64,000 nucleotides of DNA. It comes from Wielerella bovis. GTDB lineage: Bacteria > Pseudomonadota > Gammaproteobacteria > Burkholderiales > Neisseriaceae. Shown in pieces: positions 1 to 64,000 of this stretch (its first letter is position 1; the number at the start of each line of letters is the position of its first letter). The stretch spans positions 1,612,001 through 1,676,000 of the forward strand of contig NZ_CP092361.1 in assembly GCF_022354465.1 (NCBI RefSeq), in the 5' to 3' direction. The notes below the pieces were generated by a model. That model was not told the origin of the DNA, made no database searches, and worked only from the letters and a program-made list of their open reading frames with translations. The position numbers and the translations under genes are program-made.

Positions 1-121
1 GGTTTCTATTTTAGGAAAAAAGTAAAATAGATAATGGAATTATTAAATATATCAAATAGTTATCATATTAAAAAATGCTTTTTAAATGGTGAATCAAACA
101 AATTTAATCAAGGAGAAATTA

Positions 122-1678
122 ATGAGTTTTGTTGATATTAAAGAAATATTAACAATGCCATCTATCGGCTTATTTAAATACGTTGAGCTTTTTGAAATTG
201 TTGGCATAAAAGGCAAAGAGCAGCCATTCAATATATTTACTTTAGCTGTCGCTCAAGAATTAGAACTTGACTTAGTAAATGATGAAAAATTTACGCCTAA
301 TCCTATTCAACTAAAAAAAGATAAATCCCTTAAATTCGGTATTTTTAGAAGCATTCTCTCTATAGATGATTTTCTTGATAGAGTAAATAATTTGGATAAT
401 AGCCAATGGAAAAACAGCCAACAAAAACCACTTTCTTGTGGGCAGTTAAGGAGTATTCCAAAAGTTTATATTCCAGCCTTAGAAAAAGGTAAAAATGAAT
501 TTTTAGGCTTATTAAAGAATAATTTCTTTAGTGGTTCTTATCTCTTTGAATGGTTTGATGAGAGTAAAGAGCATGTTCAAGGGTTAATGGAAAATCATTT
601 AGCTCTTATGGAAATATCAGAAAAATTACAAGAACATTTACCAATTAAAATAGGTAGTCATTCAGATAGGTTAGGTAATTTTATTGTTCAAATTCCTTGT
701 TCATCAGTTGCTTTTAAAATTAAAGGAATAGATAAAGAAAGTCATCAGTTAATTTCCAATTTATCTATCAATCCTTCCATAGAACCTTTGAATTTAACAG
801 GTGTTTTTTGGAGAGGAAACAATGGGAGTATTATTGATTTTCAGAAGTTACATCTTACTTTAGGAGAAAATCTAATTCCTTTTAAGCAAATTAATGGGAT
901 TGGATACTATACAATTTGGGATGAAGATAAGCAGATTATTTGTTCTGGTGGAGTGATTCCTTCGTTTGTGGAAAGTGTGAATCTTTCCATTGGTATTCAA
1001 GAAACAAACCAAAGAATTTTTAAGTTGCCTAATGGTCAAGAGCAAAGAATCAATATATTTGTTCGAGCTTCACAAAGTCAGATAGGTAAATCATCTAAAG
1101 ATTATCGTGATTGGGTTGCAAATCGATTGATAAAGTTTGAGAAACAGGAATTACGTGATTCCTTAAAGCTCCGACAGTTCAAACAGAATATGCGTGAAGA
1201 AGCGTTGGCATTTATTCGAGAGTTAATTAAACGATACGGTGAAAATGGAGTTTATTTGTGGGATCCTTACTTGAACTCTAAAGATTTATTAGAAACTGTA
1301 TTTTTTAATCCTTATGCAAATACTCCAATTAAAGCACTGACAGGGTTAAAAACTTTAGGAGAGCATAACATTAAAACAATATACAAAAGTGAGCTTGAAC
1401 AAGCCATTATTGAAAAAGGTTGGCTAGACTTAATATTTCTTAATGCTGATAAATCTAAGGTAGGGGACTTTCATGACAGATTCATTATATTTCCAAAAAA
1501 TCAAGATAATCCTGCTAGAGCTTGGTCATTAGGAACATCAGTAAACAGTTTGGGAACAAGCCATCATATCATTCACGAAGTAGAAGATGGACAAATCATT
1601 GCTGATGTTTTTGAAGAAATGTGGGAACAGTCAATCGTAAATGAGGAAAATATTATATGGAAATCCAAGAACAGTTAA
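122..1678 (+). CDS. Defence-island protein resembling the VPA1262 family, PLD-like C-terminus
   Basis: Protein of 518 aa. An upstream in-frame ATG exists at 86, but AAGGAG at 110-115 sits six bases before the ATG at 122, so I start there. The C-terminal third carries YLWDPYL near residue 378, HDRF near 451 and a following LGTSVNSLG stretch; this arrangement resembles degenerate phospholipase-D-type nuclease domains and the VPA1262 family, whose members tend to lie in phage-defence neighbourhoods. I infer a nucleic-acid-targeting role but cannot show catalysis. The gene is much more AT-rich than the housekeeping genes of this window, a sign of transfer. Its 3' end overlaps the next gene by 22 bases, so the two are almost certainly one operon; upstream partners may lie outside the window. 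Family assignment is from memory of motif layout and is tentative. Confidence 0.55.
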   Translation: MSFVDIKEILTMPSIGLFKYVELFEIVGIKGKEQPFNIFTLAVAQELELDLVNDEKFTPNPIQLKKDKSLKFGIFRSILSIDDFLDRVNNLDNSQWKNSQQKPLSCGQLRSIPKVYIPALEKGKNEFLGLLKNNFFSGSYLFEWFDESKEHVQGLMENHLALMEISEKLQEHLPIKIGSHSDRLGNFIVQIPCSSVAFKIKGIDKESHQLISNLSINPSIEPLNLTGVFWRGNNGSIIDFQKLHLTLGENLIPFKQINGIGYYTIWDEDKQIICSGGVIPSFVESVNLSIGIQETNQRIFKLPNGQEQRINIFVRASQSQIGKSSKDYRDWVANRLIKFEKQELRDSLKLRQFKQNMREEALAFIRELIKRYGENGVYLWDPYLNSKDLLETVFFNPYANTPIKALTGLKTLGEHNIKTIYKSELEQAIIEKGWLDLIFLNADKSKVGDFHDRFIIFPKNQDNPARAWSLGTSVNSLGTSHHIIHEVEDGQIIADVFEEMWEQSIVNEENIIWKSKNS

Positions 1679-3060
1679 CCGTAAAAGCAATATTCAATTT
1701 GGCTAAAATGTCCGATGTTATTCGGGAAATACCCGATGAAGTATATCAATACTTTGAAAGTAATTTTAACTTTGAACAATGGCAATGGAAACAAAGGGAA
1801 CTTTTTTGGCAATTTCTTGATGGATATTATCCTAAAAGCATAGACTATCAGAAAGATATTATTTACATAGATGGCCTATTAAAAAAAGAACAACTTATAA
1901 AAAGTATTTCTTGGATTATAAGAATATTACAAGATGAACAAGCTACGCCTAAAAATCAAAAAATTGCTTTTGAGTTAACTTGCTGTATTCCACATTTTTG
2001 GAAAATTAGCTATGAAGAAGGCTATGCGTTTTCTGAGTCTAGTGCTAAATTAGCATTATCTTATCTAAATAGTATAGATACTAATTTACTAGTTAATCAC
2101 AATGCTCATATTAATGAAAGAGAAGTAATAGAAAAGCTTTATATATCCCTAGAAAGTTGCCAATGGAAAGAAATTGAAACTAATCATTATCAAATATCTT
2201 CTATATGTGGACAATTATCTCTACACCGGCATAGTACATATTTATTTATCGCAGAACACCATAATAATGAAATACTTAATCTTATTAATAATGAAAAAAG
2301 AATTTGGCAACTTCTCTATTGGTTGGCATTGCTCCCAGAAAAATATAAGCATAGCATTGCATTGAAAACCAATAATCAGCTTGCACAATTTCTATTATTA
2401 TTGGATTTAGGCTATTTAATTCGTAATAAATTAGAGCAAGAGCAATTTCAATTATCAGAAATTTGGTATGAGTGCCCAGTTGAATGGTTTAAGGTTTTTA
2501 ATAAATATCCAGCAAGATACCGATGGTTACAACCTGGGCTAGGACGTTTTTTAGTTTCTGCGGCACAAGAACAATTTCAAGTTTATATTGATAGCATGGA
2601 ATTGTCTACTCCGCCTAAGGATATTCAAGATTGCTTAAAATATTTCTTTGAACATGCTGAACAAGAAAGTATTCATTATTTTTGTAAATTAGCATATCAA
2701 AAATGGGAAAATTGGGATTTTGATAGTAAATACTCAATTGAAAAAAGCAGCTTAGACAGAGCTATAACTAAGTATTTTCAAGACTTAATAACAGATGAAG
2801 AAAGGTCTGATTTTATTGAAAATGAAATAAATAAGATTATATATTTCAACAAGTTTTGGTTTAGTAGTATCGTTGAGTTAGATAAGTTCATTTATTTTCA
2901 TTTATCTAGAATGCAACCTGTCTGTATAGCTGATGAGCTAAAACAAAATAATGCTTTATCATTTGATGATTTGAATACAAAAATTTATTATCCAAGCTTG
3001 TTCCAAAAAGATCAGAGATGGAGGAACTGGGTTAATTTAGATAAATTAAATCTAGATTAG
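1657..3060 (+). CDS. Unknown 467-aa partner of the upstream defence-type gene
   Basis: I do not recognise this 467-aa protein. It is rich in Trp, Tyr, Gln and Glu, has no signal peptide or obvious membrane segment, and reads as a mostly helical cytoplasmic protein. No Walker, nuclease or methyltransferase motif stands out. GAGG at 1643-1646 precedes the ATG, and the start lies inside the end of the preceding gene, so translation is probably coupled. Base composition is the same AT-rich type as its neighbour, which indicates they moved together. The pairing suggests a second component of a small defence or conflict module; the function itself is unknown. Confidence 0.6.
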   Translation: MEIQEQLTVKAIFNLAKMSDVIREIPDEVYQYFESNFNFEQWQWKQRELFWQFLDGYYPKSIDYQKDIIYIDGLLKKEQLIKSISWIIRILQDEQATPKNQKIAFELTCCIPHFWKISYEEGYAFSESSAKLALSYLNSIDTNLLVNHNAHINEREVIEKLYISLESCQWKEIETNHYQISSICGQLSLHRHSTYLFIAEHHNNEILNLINNEKRIWQLLYWLALLPEKYKHSIALKTNNQLAQFLLLLDLGYLIRNKLEQEQFQLSEIWYECPVEWFKVFNKYPARYRWLQPGLGRFLVSAAQEQFQVYIDSMELSTPPKDIQDCLKYFFEHAEQESIHYFCKLAYQKWENWDFDSKYSIEKSSLDRAITKYFQDLITDEERSDFIENEINKIIYFNKFWFSSIVELDKFIYFHLSRMQPVCIADELKQNNALSFDDLNTKIYYPSLFQKDQRWRNWVNLDKLNLD

Positions 3061-3091
3061 GCTAACACAATGCCTATCTAACTTTATTATG

Positions 3092-3170
3092 GCTATAACC
3101 ATAAAACTTGCAAACAATCATCGCTTTTAAAATGAAAAAGCGCCGTCTGAAACCCATTTTCAGACGGCAT
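3092..3170. repeat. Direct repeat copy 1, ending in an atDUS hairpin
   Basis: This stretch (CATAAAACTTGCA, a short variable spacer, then a GCCGTCTGAAA/TTTCAGACGGC inverted pair) is matched by 3630-3708. The two copies bracket the gene remnants between them. The hairpin at 3142-3168 would also terminate transcription leaving the 1657-3060 gene. Confidence 0.7.
3142..3168. terminator. Inverted pair of Neisseria-type uptake sequences
   Basis: GCCGTCTGAAA and TTTCAGACGGC form an 11-bp stem with a 5-base loop. Inverted DUS pairs commonly serve as terminators in Neisseriaceae. This one has the classical Neisseria dialect rather than the resident AGGCAGCCTGAA form. Confidence 0.65.
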
Positions 3171-3178
3171 ATTCCCCT

Positions 3179-3265
3179 AACCCCTCACCACAATTTTCTC
3201 AATCTCTGCTGATTACTCGCCATATATTCGCGGGCTTCCCCCATCTCATCAAAACCAAAAATCTA
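3179..3265 (-). pseudogene. 3' remnant of a quinone oxidoreductase-like gene
   Basis: Read on the minus strand, this encodes IFGFDEMGEAREYMASNQQ and then shifts frame. It closely matches the C-terminal end of the intact oxidoreductase at 19350-20339 (IFAFDEM..AHEYMASNQQ). After the frameshift the alternative frame gives EKIVV, matching GKIVV of the intact copy. Only the last 28 codons or so survive, so this is debris of a paralogous zinc-type alcohol dehydrogenase/quinone reductase gene. Confidence 0.75.
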
Positions 3266-3290
3266 GTTAATTCCGAGCATAGTTAATTGC

Positions 3291-3585
3291 TTATTTCCCC
3301 AACAAAAACTCCCTGATATGCCGATGTACAATCCCATCAATATTTTCCTGCCAGAAATCATCCATCGTGATCACAGATTTCGGTTGATTGTCTGCAATGA
3401 CTTACAGGGGAGAAAATTCCCGTTGCACGGTTTGTTCGCTTTCTAGTTTGTAGGCAACTTGGATATAGATTTTTTCATTCTGTTTGTGGGTAATGAAGTC
3501 AATTTCTTATGTGTTCAGCTCCGCTCGTAACAGCTTCATTGCCGTATGATTTACCCGAACAGCGGATACCTGTCATCACTTTTTA
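3291..3585 (-). pseudogene. Deleted remnant of a DUF4143-type AAA ATPase
   Basis: The minus strand shows VMTGIRCSGKS (a Walker A region) near 3550-3583, followed after a large internal deletion by EIDFITHKQNEKIYIQVAYKL, with two in-frame stops, then a C-terminal stretch ending FLLGK and a stop at 3291. Walker A directly joined to the nuclease-like C-terminal strand motif is the signature of a DUF4143-family ATPase that lost its middle. The adjacent gene at 3712-4927 is a longer member of the same family, so this is probably the dead copy of a tandem pair. Confidence 0.75.
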
Positions 3586-3629
3586 TGGTTATAACCATAA
3601 AAACTTTTAAAATTGGAATGTTATTTAGG

Positions 3630-3708
3630 GTATAGCCATAAAACTTGCAGGAAATCACCGCTCTTTCAATACAAAAACGCCGTCTGAAACCAATTTTTCA
3701 GACGGCAT
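3630..3708. repeat. Direct repeat copy 2, ending in an atDUS hairpin
   Basis: Imperfect direct copy of 3092-3170, ending in a GCCGTCTGAAA/TTTCAGACGGC stem at 3679-3706. It lies immediately downstream of the ATPase gene on the minus strand and would act as its terminator. The same arrangement at the other copy suggests a duplicated gene-plus-terminator unit. Confidence 0.7.
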
Positions 3709-3711
3709 TCA

Positions 3712-4927
3712 TCATTCCCCAAACACCTTCCAAAAAGGCAAAATCTCTATCGTTTTATCACCCTCAATCATTTTATCTGTCTGATCCAGCGTAATAATAG
3801 TCCCCCACTTAATCCCCAAAAAACTCATTGCATCTAGCAAGCCGTCTCGCTCCCAGGCGAGGTTTTCGGTATTGAGTTGCCAGCAAACCTGAATTAATTG
3901 CACAGGCGTGCTGTTTTGGCAGACAACAAAATCGCATTCTTTGTGATTTTCGTTGTAGTAATAAATCTCCGAAAATTGTCGTCTCAGTTCCCAAAATACG
4001 GCATTTTCCAGTTTTCTGTCGAGATCTTGGCTAAAAGACGGGCTAATTACGCGTTGCAAACCATTGTCGATAAAATAGACTTTACGCGGATTGGCAAGCT
4101 GTACTTTGTAGGAATAGGCAAATTTCGGTAACGTTTGAATCACATAGGTTTGCTCTAAATGCGAGAGATACTCTTGCACAGTAGCGGTACTTTTCACTTC
4201 AAGGCTTTGTTTAAGCTTGCCTGCGGTAATTAGGTTGCCCACATTGCCCGCCAAAAACAGCAACAGACGTTTCATAGAGCGTTCATCTCGAATACCGAAA
4301 CGTACAATAATATCCCGATATAAAATATCGTTAATCAGGCTATTTAAAATTTCATCTTCATTAAATTGCAAATATTGCGGAAAACCGCCCTGTTGCAGAT
4401 AATTTTTCACTGACTCAGCATTTTTTTTCTTTACTTAGAAATTCACAAAATTCCATAAAAGAGAAGGGGAAAAGTTCTTTGCTAATATGTCGTCCGGTGA
4501 GTTTTGTGCCCAATTCTCGGCTTAATAATGAGGCATTTGAGCCAGTTACCACCACTTGAAAACCTTGATCCAGCTTGCCTCGTACATAAACTTCCCGACC
4601 TTCAATGATTTGAATTTCATCAAAATAAAGGGTTTGGATCTGCGGTTTTTCAGCGATTATTTCGTCTAATAAAGCGAAGTCATTAAACTCAAAATTGAAT
4701 AACTTCGGCGTATCAAAATTGAGAAACAAATAGTTATTTTGTTCTTGCTTTTCAATCAGCTGAGCAAGTAAGGTGCTTTTTCCACTACGGCGAATTCCCG
4801 ACACTACCAAAGCAAAATTGGGCAAAATGTTGATTTTTTCCAGCATCTGGCGAGGATACGTCTTTTGCGTGAATAGTTGCTGTTGTTGAGTTTCAACCGC
4901 TTGTGCAATTTCTGTTTTTAAGAGCAT
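3712..4927 (-). pseudogene. AAA ATPase with DUF4143 C-terminus, split by a frameshift
   Basis: Two reading frames make one protein of about 405 aa. The first part (4927-4415) holds Walker A GIRRSGKS at residues 44-51 and Walker B YFDE near 101-104; it ends KEKKC and stops. The second part (to 3712) supplies the DUF4143 domain with VYFIDNG and ECDFVV. The break is at an A8 run on the coding strand (T8 at 4421-4428); seven A's would read through as KEKNAESVKNYLQQ. The start has a strong AAAGGAGAG. Such ATPases are widespread, and their biological role is poorly known. The A8 run could mean phase variation, a fixed mutation or a sequencing error; the two halves are otherwise intact. Confidence 0.8.
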
Positions 4928-5123
4928 TCACTCTCTCCTTTTACAATTTGTTTGATACTAATAAACGATAGTGTTCAATATTAACAAATGGTATTTTATA
5001 CCTTAAACAAAACACATGCAAAACCACTCATTACTGGAAAACAATATTGTTTGATAGTAATGAATGGTATTGTAAGGCTTCAATACTTTCAGAAATAGTC
5101 AAAGATATTAACTCAATAAAATA

Positions 5124-5160
5124 AAAATGCCATCTGAAAATATTTTCAGACGGCATTTTT
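5124..5160. terminator. DUS-type hairpin downstream of adhC
   Basis: AAAATGCC-TCTGAAAA and its complement form a long stem with one mismatch, followed on the minus strand by an A/T tract. One arm carries a full ATGCCGTCTGAA. It lies 10 bases beyond the adhC stop. Confidence 0.75.
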
Positions 5161-5169
5161 ATTTTAAAA

Positions 5170-6471
<1,302 letters not shown>

Positions 6472-6488
6472 CTATTTCGGAGAAAACA

Positions 6489-6731
6489 ATGACTACCGCA
6501 AAATTATTTTGGACAGGCAATTCCCAAGCCGTGCGATTGCCCAAAGAGTTTCGTTTTGAAGGCAAAGAAGTTCGCATTTTTAAACACGGCAATCAAGTGA
6601 TTATTGAGCCGATTGCCGATGACTGGGGCTGGGTCAATGAGTTAGAACCTTTTGATGACACAATGGAACAAGCCATTTTGGAGCTAAAAAATGATGTGCC
6701 ACAAGAGCGAGATTGGAGCGTTTTTGAATGA
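6489..6731 (+). CDS. vapB: VapB-type antitoxin, AbrB/SpoVT fold
   Basis: Small 80-aa protein. The N-terminal half (TGNSQAVRLPKEFRF) is the swapped-hairpin AbrB-type DNA-binding domain of VapB/MvaT-type antitoxins; the acidic C-terminal tail would bind and neutralise the toxin. CGGAGA lies just before the start. The stop overlaps the vapC start by four bases, the normal antitoxin-first, translationally coupled arrangement. It should also repress its own promoter as a complex with VapC. Confidence 0.88.
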   Translation: MTTAKLFWTGNSQAVRLPKEFRFEGKEVRIFKHGNQVIIEPIADDWGWVNELEPFDDTMEQAILELKNDVPQERDWSVFE

Positions 6732-7120
6732 AATATTTGTTGGATACCAATATCATCATCGCTTTTCAAAAACAACATCAAGGCTTGTTGGCACAAATGA
6801 AAAAGCATTCGGTCAATGATTTTGCATTGTCCAACATTGTGTTATTTGAATTGGCATTTGGAGCATACAACAGCCAAAAGGTTGATGAAAATTTGCATAA
6901 ATTAAGCCAATTACGCTTTCCCACCCTGACATTTAACAGTCAAGACGCTTATCACGCAGGCAAAATTCGGGCAAACTTACAAAAACAAGGCACACCAATC
7001 GGTGCGTATGATACGCTGATTGCAGGTCAAGCCATTGCCCAAAATTTGATTTTAATTACCCATAATATCAAAGAATTTGAACGGGTTGAAGGGTTAAGGT
7101 CTGAAAATTGGTTGATGTAG
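6728..7120 (+). CDS. vapC: VapC-type PIN-domain ribonuclease toxin
   Basis: PIN-domain endoribonuclease of 130 aa; VapC enzymes typically cleave tRNA or rRNA when released from VapB. Acidic metal-binding residues are visible at D6 (LLDTNI), E41 and D95 (GAYDTLIAG), followed by THNIKEF in the place of the usual TNN-x-REF motif. It starts within the last codons of vapB. An overlapping DUS pair follows the stop at 7122-7139. Confidence 0.9.
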   Translation: MKYLLDTNIIIAFQKQHQGLLAQMKKHSVNDFALSNIVLFELAFGAYNSQKVDENLHKLSQLRFPTLTFNSQDAYHAGKIRANLQKQGTPIGAYDTLIAGQAIAQNLILITHNIKEFERVEGLRSENWLM

Positions 7121-7200
7121 ATTTTCAGGCAGCCTGAAACTTTTATTTTTAAAATAAAAAACACCGCCCAACTACCATTAGGCTGTATTTTTACTTCCCA

Positions 7201-7749
7201 TCATTTTAAAGCATCAATCAATTGATTGGCATATTGTGTTGCCAATGCCTTATGAGCATTCACAGCAGTTTCATCAGTTGGGTCAATGAATGAAAATCCA
7301 TAACCCACAATCGGTGTTTGCCATTTTAATCCACAAAATTCGGCACTTACCACAAAACCTGTTAAAAACTCATCAATGCTATGCTCATAATCGCCATTGA
7401 CTTGATAATCGGCTTGTGTACCTGCAGTTGTGAATGATAAGAGCAGTTTTTTGCCATGTAATTTGGCGGTTGAACCGTAGGCAAAGCCGTGCAAAAACAC
7501 TTCATCAAACCATTTTTTCATCAAAGCAGGTACGCTGTACCAATGCAAGGGAAATTGCCAAACAATCACATCCGCCCACAATAGGGCATCTTGCTCGGCT
7601 GGCACATCAATTTGAAAGTTTGGATAAAGTTCGTCCAATTTACGGATTTGAACATTGGGCAAAGTATTGGCAACCGTATCCAAAATGGTGCGATTGGCAA
7701 TAGAGTTTTTTAAATCAGGGTGTCCTGACACGATAAGAATGTTTGACAT
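7201..7749 (-). CDS. Flavodoxin-fold NAD(P)H quinone reductase (KefF/NQO1 type)
   Basis: Protein of 182 aa in the Flavodoxin_2 family: two-electron reduction of quinones with FMN or FAD and NAD(P)H, which avoids semiquinone radicals. SGHPD near the N-terminus is the phosphate-binding loop, and QFPLHWYSVPALMKKWFDEVF is the hallmark stretch around residues 89-109. It is preceded by an element (7812-7877) nearly identical to the one between the aldo/keto reductase and LysR genes, so all three are probably under the LysR at 9005. No KefC-type antiporter gene is nearby, so a general quinone reductase role is likelier than a KefF role. Confidence 0.85.
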   Translation of the reverse strand: MSNILIVSGHPDLKNSIANRTILDTVANTLPNVQIRKLDELYPNFQIDVPAEQDALLWADVIVWQFPLHWYSVPALMKKWFDEVFLHGFAYGSTAKLHGKKLLLSFTTAGTQADYQVNGDYEHSIDEFLTGFVVSAEFCGLKWQTPIVGYGFSFIDPTDETAVNAHKALATQYANQLIDALK

Positions 7750-7811
7750 AGCAATGACCTTTGATTATTCAAGAATTAAGGGCGGTAAGATTGCGGTGTT
7801 GCAACCAACAA

Positions 7812-7877
7812 TGCGTATATTTTAACCCTTTATTTTGTTAAAATATATAACCAAAATACGAATAGACTGTTTAGAAA
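7812..7877. promoter_or_regulatory. Shared regulatory element, copy 1 (quinone reductase)
   Basis: About 66 bp matching 8930-8997 at most positions, including the dyad ATTTTAAC-N10-GTTAAAAT and the downstream AATACGAA and AGACTGTTTAG blocks. It lies 60-130 bases upstream of the start at 7749, as expected for a LysR-controlled promoter. Confidence 0.65.
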
Positions 7878-7980
7878 ATTGGAACAATTAGACTGGCGGA
7901 ATGGCTTTTCAGGCTGGCTGAAAACTTTTGTAAAAAATCAGAAAAATCCAATCGCTTGCAGGTTTTCCCCAAAATAAAAA

Positions 7981-8012
7981 GCCGTCTGAAAAAACTTCTC
8001 TTTCAGACGGCA
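7981..8012. terminator. atDUS hairpin downstream of the aldo/keto reductase
   Basis: GCCGTCTGAAA (7981-7991) pairs with TTTCAGACGGC (8001-8011) around a short loop, just beyond the stop at 8031 on the minus strand. It is the classical Neisseria dialect. Confidence 0.7.
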
Positions 8013-8030
8013 TTATCCAATCTTACAACC

Positions 8031-8915
<885 letters not shown>

Positions 8916-8929
8916 TCAAGTAAAAATAG

Positions 8930-8997
8930 TGCGTGTATTTTAACCTGTTATTTTGTTAAAATATATCCCAAAAATACGAACAGACTGTTTAGGAAAA
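8930..8997. promoter_or_regulatory. Shared regulatory element, copy 2 (divergent AKR/LysR promoter)
   Basis: Contains ATTTTAACCTGTT and GTTAAAATATAT, then AATACGAA and AGACTGTTTAG, matching 7812-7877. Its place between divergent genes is the standard site for LysR autoregulation plus target activation. Confidence 0.65.
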
Positions 8998-9004
8998 CCA
9001 AACA

Positions 9005-9880
9005 ATGCCCCATTTTGACGATTTGCATTTATTTATTGCGGTGGTGCAGGCAGGTAGTTTTACCAAAGCAGGTGAGAAATTGGGCGTATCCAAATCCGCC
9101 TTGTCGCAAAGCATTAGCCAGCTTGAAAACCGCTTAAATATCCGCCTGTTAAACCGCACCACACGGAGCGTATCGCCCACGCCAGAAGGCTTATCGCTTT
9201 ATAACGACATCGCACCGCATTATTTGGCGATTGGGCAGGGCTTGGAAAAATTGGCGGACAATCAACAAAATACCACAGGCACGGTGCGAATTAACGCCAG
9301 CCAGCTTGCCATAGAAACCGTGATTTTGCCGAAACTTTCGCCACTTTTAGCCGATTATCCGCATATTTTTGTGGAACTTTATAGCGATAATCGGTTTGTG
9401 GATATTGTGGAGCAGGGGTTTGATATGGGCGTTCGCTTTGGCGATGCGGTGGCTGACGGTATGATTGCGGTTAAAATTTCCCAAGCGGTGCAAATTACTC
9501 GGGTTGCCACATCTAATTATTTGAAAAATAAAACAATGCCAAAAACGATTGCCGATTTGGACAATCATCGTTTAATCAATTTGCAACTGGGTAAAGAGAA
9601 AATGCCGATTGATTGGGAATTTTGTGTCAATGGCGAAACGGTGGTTTATACGCCCAAAAGCCAAATGTTGATGAATGCCAATCTATTGAATGCGATTAAA
9701 CAGCATTTTGGGATTGGTTTGGTGGGCGTATCGCAAATAGAAAATGAATTAAAAACAGGCGAATTGGTGGAAATTTTGGGCGAATATAGAATGATTTATC
9801 CGCCTTTTTATGCGTATTATCCCAATCGTGGCTATCATTCAAGGGCATTTGAACTCGTTTTGGGTGCGTTGAAGGAGTAA
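9005..9880 (+). CDS. LysR-family transcriptional regulator
   Basis: Regulator of 291 aa with the N-terminal winged helix (GSFTKAGEKLGVSKSALSQS near residues 17-36) and a C-terminal periplasmic-binding-like effector domain, of the AaeR/DsdC-like group often linked to oxidoreductases. Divergent from the aldo/keto reductase. The same regulatory element is found upstream of the quinone reductase at 7749, so it probably controls both. The effector is unknown; a quinone or aldehyde is a reasonable guess from the targets. Confidence 0.9.
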   Translation: MPHFDDLHLFIAVVQAGSFTKAGEKLGVSKSALSQSISQLENRLNIRLLNRTTRSVSPTPEGLSLYNDIAPHYLAIGQGLEKLADNQQNTTGTVRINASQLAIETVILPKLSPLLADYPHIFVELYSDNRFVDIVEQGFDMGVRFGDAVADGMIAVKISQAVQITRVATSNYLKNKTMPKTIADLDNHRLINLQLGKEKMPIDWEFCVNGETVVYTPKSQMLMNANLLNAIKQHFGIGLVGVSQIENELKTGELVEILGEYRMIYPPFYAYYPNRGYHSRAFELVLGALKE

Positions 9881-9920
9881 TTTTTTCAGGCTGCCTGAAA
9901 CTTTTATTTTTAAAATAAAA

Positions 9921-9955
9921 AAAACCGCCCAAATGTTCACTTGGGCGGGGTTTTT
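9921..9955. terminator. Bidirectional terminator between LysR and DJ-1-like gene
   Basis: AAAACCGCCCAA and TTGGGCGGGGTTTTT form a GC-rich stem with A and T tracts on the two sides, placed between convergent genes. A DUS pair lies just upstream at 9886. Confidence 0.8.
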
Positions 9956-9969
9956 ACAAAAACATCAAA

Positions 9970-10881
9970 TCAATACCGATTAAACTTCCCTGCCTTTTGC
10001 TCTGCCAATCTTTTTAACACCGCCTCGGCAAGCAAATGGTCAGAATACGGATTTTGCCCTGTAATCAGCTCACGGTCTTGCACAATAAACGGCTTATCAG
10101 GTTCGCCCACAATCACTTTACCGCCAGCATTACGCAAAGCGTCTTCCATATAAAATTCAATTTTTGCCCCCAGCCAATTTTCCACGCCATACTCTTCGGC
10201 GGTGGAATAGACATTCATTTTGTAATCTTTGTAAATCCAATTTTTTGCCAAAGATTGGGCTTTTTGGGTGTCGCCTTTAACCATCGCTTTTCTGAATGCC
10301 ACAGGATTATCCAAAGCCGAAGTTAAAGCCACACCGCCGTGGCACAATAAAGCCGTTGTTTTACCTGTTTCGTGGAAATGACGCAAAATTTTGCCCAAAT
10401 CCTTGTTTTGCATCAAATCCACCATAGGGGCGTGTCCACCGGGAACATACACCGCATCGTATTGATTGAGCGTGCGGATAGAACGAGCAATCTCATTTAA
10501 TTTAAACGGTTTTTGCATAGACGGGTGCGACAACACAAACGCCATTGCCCCTGCTAATTTGTCAGGATTGTTATCAAAAATGGACAAGTTAATGGAATTT
10601 TTATCCAGTGCAGGGGTTGTGCCGTTTGGCGTGGCAAAATCCACTTGATACCCTGCTTTAATGAATTCTTGGGCAGGCACAGCCAGCTCGCCCAAATAAT
10701 AACCCGTTTTGTGGGGGCGACCGTCTTTAAACTTCATCTCGTTAATGCCTGATGCAACGACCAAAATTTTGCCCTTGATTTCGCCTTTGGGGGCAAGCTG
10801 GACATTCGTTGCGTCCGCCAACGCCATTTGCGAAAACCCCAAAACACCTGCCATAACAGCAACAGAAAAACGCTTTAACAT
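9970..10881 (-). CDS. Exported DJ-1/PfpI (Hsp31-like) protein
   Basis: Protein of 303 aa from the ATG at 10881 (CGGAGT precedes it; 15 further codons upstream are not family-like). The N-terminus (MLKRF, hydrophobic core, ALADA) is a signal peptide, so the protein probably acts in the periplasm. The remainder is a class I glutamine amidotransferase-like domain of the DJ-1/PfpI superfamily, with E65 in YYLGE and the nucleophile elbow C180-H181 in LLCHGG. Relatives act as glyoxalase III or as chaperone/deglycase proteins against methylglyoxal damage; the exact activity here is inferred. It is divergent from LysR 10995, its likely regulator. Confidence 0.85.
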   Translation of the reverse strand: MLKRFSVAVMAGVLGFSQMALADATNVQLAPKGEIKGKILVVASGINEMKFKDGRPHKTGYYLGELAVPAQEFIKAGYQVDFATPNGTTPALDKNSINLSIFDNNPDKLAGAMAFVLSHPSMQKPFKLNEIARSIRTLNQYDAVYVPGGHAPMVDLMQNKDLGKILRHFHETGKTTALLCHGGVALTSALDNPVAFRKAMVKGDTQKAQSLAKNWIYKDYKMNVYSTAEEYGVENWLGAKIEFYMEDALRNAGGKVIVGEPDKPFIVQDRELITGQNPYSDHLLAEAVLKRLAEQKAGKFNRY

Positions 10882-10994
10882 TTTAAAAACTCCGAAAAAA
10901 TAAAAAAAATCAATTTGATAAAACACATTATACCTTTTTTATTTTTAATGATAAGATAGGTAATCGCTCAATCAGTTTTAGGGAAAAATTAAAA

Positions 10995-11912
10995 ATGATA
11001 ACGCCATCACTCTACGGTTATCTCACGGTTTTTCATACCATTGTGGAACAGGGCAATATTTCCAAAGCGTCCAAGAGTTTGTCGCTTTCCGTGCCGTCTG
11101 TCAGCAATACGCTAAAATCATTGGAAAAAGAATTGGGCTTGTCGTTGTTTCATCGTTCCACACGCAGGCTGACTTTAACCGAAGCAGGACGGCGTTTGTA
11201 TGATGACACCAAGCCTTTAATCAAAGACTTAACGAGTGCCATTGAAAGCATTCAAGATTTACGCCAAAAACCGTCAGGTTTGGTGCGAATGACCGTACCA
11301 AGATTTGCTTATCATTTGCTCATTAAGCCGTTTTACGCTGAATTTTGTCAGGCATATCCTGATGTTTTGCTTGAAATTTCGGTATTTGACGGTACAGTTG
11401 ATGTGGTGCAAGAAGGTTTTGATGTGGGCATTCGTTTTGGCGACAAAATTGAAGACGGTGTGGTGGCAAAACTTTTGTTACCAGCAATGAAAGATTGTTT
11501 AATGGTGTCAAAATCTTATGTTGAACAATACGGCATACCGCACACGCCAAAGGATTTGCCCAAACATCGTTTGATTGGCTACCGTTTTATTACGGCTAAC
11601 CGTCTGTTACCACTTGAATTGATGATAGGCGGACAAACCACCCCCATTGAAATGCCGATGTCTTTGATTGTCAATGATGAAGTGGATTTGATGGTGGACG
11701 CAACACGGCAAGGTTTGGGGATTGGGCGGATTTTTGAAAGTACGCTCGCTCTGAAAGCAGATAGGGCGGATTTTGTGCCGATTTTAGAAGACCATTGGAT
11801 AGAGTATCCGCCTGTTTATCTGTATTTTTTGCAAAATAGCCAGAAAATTGGGCGGATTAAGGTGTGGATTGATTTTTTATTGGAAAAGGCAAAAATATTA
11901 CAAAATCAATAA
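10995..11912 (+). CDS. LysR-family transcriptional regulator
   Basis: Regulator of 305 aa: winged helix with NISKASKSLSLSVPSVSNTL at about residues 19-38, then the effector-binding domain. Divergent from the DJ-1-like gene with a 113-bp gap, and convergent with the old yellow enzyme at 11978. Unlike the other LysR genes of this region, I see no duplicate of its intergenic sequence elsewhere in the window, so its predicted regulon is only the DJ-1-like gene. Confidence 0.9.
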   Translation: MITPSLYGYLTVFHTIVEQGNISKASKSLSLSVPSVSNTLKSLEKELGLSLFHRSTRRLTLTEAGRRLYDDTKPLIKDLTSAIESIQDLRQKPSGLVRMTVPRFAYHLLIKPFYAEFCQAYPDVLLEISVFDGTVDVVQEGFDVGIRFGDKIEDGVVAKLLLPAMKDCLMVSKSYVEQYGIPHTPKDLPKHRLIGYRFITANRLLPLELMIGGQTTPIEMPMSLIVNDEVDLMVDATRQGLGIGRIFESTLALKADRADFVPILEDHWIEYPPVYLYFLQNSQKIGRIKVWIDFLLEKAKILQNQ

Positions 11913-11950
11913 AAAACACCGCCCAAACTTTCATTTGGACGGTGTTTATT
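11911..11950. terminator. Bidirectional terminator
   Basis: ACACCGCCCAAA and a complementary TTTGGACGGTGT (one mismatch) with flanking A and T runs, lying between the convergent LysR and old yellow enzyme genes. Confidence 0.8.
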
Positions 11951-11977
11951 TTTAAATAATCAATAACATCATTACTC

Positions 11978-13078
11978 CTAACTTTTGACAGGCGGAAACC
12001 AATTAACACCAGCACAATTATATTGCCAAAGCAAATCGGGGTAGCTATAACGGTCTGGTTTTTTGGGGTCAAAAACGCTTTCAATTTCATCATAGCGTTG
12101 TTCTTGTAACAGCGTGGCAATGTTTGGGTTTAACATTACCGCCTTGCCGAGTGCCAAAAATTCACAAAACCCTGTGGCAAACGCCTGTTCAATCGCCTTG
12201 CCTGTCAGCAAATTACCCACGCCAATGAGTGGCAATTTACCACCGATGCATGCGTGGATTTGTTCAATGCGGGTTTTGTTTGTATCCGCTCCACGCCGTG
12301 CCTTGCTATAAAAATCCCACAACGAAATATGTAGATATTGCAATGGTTTATCCACCAAAGCATCAATCAAGTCAAAAGTATCCGCCATTGTCAGCCCATT
12401 CTCGCCTGCTTCTTCGGGCGAAAAACGATAGCCGATGATAAATTCAGGCTTGTTGTGTTTTTCACGCACTTTTACGATTGCGTCCACAATCGCCAAAGGC
12501 AAACGCAGGCGATTTTCAAGACTTCCACCCCATTCATCGGTGCGATGATTAAATTCTCGTGAGAAAAATTGCTGAATCACAAAGGCATTTGCACCGTGAA
12601 TTTCCACACCGTCAAAGCCTGCCCGAATGGCTAAATCGGTTGCATTGGCAAAGGCGTGAATTAAGCCTTGAATTTCGTCCACCGTTGCCGAGCGAGTACC
12701 AGTCGCCAAGTCTGTGCTGGCTGAAATTTTATCTTTGCCATTTAACTCGGCAATGGTGTGCATACCACCGTGATGAAGTTGCAAAATCGCTTTTGTGCCT
12801 TGATTTTGCAGGATTTGGTCGGTTTGCTTTAAGCTGTCCAAATGGCTGTCGTCTATCGCATAAGGTTGCCCATAGCCTGCTTTGCCACCGTCTGCCACCA
12901 GCGTTGCCGCCGTGATAAACAGTCCCATATTTTGTCCACGATTGGCAATAAATCTGCGTTCTTGTTCGCTCAATGTGCCGTCAGGATTAGAACTGTAATG
13001 CGACATTGGGGCGACCACAAGGCGGTTTTGGATTACCACGCCATTGTTTAGGGTGTAGGGGGTGAATAAAGGGGTCAT
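11978..13078 (-). CDS. Old yellow enzyme-type NADH:flavin oxidoreductase
   Basis: FMN-dependent TIM-barrel ene-reductase of 366 aa, reducing activated alkenes, quinones or nitro compounds. NRLVVAPMSHYSSNPDG at the N-terminus, LQLHHGG near residue 100, and EIHGANAFVIQQFFS with RTDEWGGS near 175-200 are the FMN- and substrate-binding hallmarks. It is strongly similar to the enzyme at 34689-35843, so the two are paralogues. Its promoter region carries the GAATGGCGA element (13138-13189), also found before the 17.1, 19.2 and 20.3 kb genes. Confidence 0.92.
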   Translation of the reverse strand: MTPLFTPYTLNNGVVIQNRLVVAPMSHYSSNPDGTLSEQERRFIANRGQNMGLFITAATLVADGGKAGYGQPYAIDDSHLDSLKQTDQILQNQGTKAILQLHHGGMHTIAELNGKDKISASTDLATGTRSATVDEIQGLIHAFANATDLAIRAGFDGVEIHGANAFVIQQFFSREFNHRTDEWGGSLENRLRLPLAIVDAIVKVREKHNKPEFIIGYRFSPEEAGENGLTMADTFDLIDALVDKPLQYLHISLWDFYSKARRGADTNKTRIEQIHACIGGKLPLIGVGNLLTGKAIEQAFATGFCEFLALGKAVMLNPNIATLLQEQRYDEIESVFDPKKPDRYSYPDLLWQYNCAGVNWFPPVKS

Positions 13079-13114
13079 TGTTTGCTCCGTATTTTTTGCT
13101 TAAATGGAATGGGT

Positions 13115-13189
13115 GTATTATAAATTTTTGAAATTGATAATTGAATGGCGATTTTTGGGAATTTTATTTTTAAAAATGGAAAGATATAT
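13115..13189. repeat. Operator element site a, also left direct repeat flanking the RloAB insert
   Basis: Contains ATTGATAATTGAATGGCGA, TTTTGGGAA and ATGGAAAGATATAT. It matches 15554-15627 over the whole length, and shorter parts match 17116-17168, 19218-19264 and 20397-20444. It lies upstream of the old yellow enzyme gene and probably binds the LysR at 20487. Confidence 0.75.
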
Positions 13190-13482
13190 GCTCGGGCTGT
13201 CTAAGAAATTTGTAAAAATTTACAAAAATGCTTACATTCAGGGGCGTGTGACTTATCTTACTCAAAAACCAATCTAATACAATTACATCTCAACTCTTAC
13301 AATACTTCCTTTGCAAAAGATTGACTAATTGCGAACCTATGGCTAATGCCTTGTTTTTCAAAAATATCGTCAACCAAGACGGTTTTTTGTGTGTAAATTA
13401 ACATAACCCCAAAACCACTTGAATATTTTTAAATTTTATGATAATTTATGGAAAATTTTTCCAAAAAATAGCTTGAAAATAT
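13190..13482. other. Gap upstream of rloA-like gene, with a small gene remnant
   Basis: Contains the palindrome TTTGTAAA-AA-TTTACAAA near 13211 and, on the minus strand at 13297-13400, an open stretch of about 33 codons ending VDDIFEKQGISHRFAI...KEVL and a stop. This looks like the tail of a lost gene, which I cannot identify with confidence. No clear promoter or ribosome-binding site for the + strand gene at 13483 stands out. Confidence 0.4.
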
Positions 13483-14745
13483 ATGTTAATTGAATTTAGC
13501 GTGGCAAATTGCCTGTCTTTTGATGAAAGACAAACTTTGAGTATGGTCAAATCGCACAGCGATGAGTTGCCAAATAACGCCTATTCGGTTGAAAAGGCAA
13601 AGGACTTGCATCTATTGCACTCGGTTGCCATTTATGGTGCAAATGCCAGTGGTAAATCCAATTTCATTAAGGCTTTCCGCTTGATGGAACAGATTGTAAC
13701 AACCACATCGCAGCGTGGCGATGAACTTGATGTAACACCTTTTAAACTTAATCAAAAAAACATCACAGAACCATCTGAGTTTGAAGTGGTTTTCGTCATT
13801 GATGGTGTCCGCTATCAGTATGGTTTTTCAGCAGATAAATATCAAATTTATGATGAATGGCTTTATGCCTATCCAAAAAATCGCCCACAAAAATGGTTTG
13901 AACGGGTTTGGGTTAATGATGAAAAACGCCATACTTGGCAATTTAGTTCATTATTTTTGGGTAATAAACGCTTGTGGCAAGAATCTACAAGAGATAACGC
14001 CTTATTTTTATCTACTGCAGTGCAATTAAATAGTGAGCAATTAAAACCCTTGTTTGACTGGTTTGATAAGACATTGGCATTTATTGGTGTTGATGGATTA
14101 AGCCCGAGCTATACCGCTCAACTATGCACCAAAGAACAAAAAAATGAAATCATTCGCCTGCTAAGGACTGCTGATTTTAATATTCATGATATTAAAGTTC
14201 AAATTGAAGATTTTGATGAATCCAAACTGCCCGACGATATGCCTTCCGAGTTAAAAAATCATTTGGTAAAAGCCTTAAAAGGGACCAAACAAATTGATAG
14301 CATTGAATTGTTGCATTATGACGATTTGGGCAATCCTGTTTATTTTGATTTTGATGAAGAATCAGATGGCACACAAAAATTCTTTGCTTTTTCTGGTCCC
14401 ATTTTAGATATTTTAATGAATGGCAGGATTTTATTTATTGATGAATTAAATCAAAATCTACACCCTAAATTAGTACAATTTTTGGTTGATTTATTTCATA
14501 ATCCCAAGTCCAACCCAAGACACGCCCAACTTATTTTTACAACACATGAAACTTCTATTCTAAATCAAAATGTGTTTCGTAGAGATCAAATTTGGTTTTG
14601 TGAACGCAATAAACAACAATCTTCTATTTTGTATCCTTTATCTGATTTCAGCCCCAAAAAAGGTAAAGAGAATTTAGAAAATGTTTATTTGTCGGGCGGA
14701 TATGGAGCAGTGCCATTTATTGACCATTTTATTTTGGAGCAATAA
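13483..14745 (+). CDS. AAA ATPase of AbiL-like (RloA/RloB) phage-defence pair
   Basis: ATPase of 420 aa in the AAA_15/21 group (RloA, AbiLi-like). Walker A GANASGKS at residues 52-59, Walker B ILFIDELNQNLHP near 315-327, and a TTHE switch near 351 are intact. The N-terminus MLIEFSVANCLSF is typical, which supports this start although no good ribosome-binding site is visible. The next gene begins 4 bases downstream and encodes the RloB/TOPRIM partner; such pairs are known from AbiL abortive infection and from type I restriction loci. I infer that the ATPase senses infection and controls the TOPRIM nuclease. The pair is AT-rich and sits between direct repeats of a regulatory element, so it is an insertion. 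Confidence 0.88.
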   Translation: MLIEFSVANCLSFDERQTLSMVKSHSDELPNNAYSVEKAKDLHLLHSVAIYGANASGKSNFIKAFRLMEQIVTTTSQRGDELDVTPFKLNQKNITEPSEFEVVFVIDGVRYQYGFSADKYQIYDEWLYAYPKNRPQKWFERVWVNDEKRHTWQFSSLFLGNKRLWQESTRDNALFLSTAVQLNSEQLKPLFDWFDKTLAFIGVDGLSPSYTAQLCTKEQKNEIIRLLRTADFNIHDIKVQIEDFDESKLPDDMPSELKNHLVKALKGTKQIDSIELLHYDDLGNPVYFDFDEESDGTQKFFAFSGPILDILMNGRILFIDELNQNLHPKLVQFLVDLFHNPKSNPRHAQLIFTTHETSILNQNVFRRDQIWFCERNKQQSSILYPLSDFSPKKGKENLENVYLSGGYGAVPFIDHFILEQ

Positions 14746-14748
14746 ATA

Positions 14749-15420
14749 ATGGGTAGTGATGATTTATTTAAAAAACGCAAATTACGAGCCGCCAAAGAAA
14801 AACGCAAGAAAACTGAAAGAAAAAATCATGATAGAGTTTTGATTGTTTGTGAAGGTGAGAAAACAGAACCATTTTATTTTAATGGTTTGCGTTCGGCTTA
14901 TAAATTGGATACTGCAAACATTAAGATAACAGGTGATTGCGGTTCTGACCCAATGAGTATCGTTGATAAAGCCATTGAAGAGTATGAAAAATCCAAGCAA
15001 GATAGAAATTGCTTTGATAGAGTTTATTGTGTGTTTGATAAAGATACACACCCAAAATATCAGAATGCTATCAATAAAATCAAACAATTATCAACAGGGA
15101 AAAACAAAAAGCCATTCTTTGTAGTTTGTTCTGTTCCTTGTTTTGAGTATTGGTTATTATTACATTTTGTTTATACAACACAGCCATTTTCGGCATCTGG
15201 TAAAAATAGTATTGCCGATAATGTTATTAAAGAGCTTAAAAAATATATCCCAACCTATGAAAAGGGACAAGAGGATATCTTTATCTTATTGCATGACAAA
15301 CTTGAATTTGCCATAAAAAATGCTCATAGAGCTAATGAAGAAGCGATAAAAAATAACACAGACAATCCAAGCACATCAATTATTGAATTGGTTGAATATT
15401 TAATTAAATTAAAAGAATAG
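14749..15420 (+). CDS. RloB-family TOPRIM-like effector of AbiL-like system
   Basis: Protein of 223 aa with a very basic N-terminus (residues 8-27) and the RloB fold: VCEGEKTEPFYF (E35), FDKDTHP (D97, D99) and CFEYWLLLHF (E133), consistent with a TOPRIM metal site. RloB proteins pair with RloA ATPases and are the presumed toxic component of AbiL-type abortive infection; RNA or DNA cleavage is inferred. It is in one operon with the ATPase and is followed by an AT-only hairpin at 15433-15460. Confidence 0.88.
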   Translation: MGSDDLFKKRKLRAAKEKRKKTERKNHDRVLIVCEGEKTEPFYFNGLRSAYKLDTANIKITGDCGSDPMSIVDKAIEEYEKSKQDRNCFDRVYCVFDKDTHPKYQNAINKIKQLSTGKNKKPFFVVCSVPCFEYWLLLHFVYTTQPFSASGKNSIADNVIKELKKYIPTYEKGQEDIFILLHDKLEFAIKNAHRANEEAIKNNTDNPSTSIIELVEYLIKLKE

Positions 15421-15432
15421 TAAGGTATTTGC

Positions 15433-15460
15433 ATGTATTTTTATTGAAATAAAAATACAT
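15433..15460. terminator. AT-rich hairpin after the RloAB pair
   Basis: ATGTATTTTTAT and ATAAAAATACAT form a perfect 12-bp stem with a 4-base loop. The lack of G/C makes it a weak terminator. Confidence 0.5.
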
Positions 15461-15553
15461 TCTTACTTTCAATAAGTGGCATATTTAGCTCTCTTAGAAT
15501 CAAAATTATTAACTTAATAATCTATACTTTTGATAACTAATTCCTCACTCTAA

Positions 15554-15627
15554 TATTATAAAATTTTAAAATTGATAATTGAATGGCGATTTATGGGAAG
15601 TTGGTTTTCAAATATGGAAAGATATAT
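15554..15627. repeat. Operator element site b (orphan), right direct repeat of the RloAB insert
   Basis: ATTGATAATTGAATGGCGA, TATGGGAA, GGTTTTC and ATGGAAAGATATAT. It matches 13115-13189, and its sequence continues into the 17.1 kb copy's downstream DNA almost without change. No gene on the minus strand starts beside it, so it appears displaced by the insertion of the rloA/rloB-like genes. Confidence 0.75.
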
Positions 15628-15669
15628 TTTCAGACAGCCTGAAAAATCATTTTCCAAAATTCCAATAAA

Positions 15670-15704
15670 AAAACACCGCTTGAACCCAAATCCAAACGGT
15701 GTTT
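15670..15704. terminator. Terminator of the 15.7 kb monooxygenase gene
   Basis: AAACACCG and CGGTGTTT arms around CTTGAACCCAAATCCAAA. The same hairpin and loop occur at 17214-17245, as part of a duplicated segment of about 150 bp. Confidence 0.75.
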
Positions 15705-15713
15705 CCCCAAACC

Positions 15714-17063
15714 TTATTTCCTAACTATTCTACTGTCCAGCCCCAGTTGTTCATCTACCCCCAAATGGTCTCGCAAAGTCTCGCCAAGATAATCATCGGC
15801 TCGCAATCCCCGCTCCCTTAACATCGGAATGACCTGCTCAATCAAAATCGGCAAATCGTGCTGGTTGTCATTTAAAATCAGCGTAAAGCCCTGACAAGCC
15901 CCTTGTTCTAGCCATTCTTGCATCATATCAACCGCTTGGCTTGGACTGCCAATTAAATTTAACATCGGTTCATACAGCCCATAGGCTAAAATTTGGCGTG
16001 GCGTTTTGCCTTGTTTGGCAAGTTCAATGACTTTATGGCTTTGGGGTGTGCGTAAGCGTGGGCGTAAGGACGCAATTTGTGTTTCGGTTAATGGCGTGTC
16101 AATTTGGCTGGGGTCAAGGTTTATGCCCAACACCACCGCCAAATGCCCCATAATCCAATCCATACCCATTTGACTGTCCAATGTCATACGGTGTGCAACG
16201 GCATCTTCTTCGGTGTCGCCCAAACTCAAATTTAGAAATGCCAACAGTTTGATTTCATTGACTTCACGCCCCACTTGTTTTGCCATATCGTTCATAATGG
16301 CAATTTGCTGTTTGCCTTCTGCAATATTGGACGGCATCGCAACCATCGCATTGGCATACAAGGCAGCCGCTTCAATGCTTTTACCACTGGCAAAGGGCAT
16401 AAAAATCACAGGTTGCCCCTGCTTTGACGGCGGAATTTGCAAAGGTCCATAAGACCCCACTTGCTTGCCTTGCAGGTTAATCGGCTGAATGTATCGCATA
16501 TCGGCAAAACGCCCACTTGCCTTGTCAGGCTCGCCTGCTTCTTTTTGCCAACTGCCCCATAAGGCTTGGGTAATTTGCACCGATTCGTGCAGTCTTTCGT
16601 ATTTTTTATCGCTACTTGGCACAGGCTTGCCGTAATTGGCAAAGGCTTGTGGCTCATAACTGGGAATGGCATTCCAGCCCACTCGTCCACCACTGATGAC
16701 ATCAATGGCACGAAGTTGTCTTGCCAAAGTGTAGGGTTCATTAAACGATGTGGACGCTGATGTTACCAGTCCAATGCGTTTAGTGGCAGGGGCAATCGCT
16801 GATAGCAAAACCATTGGTTCAATACTGGCAAACAAGGGCGAACGCTCGTTTAAATCTTCGTGCAAAAACACTCTGTCGCCATAAAAAATATAATCCAAAC
16901 CGCCTTGCTCCGCCATTTGGGCTTTTTTAATGATGACATCAATGTCGGTAAAGGCATTGTCAGGGGCAGACGGCAACCGCCACGCCGCAGGGTGAAAGCC
17001 GTAACTTTCGCTATTGGAAATGCCCAGTAGCAGTTTATGGGTTGGTTTTGAATGAGTTTTCAT
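15714..17063 (-). CDS. FMN-dependent luciferase-like monooxygenase (NtaA/SnaA/DszA type)
   Basis: Protein of 449 aa from the ATG at 17063; the 30 codons upstream of it are promoter sequence. The N-terminus LLLGISNSESYGFHPAAWRLP, followed by DYIFYGDRVF and GRVGWNAI near residue 138, fits the long nitrilotriacetate/alkanesulphonate-type monooxygenases that use FMNH2 supplied by a separate flavin reductase. The substrate is unknown. The 5' region is nearly identical to that of the hydrolase at 19158 and contains the GAATGGCGA element. Confidence 0.85.
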   Translation of the reverse strand: MKTHSKPTHKLLLGISNSESYGFHPAAWRLPSAPDNAFTDIDVIIKKAQMAEQGGLDYIFYGDRVFLHEDLNERSPLFASIEPMVLLSAIAPATKRIGLVTSASTSFNEPYTLARQLRAIDVISGGRVGWNAIPSYEPQAFANYGKPVPSSDKKYERLHESVQITQALWGSWQKEAGEPDKASGRFADMRYIQPINLQGKQVGSYGPLQIPPSKQGQPVIFMPFASGKSIEAAALYANAMVAMPSNIAEGKQQIAIMNDMAKQVGREVNEIKLLAFLNLSLGDTEEDAVAHRMTLDSQMGMDWIMGHLAVVLGINLDPSQIDTPLTETQIASLRPRLRTPQSHKVIELAKQGKTPRQILAYGLYEPMLNLIGSPSQAVDMMQEWLEQGACQGFTLILNDNQHDLPILIEQVIPMLRERGLRADDYLGETLRDHLGVDEQLGLDSRIVRK

Positions 17064-17115
17064 AAATTTTTCTCTTTTGTTAAATGGAATGAGCGTATTA
17101 TAAAATTTTAAAATT

Positions 17116-17168
17116 GGTAAAAGAATGGCGATTTGTGGGAAATTGGTTTTCAAATATGGAAAGATATA
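17116..17168. promoter_or_regulatory. Operator element site c (monooxygenase)
   Basis: GAATGGCGATTTGTGGGAA, GGTTTTCAAATA and TGGAAAGATATAT, 55-105 bases upstream of the start at 17063. A TATAAT lies between element and start on the minus strand, with no good -35, as expected for an activator-dependent promoter. Confidence 0.7.
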
Positions 17169-17213
17169 TTTTCAGGCTGTCTGAAAACCATTTTCCAAAA
17201 TTCCAATAAAAAA

Positions 17214-17245
17214 ACACCGCTTGAACCCAAATCCAAACGGTGTTC
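17214..17245. terminator. Terminator of the 17.3-19.2 kb operon
   Basis: AACACCG and CGGTGTT arms with the loop shared with 15670-15704, followed on the minus strand by an A/T run (17206-17213), just past the stop at 17251. Confidence 0.75.
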
Positions 17246-17250
17246 TTTAA

Positions 17251-18201
17251 TCAAACCATTAACTCATCAATCAATTCTTTTACGCTTTTGATTTTGTGGA
17301 TTTGTGAAATGCCATTGCCGACCGACACATAGCCTTTTTCAAAATCGCCTTCAAGCATACCCAAACGCATTCCTGTACCTGCATTCATCACTTTGGCGAT
17401 GTCGGCACGAGTTGTCCCTGCTTCACTCATTTCAAAACATTGTTTTGCCAATGTGGTCGGCAAGGAGCGGTAATAATACGGCTCAGTTCGGAATAAGAGT
17501 AAATCATTGGCGGTTGCATTCACAATCCATTCTTTGACTTTTTGATGACTTCGGCATTCGGTTGTGGCGATAAATGCCGTGCCAATCCATACGCCTTCTG
17601 CCCCCAAAGTTAAGGCAGCCTGAACCGATTTTTTATCGGCAATGCCACCAGCGAGCATAATTGGCAAATCCACCTTGCCCACAAATTCAGCAAGCACCGA
17701 GAAACTACCAATTTCTTTCATTGGCAATGTACCACCTTCATCAAAACCCGTCAGCACCAAAATATCCGCCCCCAACGCTTGGGCTTTTAAAGCGTCTGCC
17801 AAATTGGGATTGGGCAAACGGCAGATGATTTTAATGCCCGCCTGTTTGAATTTGGCGTAAATTTCGGCATCTAAATAGCCGTTATCCAACACCACAGGCA
17901 CACGCTCTTCAATCAGCAAATCCACCATTAAGGGAATGAGCGAAAAATCATAAGACAAAATAAACGGTACGCCAAACGGCTTATCTGTCAAAGCCTTAAC
18001 CTTGCGGATTTCGCTACGCATTCTTTCTAACACTTCTTCGTTGGAAGTGGGATTGCTTGTTTGCCCTGCGTGTGGGGCTAAAAAGCCCAGTCCGCCAGCG
18101 TCCGCCACGCTTGCCACCAGATGAGCGTCCGTCAGCCACGACATCGGGGCTTGGACAATCGGATATTTGATGTTCAAAATTTGGGTAATGCGGTTTTGCA
18201 T
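17251..18201 (-). CDS. Nitronate monooxygenase-like NAD(P)H flavin oxidoreductase
   Basis: FMN-binding TIM-barrel protein of 316 aa in the nitronate monooxygenase/FabK-like family. YPIVQAPMSWLTD near the N-terminus and MLAGGIADKKSV with LGAEGVWIGTAFIAT near residues 190-220 are the flavin- and phosphate-binding parts. TTAGGAGAA gives a strong start. It follows the hydrolase gene by 27 bases on the same strand, so they are an operon under the element at 19218. Enoyl-reductase activity is less likely in this context than oxidation of nitronates or related electrophiles. Confidence 0.87.
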   Translation of the reverse strand: MQNRITQILNIKYPIVQAPMSWLTDAHLVASVADAGGLGFLAPHAGQTSNPTSNEEVLERMRSEIRKVKALTDKPFGVPFILSYDFSLIPLMVDLLIEERVPVVLDNGYLDAEIYAKFKQAGIKIICRLPNPNLADALKAQALGADILVLTGFDEGGTLPMKEIGSFSVLAEFVGKVDLPIMLAGGIADKKSVQAALTLGAEGVWIGTAFIATTECRSHQKVKEWIVNATANDLLLFRTEPYYYRSLPTTLAKQCFEMSEAGTTRADIAKVMNAGTGMRLGMLEGDFEKGYVSVGNGISQIHKIKSVKELIDELMV

Positions 18202-18228
18202 AAAATTCTCCTAAATGATTAAAACAGC

Positions 18229-19158
18229 TTATTTCACTCGCTCGTTAATCCATTCTGCCACATCATCGTTGATTTTTTGTCCGCCATTTTCCAGCATTAA
18301 CAAATGCCCAAAGTTTGGATACAAAATCAAACTTTTATCCACCGAGTTGGTTTCATTATAAAAATCAATGGCATCTTTGGGGGCAACAAACACGTCTTTA
18401 TTACCACTAATCAACATCACAGGGGCGACAAATTTGTCGTCATTGTCTTTTAAATATTTGATGCCTTCTTTAAAGCCGTTGGGGAAAGACACCGAAAATT
18501 TGTTCAACATCAACGGGTCGCCAGCCACCGATAAACCAGCCCCTTCAAATGGGATATTGAGCGTGGTTAAAGACACCGAACCGTCCACAAAACTGTTCGC
18601 AGGCTCGGGGCGTGGCAAATGCCCAAAATTCATTGTGTTATAACGCAAAACGCCCGCCGCCAAAATAAAGCCGTTCACATCGTGCGGATATTTGGTGCCA
18701 TAAAGTGCCGAAATGTGTCCGCCCATAGAATGCCCGAGTACAAAAACAGGTGTGTTTGGGTTTTCTTGCTTGGCTTTTGCCACGACAAGGCGTAAATCTT
18801 CCACCATTTCAAAATAGCTGTTGATATGAATGCTGTCTCGTCCGTCCGATTTGCCGTGTCCACGATGGTCAAAACGATACACGGCAATGTCATTTTTGTT
18901 CATTGTTTTGGCAAAATCGCCAAACACCCCCGAATGGCTCGCCAAACCGTGCGAAATCACGACAACGGCTTTGGGCTTGGCATTTGGAATGTCTTTTTGT
19001 AAATGCAAATTTAAGCCGTCAAGGGTTTTGATTTTTTGTACGACTGATTTTGTAATGCTTACTTTTACAGGCTGTTCGGGCGTTTTGGCGGTTGCCACAG
19101 AACCAAAAGACAAAGACAATGCCAACGCAATGGCGGTTGATTTTAAAAGGGTTTTCAT
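18229..19158 (-). CDS. Exported alpha/beta hydrolase, monoacylglycerol lipase-like
   Basis: Protein of 309 aa with a signal peptide (MKTLLKSTAIALALSLSFGSVATA), then an alpha/beta hydrolase domain. ISHGLASHSG provides the oxyanion region, FDHRGHGKSDG follows, and GHSMGG holds the nucleophile serine; the terminal H lies in FGHLLML. It resembles lysophospholipase/monoacylglycerol lipase-type (Hydrolase_4) proteins. The upstream 50 bases are nearly identical to those before the 17063 start, so regulation is shared. The reason a periplasmic esterase is co-controlled with flavin enzymes is unknown. Confidence 0.85.
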   Translation of the reverse strand: MKTLLKSTAIALALSLSFGSVATAKTPEQPVKVSITKSVVQKIKTLDGLNLHLQKDIPNAKPKAVVVISHGLASHSGVFGDFAKTMNKNDIAVYRFDHRGHGKSDGRDSIHINSYFEMVEDLRLVVAKAKQENPNTPVFVLGHSMGGHISALYGTKYPHDVNGFILAAGVLRYNTMNFGHLPRPEPANSFVDGSVSLTTLNIPFEGAGLSVAGDPLMLNKFSVSFPNGFKEGIKYLKDNDDKFVAPVMLISGNKDVFVAPKDAIDFYNETNSVDKSLILYPNFGHLLMLENGGQKINDDVAEWINERVK

Positions 19159-19217
19159 AAATTTTTCTCTTTTGTTAAATGGAATGAGTGTATTATAAGA
19201 TTTAATTTTTAAAATTT

Positions 19218-19264
19218 GAATGGCGAAAATTGGGAAGTTGGTTTTCGTTTTTGGAAAGGTTATT
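19218..19264. promoter_or_regulatory. Operator element site d (hydrolase operon)
   Basis: GAATGGCGAAAATTGGGAA, GTTGGTTTTCG and TTTTTGGAAAGG. It lies 60-105 bases upstream of the start at 19158 and shares the spacing seen at the other copies. Confidence 0.7.
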
Positions 19265-19295
19265 TAAAAATTAATTTTCAGGCTGCCTGAAAACA

Positions 19296-19331
19296 AAATG
19301 CCGTCTGAAAAACTTGTTCAAACGGCATTCC
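19296..19331. terminator. atDUS hairpin after quinone oxidoreductase
   Basis: AAAATGCCGTCTGAA pairs imperfectly with TTCAAACGGCATT. One arm is the full 12-base classical Neisseria DUS (19299-19310); the other has diverged by one base. Confidence 0.65.
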
Positions 19332-19349
19332 ATTTCATTTAAAAAACAA

Positions 19350-20339
19350 TCAAACCTTAACCACAATCTTACCAATCTGTTGATTGCTTGCCATATATTC
19401 GTGGGCTTTGACCATTTCATCAAAGGCAAAGATTTTGTCAATTTCTGGGCGTAATTGACCGCTTGCCAAGCCGTCATAGACAAATTGTTTGGCTTTGGCG
19501 AGTTTTTCAGGCACGGTGGTGATTTCAAAGAGTTCATAACCCCGCACCGTCAAATGTTTGCCCAAAATCGGGAACACAGGCACGGCAATGTCATCGTGGC
19601 TTAATGCTCCGTAAATGATGTAGCGACCGTCTTGTGCCATTGCGTAAAAAATGTGCGATGCCCCTTGACCGCCCACAGGGTCAAACACCACATTCACGCC
19701 TTTGCCGTTTGTGATTTCAAGAAGTTTGGTGGTTACATCGTCTTCTGTTGTGGCGACCACAAAATCCGCCCCTTTGTCCAACAGCACATCGCCTTTGGCG
19801 TGGGTGCGGGTCAGGGCGATGACGGTTGCCCCTTGCATTTTGGCGATTTGGATTGCCGCCAAGCCGACCGAACTGGTTGCCCCGCCCAGCACCACGACAT
19901 CGCCTTTTTGCAGATTGCCAAATTCCAACAGTCCGCCATAAGCGGTAACAAACGCCATCCAACTGGCGGACGCTTGCTCCATTGTCAGCGTGTCGGGGTG
20001 CTTGACCACGGCGTGTTTGGGCATATTGACGACTTCGCCATAAGTGCCGTATTCGGTAAACATAAAGGACGGAATGACGCTGACCTTATCGCCAATGGCA
20101 AATTCGCTCACGCCATCGCCAATCGCTGTTACCACGCCCGCCCCTTCGTAGCCCAAAGTGGCTGGGAACACAGGCTCAATCACATACGCCCCTTCACGGT
20201 ACATCATCTCGGCACGGTTTAAGCCAATGGCGTGGATTTGGATTTGTACTTCATCGGCTTTGGGGGTAGGCGTTTGTACATCAACGATTTGCAAGACATC
20301 AGGCGAACCTGTTTTTGTAAATTGGATTTGTTTGCTCAT
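19350..20339 (-). CDS. NADPH:quinone oxidoreductase, zinc-independent MDR type
   Basis: Protein of 329 aa in the medium-chain dehydrogenase/reductase superfamily. It has the GroES-like N-terminal domain (LGYEGAGVVTAIGDGV) and a Rossmann motif in VVVLGGATSSVGLAAIQIAK near residue 147, but no structural zinc cysteine cluster, as in the QOR branch. It probably reduces quinones or alpha,beta-unsaturated carbonyls with NADPH. It is divergent from the LysR gene at 20487, with operator site e between them. A broken copy of its 3' end is found at 3179-3265. Confidence 0.9.
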   Translation of the reverse strand: MSKQIQFTKTGSPDVLQIVDVQTPTPKADEVQIQIHAIGLNRAEMMYREGAYVIEPVFPATLGYEGAGVVTAIGDGVSEFAIGDKVSVIPSFMFTEYGTYGEVVNMPKHAVVKHPDTLTMEQASASWMAFVTAYGGLLEFGNLQKGDVVVLGGATSSVGLAAIQIAKMQGATVIALTRTHAKGDVLLDKGADFVVATTEDDVTTKLLEITNGKGVNVVFDPVGGQGASHIFYAMAQDGRYIIYGALSHDDIAVPVFPILGKHLTVRGYELFEITTVPEKLAKAKQFVYDGLASGQLRPEIDKIFAFDEMVKAHEYMASNQQIGKIVVKV

Positions 20340-20396
20340 TGGTTTGACCTTTTGTGAAAATAATGGGCGTATTTTAATGCAATGAAATTAAAATAA

Positions 20397-20444
20397 GAAT
20401 GGCGAAAAATGAGAAAGTGATTTTCATTTTTGGAAATTTAAACC
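20397..20444. promoter_or_regulatory. Operator element site e (divergent QOR/LysR)
   Basis: AAAAATGAGAA, a 5-base centre, then TTTTCATTTTT make an almost perfect dyad next to GAATGGCGA. It lies between the divergent quinone oxidoreductase and LysR genes, so this is the likely primary site of the LysR at 20487, with sites a-d as its other targets. Confidence 0.72.
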
Positions 20445-20486
20445 CAAATCTGCTACAATAACCCAAATTTTCAAGCACTCAAAACA

Positions 20487-21356
20487 ATGAACCTAAACGC
20501 CTTATCCTTATTTGTCTCCGTGATTAAACACGGCAGTCTCTCCAAAACTTCCGAAAAACTGGGCGTACCAATTGCCACCATCAGCCGTCAAATTGCCGAG
20601 CTAGAAAAATCCTTACACATTCAACTCTTTGACCGCCAAAAATCGGGCGTTAAACCGACAATGGCAGGGCAAAAACTCTATGATGAAGTGCATTTGTCCA
20701 TTGATAATTTGTTGAATGCCAAGCAGGTTTTGTTTGACGATGAACAAAATTTAAAAGGCATTTTGCGGATTTCCGCTCCGCCCAAATGCGAGCCTGTGCT
20801 GGCGTGGGTCAGCGAGTTTCAACAAAAATTCCCCAATGTGCAAATTCACGCCACGATGACCGAACGCATTTTGGATTTGAGTGCCGACAGCATTGATGTG
20901 GCGTTTAGGATTGGCGAGCTTCACGGTGAGCATTTTATCGCCAAAAAAGTCGCCACGCTTGGCACAAAATGGGTGGCACACCCCGAGTTATTGGCTCGTT
21001 TTGGTACGCCCAAGACTTTGAAAGAATTGAAAAATTTCCCCATTGCTACTTGGGCAAAAAATGGTGAAAACGAAGTCGTCATTCAAATGAATAAAGAGAA
21101 AATCGCTTTGCCGTTTTTGTTTGCCAGCAATGATGCGTATGCGGTGGAATATATGGTTTTGCAGGGGCAGGCGATTGGGCAAATTTCTGATTGTACGGCA
21201 AATGAATGGATACAGGACAATCGTGTGGTGGAGATTTTGCCAGAGCTTGCCAAGCCCAATTATGAATTGTTTATGCTCTATGCGTCCCAGCGTTATCCGT
21301 CTGCGATTGTGCGGGTGTTTGTGGAGTTTGTTTTGGGGAAAATTCAGGCTGCCTGA
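20487..21356 (+). CDS. LysR-family regulator of the GAATGGCGA regulon
   Basis: Regulator of 289 aa: winged helix with GSLSKTSEKLGVPIATISRQI near residues 17-37 and a LysR effector domain. It is divergent from the quinone oxidoreductase. The sequence in the gap recurs upstream of the old yellow enzyme, the monooxygenase and the hydrolase, so I infer this protein activates all four units. It is followed by a strong bidirectional terminator. Confidence 0.9.
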   Translation: MNLNALSLFVSVIKHGSLSKTSEKLGVPIATISRQIAELEKSLHIQLFDRQKSGVKPTMAGQKLYDEVHLSIDNLLNAKQVLFDDEQNLKGILRISAPPKCEPVLAWVSEFQQKFPNVQIHATMTERILDLSADSIDVAFRIGELHGEHFIAKKVATLGTKWVAHPELLARFGTPKTLKELKNFPIATWAKNGENEVVIQMNKEKIALPFLFASNDAYAVEYMVLQGQAIGQISDCTANEWIQDNRVVEILPELAKPNYELFMLYASQRYPSAIVRVFVEFVLGKIQAA

Positions 21357-21360
21357 AAAT

Positions 21361-21398
21361 AAAAACACCGTTTAAAATCAAACTTAAACGGTGTTTTT
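21361..21398. terminator. Bidirectional terminator
   Basis: AAAAACACCGTTTAA and TTAAACGGTGTTTTT form a 15-bp perfect stem between the convergent LysR and MBL genes. Confidence 0.88.
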
Positions 21399-21404
21399 AA
21401 GCCA

Positions 21405-22268
21405 TCATTTCAAACTTTGATAAATACTCTCTACCAATTTTTCACTATTGATAAAATTCCAATTATGGCTACTTTCCCATTCTTTGGCGGGGCGAGACAC
21501 TTGAATTTGGGCGAGTGTTTTGCCTTGGCGTTTTTGTTTGGCGACTCGATTTCTAATGGTATTGAGCATTTTGGTATGGGTGATTAGCTCGCTACGGCTT
21601 GCCAAATTACCGTGTCCTGCGATGATTTTGGTATTGTCATCGGCAAGGGCGATAATGCCATTTAAGCCTTGAATCATACCGTCAATCGTTCCGCCATTTT
21701 TGACATCAATAAACGGAAAACGCCCAAAAAATAAAATATCGCCAGCGTGAATAATATTGGATTTTGGCAAATGTACAATAATATCGCCATTGGTATGAGC
21801 ATTAGCAAAATACATCAAATGAATGGGTTCATCGCCTGCCAATTTTAAAGAGCTATCAAAAGTCAAATGCGGTAGCGTATTGGGCGTGGCATTATTTTGA
21901 TTATAAGCAGTGATTAAATCGCTGGTATTGTGATGAGCGATAATGGTCGCATTAAAATCTTTGACAAAAGACGCATTGCCATTGGTATGGTCATTGTGTC
22001 CGTGCGTATTGATGACATAACGCACAGGTTTTGAGCTGATTTTGCCAATTTCACTTTTAATATCAGCATAAATATTGGCAAATTGCGTGTCCACGACATA
22101 TAAAGCGTCATTATTTTCAATCACAGCAATATTACCGCCTTGACCTTCCAACATATGGACTTTGTCATTTAAAGGCGTGGTTTTAATGGGGTTTGTGTGT
22201 ATGCCGTCAGCCCAAGTGGTCATTGTCAGACAGCTGGCTAAAATAGCAGTTAAAAATTTGATTTTCAT
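21405..22268 (-). CDS. Exported MBL-fold metallo-hydrolase
   Basis: Protein of 287 aa from the ATG at 22268 with a signal peptide (MKIKFLTAILASCLTMTTWA). The metallo-beta-lactamase zinc motif THGHNDHTNG lies near residue 90, with HAGDILF and GHG ligands later. Similar periplasmic MBL proteins are annotated as quinoprotein relay or beta-lactamase-like hydrolases; nothing shows true beta-lactamase activity. It starts 62 bases below the nitroreductase gene on the same strand, with a hairpin between them, so partial read-through expression is possible. Confidence 0.83.
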   Translation of the reverse strand: MKIKFLTAILASCLTMTTWADGIHTNPIKTTPLNDKVHMLEGQGGNIAVIENNDALYVVDTQFANIYADIKSEIGKISSKPVRYVINTHGHNDHTNGNASFVKDFNATIIAHHNTSDLITAYNQNNATPNTLPHLTFDSSLKLAGDEPIHLMYFANAHTNGDIIVHLPKSNIIHAGDILFFGRFPFIDVKNGGTIDGMIQGLNGIIALADDNTKIIAGHGNLASRSELITHTKMLNTIRNRVAKQKRQGKTLAQIQVSRPAKEWESSHNWNFINSEKLVESIYQSLK

Positions 22269-22284
22269 GATTAAAAAAATTCCA

Positions 22285-22320
22285 AAAAAACACCGCCCCA
22301 ATTTGAAAGAGCGGTGTGTT
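22285..22320. terminator. Hairpin between nitroreductase and MBL genes
   Basis: AACACCGC and GCGGTGT arms with A-rich flank on the minus-strand exit side. It sits in the short gap between two co-directional genes and may attenuate expression of the second. Confidence 0.65.
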
Positions 22321-22330
22321 TAAATCAAAA

Positions 22331-22990
22331 TTACTCGATGAATTTCACCACTTCATCAAAGTCTTTACGGGCTTTTTGGCGGATTTCTTTATCACGATAG
22401 CCAAAAGTTACCATTACTGACACGCCCCATTCAGCAGGGTCAAATAAACCTGCCTCAGCCAAAATTTGGTTCACTTCTTGATAAGCGAAACCTTCAATCG
22501 GGCAAGAGTCCACGCCAATCATCGCTGCACCTGTCATCATATTGGCAAGGGCAATGTAGGTTTGTTTGCTTGCCCAGTCAAACAAAGTGCGTTCATTGTC
22601 AGCAATGTGTGCATCTTCTGTTTGGAATTTTTTATAAACTTGCATTGCTTTTTCACGCGCTTCGCCTTGTAAACCGCGTCTGTCCATGATTTCGCCAAAA
22701 TAAGGTGTGTCATAGCGGGCATTTTTCTTCGCCAAAATCACCACGATGTGGCTGGACGTTTCCATGGTTGGGATACCCCAGCAGTAGGGTTTGATTTTTT
22801 GGCGCAAGTCTGGGTTTTGCAAAACCAAAAATTGCCATGGCTCCGAACCCACCGAGCTTGGGCTTAAACGACCCAATTCCAAAATGTAGTTAAAATCTTC
22901 GGCAGGAATTTTTTTGTTGCCGTCATACGAACGTGTGGATGCGCGGTAATGGAACGCATTGATGATGTCATCTTTATTAAAAAAAGTCAT
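22331..22990 (-). CDS. NAD(P)H nitroreductase, NfsB/DrgA type
   Basis: FMN-dependent nitroreductase of 219 aa. FHYRASTRSYDG at residues 13-24 holds the FMN phosphate contacts, LSPSSVGSEPWQFLVL near 42-57 is the second FMN motif, and WGVSVMVTFGYR is the C-terminal signature. It reduces nitroaromatics and quinones. TGGAGT precedes the ATG. The promoter region carries operator copy B of the adhC-type element, so it is probably co-controlled with adhC and the 28.8 and 36.9 kb genes. Confidence 0.92.
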   Translation of the reverse strand: MTFFNKDDIINAFHYRASTRSYDGNKKIPAEDFNYILELGRLSPSSVGSEPWQFLVLQNPDLRQKIKPYCWGIPTMETSSHIVVILAKKNARYDTPYFGEIMDRRGLQGEAREKAMQVYKKFQTEDAHIADNERTLFDWASKQTYIALANMMTGAAMIGVDSCPIEGFAYQEVNQILAEAGLFDPAEWGVSVMVTFGYRDKEIRQKARKDFDEVVKFIE

Positions 22991-23070
22991 AGAAATTACT
23001 CCAAAAATAGGGGAAATCAGCTTTTCAGGCTGCCTGAAAATGGGGGCATTATAAAAGATTTGGTTTATTA

Positions 23071-23113
23071 TGAATAATTGATAGTTTTGATAGGTAGGTA
23101 TTATTTCAAATGA
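23071..23113. promoter_or_regulatory. Shared operator-like element, copy B (nitroreductase)
   Basis: AATAATTGATAGTTTTGATA, then GGTATTATTTCAAAT. Matches copies at adhC (6348), 28837 and 36921. Confidence 0.6.
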
Positions 23114-23138
23114 TAAATGTTTTTTCAGGCTGCCTCAT

Positions 23139-23241
23139 AGTACACGACAAAAAATGTTTGTATGATTGGAATGCGCTCCCTCCTCCTGTCATAAACGGAG
23201 GAGGGAATGGATTTGTGGCAAGTAAAAAATTGTCGTGTACT
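23139..23241. repeat. GTACACGACA-bounded repeat E1
   Basis: AGTACACGACAAAAAAT at the left and ATTGTCGTGTACT at the right form terminal inverted repeats around an inner CCTCCTC/GAGGAGG hairpin. DUS cores (AGGCTGCCT) flank both ends. Related elements lie at 38769-38877, 63647-63742 and 63753-63860. Confidence 0.7.
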
Positions 23242-23265
23242 GTGAGGCTGCCTGAAAATCAGATG

Positions 23266-23368
23266 TATAGTGAATTCACTAAACCAGTACAGCGTTGCCA
23301 GCTCCCTTATGTACTATGAGTACACGACAGTCGCTGTCGCCTTGTCCTGATTTAGTGAATCCACTATA
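23266..23368. repeat. Correia-like element 1
   Basis: 103 bp, bounded by TATAGTGAATTCACTAAA and TTTAGTGAATCCACTATA. The interior shares GCTGTCGCCTTGTCCTGAT and CAGTACAGCGTTGCCAG with the other copies, in the opposite orientation to the 37950 copy. It fits the short form of Correia repeat elements known from Neisseria. Confidence 0.8.
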
Positions 23369-23428
23369 TTTTATTCTCCATTGCTTGCTTAATGCCTTAA
23401 AACCTGCTTGTTTGCATTATTGCTAACA

Positions 23429-24472
23429 TCATGATTTTTCCAATTCCAATAAATATTGTTTTCGCCAAAGTCCACCGCCATACCCTGTTAATTCACCGTT
23501 TGCACCAATCACACGATGACAAGGCACCAATATGGCAATGCTATTCATTCCATTGGCATTGGCGACCGCTCTAACTGCTTTGGGGTTGCCCAAAATTTTG
23601 GCTTGTTGTCCATAAGAATAAGTTTTTCCATAAGGAATTTGTTGTAAAATTTGCCAAACTTTTTGTTGAAAATCCGTACCAATCAAATGCAATGGCACAC
23701 TAAATTCGGTGCGTTTTTGGGCAAAATATTCTTTTAATTGCATTTCCAAAATTTCAAAAAATGGATTGTCGCCCTGAATAAGAATGGCATTTTGGCGTTT
23801 GGCGATATTTTTTAATTCTGTTTCAAGCATTTTTCGGTCGGTAAATTCCAATAAACAAATGCCTTTATCAGTAGCACAAGCCATCATTGTGCCAAGCGGT
23901 GTTTCTATTCTTTTTAAATTAATCAGGGTTTGGGTTTTGCCTTGTTTGGGAGAAACGCCAAATATTTTTTTAAAAGAGTCTGAAAAACCGCTTAATGAAT
24001 CAAAGCCCAAATCAAAGGCGGTATGGGTGATTTGTTCGCCTGATTGAATTTTTTTAAAGGCAGAATTAATGCGATACATACGACAAAAAGCGTGAAAAGT
24101 CATACCGTGATTTTTTAAAAACCAACGGCGAATGAATTTGGGGTCAATATTTCGTTGTTTTAATTCAAAATCTGTGAATTTTAGACTGGGATTTTGGGTA
24201 AATTCATCAAGAATGGCTTGAATTGTGGTAGGTGTTTGGTCTAAATGTTGTAATGGACGACAAACTTTGCAAGGGCGATAGCCTTTTAAAATACATTCTT
24301 TGGTGGTCGCAAAAAATTCTACATTTTCGCTTTTGGGTTTTCTGGCAGTACAAGACGGACGACAAAAAATGCCTGTGGTTTTTACAGCCGTAAAAAATAT
24401 GCCTTCAAATGTCGTATCTTTTTCCAAAATGGCTTGGTACATTCGCTCGTGTGTTAAAGATAAGTTTTTCAT
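23429..24472 (-). CDS. ada: Bifunctional Ada: methylphosphotriester acceptor/AraC regulator and O6-methylguanine methyltransferase
   Basis: Protein of 347 aa, the normal Ada length. The N-terminal zinc domain has C37, C41, C68 and C71, of which the first accepts methyl groups from DNA phosphotriesters. An AraC-type helix-turn-helix follows (ITHTAFDLGFDSLSGFSDSFKK), and the C-terminal methyltransferase carries the acceptor cysteine C318 in VPCHRVIGANG. It repairs alkylated DNA and activates the adaptive response once methylated. It stands alone between repeat DNA and a gap with gene debris. Confidence 0.95.
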   Translation of the reverse strand: MKNLSLTHERMYQAILEKDTTFEGIFFTAVKTTGIFCRPSCTARKPKSENVEFFATTKECILKGYRPCKVCRPLQHLDQTPTTIQAILDEFTQNPSLKFTDFELKQRNIDPKFIRRWFLKNHGMTFHAFCRMYRINSAFKKIQSGEQITHTAFDLGFDSLSGFSDSFKKIFGVSPKQGKTQTLINLKRIETPLGTMMACATDKGICLLEFTDRKMLETELKNIAKRQNAILIQGDNPFFEILEMQLKEYFAQKRTEFSVPLHLIGTDFQQKVWQILQQIPYGKTYSYGQQAKILGNPKAVRAVANANGMNSIAILVPCHRVIGANGELTGYGGGLWRKQYLLELEKS

Positions 24473-24922
24473 TTTTCATCATAAAATAAAGAAGGTGCTT
24501 TATTTTATGGGTTAATTTATACAAAAACAACCGAAAACTGGACAAGTATTTTTTGTGGTCTAAAATAAAAAGCACCGCTTCAATCCTGAAAATGGTGTTT
24601 CTCTTATCCCCCATTACTTCCTCAAACTCTTCACATCAATCCCCCACTTTTCCACCAAAGCCAGAATGATTTTTCATTACAACCCCGATTTATGATAAAA
24701 TACCCAATAAAATCAGCAAAGTATTGACAAATATCTTTATTACCAATCTGCTTATCCCAATTAAGAGTCACCAATGACCACCACTGACTTTTTGAAAAAG
24801 CAAACCAAACAATAGGATAAATTTCATATTCGGTTCCAAAATCATTTTTCAGGCAGCCTGAAACCCTTGCTAATACGGTATAATCCCAATCATATTCCCT
24901 TTAATTATAATCAATTATCATC
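24473..24922. other. Intergenic region with a terminal gene fragment and a DUS
   Basis: On the minus strand at 24614-24670 an open stretch ends ILALVEKWGIDVKSLRK and a stop, like the tail of a lost gene that I cannot identify; it is followed downstream by an imperfect ACACCATTTTC/GAAGCGGTGCT-like hairpin. A single DUS (AGGCAGCCTGAA) lies at about 24851, followed by ACGGTATAAT, a possible -10 region for the + strand gene at 24923. Confidence 0.45.
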
Positions 24923-27664
24923 ATGTCCATATTTTCAAAAGATTTTCTAGCGGACTACCAATCCGCCCAAATCAATGACGAAGTTCTGGGTACACTCCAT
25001 GCTTTTCTCAACGGCACAGCAGATGAAACAGGCTGGCTGTTTGAACGCGAAATCAAAGCCTGCAAACTGGATTACACCCTAGCCAGTTTGAAGCGCATTG
25101 ATGCCATGTTAGACCGCATTCGTGAAAGCCAAACCCTTGACCGAGAAACATTTTTAGTCAATAGAAAGCCTGAAAACAGCCATTTTTTGGTTTTATTGGC
25201 ATTTTATTGTGGCGAAATGCGCGGACGTTTGGCGGGCGTTGCGCCCATTTGGCAGGCTTACGAAAGCTACATCGCTGAAAATCCCGAAATGCAAAACATT
25301 TTCCCCACCATAGACGAATACCGTTTTGTTGCTACCTATCATCGTGCCGATAATATTAATCAGCATTTTCCACTCGTTGCCATTTTAGAACGCCTATTTC
25401 CTGAATTTGATGAACCTGAAAAATCCGTCTATTTTTCTACCATTACAGGCGATTATCAGGCGTTTGCCCCAGACGAAGTTGTGCCACCTGCGTTTCAATC
25501 TTTGCCGTTTGATTTGCAGGCTGCCTGTCAAGATTTGTCGGCACATTGGCAAAGTTATTTGCAGATTTTGCCGCCCAAATGGCTGTTTGGCGATGATTTG
25601 ATAAGCCAAATCAAAGCCATACCTACGCTTTACCAAAAAGGTCGCGTGGTGTGGGGCGCGTTGGTGCAAGCCAACAAGATGCTTTTTGAAGAAGATAACG
25701 CGACCAGTTGTCCAGCCGAGATTATTTATGACAAAGCAGGACGTACGCCACCACGTTTATTGCGTGAAATCGCCAGCGATTTGTTTTCATTGAAAAATAA
25801 AACGCCAAGTCATTTAACATCCCAATTAAAACAATACGCCACGCATTTGAAAAATGAAAGTACCCGTTTTAAAGGCAGCCTGAATTTCCCAAATGTGGAA
25901 TACATCCAGCTTCACGCGAGCACCGTGTTTGTGTGGCGACCGCATTTGCCTGATGCGATGCTGACTTTGCCGATTTTTCCGATTGTCATCAATGATGATA
26001 ACGATGACGTGATGATTTTGCCTGCGAAATTTTGGGCGCACACCGAGTATTACCAAAAATGGTTGGAAATTTCTGAGTGTGCCAGCCAAGAAATTGTGCC
26101 GATGTGGGCGAATTTATCTGCCGATGAAGCCAAGCATTTTTGGCAAGATTATCAAGAACTCGTTGTGCCACAAGCCGAAGAATTGCCCCAATTTGGCAAA
26201 CCCAATGATGACAATCCGCCAACGATTTCAAGTGATGACACACGCTTTTTAAAATGCTGCCAAAACAAAGCACAGCAAGAATATCGCCGTTGGTATGAAT
26301 TTTTTGAGATACAAACCGATGACCCTGAATTAGCAGAAGACTTGGCAAAGTCTAAGTTGCCTGAAAATTTATACAAACAATTACGCACAATCAATCTCGC
26401 CCCATTTTTGGACGATTTAAAACGTGAAATCAATGTGTCACGCTTGCCAAACGCCAAGCCTTTGCCCAAAGTAGCAACCACTCTTTCGCAAAATTTATCG
26501 CCTTTACAGACGGCAAAATTGGTGCAATTTCTACACACGCACGGCAACACTTCTTTGTCCAAATTATTACAAAATGAACGGCAAGTCGGCGAACCTGAAC
26601 GACCAAGCACAATCAACACCACTGCCACATTGGCTTTGGCATTGATGTATTTGACGGGTAAAAATGTCCCGCAAAGCATTGAAGAAGGCATAGGCTGGCT
26701 TAATTACGCCGCCGATTTGGGTGACAGTCGTGCTTTGCGTTGGCGAGCCGAACTGGTTTTGCAAGCCCCAGAAATCACCAGCAAATTGTTTGAACAACAA
26801 CTGAACAAAGATTTCTTACCTGTATCTATCCATTTGATGAATAAGGGAAATATTTCTGTTTTTGACATTCAAGAAGCCGAAAAAAGCTACCCCAAAGAGC
26901 GTGGGGCGCAGTTGGCATTGGTGCGACAATGTTTGGAAATGGCATGGCAAGCGGGCGATAGCGTTGCCCAAAAACGCTTACAGGCGTTGATTGCCGATGG
27001 CACATTGCCCCAAAAAGACGAAAATCGGTTTACGCATATTCAATTTTGGGTCATTGATTATTTGTTGCGCCACAAAAATCAGGATTACACTTATCTGATT
27101 GATAAAAATAAACAATATGAACAGCTTGGCGACATCATTGCAGACGATAATGATTATGAAACTGACGAACCTCCAGCTTGGCACAAATGGGCAAAATGGG
27201 CTGTGGCAATGGTGGTGATTTTTGGCATCAAAACGTGCGTATCGGATTGGCGAGCCAGTGAACCCAAACCCACGCCTGTTGCCGAGCCAACCGTTTCAGG
27301 CAGTCTGAAAACGCAAACCACGCCCACCGCAGCCCCCGCCACAACTGCCCATAGCCAAACGGCAGAAAATATTGGCAATCATGCGGTTTCGTTAAGCGAT
27401 GCGGTGTTTATGCTACAACAAAAGTTGCCCAAAACAGCGTTTACAGGTCATCACGAGATTGAAGCAGTTCATTTTGATAATCAATTGGTTACTGTGAAAA
27501 TCAAAGACAAAGGTCGTGGCATGATGAGTATTCAGGCAGCCAACGGTTTGTATTGTCGTGAGCCATTATTTGACGGTTTGCGTGCGGCAAATGCTGTCGT
27601 GATTTTTGATGTGCATGCACAGGGCGATTTGCGCTATGAGATAAGCGATGTGCATTGCCAATAG
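24923..27664 (+). CDS. Large unknown protein with Sel1-like repeat and one membrane segment
   Basis: I do not recognise this 913-aa protein. The first 750 residues are soluble and have no catalytic motif that I can see; residues 566-605 (LALALMYLTGKNVPQSIEEGIGWL...) look like one Sel1/TPR-type repeat. A single hydrophobic segment at about 755-772 is followed by a Pro/Thr/Ala-rich linker (about 785-815) and a compact C-terminal domain of about 95 residues, presumably on the other side of the membrane. Several DUS copies lie inside the coding region. Topology suggests a bitopic protein with a cytoplasmic scaffold part; the function is unknown. Confidence 0.8.
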   Translation: MSIFSKDFLADYQSAQINDEVLGTLHAFLNGTADETGWLFEREIKACKLDYTLASLKRIDAMLDRIRESQTLDRETFLVNRKPENSHFLVLLAFYCGEMRGRLAGVAPIWQAYESYIAENPEMQNIFPTIDEYRFVATYHRADNINQHFPLVAILERLFPEFDEPEKSVYFSTITGDYQAFAPDEVVPPAFQSLPFDLQAACQDLSAHWQSYLQILPPKWLFGDDLISQIKAIPTLYQKGRVVWGALVQANKMLFEEDNATSCPAEIIYDKAGRTPPRLLREIASDLFSLKNKTPSHLTSQLKQYATHLKNESTRFKGSLNFPNVEYIQLHASTVFVWRPHLPDAMLTLPIFPIVINDDNDDVMILPAKFWAHTEYYQKWLEISECASQEIVPMWANLSADEAKHFWQDYQELVVPQAEELPQFGKPNDDNPPTISSDDTRFLKCCQNKAQQEYRRWYEFFEIQTDDPELAEDLAKSKLPENLYKQLRTINLAPFLDDLKREINVSRLPNAKPLPKVATTLSQNLSPLQTAKLVQFLHTHGNTSLSKLLQNERQVGEPERPSTINTTATLALALMYLTGKNVPQSIEEGIGWLNYAADLGDSRALRWRAELVLQAPEITSKLFEQQLNKDFLPVSIHLMNKGNISVFDIQEAEKSYPKERGAQLALVRQCLEMAWQAGDSVAQKRLQALIADGTLPQKDENRFTHIQFWVIDYLLRHKNQDYTYLIDKNKQYEQLGDIIADDNDYETDEPPAWHKWAKWAVAMVVIFGIKTCVSDWRASEPKPTPVAEPTVSGSLKTQTTPTAAPATTAHSQTAENIGNHAVSLSDAVFMLQQKLPKTAFTGHHEIEAVHFDNQLVTVKIKDKGRGMMSIQAANGLYCREPLFDGLRAANAVVIFDVHAQGDLRYEISDVHCQ

Positions 27665-27714
27665 ATTGCAGGCAGCCTGAAAGTTAACATTGATTTTCAG
27701 GCAGCCTGAAAAAA

Positions 27715-28776
27715 TCACATAAACCCACGCACATATTGTCTTGGCACAAACTGCATTTCGCTACTGTCCGAGCCATTTTGCTGATATTGTGCGTTTAGCA
27801 CCCAATACGGGTCGCGGAGCAAACCTCGTCCGACCGCCACCAAATCGGCATCGCCCACGCCCAAAATGTGGTCAGCCACCGCCACATTGTCCAGCATACC
27901 GACCGCAATCACAGGTTTGCCTGTCGCTTGTTTGACTTTGCGAGCCAAATCCACTTGATAGCCTGCATAAAATTCAGGGTGATTGCCCTTATGGAGTACG
28001 CCATCGCCACCACCGCTGACATCAAACACATCCGCCCCTGCGTCTGAAAATCGTTTGGCAATTTCTACGCCATAATCACTGTCAAAACCGTCTTTGCCGT
28101 ATTCTTGGGCGGAAATTCGCACGATTAAAGGCATTTCAGACGGCATCACTTCTCTGGCTGCCTGAATCACCTCTACGCCAAACAAGGCTTTATCTTGACC
28201 GTATTCATCGGTACGCTGATTGGACTTGGGTGAATAAAATTGATGAATCAAATAACCGTGTGCCCCGTGCAATTCAATCGCATCAAACCCTGCGTCCACC
28301 GCTCTTTTGATGCTCATCGCAAAGGCTTGTACCAAGTCTTTGACTTCCTGCGTGGTCAGCTCGCGTGGCGTAATCAAATTTTGCCCTGCATAATCCAGCT
28401 CGCCATAATGAATGGCAGACGGGGCAACGGCATTGGGTTCGTCTTGGGCTTTGCGACCTGCGTGGGCGATTTGCACGGCAATTTTTGCCCCGTGAGTGTG
28501 TACACTATCCACGATTTTTTTGAACGCGTCTTTTTGTTCGTCATTCCAAAGTCCCAAGCAATTTGGGCTAATGCGACCGTTGGGAGCGACATTGGTCATC
28601 TCCACAATAATCAAGCCCACGCCACCAATCGCACGGCTGGTGTAATGCACCAAATGCCAGTCGTTTGGCACGCCGTCTGTGGCGGAATATTGGCACATTG
28701 GGGGCATAACCACGCGGTTTTTGAGTTCAAGGTTTTTAATGGAAAAAGGGGTAAGAAGTTGGCGGATTTTTGCCAT
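27715..28776 (-). CDS. namA: NADPH dehydrogenase, YqjM/NamA-type old yellow enzyme
   Basis: FMN ene-reductase of 353 aa. NRVVMPPMCQYSATDGVPNDWH (N-terminal; the Cys is the redox-modulating residue of the YqjM branch), QIAHAGRKA near 100, ELHGAHGYLIHQFYSPKSNQRTDEYG near 180 and VAVGRGLLRDPYW near the C-terminus are class hallmarks. It belongs to a different branch from the paralogues at 11978 and 34689. A complete classical Neisseria DUS is embedded in the coding sequence (28135-28146), indicating passage through a Neisseria-type genome. Promoter copy C of the shared element lies at 28837. Confidence 0.92.
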   Translation of the reverse strand: MAKIRQLLTPFSIKNLELKNRVVMPPMCQYSATDGVPNDWHLVHYTSRAIGGVGLIIVEMTNVAPNGRISPNCLGLWNDEQKDAFKKIVDSVHTHGAKIAVQIAHAGRKAQDEPNAVAPSAIHYGELDYAGQNLITPRELTTQEVKDLVQAFAMSIKRAVDAGFDAIELHGAHGYLIHQFYSPKSNQRTDEYGQDKALFGVEVIQAAREVMPSEMPLIVRISAQEYGKDGFDSDYGVEIAKRFSDAGADVFDVSGGGDGVLHKGNHPEFYAGYQVDLARKVKQATGKPVIAVGMLDNVAVADHILGVGDADLVAVGRGLLRDPYWVLNAQYQQNGSDSSEMQFVPRQYVRGFM

Positions 28777-28820
28777 TGGGATAGTCCTAAGTGATGAAAA
28801 TTTATCATCATTTTAGGCGA

Positions 28821-28880
28821 ATGATGATATTCTTTCAAATTGATTATTTTGATAATTAGATATTATTTTAAATAATATCT
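28821..28880. promoter_or_regulatory. Shared operator-like element, copy C (28.8 kb oxidoreductase)
   Basis: CAAATTGATTATTTTGATAA then GATATTATTTTAAAT, preceded by GATGATATT as in copy D. It lies 50-100 bases upstream of the start at 28776. Confidence 0.6.
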
Positions 28881-29059
28881 TGATAAAAAAATCTCCATTT
28901 TTAACCACACCACTCACCGCCCCCAAGCTAAATCTATCAATCCCACATCAACAGCTAAGGGATTATATTAAAAAATAAAATCTACTTTCATCTCACCATA
29001 AAATAACATAAAATTCTCCTCATGCAGAACCTGTTTATCTACATTACTCGGAATAAAAT

Positions 29060-30997
29060 ATGACCCGCGCCTATTATCGTCAATCTATCTCACAATTTTT
29101 AAACACTGACAACAATCAAATTCTTGGTGAATTGCTCGCCCAACACACGCATCAAAAATTAGATGATTTACAACGCAATGCTTGGCAAAAACAAATCGCT
29201 ATTCTCAAAAATCAATTACAAGGCATTGACGGACATATTTATTTTGAATTCAGCATTCCACGTATGGGCAAGCGCGTTGATAATATTGTCATTATTGGCG
29301 ACACAATTTTCCTATTAGAATTTAAAATTGGCGAAATACAATATCGTTCTCATGATTTAGACCAAGTGATTGATTATGCTTTGGATATGCGTAATTTTCA
29401 CGAAGGCAGTCATCAAGCAAAATTAATTCCTATTTTATTGGCAGAAAAAGCACCGAATACTCACCCACAAAATAATATTCAACAAGCGATAAATTTTCAG
29501 GCTGCCATACGTTTAAATGCAGCTAATTTGGGCAGTTTTTTACGTCAATTTTCCTCACAAAATTCATTTGATATTGCCCATTGGGAGCAATCCGCTTACA
29601 AACCTACGCCAACCATTGTGGAAGCAGCACAAACCTTATATCAAAAACACGATGTGCGTGAAATTACTCGTTCAGATGCGGGAGCCCAAAATCTGTCATT
29701 GACGGCAAATTGCATCAGTCAAATTATTGACAATTCTAAGAAAAATCATCAAAAAACCATTTGTTTTATTACTGGTGTACCAGGAGCGGGCAAAACGTTA
29801 GCAGGCTTAAACATTGCCAATCAACGCCTACAAACTGCTGATGATGAACACGCCGTATTTTTGTCGGGCAATGGTCCGCTTGTGGCGGTTTTACAAGAAG
29901 CATTGGCGCGCAATAGCAAGGCTGTCAGCAAAAAAGAAGCAACCAGCCACGCCAAAACCTTTATTCAAAACATTCATCATTTTCGTGATGAATATTTGCA
30001 AGACACGGCACCACCTACCGAAAAAGTGGTAATTTTTGATGAAGCTCAGCGTGCGTGGAACGAGGCTCAAACCAGCGCATTTATGAAACGCAAACGTGGG
30101 CGCGAAGATTTTTGCCAATCGGAACCTGATTTTTTGATTGAGGTGATGAATCGTCATCAAGACTGGTGTGTGATTATTGCCCTGATTGGCGGTGGGCAAG
30201 AAATCAATACGGGCGAGGCTGGACTGTCTGAATGGGTGCACGCGCTTAAAACGCATTATGCGGATTGGCAGGTGCATTATTCGCCTTTGATTGTCGATGA
30301 GGCGCATTATCTGGACGCGCCAGAACTTTGTGCGTTTGTGGAAAAGCAAGGCATTATTGAACCGCATTTACATTTGGCGACGTCGGTGCGTTCATTTCGC
30401 TCGGCAAAGGTATCGGCATTTATTCATGCAGTTTTGGATAATAATTTATCGCTTGCCAAAACTTTATATCAAGAAATCAAAGACAATTATCCCATTGTTT
30501 TAACCAGAGATTTAAACACTGCAAAAATGTGGCTACACAAACAAGCGCGTGGTAGCGAGCGTTTTGGTTTGATTGCCTCATCAGGTGCACGGCGTTTAAA
30601 GGCGCTTGGCGTTAATGTCAAAAATGAAATTGAAGTGGAAAAATGGTTTTTAAATGATAAAAATGACGTGCGTTCATCGTATTTTTTAGAAGATGTGGCC
30701 AGTGAATTTGATGTGCAGGGATTGGAATTGGATTTTGCCTGTGTGGCGTGGGACGGTAATTTTTATTATGACAAAGGCTGGCATTATCAAAATTTTAAGG
30801 GCACTAAATGGCAAAATGTCCGACAAGCAGAAGAGCAAAAGTTTATTCAAAATGCGCATCGGGTTTTATTGACGCGCGCACGGCAAGGTATGGTGATTTG
30901 GGTGCCAGAAGGGAATGAAAATGACCATACTCGCCCAAGCCGATTTTATGACGGGACTTATGAATTTTGGCGGGGGATTGGGGTAAGGGTTTTGTGA
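29060..30997 (+). CDS. DUF2075 protein: nuclease-like N-terminus with P-loop helicase/ATPase domain
   Basis: Protein of 645 aa. RVDNIVIIGDTIFLLEFKIGE at about residues 72-92 has the D...E-x-K layout of PD-(D/E)XK nucleases. FITGVPGAGKTLAG at 235-248 is Walker A and VVIFDEAQRAWNEAQ at about 323 is Walker B, as in DUF2075/schlafen-like superfamily 1 helicase-type proteins; DFACVAWDG and LLTRARQG near the C-terminus are the later helicase motifs. DUF2075 proteins are common in defence islands, and it directly precedes the ABC-three-component operon (69-base gap, same strand). Whether it works with that operon or alone is open. Confidence 0.85.
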   Translation: MTRAYYRQSISQFLNTDNNQILGELLAQHTHQKLDDLQRNAWQKQIAILKNQLQGIDGHIYFEFSIPRMGKRVDNIVIIGDTIFLLEFKIGEIQYRSHDLDQVIDYALDMRNFHEGSHQAKLIPILLAEKAPNTHPQNNIQQAINFQAAIRLNAANLGSFLRQFSSQNSFDIAHWEQSAYKPTPTIVEAAQTLYQKHDVREITRSDAGAQNLSLTANCISQIIDNSKKNHQKTICFITGVPGAGKTLAGLNIANQRLQTADDEHAVFLSGNGPLVAVLQEALARNSKAVSKKEATSHAKTFIQNIHHFRDEYLQDTAPPTEKVVIFDEAQRAWNEAQTSAFMKRKRGREDFCQSEPDFLIEVMNRHQDWCVIIALIGGGQEINTGEAGLSEWVHALKTHYADWQVHYSPLIVDEAHYLDAPELCAFVEKQGIIEPHLHLATSVRSFRSAKVSAFIHAVLDNNLSLAKTLYQEIKDNYPIVLTRDLNTAKMWLHKQARGSERFGLIASSGARRLKALGVNVKNEIEVEKWFLNDKNDVRSSYFLEDVASEFDVQGLELDFACVAWDGNFYYDKGWHYQNFKGTKWQNVRQAEEQKFIQNAHRVLLTRARQGMVIWVPEGNENDHTRPSRFYDGTYEFWRGIGVRVL

Positions 30998-31066
30998 TAA
31001 ATACTTGAAATATTGATAGCTTATGGATAGAATAAACCGATATATTAGTCTGATTTTATTGAGAAT

Positions 31067-32152
31067 ATGGCAATGAATACAACCAAAAATTCTGCATTAG
31101 ATACAGCTTTGTCTTTTTATTATCAAACATTGGTTACTTTGAATAACTGTTTTGATTTAAAGAAAGGTGGACAGATTAAAATGGAATCAGATGGTGATAT
31201 TAGCATTATTGGCAACTTATTAACTGCCACACAAATAGAAGTTAAACATTATTCTGATGCTTTGACTGATAATCATGAAAATTTTTGGAAGACACTCAGT
31301 AACTGGGTGCAGCCTGAATTTAAATATGAAGCATATCAATATTTGGTGTTATACACCACACAATCCTATGGCGCAAGAACACTTTTAAAAACTTGGAATG
31401 AAAAAGATGAAAATGGAAAGTTGGAAATTTTAAATCAAATAATTCAAAAGAAAAAAGTTAAGAAAGTTGAGCAATACAAAACCAATGTTATGAATACACC
31501 GCAAGAAAAATTAAAAAATATTTTATCTAAGGTTTATTTGTCTGTGGAAAATAAAGATGTGTTTTCTTTAAGAGAAAGCCTTTTGGAAAAAATATCTTAT
31601 ATTTCAGATGAATATAAAAATCAATATATTGATGGTTTAACTGGTTTTTTATATAGAAAGGCACAAAAAGGAGAATGGATTATCTCATATCAGGAATTCC
31701 ACGAAAAACGATTGGAACTAACTCGGATATACTCTAGCGAATTGCCTTTTCCAGAATTTTTTGGGGAACCTGTATCTGCTGAAGATGCAGATAGATACCA
31801 ATCAAAACTATTTGTATCTAAAATAAAAAATATAGAATATGATGATGTTTTACCAGAAGCCATTGGAAACTATTTGGAGTTAATACACACTTTAAATCGT
31901 GATTTGGATATTTCTTCAACCTACCGAGCATATACCAATAATTATAGAAATATGCTTGCTTCAAAATTGAATCGTCAATATGCAAAAGCAAAAAGAGAAC
32001 AAACTCATCCTCAGACATTTTATGATGATGCGGTGGGTGAAAATCCATTTTCGCTAAAAAATTATTGCCCTGATATGGCTTACAAAAATGGTTTAATCCA
32101 CGATATTATGGATGATGATGAGCAAAATTTAAAATGGGATACAACACAATGA
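31067..32152 (+). CDS. Predicted nuclease effector of an ABC-three-component system
   Basis: Protein of 361 aa. The N-terminal part (residues 8-80) has GGQIKMESDGDISI...QIEVKHY followed by FWKTLSNWV: D44, E58 and K60 fit a PD-(D/E)XK nuclease of the type fused to ABC-3C effector tails. The rest, up to about 340, is a helical region that would be the C-terminal domain contacting the other components. It ends in an ATGA overlap with the middle component. AT-rich composition and position next to DUF2075 support a conflict role. I infer that the nuclease is released or activated when the ATPase senses invading or damaged nucleic acid. No experimental function is known to me for this exact subtype. 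Confidence 0.78.
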   Translation: MAMNTTKNSALDTALSFYYQTLVTLNNCFDLKKGGQIKMESDGDISIIGNLLTATQIEVKHYSDALTDNHENFWKTLSNWVQPEFKYEAYQYLVLYTTQSYGARTLLKTWNEKDENGKLEILNQIIQKKKVKKVEQYKTNVMNTPQEKLKNILSKVYLSVENKDVFSLRESLLEKISYISDEYKNQYIDGLTGFLYRKAQKGEWIISYQEFHEKRLELTRIYSSELPFPEFFGEPVSAEDADRYQSKLFVSKIKNIEYDDVLPEAIGNYLELIHTLNRDLDISSTYRAYTNNYRNMLASKLNRQYAKAKREQTHPQTFYDDAVGENPFSLKNYCPDMAYKNGLIHDIMDDDEQNLKWDTTQ

Positions 32153-32595
32153 ATATTGTTGATGCTATTTATCATATTAAATACAATCCATTTAAATACG
32201 GCGAGTACATTTATTGTTTTTATCACCATTTGGAAAATCAAACTGAAAATATCTTGCTATTGCCACTTATTTTACCAATTTGTACACATTCGTATTATAG
32301 TGATAAAGTTAAAAAGAATAATATCAACAGTTCTATTTACACTATTTTTAAAGAACAAAGAGAACTTCTGGATTTCCAAGAAAGAGTTGATAACTTAAAA
32401 GAATTGGGTTTTAGTAGTTTGCAATATTGTTTAAATCAAAATTGGCTTTATCTAAATCCAGATAAACTCAATATAGTTTCAAGTAAAGACAGTATTGATG
32501 TTAATCAAAATACACTGGTGGCAAAAAAGTTAGCAATGCTATTTAGTCGCAGTTCAAAAAGTGAAATTTATTCATTGTTAGGAGTGAAGTTATGA
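32149..32595 (+). CDS. Middle component of an ABC-three-component system
   Basis: Small 148-aa protein; the start is placed at the ATG overlapping the previous stop (ATGA), five codons inside the longest open frame. The N-terminus IVDAIYHIKYNPFKYGEYIYCFYHHL and C-terminus LVAKKLAMLFSRSSKSEIYSLLGVK fit the small helical adaptor found between effector and ATPase in ABC-3C operons. It has no catalytic motif. It ends in another ATGA overlap with the ATPase gene, so all three subunits are translationally coupled and presumably form one complex. Confidence 0.75.
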   Translation: MNIVDAIYHIKYNPFKYGEYIYCFYHHLENQTENILLLPLILPICTHSYYSDKVKKNNINSSIYTIFKEQRELLDFQERVDNLKELGFSSLQYCLNQNWLYLNPDKLNIVSSKDSIDVNQNTLVAKKLAMLFSRSSKSEIYSLLGVKL

Positions 32596-34604
32596 GAATG
32601 ATGCTATGCGAGATTGGTGTATTGGATACTGAGGGAAAAATCCATAAAGTTGAATTGGATGAGGGGTTAAATATTATTACCGGAAAATCTTCTACTGGTA
32701 AAAGTGCCTTGATTGAAATTGTGGATTATTGCTTTGTAAGTGGGGAATATACTGTACCAAAAGGTGTAATTACTGATAATGCAGAAATTTATTATATTTA
32801 TTTAAAACAGTATAATAAATATTTTGTTTTGGGAAGGCATGCTAAAAAACACACTGATTGCTATTTAAAACACGAGCAAGACTATCAAAAAGATTTAATT
32901 AATTTTGATTATTTTGCTTCAATTAAGGCTGTTAACATTAAACACTTTAAGGGTAACCTAAAAAATTTATTTATTGGTATCAATGACGTTGATGAGTCTG
33001 AAATTTCTAAGGAAATCAAGGGTAAATCACCAACGCCAAGTATCCGTAGTTTTATGTCATTTATGCTTCAACATCAAAATTTGATTGCTAATAAACATGC
33101 CTTATTTTATAGATTTGATGAAAAAGAAAAACGCGACCAAGTGATTGAACATACCAAAATATTTTTAGGTTTTGTTAATCAGGATTATTTTGTTATTAGC
33201 AAAGAGAAAGAAAATATTGAATATCAGATTAAATCATTACAAAGAGAGAAAAAATCACAAGAAAAAATATATGAAAAATACAAAAACATGATTCATCCCC
33301 TGTTATCTTCCTTGCGTTCATTAATGGGTATTGATGAAGATGATTTTCCCAAATTTCACCTTATTGATACTCATATTGAATCCTTTAAGGAAGAAATTCA
33401 CAAAATGATTTGTGATGATCACATTAATAGAACCTCCGATGAATCATCCAATTATTATCGTCATCTCAGTGAAATTTTGGAAGAAAAAACCCATAATAGA
33501 AAAATATTGTCAATGAAAAGAAACCAAATTAAGCATAGTTTAAATTTGGAAGAATCTGTTTCTAATGATTTTCATCATTTGCAAAAAATTGAATTAAATA
33601 ATCCACAAAAGGATATTTGCCCATTTTGTCAAAATGAATCCGATACATTAGCGGAACATGCAAAACTTTTAAATATGGCAATCCATAAATTTAATACTAG
33701 CATTTCTGAAAATAAAGGACTAAAAGCCGAATTGCAACTTGCATTAAAAGATGTTGAAAAAGAAATATCTACACTAAATCATGAAATCAAAGAAACCGAA
33801 AACTTAATGAGCAAAATAAAAGGAAATAATCAACTTGTACAAAAAAACATGGCTACACTGGAAAATATTTTAAATATAAAATCTAATTTATTTTCTATTT
33901 TGGATATAATTAATTTAAAAAATCATACAGATTTAGACAATCAAATTGAGCAGCTCAAAGCCATTTATAAAGAATTAGAAAATAAATTAAATATTTACAA
34001 TATATCAAATAATATCAATAAGGCAAATCATCGTGTCAATGAAATTATGAGTCAAATTGGAAGGAATTTTGATTTTGAGGATTCTTATCGCCCGATTAAA
34101 TTGAAATTTTCTTTTGAAAACTTTAATTTATACCATGAAACAACAAATGGTGAGAAAATTTATTTGCGCTCAATGGGGAGTGGCGCAAATTGGCTTTATA
34201 GTCATTTGACATTATTTTTAGCACTACATCAATATTTTATTGAATTGGATAATCGCGCATCTGATGGTTTGCTTAAACAAGAATGCCTTATTCCTTCTAT
34301 ATTAATGATAGACCAACCAACTCAGGTGTACTTTCCTAACTTTAAATTTGATACATTTGCTGAATTTGATGAGAAAGATATTAAGGAATTGGAACACGAT
34401 CCAAAAACCTTTGATGAAGATATTCAATCTGTTACCAATATTTTTAAGCAACTTGCAATATATTGCCATGATTTAAAACAAAAGTTTGGTTATTCTCCAC
34501 AAATCATTATTACTGACCATGTTGATGGGCTGAATTTAGGGGAATTTAATTTTGAAGATTTTGTCAAAGCACGTTGGAGAAAAAGAGGTTTTATTAAGGA
34601 GTAA
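32592..34604 (+). CDS. DUF3732-type Rad50-like ATPase of an ABC-three-component system
   Basis: ATPase of 670 aa. Walker A GKSSTGKS at residues 31-38, a long coiled coil from about 195 to 500 interrupted by DICPFCQNE (C343 and C346, resembling the Rad50 zinc hook), an ABC-signature-like MGSGANWLYSHL near 528, Walker B SILMIDQPTQ near 572 and an H-loop ITDHV near 639. This is the SMC/Rad50 layout with DUF3732-type details. AGGAG precedes the ATG. Together with the two upstream genes it forms a complete three-component operon. By analogy with other Rad50/SMC defence ATPases I infer DNA-end or DNA-structure sensing that licenses the nuclease subunit. Confidence 0.85.
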   Translation: MRMMLCEIGVLDTEGKIHKVELDEGLNIITGKSSTGKSALIEIVDYCFVSGEYTVPKGVITDNAEIYYIYLKQYNKYFVLGRHAKKHTDCYLKHEQDYQKDLINFDYFASIKAVNIKHFKGNLKNLFIGINDVDESEISKEIKGKSPTPSIRSFMSFMLQHQNLIANKHALFYRFDEKEKRDQVIEHTKIFLGFVNQDYFVISKEKENIEYQIKSLQREKKSQEKIYEKYKNMIHPLLSSLRSLMGIDEDDFPKFHLIDTHIESFKEEIHKMICDDHINRTSDESSNYYRHLSEILEEKTHNRKILSMKRNQIKHSLNLEESVSNDFHHLQKIELNNPQKDICPFCQNESDTLAEHAKLLNMAIHKFNTSISENKGLKAELQLALKDVEKEISTLNHEIKETENLMSKIKGNNQLVQKNMATLENILNIKSNLFSILDIINLKNHTDLDNQIEQLKAIYKELENKLNIYNISNNINKANHRVNEIMSQIGRNFDFEDSYRPIKLKFSFENFNLYHETTNGEKIYLRSMGSGANWLYSHLTLFLALHQYFIELDNRASDGLLKQECLIPSILMIDQPTQVYFPNFKFDTFAEFDEKDIKELEHDPKTFDEDIQSVTNIFKQLAIYCHDLKQKFGYSPQIIITDHVDGLNLGEFNFEDFVKARWRKRGFIKE

Positions 34605-34642
34605 GGTGATAGCCTATTATAGGTCTGATCTTAGAGTAGAAT

Positions 34643-34684
34643 AAAAAAACACCGTCCAAATTTTCATTCAGACGGTGTTTAAAA
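34643..34684. terminator. Bidirectional terminator
   Basis: AAACACCGTC and GACGGTGTTT stem with A and T runs, between the convergent ABC-3C ATPase and old yellow enzyme genes. Confidence 0.8.
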
Positions 34685-34688
34685 TCAA

Positions 34689-35843
34689 TTAAATATTGAC
34701 AGCTTGCCAATTCTCATCGCCCACCACAGGCGGTAAAAAGGCAGGTTTATTTTGTTGAATGTGCCACAACACAGGCGGATAGCCATATTTTTCAGGCTGG
34801 CTTAAATCAAGTCGCGTGGCGATTTGTTCGTCTTGATTATTTTTAAGCAAAGTCGCCAAATTCGGATTCATCAGCACCGCCTTGCCCACCGCCACAAATT
34901 CAGCAAAACCAGTATCAAAAGCCCCACGAATGTCCGCTCCCGAGAGCAAATTGCCCACGCCAATCAATGGCAATTTCCCGCCAATATGGGCGTGAATTTG
35001 CTCAATGCGAGATTTTGTCGTGTCCGCTCCGCGTCTGGCTTTGTTATAAAAATTCCACAAGGAAATGTGCAGATATTGCAGGGGTTGTTCCACCAATTTA
35101 TCGAGCAGTACAAAAGTATCCGCCATTGTCAGCCCATTTTCTTCGGGTTCTTCGGGCGAAAAACGGTAGCCGACAATAAAATCAGGGCGATTGTGTTTGG
35201 CTTTCACTTCATTCACGGTTTGAATGACCGCCAATGGAAATGCGGTGCGAGCGTGAATGTCGCCACCCCATTTGTCGGTGCGGGTGTTGCTGTCGCCCGA
35301 GACAAATTGCTGAATCAAATAGCCATTTGCCCCGTGAATTTCCACGCCATCAAAGCCTGCCTGTAATGCCAATTCTGCTGAACGGGCAAATGCCACAATC
35401 ATCTCATCCACTTCCGCCCCCGTCATCGCACGGGCAGAATGGTTGTCGGACGCGTCATTGTCAGGCTTGATGTAATCGCTTGGGGCAATGGCGTCAAAGC
35501 CTTGATTGATGTCGGCATTCCACTTTTTGCCACCGTGATGCAGTTGCAAAATGGCTTTTGCCCCTTGATTTTTAATGACATTGGCGGTTTCACGCAGGCT
35601 GTCCAGCACCGCATCGCTTGTCGCTTCTGGTTCACCCACAAAGGATTTACCTCCGTGTTTGACCAAAGTCGCTGCCGTGATAAACAGCCCAAAATCATTG
35701 GCACGATTGCCGATAAATTGGCGTTCTGCGTCCGAAATCGTGCCGTCAGGATTGGACGCAAAATGGGTCATCGGAGCGACCACAAGGCGGTTTTTGATTT
35801 CTACGCCATTGTTCAGTGTAAAAGGGGTAAATAAGTCGGTCAT
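34689..35843 (-). CDS. Old yellow enzyme-type NADH:flavin oxidoreductase (paralogue)
   Basis: Protein of 384 aa from the ATG at 35843, preceded by AAGGT; the 43 upstream codons overlap the monooxygenase gene and are not family-like. MTDLFTPFTLNNGVEIKNRLVVAPMTHFASNPDG and EIHGANGYLIQQFVSGDSNTRTDKWGG mirror the enzyme at 11978-13078, with extra residues at the C-terminus. It reduces electrophilic alkenes or quinones with FMN. It lies 13 bases downstream of the broken luciferase-like gene, so it is the second gene of an operon probably controlled by LysR 36954. Confidence 0.92.
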   Translation of the reverse strand: MTDLFTPFTLNNGVEIKNRLVVAPMTHFASNPDGTISDAERQFIGNRANDFGLFITAATLVKHGGKSFVGEPEATSDAVLDSLRETANVIKNQGAKAILQLHHGGKKWNADINQGFDAIAPSDYIKPDNDASDNHSARAMTGAEVDEMIVAFARSAELALQAGFDGVEIHGANGYLIQQFVSGDSNTRTDKWGGDIHARTAFPLAVIQTVNEVKAKHNRPDFIVGYRFSPEEPEENGLTMADTFVLLDKLVEQPLQYLHISLWNFYNKARRGADTTKSRIEQIHAHIGGKLPLIGVGNLLSGADIRGAFDTGFAEFVAVGKAVLMNPNLATLLKNNQDEQIATRLDLSQPEKYGYPPVLWHIQQNKPAFLPPVVGDENWQAVNI

Positions 35844-35856
35844 AGGATTACCTTTT

Positions 35857-36864
35857 TTAAATGGTTTCAATAATTTGTTTAAGCAATGAATAAGAGTGGA
35901 ATTGTTTGGTTTCATCAAAAACATAGTTGATGACCATGATTTCATCAGCCGCAATCTGTTTTTGAAAATCAAGTAATTGGGTTTTCAGGCTGCCTGAATC
36001 GCCAATCAAAGATGCACTCATCATGGATTGTGCCGCCAATTTTTCTTGTGGCGACCACAGCACGTCCATATCGGGTACAGGCGGTTGCATACCGCGTGAT
36101 TCGCCACGCACCAAATCCCAAAATAATTGCTGTTGGGTAGTGGCTAAAAAGTGGGCTTCATCATCGCTGTCTGCCGCTACAACATTATTACAAACAATCA
36201 CATAAGGCGTATCCAGCACGGCAGACGGTTTAAATTCTTGACGATAAATTTCCACCGCCATTTCCAGCATTCGTGGGGCAAAATGCGCCGCAAACGCATA
36301 CGGCAAACCCAAACGCCCTGCCAAATACGCACTTTCCGTACTTGAACCCAAAATATAAAGTGGCACATTCAAACCCAAAGCAGGATAAGCTTTCACATAA
36401 CCCTGCTGGGTCTCATCGCCAAAATACCTTTGTAACTCAATCACATCATCAGCAAAGTGCATGGACACATCACGATGTCCACGCCGTAACGCCATTGCCG
36501 TCATTTGGTCAGTCCCAGGGGCGCGCCCCAAACCCAAATCCACACGATTGGGATAAAGTGTTGCCAAAGTGCCATATTGTTCCGCCACCTGCAAAGGACT
36601 GTGATTGGGCAACATCACACCACCACTACCGACACGGATTTTTTGCGTGTGCGACAGCGTATGCCCAATCAACACTTGGGTTGCCGAGCTGACCAAATGA
36701 GACATATTGTGGTGCTCGGCAATCCAAAAACGTTAAAAATCAAGGTTTTCTAAATATTGTGCCAAGCGTATCATGCTGTTAATCGCATCCAACGAAGTTT
36801 GCCCTGCACGTTTCGGGGTCAGATTTAAGGCGGAAAGTTTGGGAATTTTGACGGTATTCGACAC
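35857..36864 (-). pseudogene. LLM-class flavin oxidoreductase with one in-frame stop
   Basis: A family-typical protein starts at GTG 36864 (AAGGA upstream): SNTVKIPKLSALNLTPKRAG, then AINSMIRLAQYLENLDF, a TAA stop at 36733-36735, then [18 protein letters not shown] continuing without interruption for 292 codons to 35857. A single codon change (for example AAA to TAA) explains the stop. The conserved IAEHHN motif lies just after it, so a product restarting at the ATG at 36705 would lack the N-terminal strand and that motif and is unlikely to be active. Either a recent nonsense mutation or a base error. Co-directional with the downstream old yellow enzyme. Confidence 0.85.
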
Positions 36865-36920
36865 GAATCATCCTTCATAATATCAATGGTTGCCAATCAT
36901 AAAAGCATGATGATATTATT

Positions 36921-36950
36921 TCAAATTGATTATTCTGATAATTGGGTATA
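36921..36950. promoter_or_regulatory. Shared operator-like element, copy D (divergent LysR/monooxygenase)
   Basis: CAAATTGATTATTCTGATAA then TTGGGTATA, in the 89-base gap between the GTG start at 36864 and the LysR start at 36954. Position beside a LysR gene makes this the probable primary site of the adhC-type regulon. Confidence 0.62.
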
Positions 36951-36953
36951 AAA

Positions 36954-37847
36954 ATGAACGATATAAGAAAACTGGATTTAAACTTACTCAAAGCCTTTGT
37001 GATTTTATTGGATGAATGCAATGTCAGCCGCGCCGCGCAACGATTGTCCGTAACTCAACCTGCTATGAGCGGCATTCTGAACCGTTTACGCGACAGTTTC
37101 CACGACCCGCTTTTTGTGCGCGTACAACACGGTATGCAACCCACCGACCGCGCTTTGCAACTCGGACAAATTGCACGGCAAGTTTTACAAGACATCACGT
37201 CCATGCTCCAACCGCCTGTTTTAGAACCTGAAAATTTGGCGATGACTTTGCGGATTGGCGCAACCGATTATGTGCAACAGATTATTGCTTTGCCCTTGAT
37301 TTTAAAATTAAGACGACTTGCCCCCAATGTGCAAATTGCGCTGTTGCCTGTGCAAGGTCAAAATATTAAGACTTTGTTTGAACAAAATAAAATTGATTTG
37401 GCACTGGTCAGCCATTTTCATGTTACACCCGATATGTACCAGCAAAAATTGTATGACGAACATTATGTTTGCGCGATGAGCCGTGAACACCCTTTGGCGA
37501 ATACGCCTTTGACCGCCGAACGGTTCAGTCAGTTGCCGTTTGCGATGTTTTCCTACAACGGTGGCGAGTTCAGTGGTGCGACCGATTTGGCGTTGCAGGC
37601 TTTGGGTTTAAATCGCAAAGTCATGGTTTCATTGAACAATATTGTTTTGCTGCCTGAATTATTGCAAGGTTCGGATTTGGTGGCGGTTTTACCAGCGCAT
37701 TTCGCACAGACTTTGCCGAATGTGCATTTGCAAGCACCGCCGATTGACATCGCAGGTTTTACCATGATGATGACGTGGCATGAACGCACGCAATATGATG
37801 TGGCGCATCAATGGTTACGGCAAATTGTGGGGGAGGTTTGTCAATAA
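36954..37847 (+). CDS. LysR-family regulator, NahR/PcpR-like branch
   Basis: Regulator of 297 aa. The N-terminus MNDIRKLDLNLLKAFVILLDECNVSRAAQRLSVTQPAMSG with LFVRVQHGMQPT is typical of the LysR branch related to NahR and PcpR, which respond to aromatic compounds. I start at ATG 36954; a TTG four codons earlier is less likely. Divergent from the broken monooxygenase/old yellow enzyme operon. The element in the gap recurs at adhC, the nitroreductase and namA, so these are its inferred targets. GC content is higher than for the other LysR genes here. Confidence 0.9.
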   Translation: MNDIRKLDLNLLKAFVILLDECNVSRAAQRLSVTQPAMSGILNRLRDSFHDPLFVRVQHGMQPTDRALQLGQIARQVLQDITSMLQPPVLEPENLAMTLRIGATDYVQQIIALPLILKLRRLAPNVQIALLPVQGQNIKTLFEQNKIDLALVSHFHVTPDMYQQKLYDEHYVCAMSREHPLANTPLTAERFSQLPFAMFSYNGGEFSGATDLALQALGLNRKVMVSLNNIVLLPELLQGSDLVAVLPAHFAQTLPNVHLQAPPIDIAGFTMMMTWHERTQYDVAHQWLRQIVGEVCQ

Positions 37848-37895
37848 AATAAAGGGGGTTGAATTTTTTCAGGCTGCCTGAAAACAATAAAAAAT

Positions 37896-37933
37896 AAAAA
37901 CATCGTTTTCCTATTTCTGAAAACGATGTTTTT
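37896..37933. terminator. Terminator after LysR
   Basis: AAAAACATCGTTTTC and GAAAACGATGTTTTT make a 15-bp perfect stem with an 8-base loop and a T run. A DUS pair lies just upstream at 37870. Confidence 0.9.
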
Positions 37934-37949
37934 GAATTATTTTGATTTT

Positions 37950-38055
37950 ATAGTGGATTCAATTTAAATCAGGACAAGGCGACCGCGACCGCCGTGTACA
38001 CATAGTACATAAGGGAGCTGGCAACGCTGTACTGGTTTAAATTGAATTCACTATA
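37950..38055. repeat. Correia-like element 2
   Basis: 106 bp from TATAGTGGATTCAATTTAA to TTAAATTGAATTCACTATA with the interior CAGGACAAGGCGACCGCGA and CTGGCAACGCTGTACTGG. Its right end abuts the stop codon of the DsbA-like gene. Confidence 0.85.
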
Positions 38056-38700
38056 TTAAACTGATTTTAAAAATTGGCTAATATTTTCCACCACATTTTC
38101 AACATCTTGATAAAGAAATTGGCTCGGCACATTCACAAATTTGCCGTCCACTTCAGCGATTAAACTCGGCACGCCACTCACGCCAAATTTTTGTGCGAAG
38201 ATTTGACCTTGTTTTATCCAAGCATTTGTTTTATCAACCAATTCGCAATCCCCCAACAATGAATCCGCCAATTCAAATGCCACATCGTCCTCGCACCAAT
38301 CGCGCAAACACATTTGCACCACGTCCAAACGGCTGGTATCCAAGCCGTCCACATAACGCGCTTTTTGCATTTCGGCGAAAGTCGGCAACCATACGCCAGA
38401 CGGCGCGTTTTCATTCAACAAAAAGCAAGCCATTGTTAAATTAAAGGAATCGAACTCGCCCTTTTTCAACAAAATCTTTTGGCGATAGGTTTCGCTAAAC
38501 GGCAAGCCTGTGATTTCGGCAATGCGTTGGTCGTTTGCCCAAGCGTGTTGCGCGAATGGTTCGTCCATGACTTTGCCTGTATTGGCAAACAATCCTGTTG
38601 CAAAAACATCAACTTGATGTGTTTTCGCCAATGCCCGAATGCCACGCGATGCCGCATAGCACCAACCGCATAATGGGTCAAATAAATAGATGAATTTCAT
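38056..38700 (-). CDS. DsbA-family thioredoxin-fold protein
   Basis: Protein of 214 aa with the active site C11-GW-C14 in FDPLCGWCYA at the very N-terminus and no signal peptide, so it is cytoplasmic, unlike classical DsbA. It belongs to the DsbA/FrnE-like group of thiol oxidoreductases; VSGVPSLIAEVDGK near residue 175 holds the cis-proline (GVP). The partner or substrate is unknown. The gene ends exactly against a Correia-like element. Confidence 0.88.
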   Translation of the reverse strand: MKFIYLFDPLCGWCYAASRGIRALAKTHQVDVFATGLFANTGKVMDEPFAQHAWANDQRIAEITGLPFSETYRQKILLKKGEFDSFNLTMACFLLNENAPSGVWLPTFAEMQKARYVDGLDTSRLDVVQMCLRDWCEDDVAFELADSLLGDCELVDKTNAWIKQGQIFAQKFGVSGVPSLIAEVDGKFVNVPSQFLYQDVENVVENISQFLKSV

Positions 38701-38768
38701 GATTTTTCTTTCAAAAAATAAAACAGGCAGCCTGAAAAAACCATTTTATGATGTTTCAGGCTGCCTTA

Positions 38769-38877
38769 CAGTACACGACATTTTGTAGGTCTGGCATTCA
38801 TGCCCGACAATGTGCCGTGATTGCTTATGTCGGGCATAAATGCCCGACCTACGGAAATCATTTTTTGTCGTGTACTG
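38769..38877. repeat. GTACACGACA-bounded repeat E2
   Basis: CAGTACACGACA and TGTCGTGTACTG terminal inverted repeats enclose two palindromic GGCATTCATGCCCGACA/TGTCGGGCATAAATGCC blocks. The inner blocks recur in E3 at 63647-63742. Confidence 0.75.
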
Positions 38878-38898
38878 AAAGACTGCCTGAATTTTGAT

Positions 38899-39558
38899 TT
38901 AGGCTTGCGCTACGGTAAAGCGTTGATGTAAATGCACTTTCCGTTCCACATCATCGGCAATCGCCACCGCCAAATCCGCCACGCTGATGTCGGCTGGCGA
39001 GCCGTCCGCATTCATCAAAACATCGTCCCCACCAATACGGTAAGCACCTGTTTTCTCAAAAGAAACGGGATTGACCGCAAACATTGCCGCAGGCGACAAA
39101 AACGCCCAGTTAATGTCTTTACGTTGGCGCAATTCGTCCAACAATTCGCGCACCGCATTTGCCGCAGGGTAAATTTCCGCAGGAAAATCAGGCGTATCCA
39201 CCAGTTGCAAATTGGGCGCGACATTCAGGCTGCCTGCACCGCCCACCACCAAAAGATACGGCACATTGGCGGTTTTGCTGGCAGTCAAAATGTTGGCGTG
39301 CCCCGTTTTCAAATCGTGGGCAAGATTGGGGTTTTCCCAACCCGCGTTAAACGCATTCACTACCGCGTCAAATCCCGCCAATTTTTCAGAAAAATCAGGG
39401 GCATTCACGTCCATTGCCACCGCTTGCACATTATTGGCTTGCGCCACTTTATCAATATTTCGCGCAAAAGCGGTAACGTGATGACCGCGACTTGCCAATT
39501 CTTGAACCACCGCGTTACCCACCAAACCTGTCGCGCCGATGACTGCAATTTTTTTCAT
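38899..39558 (-). CDS. NAD(P)-binding epimerase-like protein (NmrA/atypical SDR)
   Basis: Protein of 219 aa from ATG 39558 (AAGGAT upstream; 18 extra codons possible upstream are not family-like). MKKIAVIGATGLVGNAVVQEL is the Rossmann GxxGxxG motif of atypical short-chain dehydrogenases such as YwnB. No YxxxK catalytic pair is clear, so it may be a redox-sensing or ancillary NAD(P)H protein. Divergent from an HxlR regulator, a common pairing for redox-responsive genes. Confidence 0.88.
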   Translation of the reverse strand: MKKIAVIGATGLVGNAVVQELASRGHHVTAFARNIDKVAQANNVQAVAMDVNAPDFSEKLAGFDAVVNAFNAGWENPNLAHDLKTGHANILTASKTANVPYLLVVGGAGSLNVAPNLQLVDTPDFPAEIYPAANAVRELLDELRQRKDINWAFLSPAAMFAVNPVSFEKTGAYRIGGDDVLMNADGSPADISVADLAVAIADDVERKVHLHQRFTVAQA

Positions 39559-39640
39559 ATTTAAATCCTTCATCAATAAATGTTCTTTGGGGAAATTGAT
39601 TTTGTTATCCATGAAGCGTATTATAAGTAGGCAAATTGAT

Positions 39641-39672
39641 TATTGTAAGTACATACATTTTTGTAAGTATGG
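39641..39672. promoter_or_regulatory. Likely HxlR operator
   Basis: Two TTGTAAGTA repeats, one turn-and-a-half apart, in the gap between the divergent NAD(P)-binding protein and HxlR genes. Confidence 0.5.
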
Positions 39673-39710
39673 AAATATTTTTTAACAAAATGATTTAAAA
39701 GGAAAAAATA

Positions 39711-40064
39711 ATGAAAGAATTACAAGGTCGCGTGTTGTCCAAAAATTGCCCCAGCCGTGAAATTTTGAACCATTTAACCAGCCGTTGGGGTGTGTTGGTG
39801 ATGATTGTATTGCTGACGGGAACGAAGCGGTTTAGCGAAATGCGCCGCGAAATTGAAGGCGTATCAGAACGCATGTTGTCGGAAACGCTGAAACAGTTGG
39901 AGCAGGACGGGATGTTGGTTCGCCATTCCTACAACACAGTACCGCCACACACGGATTACACGCTGACAGCGCATGGCGTTCAGGCTGCTGAAAAAATTCA
40001 GCATTTGGTGGATTGGCTGGAAAACAATTTGAATGATATTTTGTTGCAAAAACAGTCTGCATGA
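39711..40064 (+). CDS. HxlR-family transcriptional regulator
   Basis: Winged-helix regulator of 117 aa. CPSREILNHLTSRWGVLVMIVLL starts with the N-terminal Cys characteristic of thiol- or electrophile-sensing HxlR proteins, followed by RFSEMRREIEGVSERMLSETLKQLEQDGM (recognition helix and wing). AAAGGA precedes the ATG. It probably represses the divergent NAD(P)-binding protein gene and itself, with release by reactive aldehydes, quinones or oxidants. Confidence 0.92.
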   Translation: MKELQGRVLSKNCPSREILNHLTSRWGVLVMIVLLTGTKRFSEMRREIEGVSERMLSETLKQLEQDGMLVRHSYNTVPPHTDYTLTAHGVQAAEKIQHLVDWLENNLNDILLQKQSA

Positions 40065-40070
40065 GCTTTC

Positions 40071-40113
40071 AGGCTGCCTTTCATCCATCAAAATAAAATG
40101 CAGCCTGAAAATA
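40071..40113. terminator. DUS-pair terminator after HxlR
   Basis: TTTCAGGCTGC and GCAGCCTGAAA arms about 20 bases apart, beyond the HxlR stop. Confidence 0.6.
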
Positions 40114-40165
40114 TTTTATTGCCAATCTGTTGTATATTAAATGACAATATAAACAAGGAAAATCC

Positions 40166-40723
40166 ATGACTTATTGCGAATTTTGCAACGCCCTACCCCA
40201 CGACACCACCAATCCCAACAAAGCCTATCACGACACCGAATACGGTTTCGCCCAACACGATGATAATGCCTTATTTGAACGGCTAATATTAGAAATCAAC
40301 CAAGCAGGTTTAAGTTGGACAATTATTCTCAACAAACGCGCCGCTTTTCAGGCTGCCTATGCACAATTCAACATCGCTCAAGTTGCCGCATTTGATGAAA
40401 ACGATGTTGCCCGATTACTTGCCGACACAGGCATTGTCCGCAATCGACTCAAAATCCACGCCGCCATTTACAACGCACAACAAATTTTGTTATTACAACA
40501 ACAATATGGCAGCCTGAAAAACTGGTTAGACGCACATCATCCACGCGAAAAAACCGCATGGGTCAAATTATTCAAACAACATTTCAAATTTGTCGGCGGC
40601 GAAATTGTGGGCGAATTTCTGATGAGTTTAGGCTATTTAGACGGCGCACACGATGAAAATTGTCCCATTTATTCAGCCGCAAAAGGCAGCCTGAAATATG
40701 TTAAAATGGCGCACAACACCTAA
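40166..40723 (+). CDS. tag: DNA-3-methyladenine glycosylase I
   Basis: Base-excision glycosylase of 185 aa removing 3-methyladenine. YHDTEYGFAQHDDNALFERLILEINQAGLSW is the strongly conserved N-terminal region, and the zinc ligands are visible as C4, H22 and the C-terminal HDENC pair. Functionally linked to ada at 23.4 kb, though not adjacent. Start has AAGGA. Several DUS copies lie in the coding sequence, read as FQAAY or GSLK. It is followed after 15 bases by DUF1415. Confidence 0.95.
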   Translation: MTYCEFCNALPHDTTNPNKAYHDTEYGFAQHDDNALFERLILEINQAGLSWTIILNKRAAFQAAYAQFNIAQVAAFDENDVARLLADTGIVRNRLKIHAAIYNAQQILLLQQQYGSLKNWLDAHHPREKTAWVKLFKQHFKFVGGEIVGEFLMSLGYLDGAHDENCPIYSAAKGSLKYVKMAHNT

Positions 40724-40738
40724 TATTTCACGCCCATT

Positions 40739-41305
40739 ATGAACGACCAAACCATTATCCAACACACAACAGAATGGCTAGAAAAAGCCGTTATCGGCTT
40801 AAATCTCTGCCCATTTGCCAAAGCACCACACGCCAAGAAACAAATCCGCATCGCCATCAGCCATGCCAAACATTTGGACGCATTTTTGGAAGATTTGGAC
40901 AGCGAAATCCAGCGTTTGCTAAACACATCAGCAGAAGAATTGGAAACCACCCTACTCGTTCATCCCACCCTATTTCCCGATTTTTTGCTGTTCAACGATG
41001 TATTAGACTTCGCAGACCAAGCGATTGCCGATAATCAAGTCGAAGGCATCATTCAAATTGCACCCTTTCATCCTCAATTTCAATTTGCCGATAGCGAAGC
41101 CGACGACATCAGTAATTACACCAACCGCAGCCCCTACCCTACGTTACATCTTATCCGCGAAGATAGCATCGCCAAAGCCGTACAAGCCTTCCCCGACCCT
41201 TCACTGATTTTTGAACGAAATATCAAAACATTAGAAGAAATGGGACACGAAGGCTGGGCAAAATTAGGGATTTCAGGCTGCCCTTATCACAAAGAAAAAA
41301 CATGA
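40739..41305 (+). CDS. DUF1415 family protein
   Basis: Protein of 188 aa. TTEWLEKAVIGLNLCPFAKAPHAKKQIRI at residues 10-38 is the conserved start of DUF1415, and NYTNRSPYPTLHLIREDSI near 125 and the C-terminal GHEGWAKLGI complete the family pattern. The biochemical role is unknown. It begins 15 bases after tag and overlaps the next gene by four bases, so tag, DUF1415 and the YbaN-like gene form an operon. Confidence 0.88.
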   Translation: MNDQTIIQHTTEWLEKAVIGLNLCPFAKAPHAKKQIRIAISHAKHLDAFLEDLDSEIQRLLNTSAEELETTLLVHPTLFPDFLLFNDVLDFADQAIADNQVEGIIQIAPFHPQFQFADSEADDISNYTNRSPYPTLHLIREDSIAKAVQAFPDPSLIFERNIKTLEEMGHEGWAKLGISGCPYHKEKT

Positions 41306-41961
41306 CACTTTATCAAAGAGAATTATTATTTTGGACAATGTCCGCCCTATTATTCATCGTTCCATTTATCATGATTTGGACGATGCCAGCCAGTCGTATC
41401 CGCGAAATATTGCTGCGCATTATGGTCGGTATAACCTGCATCGTACTTGGTTTATTATGCGCCATTATGGCTTTTGTACCGCACATCATGCCACATTCGC
41501 ATTCCATGGGCGCATACACTTTCAGCATTTTAACCACTATACTCATCGGCATTCCCATCGGTTTAATTTTGCTGATGCCCAAAAGTCGCGTTCGTAGTTT
41601 ATTGATTAACGGATTATTGTGGCTCGTGGGTGCGATTTCACTCATACTTGGCATTATCGGTGCATTTTTACCCGTTATGCCCACCGTCCCATTTATCCTA
41701 TTAACCGCCGCTTGCTGGGGACGCGCATCGCCACGTTTTCACGCATGGTTGCATCGCCACCCATACTTCGGACCGATGGTCAAAAATTGGGAAGAACGCC
41801 GCGCCATCTCCAAACGTGGCAAATACACCGCATGGACAATGATGAGCATTTCATCTATCGGCTTGCTCATCAAATTTCCCGAACGCTGGTATGTCGGCGT
41901 ATCCACAGGTTTGATTTGTTTATGTGTCGGCATTTGGATGTCGCGTTTGCCCGATGCCTGA
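41302..41961 (+). CDS. YbaN-like (DUF454) membrane protein with N-terminal extension
   Basis: Inner-membrane protein of 219 aa. Residues 95-215 form the DUF454 domain: GAFLPVMPTVPFILLTAACWGRASPRFHAWL with HPYFGPMVKNWEERRAI. About 90 residues with three hydrophobic segments come before it, longer than in YbaN itself (about 125 aa). The function is unknown. It overlaps the DUF1415 gene by four bases and is followed by a DUS hairpin. Confidence 0.87.
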   Translation: MTLYQRELLFWTMSALLFIVPFIMIWTMPASRIREILLRIMVGITCIVLGLLCAIMAFVPHIMPHSHSMGAYTFSILTTILIGIPIGLILLMPKSRVRSLLINGLLWLVGAISLILGIIGAFLPVMPTVPFILLTAACWGRASPRFHAWLHRHPYFGPMVKNWEERRAISKRGKYTAWTMMSISSIGLLIKFPERWYVGVSTGLICLCVGIWMSRLPDA

Positions 41962-41966
41962 AAATA

Positions 41967-42007
41967 TTTTTCAGGCTGCCTTTTGGTTAATATGCAGCCT
42001 GAAAAAA
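41967..42007. terminator. DUS-pair terminator
   Basis: TTTTTCAGGCTGC and GCAGCCTGAAAAA arms around a 14-base loop, directly after the YbaN-like gene. Confidence 0.7.
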
Positions 42008-42115
42008 TGATTGATAGAATAGCTATATCCCAATCTACGCAAAAATATTGTACAACTTTCAGGCAGCCTGAAAGCTTGTTTCCTAATGAAAAAAAATCAA
42101 TAAAGGATAATATAA

Positions 42116-43111
42116 ATGAATGAAATCGCCATCAAACAACCCCCACGCCTGTTTTCGCAAACCCAGCAACTGATTGCCGAAATTGAAAATCAGCTTAACG
42201 CGCCCCTGCTGTGCTACTGGAATGGGCGCATGGGCAGCATTTGCGGCAATGATGTGCTGGCGTTGTATCACATTGTGGAACAAATCAAACAACATGACAC
42301 CATTTACCTCTTTATCAAAAGCGATGGTGGTTCGGGACGCGATGCCTTGCGGATGATTAATTTGATTCGTGGGCATTGCAAAAAATTGGTTAGCCTTGTT
42401 CCATTGGAATGCGCTTCTGCCGCGACCATGATGGCGATTGGCGCAGACGAAATTCACATGGGAACCATGGCTTATTTGAGTTCGGTGGATACGTCATTAA
42501 CCCACGATTTATCGCCGTTAGACCGCGACAACGACCGCGTTTCCGTGAGTTTGGACGAACTCAACCGCGTAGTGCGTCTGTGGCAAAACAATACCAAAGA
42601 TACCGATTCCAATCCGTATAAATCTTTGTTTGAATATGTTCATCCGCTTGTGATTGGTGCGGTGGACAGAGCGGAATCCTTGTCCATTCGTTTGTGCGAA
42701 GAATTGTTGAGCTATCATATTGACGACACGGAGCGTGTGCGCAACATTGCCAATATGCTCAATTCAGGCTACCCTTCGCACGGCTACCCGATTTTAATTA
42801 AAGAAGCACAACGCATTGGCTTGAACGTGAAGAAAATAGACAAAGCCATCAATGATTTACTGCTGGATTTGAATGCGACATACAGCGAAATGGGGCAACG
42901 CGCCATCACCGATTTTGACGACACCCATTCGCATTCCAATGAAATTTTGAATATTATGGAAGCGCGCGATATTCAAGTGTTCTACCAAAACGACAAAGAT
43001 TGGTTTTACCGCACCGAAGAACGCCGTTGGCTGACCTTGAACGACAATTCCAAATGGCATATTGTTCAACAAATTGATGGCGAAGAACAGCATGATGTAT
43101 TGCATTTGTAA
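42116..43111 (+). CDS. SDH-type Clp-fold serine proteinase
   Basis: Protein of 331 aa in the serine dehydrogenase proteinase (SDH_sah)/SppA-like Clp-fold family. [15 protein letters not shown] near residue 67 is the oxyanion glycine loop and [19 protein letters not shown] holds the probable nucleophile S101. There is no signal peptide or membrane segment, so it is cytoplasmic or loosely membrane-bound. AAAGGA precedes the start. It is alone in its transcription unit; the natural substrates of this family are not well established. Confidence 0.85.
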
Positions 43112-43185
43112 TTATTGATTTTATTAAATTTTGTTTCAGGCAGCCTGAAACCCTATTTCTCAAACCTAAAAACAAGGATAAACCC

Positions 43186-44364
43186 ATGAGCTTTTTAAAA
43201 TTAATCGACCAAAATGTAAACGGCAAAACCGTGTTAATCCGCGCCGATTTAAACGTACCATTTAAAGACGGTAACATCAGCGATGACACGCGCATTCGCG
43301 CTTCTTTGCCGTCTATCCAATATTGCTTGGATAATGGCGCGGGCGTGATTGTGATGACCCATTTGGGTCGCCCCACCGAAGGCGAATTCCACCCCGAAGA
43401 CGATGTCGCCCCCGTTGCCGCGCATTTGGGCAAATTATTGGGCAAAGACGTGCGTGTGTTAAACGACTGGCGCGAAGCCAAACCCACTGTTGCGGCTGGC
43501 GAAGTGGCATTGTTGCAAAACGTACGCATTAACAAAGGCGAAAAGAAAAATGACGCGGAATTGGGCAAGGCTTATGCGGCGTTGTGCGATGTGTTTGTGA
43601 ATGACGCGTTTGGTACAGCGCACCGTGCGCAGGCTTCTACGGAAGCGGTGGCGGCGGCTGCACCTGTTTCGGTAGCAGGTATTTTGATGGCGGCGGAATT
43701 GGACGCTTTGGGCAAAGCCTTGAAAGAGCCAGCACGCCCAATGGTGGCGATTGTGGCGGGCAGCAAAGTGTCCACCAAATTGACGATTTTGGAAAGTTTG
43801 GCGGACAAAGTTGACCAGTTGATTGTGGGCGGCGGCATTGCCAACACATTCTTGTTGGCACAAGGCAAACCGATTGGCAAATCATTAGCCGAACCCGATT
43901 TGGTGGAAGACGCGAAAAAAATCATCGCCAAAATGGCAGCCAAAGGCGGTGTCGTGCCTTTGCCTGTGGACGTGGTTACCGCCAAAGAATTTGCTGAATC
44001 CGCTGCAGCCGAACACAAAGCGATTGACGATGTGGCAGCAGACGACATGATTTTGGACATTGGCGCACAATCCGCGCAACAATTGGCAGAAATCTTGAAA
44101 AACGCTGGCACAATCGTGTGGAACGGCCCTGTGGGCGTGTTTGAATTTGCACAATTTGCGGGTGGCACGGAAGTGGTTTCACGCGCGGTGGCGGACAGCA
44201 ACGGTTTTTCCATTGCAGGCGGTGGCGACACTTTGGCGGCAATTGCGAAATTCGGCATTACCGAGCAAATCGGCTACATTTCCACAGGCGGCGGCGCGTT
44301 CTTGGAATTTTTGGAAAGCAAAGAATTGCCAGCCGTAGCGGCATTGGAAAAATTTGCCAAATAA
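43186..44364 (+). CDS. pgk: Phosphoglycerate kinase
   Basis: Glycolytic ATP-generating kinase of 392 aa, standard length. [14 protein letters not shown] at the N-terminus, the substrate loop [11 protein letters not shown] near residue 63, [13 protein letters not shown] near 144, VAGSKVSTK near 187, and the nucleotide loop GGGDTLAAI with [12 protein letters not shown] near the C-terminus are all intact. Start with AAGGAT. GC-rich third codon positions mark it as native, highly expressed. A Correia-like element, later split by an insertion sequence, follows eight bases after the stop. Confidence 0.97.
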
Positions 44365-44434
44365 TGTGAGATATAGTGGATTCAATTTAAATCAGGACAA
44401 GGCGACAGCGACTGCCGTGTACACATAGTACATA

Positions 44435-45429
44435 ACGCGAACTCGGGATAAGAAATTTCATAAAAATTAAAGGGCAAACGTGATAATCTATTGTTTGCAC
44501 ACAACCAAACATCACGAAAGCCCTTTAACATGGATTATCTTACCGCACTTTTCTGCCAAATTGATGATTTTTGCAAAGAATTTGAACCCAAATTTAATAG
44601 CAAATTGATTAAAAACAATAAAATTCGTAATAGACTAAGTTGTATCAGTACCGCAGAAATCATGACCGTACTGATTGCTTTTCATCAATATCGCATGCGT
44701 GATTTCAAAACCTATTACCAATGGCAAGTCCAATCCATTTGGCAGCGAGACTTCCCTAATATGCCCAGCTATAACTGCTTTTTGGAACTGGCTACACGAG
44801 CCTTACCTGCTATGTTGGTATTTTTAACCACCCAAATGGGCAAATGCACAGGTATAGGTGTGGTGGATTCAACCACTTTGTCGGTTTGCCACAATCGCCG
44901 TATTCACTCACATAAAGTGTTTAAAAACATCGCGCAAAGGGGCAAAAGCAGTACAGGCTGGTTTTACGGTTTCAAATTGCATGCGGTATTTAACCACTTG
45001 GGTGAGCTGGTCAATTTTTGCTTAACCGCAGGCAATGTGGATGACCGTCAAGGTTTAAAACAAATGGCAAAGCACCTATTCGGCATTTTGGTGGCGGATA
45101 GGGGCTATATTGGAAAAGATTTAAGTGATTGGCTTAAAGAGAAATATGGCATTACTTTACTAACGGGCATCAAAAAAGGCATGAAACCCAAACAATACAC
45201 AAGTGAGCAGAAAAAGCTGCTTAAAAAACGTGGTGTTATAGAAACCATTTTTGGGCAACTGAAAAATTTGTGTCAAATTGAACATACTCGGCATCGTTTG
45301 GAGCGTGGTTTTATCTTGAATTTGATTTCAGGTTTGACTGCCTATTGCCTGTTTCCTTATAAGCCAATGATGTTTGGAAAAAAGTCTTTGTTACCAATGA
45401 AGTAAGAAAGGCTTATCCCGAGTTCGCGT
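44435..45429. mobile_element. IS982-family insertion sequence, intact
   Basis: 995 bp with perfect terminal inverted repeats ACGCGAACTCGGGAT/ATCCCGAGTTCGCGT and a TACATA duplication on both sides (44429-44434 and 45430-45435). Carries one full-length transposase. The intact ends and exact duplication indicate recent transposition. Confidence 0.93.
44530..45405 (+). CDS. IS982-family transposase
   Basis: DDE transposase of 291 aa from ATG 44530. The catalytic residues are visible in GVVDSTTLSVC (D), LVADRGYIG (D) and GVIETIFGQLKN (E). Its N-terminus MDYLTALFCQIDDFC is typical of the IS982 family. The reading frame is intact, so the element is probably active. Confidence 0.93.
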   Translation: MDYLTALFCQIDDFCKEFEPKFNSKLIKNNKIRNRLSCISTAEIMTVLIAFHQYRMRDFKTYYQWQVQSIWQRDFPNMPSYNCFLELATRALPAMLVFLTTQMGKCTGIGVVDSTTLSVCHNRRIHSHKVFKNIAQRGKSSTGWFYGFKLHAVFNHLGELVNFCLTAGNVDDRQGLKQMAKHLFGILVADRGYIGKDLSDWLKEKYGITLLTGIKKGMKPKQYTSEQKKLLKKRGVIETIFGQLKNLCQIEHTRHRLERGFILNLISGLTAYCLFPYKPMMFGKKSLLPMK

Positions 45430-45510
45430 TACATAAGGAAGCTGGTAACGCTGTACTGGTTTAAATTGAATTCACTATAAATGGCTCTATCTTGTTCCTA
45501 CCAAAATAAA

Positions 45511-45548
45511 ATGCAGCCTGAAAACACAAATTGTTTTTCAGGCTGCAT
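45511..45548. terminator. DUS-pair terminator
   Basis: GCAGCCTGAAAA and TTTTCAGGCTGC arms around a 10-base loop, downstream of the minus-strand roadblock-like gene. Confidence 0.7.
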
Positions 45549-45564
45549 CACTTTGAATTATCCA

Positions 45565-45927
45565 TTAAAAATCTACTAACTTCTCGGCTGCAAATACCGA
45601 ACGGCGACAAATGGATAAATTTGCCACTGCACGGTCTGCTACCAAATAAACAAAAGTATTTTCTTTTTGTGTACATGGGCAAATTAAATGAATTTGTTTA
45701 TGCAGATTAATTTGAATATCATGCAATTCATCGGTATTTTCCAAACGGCGCAAAATTTTCATTTTTGCACGAATAATATTGACACACCCAGCTGAAGCAA
45801 TTTCTAAATCCAATTGCTCATCATTGCTGCGTGAAGCCATCATCATGCCACTGCCATAATCCACAATGGACACGCCCAAAACTCCTTTGATTTTAGTTAA
45901 TGCTATTGTAATTTCATCTAGTGTCAT
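45565..45927 (-). CDS. Roadblock/LC7-like small protein
   Basis: Protein of 120 aa from ATG 45927, where AAGAAG precedes the start; 28 additional upstream codons are possible but less likely. TLDEITIALTKIKGVLGVSIVDYGSGMMMASRS looks like the first helix-strand unit of the Roadblock/LC7 fold, usually a regulator or partner of small GTPases. No MglA-type GTPase is visible in the window. The function is unknown. Confidence 0.7.
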   Translation of the reverse strand: MTLDEITIALTKIKGVLGVSIVDYGSGMMMASRSNDEQLDLEIASAGCVNIIRAKMKILRRLENTDELHDIQINLHKQIHLICPCTQKENTFVYLVADRAVANLSICRRSVFAAEKLVDF

Positions 45928-46071
45928 ATTGAAACTTCTTTCTGCCCACCCTTGTGGTGTTTCAGGCTCGGTTATTTTTATATCTCTGACAAATAGCGTA
46001 TTTTCGCCCAAATTTACGCTTTTGAGAATAGGTAAACTGCATTATTTTGATAAAATTTAACCTAAATGATG

Positions 46072-46119
46072 AAAAGGCAGCCTGAAAAGCTATTTAAATA
46101 GCTTTTCAGGCTGCCTTTT
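46072..46119. terminator. 48-bp perfect palindrome with DUS arms
   Basis: AAAAGGCAGCCTGAAAAGC, TATTT and the exact complement. It lies 14 bases beyond the stop of the Ldh-family gene and is its terminator on the minus strand. The absence of a loop spacer is unusual for the DUS hairpins of this window. Confidence 0.8.
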
Positions 46120-46132
46120 TAATAAAAGAATC

Positions 46133-47209
46133 TTATGCCGCAATATTCCATTCAATATTTAATTGTTCGGCTAACTGTTTCATTTCCTCAATGGTTTTAG
46201 GCAATATAGGAACACCACGCTCACGCAATATGGCTTCTGTTTCATACTCTTTTTCCCCATGAGTATAAATGCGTGTTTGACCTAATGCTTTTTCACTATC
46301 GCGCAATTCTTGTAAATATTTACTCCAATGTCGCGTAATCTCATCTGGATTGCCAAATAATTTCGGGTCAATCGCCATAAAATAATGACCAACACCCATG
46401 ACATCACTTTCTTGTACATGATTCGCCGTTGTCCCTTGTGATAGTGATGCAGTTAAAAATTCCACCAACACAGCTAATCCATAACCTTTATGACTACCAA
46501 ATAGTTCTTGCGAACCACCCAAAGGATACAAGCCACCCATACGACTTCTGACACAATCAATCAAGTGTTTTGGATTTAACTCATCAACTCCTTGTTCATT
46601 AATACCCCACCCTGTTGGTAAATCAACACCTTTTTTATTGCACACTTCAACTTTACCAACTGCTGCAACCGAAGTCGCAATGTCTAAATAAAATGGTGTA
46701 GGTTCAGCGGCAATGGAAACTGCAATCGGGTTAGTTCCCATCATGGGTGAACGACCATAAGTCGGTACAACAATCGGAAACGAGTTTGTCATGGATACCC
46801 CAATTAAACCGTGTGGTAAAGCCATATTGCTGTAATACCCCGCAATACCGTAGTGGTTAGAATTGCGTACCGTAACCATACCAATGCCTGACTGTTTGGC
46901 TTTTGTAATGGCTAACTCCATACCAAACTTGCCAACTAACTGACCCATTGCTTGCTTACCGTCTACAACCGCAGAAATAGGCGTTTCAAAAGCAATTTCA
47001 GGCTGCCTACCTACCTTGATATAGCCTTTTTGAATATGCTGACGATACATTTCTAGACGCTGTGAGCCATGCGTTTCAATGCCATACAAATCTGCCGTAA
47101 CCAATACATCGGTAATGATTTCAGCTTCTTGATTGCTAAAACCGTAGGCTTCAAAAGCGCGTTGACAATAAGAACGTAATTCGTTTTCCTGAACATAAAT
47201 TGCCTGCAT
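46133..47209 (-). CDS. Ldh-family malate/L-lactate dehydrogenase-type oxidoreductase
   Basis: NAD(P)-dependent 2-hydroxyacid dehydrogenase of the malate/L-sulfolactate/ureidoglycolate family, 358 aa from ATG 47209 (AAGGAT upstream). GIETHGSQRLEMY near residue 45 holds the catalytic His, GMVTVRNSNHYGIAGYYS near 120 is the substrate region, and MMGTNPIAVSIAAEP with DIATS near 170-190 follow. The exact substrate cannot be read. It stands alone. Confidence 0.9.
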   Translation of the reverse strand: MQAIYVQENELRSYCQRAFEAYGFSNQEAEIITDVLVTADLYGIETHGSQRLEMYRQHIQKGYIKVGRQPEIAFETPISAVVDGKQAMGQLVGKFGMELAITKAKQSGIGMVTVRNSNHYGIAGYYSNMALPHGLIGVSMTNSFPIVVPTYGRSPMMGTNPIAVSIAAEPTPFYLDIATSVAAVGKVEVCNKKGVDLPTGWGINEQGVDELNPKHLIDCVRSRMGGLYPLGGSQELFGSHKGYGLAVLVEFLTASLSQGTTANHVQESDVMGVGHYFMAIDPKLFGNPDEITRHWSKYLQELRDSEKALGQTRIYTHGEKEYETEAILRERGVPILPKTIEEMKQLAEQLNIEWNIAA

Positions 47210-47459
47210 GATTTTAATCCTTTTGAGTTTGTTAAAACTTAATGACACAATCTAAAAATCTGTATTCATCAAAATAATGGTTTGATTTCCATAAAATAAC
47301 AATAAAAATAAACTATTAAAATAGCGAATACAGGTTCTAAATATTTAAAACCATCAATACAACTTGGCAAATAGCATATTAGCACACAAAAAGAATAAAT
47401 TGATGATATATATAAAATTTTTTTCTCGTTATCAATAATGAGACTATACTTCATTGATT
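47210..47459. other. AT-rich gap upstream of the Ldh-family gene
   Basis: No convincing gene. A 61-codon open frame on the minus strand (47454-47269) is hydrophobic but has no ribosome-binding site and begins right against the Correia-like element. Confidence 0.5.
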
Positions 47460-47564
47460 TATAGTGGATTCAATTTAAATCAGGACAAGGCGACAGCGAC
47501 CGCCGTGTAACATGTACATAAGGGAGCTGGCAACGCTGTACTGGTTTAAATTGAATTCACTATA
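47460..47564. repeat. Correia-like element 4
   Basis: 105 bp, TATAGTGGATTCAATTTAA to TTAAATTGAATTCACTATA, same interior as copies 2 and 3 with a small change (GTGTAACATGTAC). Confidence 0.85.
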
Positions 47565-47567
47565 CTA

Positions 47568-47620
47568 GGTGTACACAGCAGTCACTGTTGTCTTGTCTGT
47601 GTTAATTTGAAACGACTATA
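47568..47620. repeat. Partial element of the 58.4 kb type
   Basis: GTGTACACAGCAGTCACTGT, CTTGTCTGTGTTAATTTG and AAACGACTATA match the right half of the element at 58415-58519. It abuts Correia-like element 4, so two related elements lie in tandem with the second truncated. Confidence 0.65.
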
Positions 47621-47715
47621 AGCTATGAATAATGAAGATGCTATGTCTAAATAGCATTAGAAAATATACAAATAAAATAAAACCCACTAAAAACTAGTGG
47701 GTTTTGTATAAATCT

Positions 47716-47809
47716 TGGCGGAGTAAGAGGGATTCGAACCCTCGATGCAGATTTTAGTCCACATGCTCCCTTAGCAGGGGAGTGCCTTCAGCCTCTCAGC
47801 CATTACTCC
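47716..47809 (-). tRNA. tRNA-Ser(GCU)
   Basis: On the minus strand: acceptor GGAGTAA pairing TTACTCC, discriminator G, encoded CCA, T-loop GGTTCGAATCC, and a long variable arm (GGGAGCATGTGGAC... region) typical of tRNA-Ser. The anticodon loop reads CTGCTAA with GCT as anticodon, decoding AGC and AGU. It is 94 nt including CCA. Confidence 0.95.
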
Positions 47810-47895
47810 GTTTCAGGAAAGATTTGGATTATATTTATGACATAATCACTTGTCAATCCAATCCCACCAAATAAGATTTACAGTATTGTTTTTAT

Positions 47896-48381
47896 TTATA
47901 AAAATTTTCTCATTAAAGAACAATTTGCCGAAATATCTGCATTAAATGGCATCACAGCCTCACCTAAATTCTCATATCCATTCAATTCATAAAACGATGT
48001 GGAATTGGTTGATGCATACAAACTTAAAATACTCAAATCTGCTTGTAAACACAATGTTTCTGCTCGTTGTAATAAAGCAGTTCCTAAACCTTTACCATGC
48101 AAAAATGGGTGAACATACAAGGCATCCAGTTGTGCTTCTTGAAAATCCAACAAGAAAAAACCGCTAATCCGATGTTTATACTCAATAACCCATAATGTTT
48201 TGTGATTAGATTGAATCGCTGCACGATAACCTTCTACATTCAATAATTGCAACCACGCATTTAAAATAGCAGGCGTATAAGCATGCAAACAAGTGTAACG
48301 CACAGCAAGGCGATGAACTTCGTAAATCTCATCGCAATCTTCAAAAGTAGCAGGACGCAGTTGTGTAATCAGCAGATTCAT
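47896..48381 (-). CDS. GNAT-family N-acetyltransferase
   Basis: Protein of 161 aa. LDALYVHPFLHGKGLGTALLQRAETL near residues 88-113 is the acetyl-CoA-binding motif A (Q/H-x-x-G-x-G). LRPATFEDCDEIYEVHRLAV is the N-terminal fold. The acceptor substrate is unknown. It is divergent from the solute-binding protein gene. Confidence 0.9.
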   Translation of the reverse strand: MNLLITQLRPATFEDCDEIYEVHRLAVRYTCLHAYTPAILNAWLQLLNVEGYRAAIQSNHKTLWVIEYKHRISGFFLLDFQEAQLDALYVHPFLHGKGLGTALLQRAETLCLQADLSILSLYASTNSTSFYELNGYENLGEAVMPFNADISANCSLMRKFL

Positions 48382-48578
48382 GGTTATTCGTGGTGCACAA
48401 AATGGAAAATAAAGTTTGTAATTATAGCATTTTTTTATATTTTAATTGCGATACTGATATTTTCAGGCTGCCTTATCCTAAATATCATTTTCAAGCTACT
48501 GGGCTAGTGATAAAATTTAACTGCATATCGCATACATATAAAATATGTATTTCATTTTCACTTTCAAGGAGAAGTTCC

Positions 48579-49370
48579 ATGAAGACAAGTAAGAAGTGGT
48601 TATGCACAGTGGTTTCTTGTGCAGCATTGACATTAGCCGCCTGTGGTGGTGGACAAAGCAACACGACAGCGTCTAATCCATCAACCGAAGGCAAAACATT
48701 ACGCGTGGGCATGAATGCTGAATTTGCACCGTTTGAATCACTCAACGAGAAAAAAGAAATTCACGGCTTTGACGTAGATGTCATGACCGCCATGGCAAAA
48801 GAAGGTGGCTTTAAAGTAGAATTTACACATCGCCCTTGGGATAGCCTATTTGCCGCACTTGGCAATGGCGATGTAGATGTATTAGCTTCTGCGGTAACGA
48901 TTACCGATGACCGCAAAAAATCAATGGATTTTTCTGACCCTTATTATCAAATTACCCAAGTCATTTTGGTTCCCCCTACTAAAAACATCCAATCTGTAGA
49001 AGATTTAACAAAAATGGCACGCGTTGGTGTCGTCAATGGCAACACTGGTGATTTAGCAGCACAAAAAATTTTTGGTGCCACCAGTAAAAATATTGCACGC
49101 TTTGAAAGCATTCCATTACTAATGAAAGAAGTGGAAAGTGGTGGCGTAGATGCAGCAATCAGCGACAGCGCAGTGGTTGCGAACTACATCAAAAATAATG
49201 GCGACAAAGGTTTCAAAATGGTACAAGTACCAGATTTTACTGTTGAAAATTATGGTTTCGCATTACGAAAAGGCGATACCGCCACTTTAACCATGTTGAA
49301 TGATTCGCTGAAAAAAATCCGTGAAAACGGCGAATACAAAAAAATTGAAGATAAATACTTTGCTGAATAA
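48579..49370 (+). CDS. Amino-acid ABC transporter substrate-binding lipoprotein
   Basis: Periplasmic-binding protein family 3 lipoprotein, 263 aa from ATG 48579 with AAGGAGAA upstream. The signal peptide ends in LAAC, the lipobox, so it is anchored to a membrane by its Cys. LRVGMNAEFAPFES, GFDVDVMTAMAKEGG and SDPYYQITQVIL are the amino-acid-binding landmarks (related to glutamine/cystine/arginine binders). No permease or ATPase gene is adjacent in the window, so its transporter lies elsewhere. Confidence 0.93.
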   Translation: MKTSKKWLCTVVSCAALTLAACGGGQSNTTASNPSTEGKTLRVGMNAEFAPFESLNEKKEIHGFDVDVMTAMAKEGGFKVEFTHRPWDSLFAALGNGDVDVLASAVTITDDRKKSMDFSDPYYQITQVILVPPTKNIQSVEDLTKMARVGVVNGNTGDLAAQKIFGATSKNIARFESIPLLMKEVESGGVDAAISDSAVVANYIKNNGDKGFKMVQVPDFTVENYGFALRKGDTATLTMLNDSLKKIRENGEYKKIEDKYFAE

Positions 49371-49469
49371 TTTTTTCAGGCTGCCTGTAAACTTTCAGAA
49401 ACTGTATTCTATTTAAGATTGATAAATACAGATTTTCAGGCAGCCTGAAACCTATCCTACGAGAATAAT

Positions 49470-50060
49470 ATGTCTAAAACATTACCTATTTCATTGATTG
49501 TTGCCAGCGTACTTGCCGCTTGCAATCAAACACATACACCTCGAACCACATCCATGACCCACAACGATATTTCCGCTTATACACGCTGTTTTCAGGCTGC
49601 CGAAGCGGAACATCATGGCATTTTACCCAAATCAGAAGCTATATATTTACAAAAAGAATTTATGTGTATTCAAGAAGATATGGCGCATCAACGCCAAAAA
49701 GTGGGCGCAACATTGCAATGGCGGAAAGAAGGCCTAAACCAAGAAGATGCTGATACTCGTTTCACGCAAGCCATGTATGCACAAGTCCCTATTACGCAAC
49801 AATATGCCACGCGTATGCAATCTTTGGTTATTCGCCATAACGAAGTCAATCAAGTTCGCGAAAAATTGGCTATTTCCTTGCAAGATTTTGCTACCTACAC
49901 AGCCGCATCATTTGCCGTTCTTGCTGATAAAAGCGATGCCGACCACCACGAAAAACTGGTACAAGATGTGGAACAAAAAGGCGAAATAGCACAAAAAAGC
50001 CAAGAAATTGCTTTAACTGCATATCGTGAATTGTTACAAAAATACCATTTGACTGAATAA
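49470..50060 (+). CDS. Unknown lipoprotein
   Basis: Protein of 196 aa with a short signal peptide ending LAAC (residues 15-18) and a helical, Gln/Ala-rich remainder that probably forms coiled coils. I do not recognise a family. It is separated from the substrate-binding protein by a DUS pair, so it is probably a separate transcript. The probable location is the outer or inner membrane facing the periplasm. Confidence 0.8.
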   Translation: MSKTLPISLIVASVLAACNQTHTPRTTSMTHNDISAYTRCFQAAEAEHHGILPKSEAIYLQKEFMCIQEDMAHQRQKVGATLQWRKEGLNQEDADTRFTQAMYAQVPITQQYATRMQSLVIRHNEVNQVREKLAISLQDFATYTAASFAVLADKSDADHHEKLVQDVEQKGEIAQKSQEIALTAYRELLQKYHLTE

Positions 50061-50064
50061 TTTT

Positions 50065-50205
50065 TTCAGGCTGCCTTTTGATATATAGTTGTTTAAAATA
50101 AAACAAAGTGACAGAGACCATCGTATACAAATTGTACACAAATGAACGAACAACTCTGTATTATTTTTATTTGAAACAACTATATATCAAAAGGCAGCCT
50201 GAAAC
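50065..50205. repeat. Short MITE-like element embedded in an inverted DUS pair
   Basis: Core 50084-50184: TATAGTTGTTTAAA ... TTGAAACAACTATA. The outer flank extends the symmetry: TTCAGGCTGCCTTTTGATA on the left and its exact complement on the right, giving a 30-bp perfect terminal inverted repeat that includes the DUS on both sides. The interior is only distantly related to the Correia-like copies. Confidence 0.75.
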
Positions 50206-50344
50206 CTTTGCAAAATATAGGCAAAAAATACAAATTCCAGTAAGATAACAACTTATTTTCTCGTCTGAAATTCTAATCAAACAAATCTTTTCAGGCTGCC
50301 TCATTCCCTCTCTCAACTTTAATTTTTAACGAAACGTAAACGAT

Positions 50345-53236
50345 ATGAAAACCAACGAACTACGCCAAAAATACCTTTCATTTTTTGAAAGCAAAGGACA
50401 CAAAATTGTCCGTTCCTCTTCACTCGTACCCCATGAAGACCCTACTCTTTTATTTACCAACGCAGGCATGAACCAATTTAAAGATGTGTTTTTGGGTTTT
50501 GAAAAACGAGATTACACTCGTGCCTCCACCGCACAAAAATGCGTACGCGCAGGTGGCAAACACAACGATTTGGAAAACGTGGGCTACACCGCACGTCATC
50601 ACACATTTTTTGAAATGTTGGGTAATTTCTCGTTTGGCGACTATTTCAAAGAACAAGCCATTACTTATGCTTGGGAATTTCTCACTTCGCCCGAATGGTT
50701 GAATTTACCCAAAGAACGCTTGCTTGTAACCGTGTACGCCGAAGATGACGAAGCCTATAACATTTGGCACGAAAAAATTGGCGTACCTGCTGACCGCATT
50801 GTCCGCATTGGCGACAACAAAGGTGCGAAATATGCATCCGACAACTTCTGGCAAATGGGCGACACAGGACCTTGCGGCCCTTGTACCGAAATTTTCTACG
50901 ACCACGGAGAAGAAATTTGGGGCGGCATTCCAGGGAGCGCGGAAGAAGATGGCGACCGTTGGATTGAAATTTGGAACAACGTATTCATGCAATTCAACCG
51001 CGATGAAAACGGCGTGATGCACAAATTGCCTAAACCAAGCGTGGACACAGGCATGGGCTTGGAACGCATGGCGGCGGTATTGCAACACGTTCACAGCAAT
51101 TATGAAATTGATTTGTTCCAAAGTTTACTGAGAGCAGCAGCGCGTGAAACAGGCGTAGCGTTCAGCATGGATGTGCCAAGTTTGAAAGTGATTGCCGACC
51201 ACATTCGCGCCTGCTCGTTCCTGATTGCAGATGGCGTGATGCCATCTAATGAAGGTCGCGGTTATGTGTTGCGCCGTATTATCCGCCGTGCCGTGCGACA
51301 TGGTTACAAATTGGGACAAAAACAAGCATTTTTCTATAAATTAGTACCTGATTTAGTTGAAGAAATGGGGAATGCATATCCCGAATTAAAAGAACATCAA
51401 ACCAAAATCATGACTGCTTTGCGTAACGAAGAAGAGCGTTTTGGTCAAACATTGGAAACAGGCATGGGCTTGTTTAACCAAGTTTGGAGTGGCATGAAAT
51501 TTGTGAAATTAGAAAGCCTGTTGCCTGTTGATGGTGTGGGACAACCTTTATTGTTGAAAACGGCGGAAGGTGTAGAATTTACCGCCGTTTCACGCAGCAA
51601 CAATAATTTGAAACAAATTGTGATTCGTCCACAAGTTTCAGGCAGCCTGAACGAAAGTATTACCATTAGTTTAAATGATGCGATTGAACACGCAGATGCA
51701 CCCGATACAATTAAACCATTTGCGACTGCATTAAATGTCTTTTTAATGGACAATATCGCCAACAGCAAATTGATTATGTCAGGCGAACATGTATTCAAAT
51801 TGTACGATACCTACGGCTTCCCCTATGATTTGACAGCAGATATGGCGCGTGAATTGGGCATTGATTTGGACGAAGACGGCTTTAACCGAGAAATGGAAGC
51901 CCAACGTGCTCGCGCTCGTGCCGCACAAAATTTCAAAGCCGACACGCAACTGGCTTATGATGGTCAAGATACTGAATTTACAGGTTATACCGAGCGTTCA
52001 GGCAGCGCAAAAATCATTGCCTTGTACAAAGACAGTGAAGTAGTAAGTGAATTGCGTGAAGGCGAAACAGGCGTCATTGTATTAGATAAAACACCATTTT
52101 ATGCCGAATCGGGCGGTCAAGTGGGCGATGTCGGCATGATTTTTGTAGGCGAAAATCAATTTGAAGTACGCGACACGCAAAAAATCAAAGCAGCGGTTAT
52201 CGGACAATTTGGTGCGTTGATTTCAGGCAGCCTGAAAGTGGGTGATACCGTTACAGCAAGTATCAACAATGACTTGCGCGAATCCATCATGCGCAACCAT
52301 AGCGTAACGCATTTAATGCACCAAGCTCTGCGCGATGTATTGGGCGAGCATGTAGAACAAAAAGGCAGCCTGCAAAATGCTGATTTGACTCGCTTTGACA
52401 TTTCGCACAATCAAGCGATTACCGCCGAACAAATCGCCGAAGTGGAACGCCGCGTGAATGCTGCGATTATGGCAAACGTGCCAGTAAAAGTGGAAACCAT
52501 GAGCATGGAAGATGCACAAAAAACAGGTGCAATGATGTTGTTTGGCGAAAAATATGGCGATTTCGTACGCGTGATTACAATGGGTGAATTTTCTACCGAA
52601 TTGTGTGGTGGCACCCACGTTGGGCGCACAGGCGATATTGGTTTGTTCAAAATCATCAGCGAAGGTGGCATTGCCGCAGGCATCCGTCGCGTAGAAGCTG
52701 TTACAGGTTTCAACGCATTGCAATTGGTACAAAATCAAGAAGTTTTGCTAAAAAACATCATTGCCGAAGTAAAAGCGCAAACAGAACGCGACGTGTTAGC
52801 GAAAATCCAAGCTAACGCTGCGCAAGCCAAAGCGGTCGAAAAAGAATTAACCAAAGCCAAAGCAGAATTAGCGGTACAAGCAGGTGCGAAATTATTGGAC
52901 AAAGCGCAAGACTTGGGTGCGGCTCATTTGGTAGTAGCACAAATGGAAGCAGATGCAGCTGCATTGCGCGACATCGTTACAGATTTGACAGGCAAATCGG
53001 ATAAAGCTGTTGTATTGCTTGCAGCAGTAAACGATGACAAAGTGTCTTTGTGCGCTGGCGTATCCAAACCTTTGACGGCAAAAGTAAAAGCAGGCGATTT
53101 GGTGAAATTTGTCGCGGAACAAGTGGGCGGCAAAGGTGGCGGTCGTCCTGATTTGGCGCAGGCTGGTGGCTCGGATGTGGCGAAATTGGCTGGGGCGTTG
53201 GCTTCGGTTGAAGCGTTTGTTCAAAATTTGCTGTAA
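50345..53236 (+). CDS. alaS: Alanyl-tRNA synthetase with an extra insertion
   Basis: Attaches Ala to tRNA-Ala and edits mischarged Ser/Gly. Class II catalytic motifs are at the N-terminus ([15 protein letters not shown] and [18 protein letters not shown]), the editing zinc site is [11 protein letters not shown] with CGGTH near residue 755, and the C-terminal domain ends with [14 protein letters not shown]. At 963 aa it is about 89 residues longer than typical enzymes (about 875). The extra segment lies at about residues 378-478 (51475-51780), between FGQTLETGM and [15 protein letters not shown], in the linker after the catalytic core, and itself contains a DUS. The frame is open throughout. 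Confidence 0.97.
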
Positions 53237-53256
53237 TTTGATTTGAAGTGAAATTC

Positions 53257-53289
53257 AGGCAGCCTGAAAGGTGTTTTCAGGCTGCCTTT
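53257..53289. terminator. DUS-pair terminator after alaS
   Basis: AGGCAGCCTGAAA and TTTTCAGGCTGCCT arms with a 6-base loop and a following T-rich run. Confidence 0.75.
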
Positions 53290-53313
53290 ATTTAAAAATA
53301 AGGAATTTGGGAG

Positions 53314-55368
53314 ATGGAAAAACAATATTATTGGGCGGAAAATTTAGAAGATTATAATGTAGATAATTTTCAGAGAAAGCAGATAACGGATTATCTTGAT
53401 GATGTATCAATAACTAATGAAAATCCAGTAATTGAAGTAGGCAGATTAAATTTTTTTATTGGTAAAAATAATTCAGGTAAAAGTAGATTTTTAAGAACAT
53501 TATTTACAAGTAAAGCAACCTTAGATATAAATTGCCCTGTACATAATAATGATATTTTTAAAGAAATTGAGTTATGGCATGATAATAATTTTATATCAGA
53601 TATGAATTGGCTCAATCCAATTACATTAAAAAATAATAATCGTACAATGAAAAATATTGTTGATGAAGTTTTAAATAATGGTAAAGATTTTTTTGAACTA
53701 TTAAATTATCAAGAAAGTATTATTGATAAAGAAGAATTAATAAAGCATTTGAGTTGTCCATCTTTTCGCTATACTAATTACAAATTACTTCAAGAGATGT
53801 ATGAATTTATATCTAATATAATAAATGAAATACATAATAAAATTATTGGTCATCCTGATCAAGATGATGAAGATTTATTGGATTTTCTTTCAGAATATGA
53901 AACCATATTGGATTCTTATCTTGACGAAAAATGTATGGCAAAATTTTATATTCCTATTCTGCGTGGTATGCGTCCTGTCCATGAAAATAATTTTCCATAT
54001 AGAAAACGCACAGAGCATGATTATTTTAGCGATGAAAATCATGAAAATGATGTGATTACGGGTGAAAGCCTATTCCAAGAATTAACCGAACATTTATTGG
54101 TCGAACCCGAACAACGCCAACTGATTGCCGATTATCAAAAATTATTAAGTCAATGCTTTTTTGATAATCAAGAAATTACCCTTATTCCCAAACATGGAAC
54201 AGATGTGGTTCACATTAAAATTGGCAATGAACCACAATTTCCCATTTATCAGTTGGGCGATGGTTTGCAGCAAGCGATTATTTTGACTTATCCCGTGTTT
54301 TTGAATAATCAAGATGCACATATGTTTTTTATTGAAGAACCCGAATTGCATATGCACGCAGGCATGGTGCGCCAGTTGATGAATTTTTATTTAAATGAAA
54401 CAAAGCATTATTATTTCTTTACCACTCATTCCAATCATTTGCTGGATATGGCGGATGAAAGCAATGAAGTCATCATTCAAAAATTTGTCAAACAAACCGA
54501 TAAACAGCCAAACACGTCTTTTCAGATTTACCGTTGCGACCGCGACCGTGATTTATTGGCTTCGTTGGGTGTGAAGCCGTCTTCGGTGTATTTGGCGAAT
54601 TGCACAATTTGGGTGGAAGGGATTACAGATAGGCTTTATTTGTTGAAATATATGGAAAAATATTTGCAGGAATTGCAAAACGAGCAGCCTGAAAAATACC
54701 TGCAATACAGGCGGTTTATGCCAAATTATCATTATGCTTTTGTGGAATATTCAGGCGGTAATATTACGCATTGGAATTTTTCGGATGATGTTTATTCTAA
54801 TTGTTCAGTTGATACTTCTGGTTCTCTACCAGATTTTCCTAAAAAGAATGGCATGAGTGCCAAAGGGATTGTTAGCAATATGCTTTTGATTGCGGATGGT
54901 GATCATCGGAAAAAAATTGGGCGTCTACCTACATGGAATGAAGAATTGGGCGAACAAAATGTGGTGGTTTTGCAATCCAAAGAAATGGAAAATACTTTGC
55001 CGTTTGATGTGATTGTGGAAGTGGCGAAAGCGCGTTTTGTGCGTATGCAAGCGGAAACCAAAATGGGCTTTGAGATTGAGAAATTGGATTTATTGGATAA
55101 GCGCGATTATTTTGTTCATAAAACAAAAGGAATTGGTTTTTTGTTGGATAAACAAATCAGGCTGCCTGAAACGGATAGGAAAAAATCCGTTTTTGCAGAT
55201 GGCAGTGTTGGCACAATTAAAGATAAATTGAAATTTTGCCGCGAAGTCATCCAATATTTTGATAACAATCCAGATTGGGAATTAACGGCAGAAGCGCGTG
55301 AATTGTGTGAACGGATTTTTCAGCATATTTATGACGCGAATAAATGCCAAACTGAGCCAAAGACTTAA
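53314..55368 (+). CDS. OLD-family ATPase-TOPRIM nuclease
   Basis: Protein of 684 aa. Walker A GKNNSGKS at residues 50-57, Walker B MFFIEEPELHMHAGM near 337, TTHSNHLLDM near 370, then a TOPRIM nuclease domain with WVEGITDRLYLL (E near 434), LLIADGDH near 524 and SKEMENTLP near 555. This is the overcoming-lysogenization-defect layout. No UvrD-like partner follows, so it is a class 1 (solitary) OLD protein rather than a Gabija pair. The first 700 bases are very AT-rich, while the last part resembles native DNA. Probably a phage-defence nuclease. Its stop overlaps the convergent DUF72 stop. Confidence 0.88.
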   Translation: MEKQYYWAENLEDYNVDNFQRKQITDYLDDVSITNENPVIEVGRLNFFIGKNNSGKSRFLRTLFTSKATLDINCPVHNNDIFKEIELWHDNNFISDMNWLNPITLKNNNRTMKNIVDEVLNNGKDFFELLNYQESIIDKEELIKHLSCPSFRYTNYKLLQEMYEFISNIINEIHNKIIGHPDQDDEDLLDFLSEYETILDSYLDEKCMAKFYIPILRGMRPVHENNFPYRKRTEHDYFSDENHENDVITGESLFQELTEHLLVEPEQRQLIADYQKLLSQCFFDNQEITLIPKHGTDVVHIKIGNEPQFPIYQLGDGLQQAIILTYPVFLNNQDAHMFFIEEPELHMHAGMVRQLMNFYLNETKHYYFFTTHSNHLLDMADESNEVIIQKFVKQTDKQPNTSFQIYRCDRDRDLLASLGVKPSSVYLANCTIWVEGITDRLYLLKYMEKYLQELQNEQPEKYLQYRRFMPNYHYAFVEYSGGNITHWNFSDDVYSNCSVDTSGSLPDFPKKNGMSAKGIVSNMLLIADGDHRKKIGRLPTWNEELGEQNVVVLQSKEMENTLPFDVIVEVAKARFVRMQAETKMGFEIEKLDLLDKRDYFVHKTKGIGFLLDKQIRLPETDRKKSVFADGSVGTIKDKLKFCREVIQYFDNNPDWELTAEARELCERIFQHIYDANKCQTEPKT

Positions 55369-56180
55369 AACAAACTCCCCTGTCTTTCAGGCTCAATATT
55401 TGGCGTTTTCACCGCAAACCCCAATTCCGCCAAATATCCTTTCAAAACAGGAATATTGTAAAAAGAATGGCTTTGCGTGGTGTTTTGGAAATAGATAAAC
55501 AAAGCGTCAAAATCATCACACTGCCTGAAAATCGTGTCTGCTAATTCCTTTAATTCAGCATCGTTGTAGCGATAATCGTGGCGTTGGCAGGCGGATTCGG
55601 CTTGCCACCAATTTGGGTTGCGCCCGTGCAAACGCAAATAGGCGTTGCGGGCGTTTGTCCAAAATGCGGTGTTGGGCAAACCGATATTTACGGGATAATC
55701 CAAATTGCACCAAATCAAAGACTTGGCAGCCTGAAAATGCGCGAAAACAGGCTCAACGTGCCAAGTCGGCGAACGAAATTCCAGCACCAAAGGGTAGCCT
55801 TCAAACCACGCGCACAATTCGCCCAAATAACGCCGATTGGCTGGCGTGCGCTCAAAGCTGTGCGGAAATTGAACAAACAAATGCGCCAAATGTTCGCCAA
55901 GTAGCTGAATTAATTGAAAAAAAGCGTAGGCGTATTGGGCAGTGACGGTGCGTTGGTGGCTGAAATCTTGGTGCAATTTCAATCGCCCTGCCGCTTTGTC
56001 CAACATACCGAGCAGGGCTTTTTGACCAATCGGCGTGTGAAATGTGCTGTTAATCTCAACACAATCATAATATTGCGCGTAATGGTACAGAAAATCGCTG
56101 TTTTTCGTGCCGTGTGGGTAGAGCGTGCCGAGCAAATCGGTGTCGCTGTAACCGCCTGTGCCGATGTAGATATGTTTCAT
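55365..56180 (-). CDS. DUF72 family protein
   Basis: TIM-barrel protein of 271 aa: IYIGTGGYSD, EINSTFHTP, FQFPHSFERT-like segments and LRLHGRN with YIYFQNTTQ are the DUF72 pattern (YecE-like). Biochemical activity is unresolved for this family. It is convergent with the OLD nuclease with a 4-base overlap of the ends. Confidence 0.92.
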   Translation of the reverse strand: MKHIYIGTGGYSDTDLLGTLYPHGTKNSDFLYHYAQYYDCVEINSTFHTPIGQKALLGMLDKAAGRLKLHQDFSHQRTVTAQYAYAFFQLIQLLGEHLAHLFVQFPHSFERTPANRRYLGELCAWFEGYPLVLEFRSPTWHVEPVFAHFQAAKSLIWCNLDYPVNIGLPNTAFWTNARNAYLRLHGRNPNWWQAESACQRHDYRYNDAELKELADTIFRQCDDFDALFIYFQNTTQSHSFYNIPVLKGYLAELGFAVKTPNIEPERQGSLF

Positions 56181-56430
56181 ATTGATTTTTTTTTAAAAAG
56201 AAATATTTTTCAGGCTGCCTGAAATCATACGACAAATGTGTTTTGAATCATGAAAACTTTATGTGCTAAAAAATCAAATCATATAATATGTATGGTATTT
56301 AACAAAGTGATCTAACGCAAAACTGATATTTATTGGTTTACAACATGTTTTTCAGGCTGCCTTTTCTCTCCCAAAAGTATTACCATATCTCTTTCCAACA
56401 AAATTCACAAACAAGGAACGCATCATTATC

Positions 56431-56964
56431 ATGAACCTTACCGAAACCCTTATCTCCACTACACCCATCAATCACGACAGTTTTTTACACATTGACCGTG
56501 ACCAAATCCGCCTACCCAATGGCAATGAACACACCCGCATTGTGGTGCGCCACCCTGGTGCAGCGTGTGTATTGGCAGTAACACCAGACGACAAAGTGGT
56601 GCTGGTGCGTCAATGGCGGCACGCAGCAGGACGTGATATGTTGGAAATTCCCGCAGGTAAATTGGACGATGGCGAAGACCCTGCCGTTTGTGCCTTGCGT
56701 GAACTGGGCGAAGAAACGCCTTATACCGCCGAACGCGTGGAAAAAATTATTCAATTTTACAGCGCACCAGGGTTTTGTGATGAAATCTTGTATCTGTATC
56801 GTGCCATCAATGTTACTGCCACCAGCACGCTGCAACCCGACCAAGACGAATTTGTGGAAACCGAATTGCTGACACGTGATGAAGTTCGCGCCGCTATTCA
56901 AAACAATGAAATTTGCGATGGTAAAACTTTGATTGCTTTACAATTCTGGTTGGAGGAAAAATGA
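56431..56964 (+). CDS. NUDIX hydrolase, ADP-ribose pyrophosphatase type
   Basis: Protein of 177 aa. The NUDIX box is at about residues 75-97: GKLDDGEDPAVCALRELGEETPY, with the metal-binding RELGEE intact. VLVRQWRHAAGRDMLEIPAGK just before is typical of ADP-sugar pyrophosphatases. It probably recycles ADP-ribose. It overlaps gloB by four bases, so the two are an operon. Confidence 0.92.
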   Translation: MNLTETLISTTPINHDSFLHIDRDQIRLPNGNEHTRIVVRHPGAACVLAVTPDDKVVLVRQWRHAAGRDMLEIPAGKLDDGEDPAVCALRELGEETPYTAERVEKIIQFYSAPGFCDEILYLYRAINVTATSTLQPDQDEFVETELLTRDEVRAAIQNNEICDGKTLIALQFWLEEK

Positions 56965-57725
56965 ATAGCAGCCTGAAAATTACCGCCTTATCTGCATTTG
57001 ATGATAATTACATTTGGTTATTAGAATGCAATGGCGAAGCCGTTTGCGTGGACGCAGGACAAGCCGAACCTGTGTTGGATTATGTGCGCCAACACAATTT
57101 ACATTTAGTGCAAATGTGGACAACGCATCCACACGGCGACCATACAGGCGGCATTGCCCAGCTCAAACGTGTCTTGCCTGATTGTCGTATTTTTGGCGCA
57201 TCCGATATTCCAGCAAGCGATGAGATTGTCGGCGAAGGCAGCACAATCACATGGCAGCATTTCCGCATCAACGTATGGCACACGGCAGGACACACCGCTA
57301 ATCATTTAACTTATGTGTTGCATGATGATGAGCAAACACATCTGTTTTGTGGCGATACCCTGTTTTCAGCAGGTTGTGGGCGTGTATTTCCCGATGGACG
57401 TGCCGATTGGCTGCATCACAGTTTGCAGCGCATCAATAGGCAGCCTGAAAACACATTCTTATATCCTGCGCACGAATATACCGCCAATAATTTGTGTTTT
57501 GCCGCGCATATTGAACCCGATAATCCCGATATTCAGGCTGCCCTATCTGCCGCGCAACATACACCTACATTGCCGACCACATTAGCCCATGAACGGCGCA
57601 TCAATCCGTTTTTGCGTGTACATTTGCCAGATGTGCAACGACGTGTATCCGAATTATGTGGTTTGGATATGCAGGAAGATGAAGCGGTCTTTATCGCCTT
57701 GCGTGAATTGAAAAATCACTTTTAA
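56961..57725 (+). CDS. gloB: Hydroxyacylglutathione hydrolase (glyoxalase II)
   Basis: Releases D-lactate and glutathione from S-D-lactoylglutathione, the last step of methylglyoxal detoxification. It is 254 aa, the usual length. THPHGDHTGG near residue 54 is the binuclear metal site, with HTAGHTANH, FCGDTLFSAGCGR and YPAHEYTANN supplying the other ligands. TGGAGGAA before the ATG lies within the NUDIX gene end. It is followed by a strong terminator. Confidence 0.96.
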   Translation: MNSSLKITALSAFDDNYIWLLECNGEAVCVDAGQAEPVLDYVRQHNLHLVQMWTTHPHGDHTGGIAQLKRVLPDCRIFGASDIPASDEIVGEGSTITWQHFRINVWHTAGHTANHLTYVLHDDEQTHLFCGDTLFSAGCGRVFPDGRADWLHHSLQRINRQPENTFLYPAHEYTANNLCFAAHIEPDNPDIQAALSAAQHTPTLPTTLAHERRINPFLRVHLPDVQRRVSELCGLDMQEDEAVFIALRELKNHF

Positions 57726-57731
57726 CAGAAA

Positions 57732-57759
57732 AACCGCATTGGCAAAAACCAATGCGGTT
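57732..57759. terminator. Terminator after gloB
   Basis: AACCGCATTGG and CCAATGCGGTT form a perfect 11-bp stem with a 6-base loop, followed by AAATAAG; one of the few terminators here without DUS. Confidence 0.8.
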
Positions 57760-57766
57760 AAATAAG

Positions 57767-57844
57767 TGGTCGGGGCGGTGGGATTCGAACTCACGACCCT
57801 CTGCTCCCAAAGCAGATGCGCTAACCGGGCTGCGCTACGCCCCG
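57767..57844 (-). tRNA. tRNA-Pro(UGG)
   Basis: On the minus strand: acceptor CGGGGCG pairing CGCCCCG, discriminator A, encoded CCA, anticodon stem TCTGC/GCAGA with loop TTTGGGA (anticodon TGG), and T-loop GAGTTCGAATC. It is 78 nt including CCA. Confidence 0.95.
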
Positions 57845-57938
57845 ACTGAAAGATGTAAATTATAGTGAAGCCAAGTGGATACGTCAAGATAAGTCACATT
57901 GTAGATACTTTATCTTACTGTTTTTGTGCTAAACAAAG

Positions 57939-57973
57939 TTTTTCAGGCTGCCTTGATAAGGCAGCCTGAAAAA
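57939..57973. terminator. DUS-pair terminator after dgkA
   Basis: TTTTTCAGGCTGCCTT, GAT, AAGGCAGCCTGAAAAA: a 16-bp stem with a 3-base loop beside the stop of the minus-strand dgkA. Confidence 0.85.
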
Positions 57974-57975
57974 AA

Positions 57976-58371
57976 TCACACACCACACAATGCCATTATC
58001 CACAAAATCGCCAACATGATTAACGCCAACATTTGCGCGGCAGAACCCACATCTTTCGCGCGTTTGGCAAGCGGATGTTTTTCCAACGAAATATAATCCA
58101 CCACCGCTTCAATGCCCGTGTTGAACAATTCGGTTATCAGCGAAACAAACGATGCGGCAATCAATATCATGCGCGTGATGCCGTCAAAATCGCAACACCA
58201 TAGCGCAATCAATAATACGCCATGCAAAATAATCAGCTGACGAAACGCCGCTTCATGGCGATAAGCCGCAATCAGTCCATCTTTGGAATAAGACGCAGCG
58301 TTGATGATGCGTTGCACGCCGCGTTTGCCTTTCATATCATTGCTGGGAATAGGTTGTGGTTCAGTCATCAT
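57976..58371 (-). CDS. dgkA: Diacylglycerol kinase
   Basis: Integral membrane kinase of 131 aa recycling diacylglycerol to phosphatidic acid. A basic amphipathic N-terminus is followed by three membrane segments. FVSLITELFNTGIEAVVDYIS and KRAKDVGSAAQMLAL are the active-site signatures. Start could be either of two adjacent ATGs; AAGAGA precedes them. Confidence 0.95.
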   Translation of the reverse strand: MMTEPQPIPSNDMKGKRGVQRIINAASYSKDGLIAAYRHEAAFRQLIILHGVLLIALWCCDFDGITRMILIAASFVSLITELFNTGIEAVVDYISLEKHPLAKRAKDVGSAAQMLALIMLAILWIMALCGV

Positions 58372-58414
58372 TTTCTCTTTTCTGTATTAAAACAAGGTTT
58401 TCAGGCTGCATCTG

Positions 58415-58519
58415 TATAGTCATTTAAAATTAACACATACAACATTGCCAGCTCCCTTATGTACTATTTGTACACGGCGGTCGCTGTCGCCTTATCTGTG
58501 TTAATTTGAAACGACTATA
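58415..58519. repeat. Correia-like element variant
   Basis: 105 bp between TATAGTCATTTAAAATTAA and TTAATTTGAAACGACTATA. The interior CATTGCCAGCTCCCTTATG and CGGTCGCTGTCGCCTTA matches the Correia-like copies, but the ends differ. A partial copy is at 47568-47620. Confidence 0.75.
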
Positions 58520-58567
58520 TATAAATAGGCAGCCTGAAAAACATTTGAAATCCGTATTTGCTTGATT

Positions 58568-60448
58568 TTATCCTACTTCTCGCCAACAAGCATCACGCCA
58601 AATCGCACGGATTAAATTCGCCCAATCTGTACCAAATTGTTGATAGTCAAATAAGGGACTGTGGCGCACCTGTTCACGCAAACCCAAGCGTATGGCGTTA
58701 AGCATACCCCAACGAGATGGATTTGACCAATACAATGTTTTTTCACTGTATTCTTGCGCATCGTGGCAGACAAAATCCGCCAATCCTGCCGCACATAACA
58801 ATTGCTCGCCCTGTCGTGCCAACATACCTGCTTGCGTTAATGTGATGGTGGGTACGCCCATATACAACGATTGACACGTGGTCGTGCCGCCCGTGTAGGG
58901 GAAAGTATCCAAAATCAAATCAATTTGATTGTGCGCGGCAAAATAATCAGACATGGACGTGGCTTGATGCAAATGCACATGGTCAAGATTAAAACCAAAT
59001 CGCTGCAATCGCGCACGCAAATCATCAGCGACAGTACTTTCAGGCTGCATACTCATGGATTGTATGCGCCAATGTGCGCTGGGCAATTCTTGTGCAATTT
59101 GCGCCCACAAGCGCAATATATCATCGTTGATTTTATTCAAATTTTGAAACGTGCCCAAAGTCAAATAACCCTTTTTCAGCGCGGGCAAGGGCGCAATTTC
59201 ACACGCATTTTCAGGTTCACTCATACACAAACGCGTATGCGGCATACGCCAAACTTTTTCACAAAACCAATTTTCTTCATCAGGCGGCACACAATATGGG
59301 TCTGCAATCACCGCTTGCATGGTTGGCAGCCCCGTTGTCGCAAAATAACCTAGCCAATTCACTTGCACAGGCGCGGCTTGCGCTGCCAATACACCCAAAC
59401 GATGTCCATTGGTTAACCCCGATAAATCAAGCAAAATATCCACGCCATCGGCGCGAATTTGCTCAATCACACGCGCGTCTAGCCAATGGGTAATGTGATG
59501 CCAATCGGCAAACGCTGGACGTAATTTTTGTCCAAAATCGTCCAATTCGGGCGTGGCATTATTGGCGTATGCCGTCCATGTGAATTGTTGTGCGGCATCG
59601 CTTTTAAGCAGACTGTGCAGAAAATAGGCGACAGGATGCGTACTCAAATTGCCAGAAATCACGCCAATATGCAATTTCTTATCACATTCCTGTTTTTCAG
59701 TCTGCCTTGATGGCGGATAAAGCAAAGATTGTGTGATTTGTTTACCATAATATTGCGCGGTTTGTGCCAATTTATCAGGCTGATACGGCGTTAAATAATG
59801 CTGACAAAACAATAAATTGGGAAAGGCTTTGGTGTAAGCAATGTGATTATCCAATAATTGTGTATGCAGTTGGGTTTCGCCCGAAAAATGAGTTTTCGGT
59901 GTGAATGATGTTTGCCGCTGACTGGTATCTGCCAATATTGCTTCATACAAATCAATGGCTTGATGAAATTTCTCTTGTGTTTGATATGCTTCGGCAAGAT
60001 TAAATCGCGCTTCATCGTGATGTGGACACAGTTGCAAAACACGTTTCAGGCAGCCTATGGATGCTTCGGTTTGTTGTAATTTTTTCAACACAATGCTGTC
60101 ATTCATCAAAGCATCTATATTGTGCGTATCCAACGTATAGGCAGCCTGAAAATGCTGATGTGCGTTTTCCCATTGTTTTAAATGAAAATACGCGCTGCCA
60201 ATATTGCTTTGTATCGCAGATGATTTCGCCCAATCGTCCACCCGTTGCCACATGGCAATGCCTTCTGCTACACGCTGATTTTCGCACAACAATACTGCCG
60301 TCAAATTTAATACCGCAAATTCATGAGGATATTGTTCCAGCAGAGCCAATAACTTGGCTAAACTTTGCGACAAATAGCGATTTTTCCACAGCAATTCCGC
60401 TTCGTGAAATGCCGCTAACCATTCAGGCTGATGTGTGGGTTGAGTCAT
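58568..60448 (-). CDS. TPR protein with O-GlcNAc transferase-like (GT41) domain
   Basis: Protein of 626 aa from ATG 60448. Residues 1-190 are tetratricopeptide-type helical repeats (SNIGSAYFHLKQWENAHQHFQAAYTLD). From about 255 it has the GT41/SPINDLY-like catalytic region: IGVISGNLSTHPVAYFLHSLL, LLDLSGLTNGHRLGVLAAQAAPVQVNWLGYFATTG, GTFQNLNKI and LDTFPYTGGTTTCQSLYMGVPTITL. Such enzymes glycosylate proteins from UDP-sugars in the cytoplasm. It is divergent from gmhB, with a DUS palindrome between them. The acceptor is unknown; a surface adhesin or other exported protein would fit relatives. Confidence 0.9.
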   Translation of the reverse strand: MTQPTHQPEWLAAFHEAELLWKNRYLSQSLAKLLALLEQYPHEFAVLNLTAVLLCENQRVAEGIAMWQRVDDWAKSSAIQSNIGSAYFHLKQWENAHQHFQAAYTLDTHNIDALMNDSIVLKKLQQTEASIGCLKRVLQLCPHHDEARFNLAEAYQTQEKFHQAIDLYEAILADTSQRQTSFTPKTHFSGETQLHTQLLDNHIAYTKAFPNLLFCQHYLTPYQPDKLAQTAQYYGKQITQSLLYPPSRQTEKQECDKKLHIGVISGNLSTHPVAYFLHSLLKSDAAQQFTWTAYANNATPELDDFGQKLRPAFADWHHITHWLDARVIEQIRADGVDILLDLSGLTNGHRLGVLAAQAAPVQVNWLGYFATTGLPTMQAVIADPYCVPPDEENWFCEKVWRMPHTRLCMSEPENACEIAPLPALKKGYLTLGTFQNLNKINDDILRLWAQIAQELPSAHWRIQSMSMQPESTVADDLRARLQRFGFNLDHVHLHQATSMSDYFAAHNQIDLILDTFPYTGGTTTCQSLYMGVPTITLTQAGMLARQGEQLLCAAGLADFVCHDAQEYSEKTLYWSNPSRWGMLNAIRLGLREQVRHSPLFDYQQFGTDWANLIRAIWRDACWREVG

Positions 60449-60470
60449 AATCAAACACTTTCAAAATAAA

Positions 60471-60505
60471 TTTCAGGCTGCCTATTGGCGATAGGCAGCC
60501 TGAAA
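60471..60505. repeat. DUS palindrome in a divergent promoter gap
   Basis: TTTCAGGCTGCCTAT and ATAGGCAGCCTGAAA around TGGCG. It lies between two divergent starts, so it cannot serve as an ordinary terminator of either gene. Confidence 0.7.
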
Positions 60506-60552
60506 GTTTATCATATTCCCTTTTCAGGCTGCCTTAATTTAACGAGAAACTC

Positions 60553-61122
60553 ATGAAACTCATCATTTTAGACCGCGATGGCGTGATTAACCACGACAGC
60601 GACAAATTCATCAAATCCACCGAAGAATGGCAACCAATAGACGGCAGCATGGACGCGATTGCCTTTTTAACCCAAGCCGATTACACCGTTGTTGTTGCCA
60701 CCAATCAATCAGGCATTGCGCGTGGCTATTTTAGCGTACACACGCTCAACGAAATGCACAATAAAATGCACAAACTCGTGCGCCAAGCAGGTGGCGAAAT
60801 CAGCGGCATTTGGTTTTGCCCACACATGGCAGACCACCATTGCGATTGTCGCAAACCCAAAGCTGGAATGATTGTGGATATTTTGGATAGATTTCAAGCC
60901 GTTGCCAGTGAAACTTATTTGGTCGGCGACAGCTTGCGTGATTTGCAAGCGATTGATGCCGTTGGCGGCAAAGCTGTGCTGGTCAAAACAGGCAAAGGCA
61001 TGAAAACATTGGAAAAAGACAGCGATAAATTGCCAGCCAATACCTTAATTTTTGACGATTTACTCATGTTTGCAAAATATCTTGTCCGTCCCAATCAACC
61101 CAGCCAAAATCCCAGTGCATGA
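60553..61122 (+). CDS. gmhB: D-glycero-beta-D-manno-heptose 1,7-bisphosphate 7-phosphatase
   Basis: HAD-family phosphatase of ADP-heptose synthesis for lipopolysaccharide inner core, 189 aa. D7 and D9 in LDRDGVINHDS are the nucleophile and acid/base; ATNQSGIARGYF, the zinc loop CPH...HHCDCRKPK and GDSLRDLQA complete the family pattern. It overlaps the next glycosyltransferase gene by four bases. Confidence 0.96.
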   Translation: MKLIILDRDGVINHDSDKFIKSTEEWQPIDGSMDAIAFLTQADYTVVVATNQSGIARGYFSVHTLNEMHNKMHKLVRQAGGEISGIWFCPHMADHHCDCRKPKAGMIVDILDRFQAVASETYLVGDSLRDLQAIDAVGGKAVLVKTGKGMKTLEKDSDKLPANTLIFDDLLMFAKYLVRPNQPSQNPSA

Positions 61123-62084
61123 AGCCCGCCTTATCCATTATCGTGCCATGTTACAACGTGCAACACTACGTTCAGGCTGCCCTACAATCCATTGTGGACA
61201 ATATGCAGCCTGAAAACCACGCGCGCGCCGAAATCATCATCATCAACGATGGTGCAACCGACCAAACCGCTGAAAAAATTGCCCAATTTGTTTCAGGCTG
61301 CCCGATTGCGTATCAAGTTATCACACAAAAAAACGCAGGTTTATCCGCCGCGCGCAACACAGGCATGGCAGCAGCACAAGGCGATTATTGGCTGTTTTTG
61401 GATAGCGATGATATGTATCATCATCACACTTTGGACAAAATCCTTTCCGTGATTGATGCACACGCACCCGACATCATTGAATTTAATGCCACCATTTTTT
61501 ACGGCGAACACGATTGGCAAACACACACTTTGTATCACGCCTATTTTGCCGATGTCGCACAAATGCAGGTGGAAAGTGCCAAAATCTATCGCGCTTTTGA
61601 AGAAAATCGCTGGTATGTTTGGTCGCGCTGTTATCACAAAAAATTATTTACTAATCAGCAATTTGAAATCGGAAAATTGTATGAAGATTTCATGACTATT
61701 CCCTATTTGTATCCACAAGCACAATTTATTTTCAGGCTGCCTGAAAGTTTATTGGCTTATCGCCAAAATCACAGCAGCATTACCGCCAATGTTTCGCATC
61801 GCCACATCGCCGATATTTTTTACGGTTTACAAAAAGCCATTCGGGCCGAAACCGAATTGCCGACTTATCGCACCATGTGGGCAATGTTGCAGCTTAAAAC
61901 ATGGCGGCTGATTGTCGCCTATTGCGTGAAAAAATTTTTGCAGACCCGCGAATGGACATATTTGCAGCATATACCCCATTTTCGGGCGCAAACCCGTGCC
62001 GAATTTGGGCGCGATTATGGCTGGCAACTCGGCTATTTTGCGCGTGTCATCATCAAGCGATTGCGCGAGAAAATCATCAAATAA
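61119..62084 (+). CDS. Family 2 glycosyltransferase
   Basis: GT-A fold transferase of 321 aa: LSIIVPCYNVQHYVQAALQSI at the N-terminus, QKNAGLSAARNTGMAAAQGDYWLFLDSDD with the DxD-type metal motif near residues 80-108. It is coupled to gmhB by a 4-base overlap, so it probably adds a sugar to the lipooligosaccharide. The donor and acceptor are unknown. Hydrophobic/basic C-terminus fits a membrane-associated enzyme. Ends before a DUS pair. Confidence 0.92.
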   Translation: MKPALSIIVPCYNVQHYVQAALQSIVDNMQPENHARAEIIIINDGATDQTAEKIAQFVSGCPIAYQVITQKNAGLSAARNTGMAAAQGDYWLFLDSDDMYHHHTLDKILSVIDAHAPDIIEFNATIFYGEHDWQTHTLYHAYFADVAQMQVESAKIYRAFEENRWYVWSRCYHKKLFTNQQFEIGKLYEDFMTIPYLYPQAQFIFRLPESLLAYRQNHSSITANVSHRHIADIFYGLQKAIRAETELPTYRTMWAMLQLKTWRLIVAYCVKKFLQTREWTYLQHIPHFRAQTRAEFGRDYGWQLGYFARVIIKRLREKIIK

Positions 62085-62086
62085 AC

Positions 62087-62126
62087 TTTTTCAGGCTGCC
62101 TATCCTATAAAAGAGCAGCCTGAAAA
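62087..62126. terminator. DUS-pair terminator
   Basis: CTTTTTCAGGCTGC and GCAGCCTGAAAA arms around a 14-base loop after the glycosyltransferase gene. Confidence 0.6.
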
Positions 62127-62154
62127 CATCATTTTATATTTATATTAAACACAA

Positions 62155-63048
62155 TTGCCAACTATGCACACCATTATCCAACTCGCCCGACCGCGTACCC
62201 TACCCTTATCCATTGCCATTGTTTGCACCGCGCACGCACTCGCATGGCACAACAGCGGTGCACGATTCTCCATTTTTGTACTGTCGCTGCTGACCGTATT
62301 GCTGCTGCAAATCACGTCCAATATCGCCAACGATTACGGCGATGGCATACGCGGCACGGATAAACATCGCAGCCCCAACGCACCGCGCCGTTTAACCGCC
62401 ACAGGCAGCCTGGAACCACATATTGTGCGCCGTTATTTGTACACCGCCGTGTGCGCCTGCATCATCAGCGGCATTGCGTTATTGTGCAGCAGTTTGCACA
62501 GCGCACACGATTGGTTGATTTTCCTGCTACTCGGCGCAAGCGCGATTGTTGCCGCGATTGCCTACACAGTTGGACGCTATGCCTACGGTTATCACGCGCT
62601 GGGCGAAGTAGCGGTATTTTTGACATTCGGCTTACTCGGCGTGCAGGGCAATTATTATTTGCAAACGCACACGCTCAATACAGCGGTGTGGTTGCCCGCC
62701 ATCGGCAGCGGTTTATTGGCGGCGGCGGTGTTGCACATCAACAATATGCGCGATTTAAGCAGCGATAAATTAGCGGGTAAACAAACCCTTGCCAATATTT
62801 TAGGCTTTTCAGGCAGCCTGAAACTGCATTTTGTATTGATTTTGGGCGGATTATTGTGTTACGCCTTGTATGCCGTCAAAGTCTGGCACAGTTTGCCATG
62901 GATAATCTTTTTTCCCTATGTTTACACACATCTACGCCGCGTGTGGCACACCGAAAATAGTGAACAAATCGGTACAGAATTGGTGTATGTGGTTAAAATA
63001 CATTTAATGGTTAATTTATTGTTTTCCTTTGGTTTATATTTAGATTAA
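62155..63048 (+). CDS. menA: 1,4-dihydroxy-2-naphthoate polyprenyltransferase
   Basis: UbiA-superfamily membrane enzyme of 297 aa for menaquinone synthesis. ARPRTLPLSIAIVC at the N-terminus, the first Asp-rich site NDYGDGIRGTDKHR near residue 60 and the second NNMRDLSSDKLAGKQTLA near 197-215 match MenA rather than UbiA. About eight membrane segments. No other men gene is in the window. The start lacks a clear ribosome-binding site. Confidence 0.9.
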   Translation: MPTMHTIIQLARPRTLPLSIAIVCTAHALAWHNSGARFSIFVLSLLTVLLLQITSNIANDYGDGIRGTDKHRSPNAPRRLTATGSLEPHIVRRYLYTAVCACIISGIALLCSSLHSAHDWLIFLLLGASAIVAAIAYTVGRYAYGYHALGEVAVFLTFGLLGVQGNYYLQTHTLNTAVWLPAIGSGLLAAAVLHINNMRDLSSDKLAGKQTLANILGFSGSLKLHFVLILGGLLCYALYAVKVWHSLPWIIFFPYVYTHLRRVWHTENSEQIGTELVYVVKIHLMVNLLFSFGLYLD

Positions 63049-63135
63049 ATTACAAAACCTTGCCCTGTTCTTTTCAGGCTGCCTATTCCATATTATGATG
63101 CACATATTTTTCCAACCCACAACAAGGATAACCCC

Positions 63136-63603
63136 ATGCGCCGCTTTTCCGCCCTACTTATCAGTATTTGGCTGGGTTTACACATCGGTTTTGGTTGCAT
63201 CGCCGCCCCTACCATTTTTGCCCGACTGGAAACCTTGCCCAACGGCAAAGTGTTGGCAGGCACCATTGCAGGCACCCTGTTTCACACCGTCAATTTGTTT
63301 GGCATCGTTGCATGGCTCATCATCTTTTTCATCGCCAAAAGCGACAATCAACGCATGACCTATCGCAAAAGCCGCGTTCCCATGTGGACAGGTTTATTGC
63401 TGCTGTTGCTTGGTATAAACGAATTTTTGATTACCCCCGTCATCGCCGCCTTGCGCGACCAACGTAGCAACTGGCTACACGACATCATTGGCGGACGTTT
63501 TGGTTTATGGCACGGCACTTCCTATATTCTTTATTTTATCGTCGCCACCATCGGTTTAGGCTTGTGCATCCGCCTATTGCGATTGGATAATCCATACCGA
63601 TAA
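63136..63603 (+). CDS. DUF4149 membrane protein
   Basis: Protein of 155 aa with four hydrophobic segments. ISIWLGLHIGFGCIAAPTIFARL near the N-terminus and LIFF-like second segment with FHTVNLFG are the DUF4149 (TMEM205-like) pattern. AAGGAT precedes the start. The function is unknown. Confidence 0.85.
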   Translation: MRRFSALLISIWLGLHIGFGCIAAPTIFARLETLPNGKVLAGTIAGTLFHTVNLFGIVAWLIIFFIAKSDNQRMTYRKSRVPMWTGLLLLLLGINEFLITPVIAALRDQRSNWLHDIIGGRFGLWHGTSYILYFIVATIGLGLCIRLLRLDNPYR

Positions 63604-63646
63604 TTTCCCAATATTTTCAGGCTGCCTATTGATTTAGACAGCTTCA

Positions 63647-63742
63647 CAGTACACGACAAAAAATTATTTCCGTAGGTCGGGCATTTATGCCCGACATTGA
63701 TGAATCACAGCGTATTGTGTCGGGCATGAATGCCCGACCTAC
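63647..63742. repeat. GTACACGACA repeat E3 with GGTCGGGCAT palindromes
   Basis: CAGTACACGACAAAAAAT on the left, then GTAGGTCGGGCATTTATGCC and TCGGGCATGAATGCCCGACC blocks like those of E2. Only the left terminal repeat is in this orientation; the right boundary meets E4 directly. Confidence 0.65.
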
Positions 63743-63752
63743 AACTGCCTCA

Positions 63753-63860
63753 CAGTACACAACAAATTTTTGAAATAAGCACGAATCTGCCCCCTTCCCC
63801 GTCCTAAACGGGGGAGAGGACAGATTTCAGGTCATATTAAAGATTTGTATCGTGTAGTGT
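63753..63860. repeat. GTACACGACA-type repeat E4
   Basis: Starts CAGTACACAACAAAT and has an inner CCCCGTCCTAAACGGGG hairpin like the one in E1 (23139-23241), ending near TATCGTGTAGTGT, a diverged terminal repeat. Confidence 0.6.
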
Positions 63861-63894
63861 AAGGCAGCCTAAAAAAAACACCTATCCCAACAAA

Positions 63895-64000
63895 ATGTTC
63901 AAAATACTCAAAACCCCCATTTTTATCGTCATCTTCCTGCTGATTACCAGCCAATTTGCCGAATATTTGTTTATTTTTGCGCCCATTGTTCTCATCAGTC
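63895..64000 (+). CDS. Start of a membrane protein, cut by the window end
   Basis: The 35 codons visible (MFKILKTPIFIVIFLLITSQ then FAEYLFIFAPIVLIS) are almost entirely hydrophobic, like the first membrane segments of an inner-membrane protein. No ribosome-binding site is clear. The family cannot be assigned from this length. Confidence 0.5.
   Translation, partial: MFKILKTPIFIVIFLLITSQFAEYLFIFAPIVLIS

Follow-up and report, generated by a model that had tools for sequence, protein, structure and literature searches.

Gene VPA1262 of V. parahaemolyticus lies in the genomic island VPaI-6. In open-access text, the gene is mentioned in two papers, one of which, the 2006 genomic-island paper, draws no link to defence in its passages on this island. 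In the present study, we analysed a locus of Wielerella bovis consisting of two overlapping genes, here referred to as A and B, at the start of a 64,000-nucleotide stretch of the chromosome (contig NZ_CP092361.1, positions 1,612,001 to 1,676,000; hereafter the window). Like the members of the VPA1262 family (NF040699), protein A combines a homologous N-terminal domain with a domain resembling phospholipase D (PLD) that carries an HDR motif (hhalign probability 97, E 1.9e-10), and that family is found on plasmids and islands too; it consists, however, of a single protein of about 1,100 aa, whereas the module described here comprises two genes. A three-gene VPA1262_N variant was identified on the Klebsiella variicola plasmid pML9ba2 (L009:11446-15774) and at a further locus (L108:6687-11057). 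Its A protein is homologous to ours (hhalign probability 99), but retains the aspartate of the motif (HDRFIAVD), and it is followed by a second small PLD-like gene and a gene for a large third protein without detectable homology to B. At both loci, two PLD-like proteins with HDRF are encoded; the neighbours are a DUF3732-like ATPase gene at L108 and genes for Abi and TrlF at L009. The fused VPA1262 and the three-gene form both occur on plasmids, some of them near restriction-modification (R-M), toxin-antitoxin or Abi genes.

Among the PADLOC candidates, PDC-S05 showed a weak match to the PLD domain of A alone (residues 371-513, E 1.3e-4, 19.2 bits), but it is a single-gene candidate without B, and only positions 181-301 of its 306-residue model were matched. 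APAP (pAgo and AgaP, PMC11442185) is likewise a two-component immunity system including a PLD nuclease of atypical motif, though its partner is an Argonaute and AgaP retains HxK. AgaP is a functional PLD nuclease with a remote GSxN; on its own it is toxic, and pAgo as its partner suppresses it (PMC11442185). BrxL-HKD of BREX (PMC12839542) shares with A the replacement of the motif lysine by arginine, but is fused to BrxL, keeps the aspartate (HRD), and belongs to a multi-gene system; BrxL-HKD proteins with this replacement were called likely active (PMC12839542). The open-access text searched contained no paper that names the module, and an unnamed listing in supplementary tables or subscription papers is possible.

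Organization of the locus

Both open reading frames proved to be real, and a first-pass annotation of the window, which had described an AT-rich two-gene module with a VPA1262-like first protein and a 22-base overlap of the genes, was borne out (Table 1). The GC content is 0.29-0.32 at positions 1-3000, whereas most of the window has values of about 0.38-0.47; the host genome is a complete chromosome of 2.29 Mb. The frame of gene A is already open from an ATG at position 86, but ATG 122 is regarded as the better start, since it is preceded by the ribosome-binding site AAGGAG. Residue numbers of A nevertheless count from ATG 86. The ATG of gene B, with GAGG upstream, lies inside the end of gene A.

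The same annotation had supposed that further 5' genes of the module might lie beyond the window. When 12 kb upstream were read, this was not confirmed: the upstream neighbour of A encodes a DUF4143 AAA ATPase (PADLOC PDC-S01-like), which was rejected as a component of the module, as it adjoins A in just one other locus (L041), so that the two genes are considered complete. Downstream of the module, a second DUF4143 AAA gene, apparently frameshifted, was noted on the minus strand (3712-4927), and a prophage contig (L111) carries a longer DUF4143 copy (412 aa) upstream of A.

Table 1. Genes, domains and motifs of the module, with positions in the window
Feature	Position	Strand	Basis and remarks
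Gene A, VPA1262_N-type protein, 518 aa	122..1678	+	ORF scan; NF040700 E 7.8e-60
Gene B, predicted alpha-solenoid partner, 467 aa, new family	1657..3060	+	ORF scan
A, N-terminal part, predicted mostly beta with Fn3/GH2-like beta-sandwich elements	152..1105	+	residues about 23-340; AlphaFold2
A, predicted C-terminal PLD-superfamily domain	1160..1675	+	residues about 359-530; VIA, Foldseek
A, motif WDPYL (W392, D393 and L396 invariant)	1259..1273	+	A alignment
A, modified HKD motif FHDRFIIFP (H463 and R465 invariant, P470 replaces D)	1469..1495	+	A alignment
A, GTSVNSLG..HHI, GSxN equivalent and conserved His pair	1532..1570	+	A alignment

Pairing and distribution of A and B

When 84,980 species genomes were scanned with A, 95 relatives were revealed, 80 of which were kept, and the addition of plasmid and phage loci led to 87 distinct A loci. 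In 82 of these, the gene immediately following A was a homologue of B, and it overlapped A in 73 of the 82. The conserved start of B lay inside A by 16 bases in 24 loci and by 19 bases in eight, while exactly 22 bases were also shared in M. cuniculi (L012), H. seminalis (L013), Testudinibacter (L041), Rhizobium (L026), and Psychrobacter (L063). Most of the wider gaps were due to an IS element (L007) or to frames that are broken (L022, L062, L091). Furthermore, the distances among A proteins and those among B proteins were correlated over 65 loci (r = 0.89), a value reached in none of 2000 permutations. Altogether, A and B form a conserved, co-inherited module, far beyond chance. As for the loci without B, the sequence ends shortly past A in L011 and L090, L009 represents the three-gene form, and a KAP-like NTPase (L085) or an FRG-like protein (L089, also PDC-S15), both named by eye, stands downstream of A in place of B. 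The latter locus, from Methanobrevibacter, harbors two tandem A-like genes together with the FRG-like protein (L089:7561-13091).

Conversely, three B queries of plasmids matched only A-carrying records, within the sensitivity of those searches, and a B query of 274 genomes returned only the window itself and two weak fragments. The pair was identified in Pseudomonadota, Bacteroidota, Bacillota, Campylobacterota, Acidobacteriota, Chloroflexota, Myxococcota, Bdellovibrionota, Thermodesulfobacteriota, and Candidatus Melainabacteria, and A was also found in Methanobacteriota, giving an overall spread of about 11 phyla of bacteria and archaea, some of them represented by single metagenome bins. A search of E. 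coli genomes revealed the pair in none of them.

Horizontal transfer

The nearest relative of A was found in Moraxella cuniculi (84% identical), while the host analysed here belongs to the Neisseriaceae, and the DNA match to the M. cuniculi locus covers A and B only, beginning at A and stopping near the stop codon of B. In line with this, B was detected in none of 100 related genomes searched. The taxonomic distribution is patchy: copies from Halomonadaceae and Alcaligenaceae are near-identical, and those of Moraxellaceae group with Pasteurellaceae. In 66 of 73 loci, the cassette was AT-richer than its flanks. Moreover, the module is carried on plasmids and in IMG/VR contigs, and a prophage copy (L111) adjoins tail genes. 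The DNA-uptake words AGGCAGCCTGAA and AGGCTGCCTGAA, dialects that mark the genome as Neisseriaceae, occur 50 and 21 times in the window, respectively, but none lies inside the module (4% by chance alone). The module is thus horizontally transferred. Upstream of the module at another locus, a gene for a membrane-rich protein with a GC content of 20-29% (L002:6237-7298) is likely another acquired gene.

Neighbourhood of the module

The first-pass annotation had also suggested a conflict system, to be checked by the neighbourhoods of homologues, and these homologues indeed sit among defence genes. In R. etli, the immediate neighbours of the module are a DUF2971 gene and a CBASS cyclase with an S-4TM effector, on an Agrobacterium plasmid it is flanked by two restriction endonucleases with AbiEii near, and in Aliarcobacter a type I R-M system and a reverse transcriptase are near the module. 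PADLOC analysis of 264 nearest and second-nearest genes revealed at least 16 distinct named systems versus one in 254 control genes (Fisher p 2e-4; 0.006 without putative candidates), where the control genes were from Proteobacteria only and some matches may be generic methyltransferases. Here, distinct named systems were counted at strict E-values, replacing a first contrast of 204 versus 8 families, which was dropped as inflated because a single HsdS protein matches 86 models. Nearest genes matched PDC-S01, ThsB, HamA, a CBASS effector, PD-T4-6, and HsdS (E up to 1e-84). The second-nearest genes (E up to 1e-50) matched type I and II methyltransferases, ThsA, a cyclase, LmuA, and MkoA as well as the putative candidates PDC-S02, -M71A, -M68A, and -M62B. 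Enriched in the flanks were Thoeris, CBASS, Hachiman, Mokosh, Lamassu, type I R-M, and PD-T4-6, and the module is associated with defence islands.

At some single loci, several flanking genes belong to ordinary metabolism, as would be expected if the pair were a housekeeping or metabolic operon lying in islands by accident. This explanation is very improbable, given that the module is sparse, patchy, AT-rich against its flanks, and without a constant neighbour, and that a search of 100 other relatives did not reveal it, while prophages and plasmids carry it.

Protein A

Protein A matched the NCBIfam model VPA1262_N_dom (NF040700) with 203 bits over residues 83-515, passing the curated cut-off of 80. 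The full-length model VPA1262_fam (NF040699) was matched in the region of the PLD domain only, with 31.4 bits, which is below its cut-off of 325 bits for about 1,026 positions. An AlphaFold2 model of A reached a pLDDT of 88.7 and a pTM of 0.79. Within its beta-rich N-terminal part, residues 205-296 gave a VIA Z of about 9.6. For the C-terminal domain, VIA revealed many independent PLD entries with Z values from 13.0 to 10, led by FAM83A (13.0), NucT (12.3), Nuc (11.7), and SauUSI (11.4), and Foldseek matched Zucchini (E 1e-3, probability 1.0) and NucT (probability 1.0 too). The C-terminus of A, as modelled, has a PLD-superfamily fold, which agrees with the PLD-like C-terminus with HDRF recognized in the first-pass annotation.

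The tetrad HDRF (H463, D464, R465, F466) was unchanged in 75 of 75 A sequences. Nevertheless, A departs from the canonical HxK(x)4D(x)6GSxN and displays H463-x-R465, P470 in place of the aspartate, and GTSVN farther along; lysine is replaced by arginine in all 75 sequences and aspartate by proline in 72. Thirteen residues of A are invariant across the 75 sequences, ten of which fall in the PLD domain (W392, D393, L396, T404, F462, H463, D464, R465, F466, and F469). No other part of the pair is as well conserved as this domain, which has a mean identity of 46%, compared to 22% for the middle of A and 19% for B. The latter two are fast-evolving, as recognition parts often are.

Since A has HDRF-I-I-F-P where HxK(x)4D would be expected, we only infer that it acts as a phosphodiesterase or nuclease. 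The PLD-like folds of FAM83A and TrmB are usually regarded as serving binding and not cleavage, and neither protein is known to be a nuclease. As FAM83A is the top VIA match and TrmB has the same fold, the PLD domain of A could be a binding module. It might then be a catalytically dead sensor of ligands or nucleic acids, with the active step in B or a recruited host factor, and the missing lysine and aspartate of HKD would fit such a role. We consider this unlikely, as H463, D464, R465, F466, and D393 remain unchanged across 75 divergent sequences, which, together with the strong conservation of the domain, is as expected for an active site, and as the predicted alpha-solenoid of B shows no sign of a catalytic centre.

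Protein B

The statement that the second protein belongs to no nameable family also held, as searches of Pfam, PADLOC, NCBIfam, and PHROGs resulted in zero family matches. Its AlphaFold2 model is an all-helical solenoid (pLDDT 89, pTM 0.87) without a clear metabolic role. Given the defence link of the neighbourhoods as well, neither of the two outcomes named in the first-pass annotation as refuting its reading was observed. With regard to the HEAT, Armadillo, and PUF repeat proteins, comparison of B with known folds gave a best VIA Z of 6.8, a value within the range of common arrangements, while Foldseek gave nothing at E <= 0.001 and comparison with viral structures revealed no match. At the sequence level, solved structures yielded designed or unrelated chains only, and a single-sequence query of viral contigs resulted in no match. 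Two columns stand out in the alignment of B, one of them fully and the other nearly invariant, and both are tryptophan. According to the model, B is an alpha-solenoid of a new family without a close structural match. Kinship of B to the C-terminal half of VPA1262 or to the large protein of the three-gene form was considered and rejected (hhalign probability <1% in each case).

Proposed function

Pairing, folds, co-inheritance, horizontal transfer, and defence-island context were obtained computationally, and based on these we propose, with a probability of roughly 0.55, that the module is a two-protein, horizontally mobile defence system with A as a PLD-type effector and B as its sensor or restraint. 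The beta-sandwich domains of the effector A may bind a trigger or partner, and its PLD phosphodiesterase domain, with His-x-Arg, no Asp, and a remote GTSVN, would be expected to cleave nucleic acids or some other phosphodiester. Co-produced with A via overlapping frames, B most likely binds A in a complex and would either hold it inactive until infection or sense the invader, thereby presumably protecting the host from phages or plasmids.

Overlapping genes, strict pairing, co-inheritance, and the location on plasmids and mobile islands would equally suit an addiction pair of the toxin-antitoxin kind, with A as a toxic PLD nuclease neutralised by B, which would serve plasmid or island maintenance first and phage defence secondarily; a parallel is provided by the PLD nuclease AgaP, which is toxic by itself but suppressed when its partner is present (PMC11442185). 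However, 518 and 467 aa are large for classical toxin-antitoxin proteins, A has N-terminal domains superfluous to a simple toxin, and its middle, at a mean identity of 22%, evolves fast next to a PLD domain with 46%. We therefore regard an addiction pair as rather unlikely, though slightly less so than a dead PLD domain.

Returning to the defence reading, it is possible, at somewhat less than even odds, that the module represents an undescribed, widespread two-protein immune class, in which a fast-evolving alpha-solenoid controls a PLD nuclease that has a new catalytic motif, HDR...P. Together with the fused VPA1262 and the three-gene form, this class would form a family of immune systems on one VPA1262_N/PLD core. 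From a protein family that had a name but no description, and a gene that lacked annotation, the analysis defines a candidate system that can be tested and that occurs in about 11 phyla; it also gives the VPA1262 gene of VPaI-6 a likely context. If A is active, a PLD active site without the lysine and aspartate of HKD would be added to those known, as would a solenoid-controlled PLD effector in bacterial immunity.

Other genes in the window

Apart from the module, a vapBC-like toxin-antitoxin pair was identified by eye (6489-7120). An AbiL pair (13483-15420) consists of genes for an AbiLi ATPase, which is also AriA-like, and an AbiLii/RloB-like protein. In addition, PADLOC detected a Lamassu-like set of three genes (LmuA, LmuC, LmuB; 31067-34604) with a GC content of 26-29%, beside which a gene for a DUF2075-like helicase (PDC-S41) is located (29060-30997).
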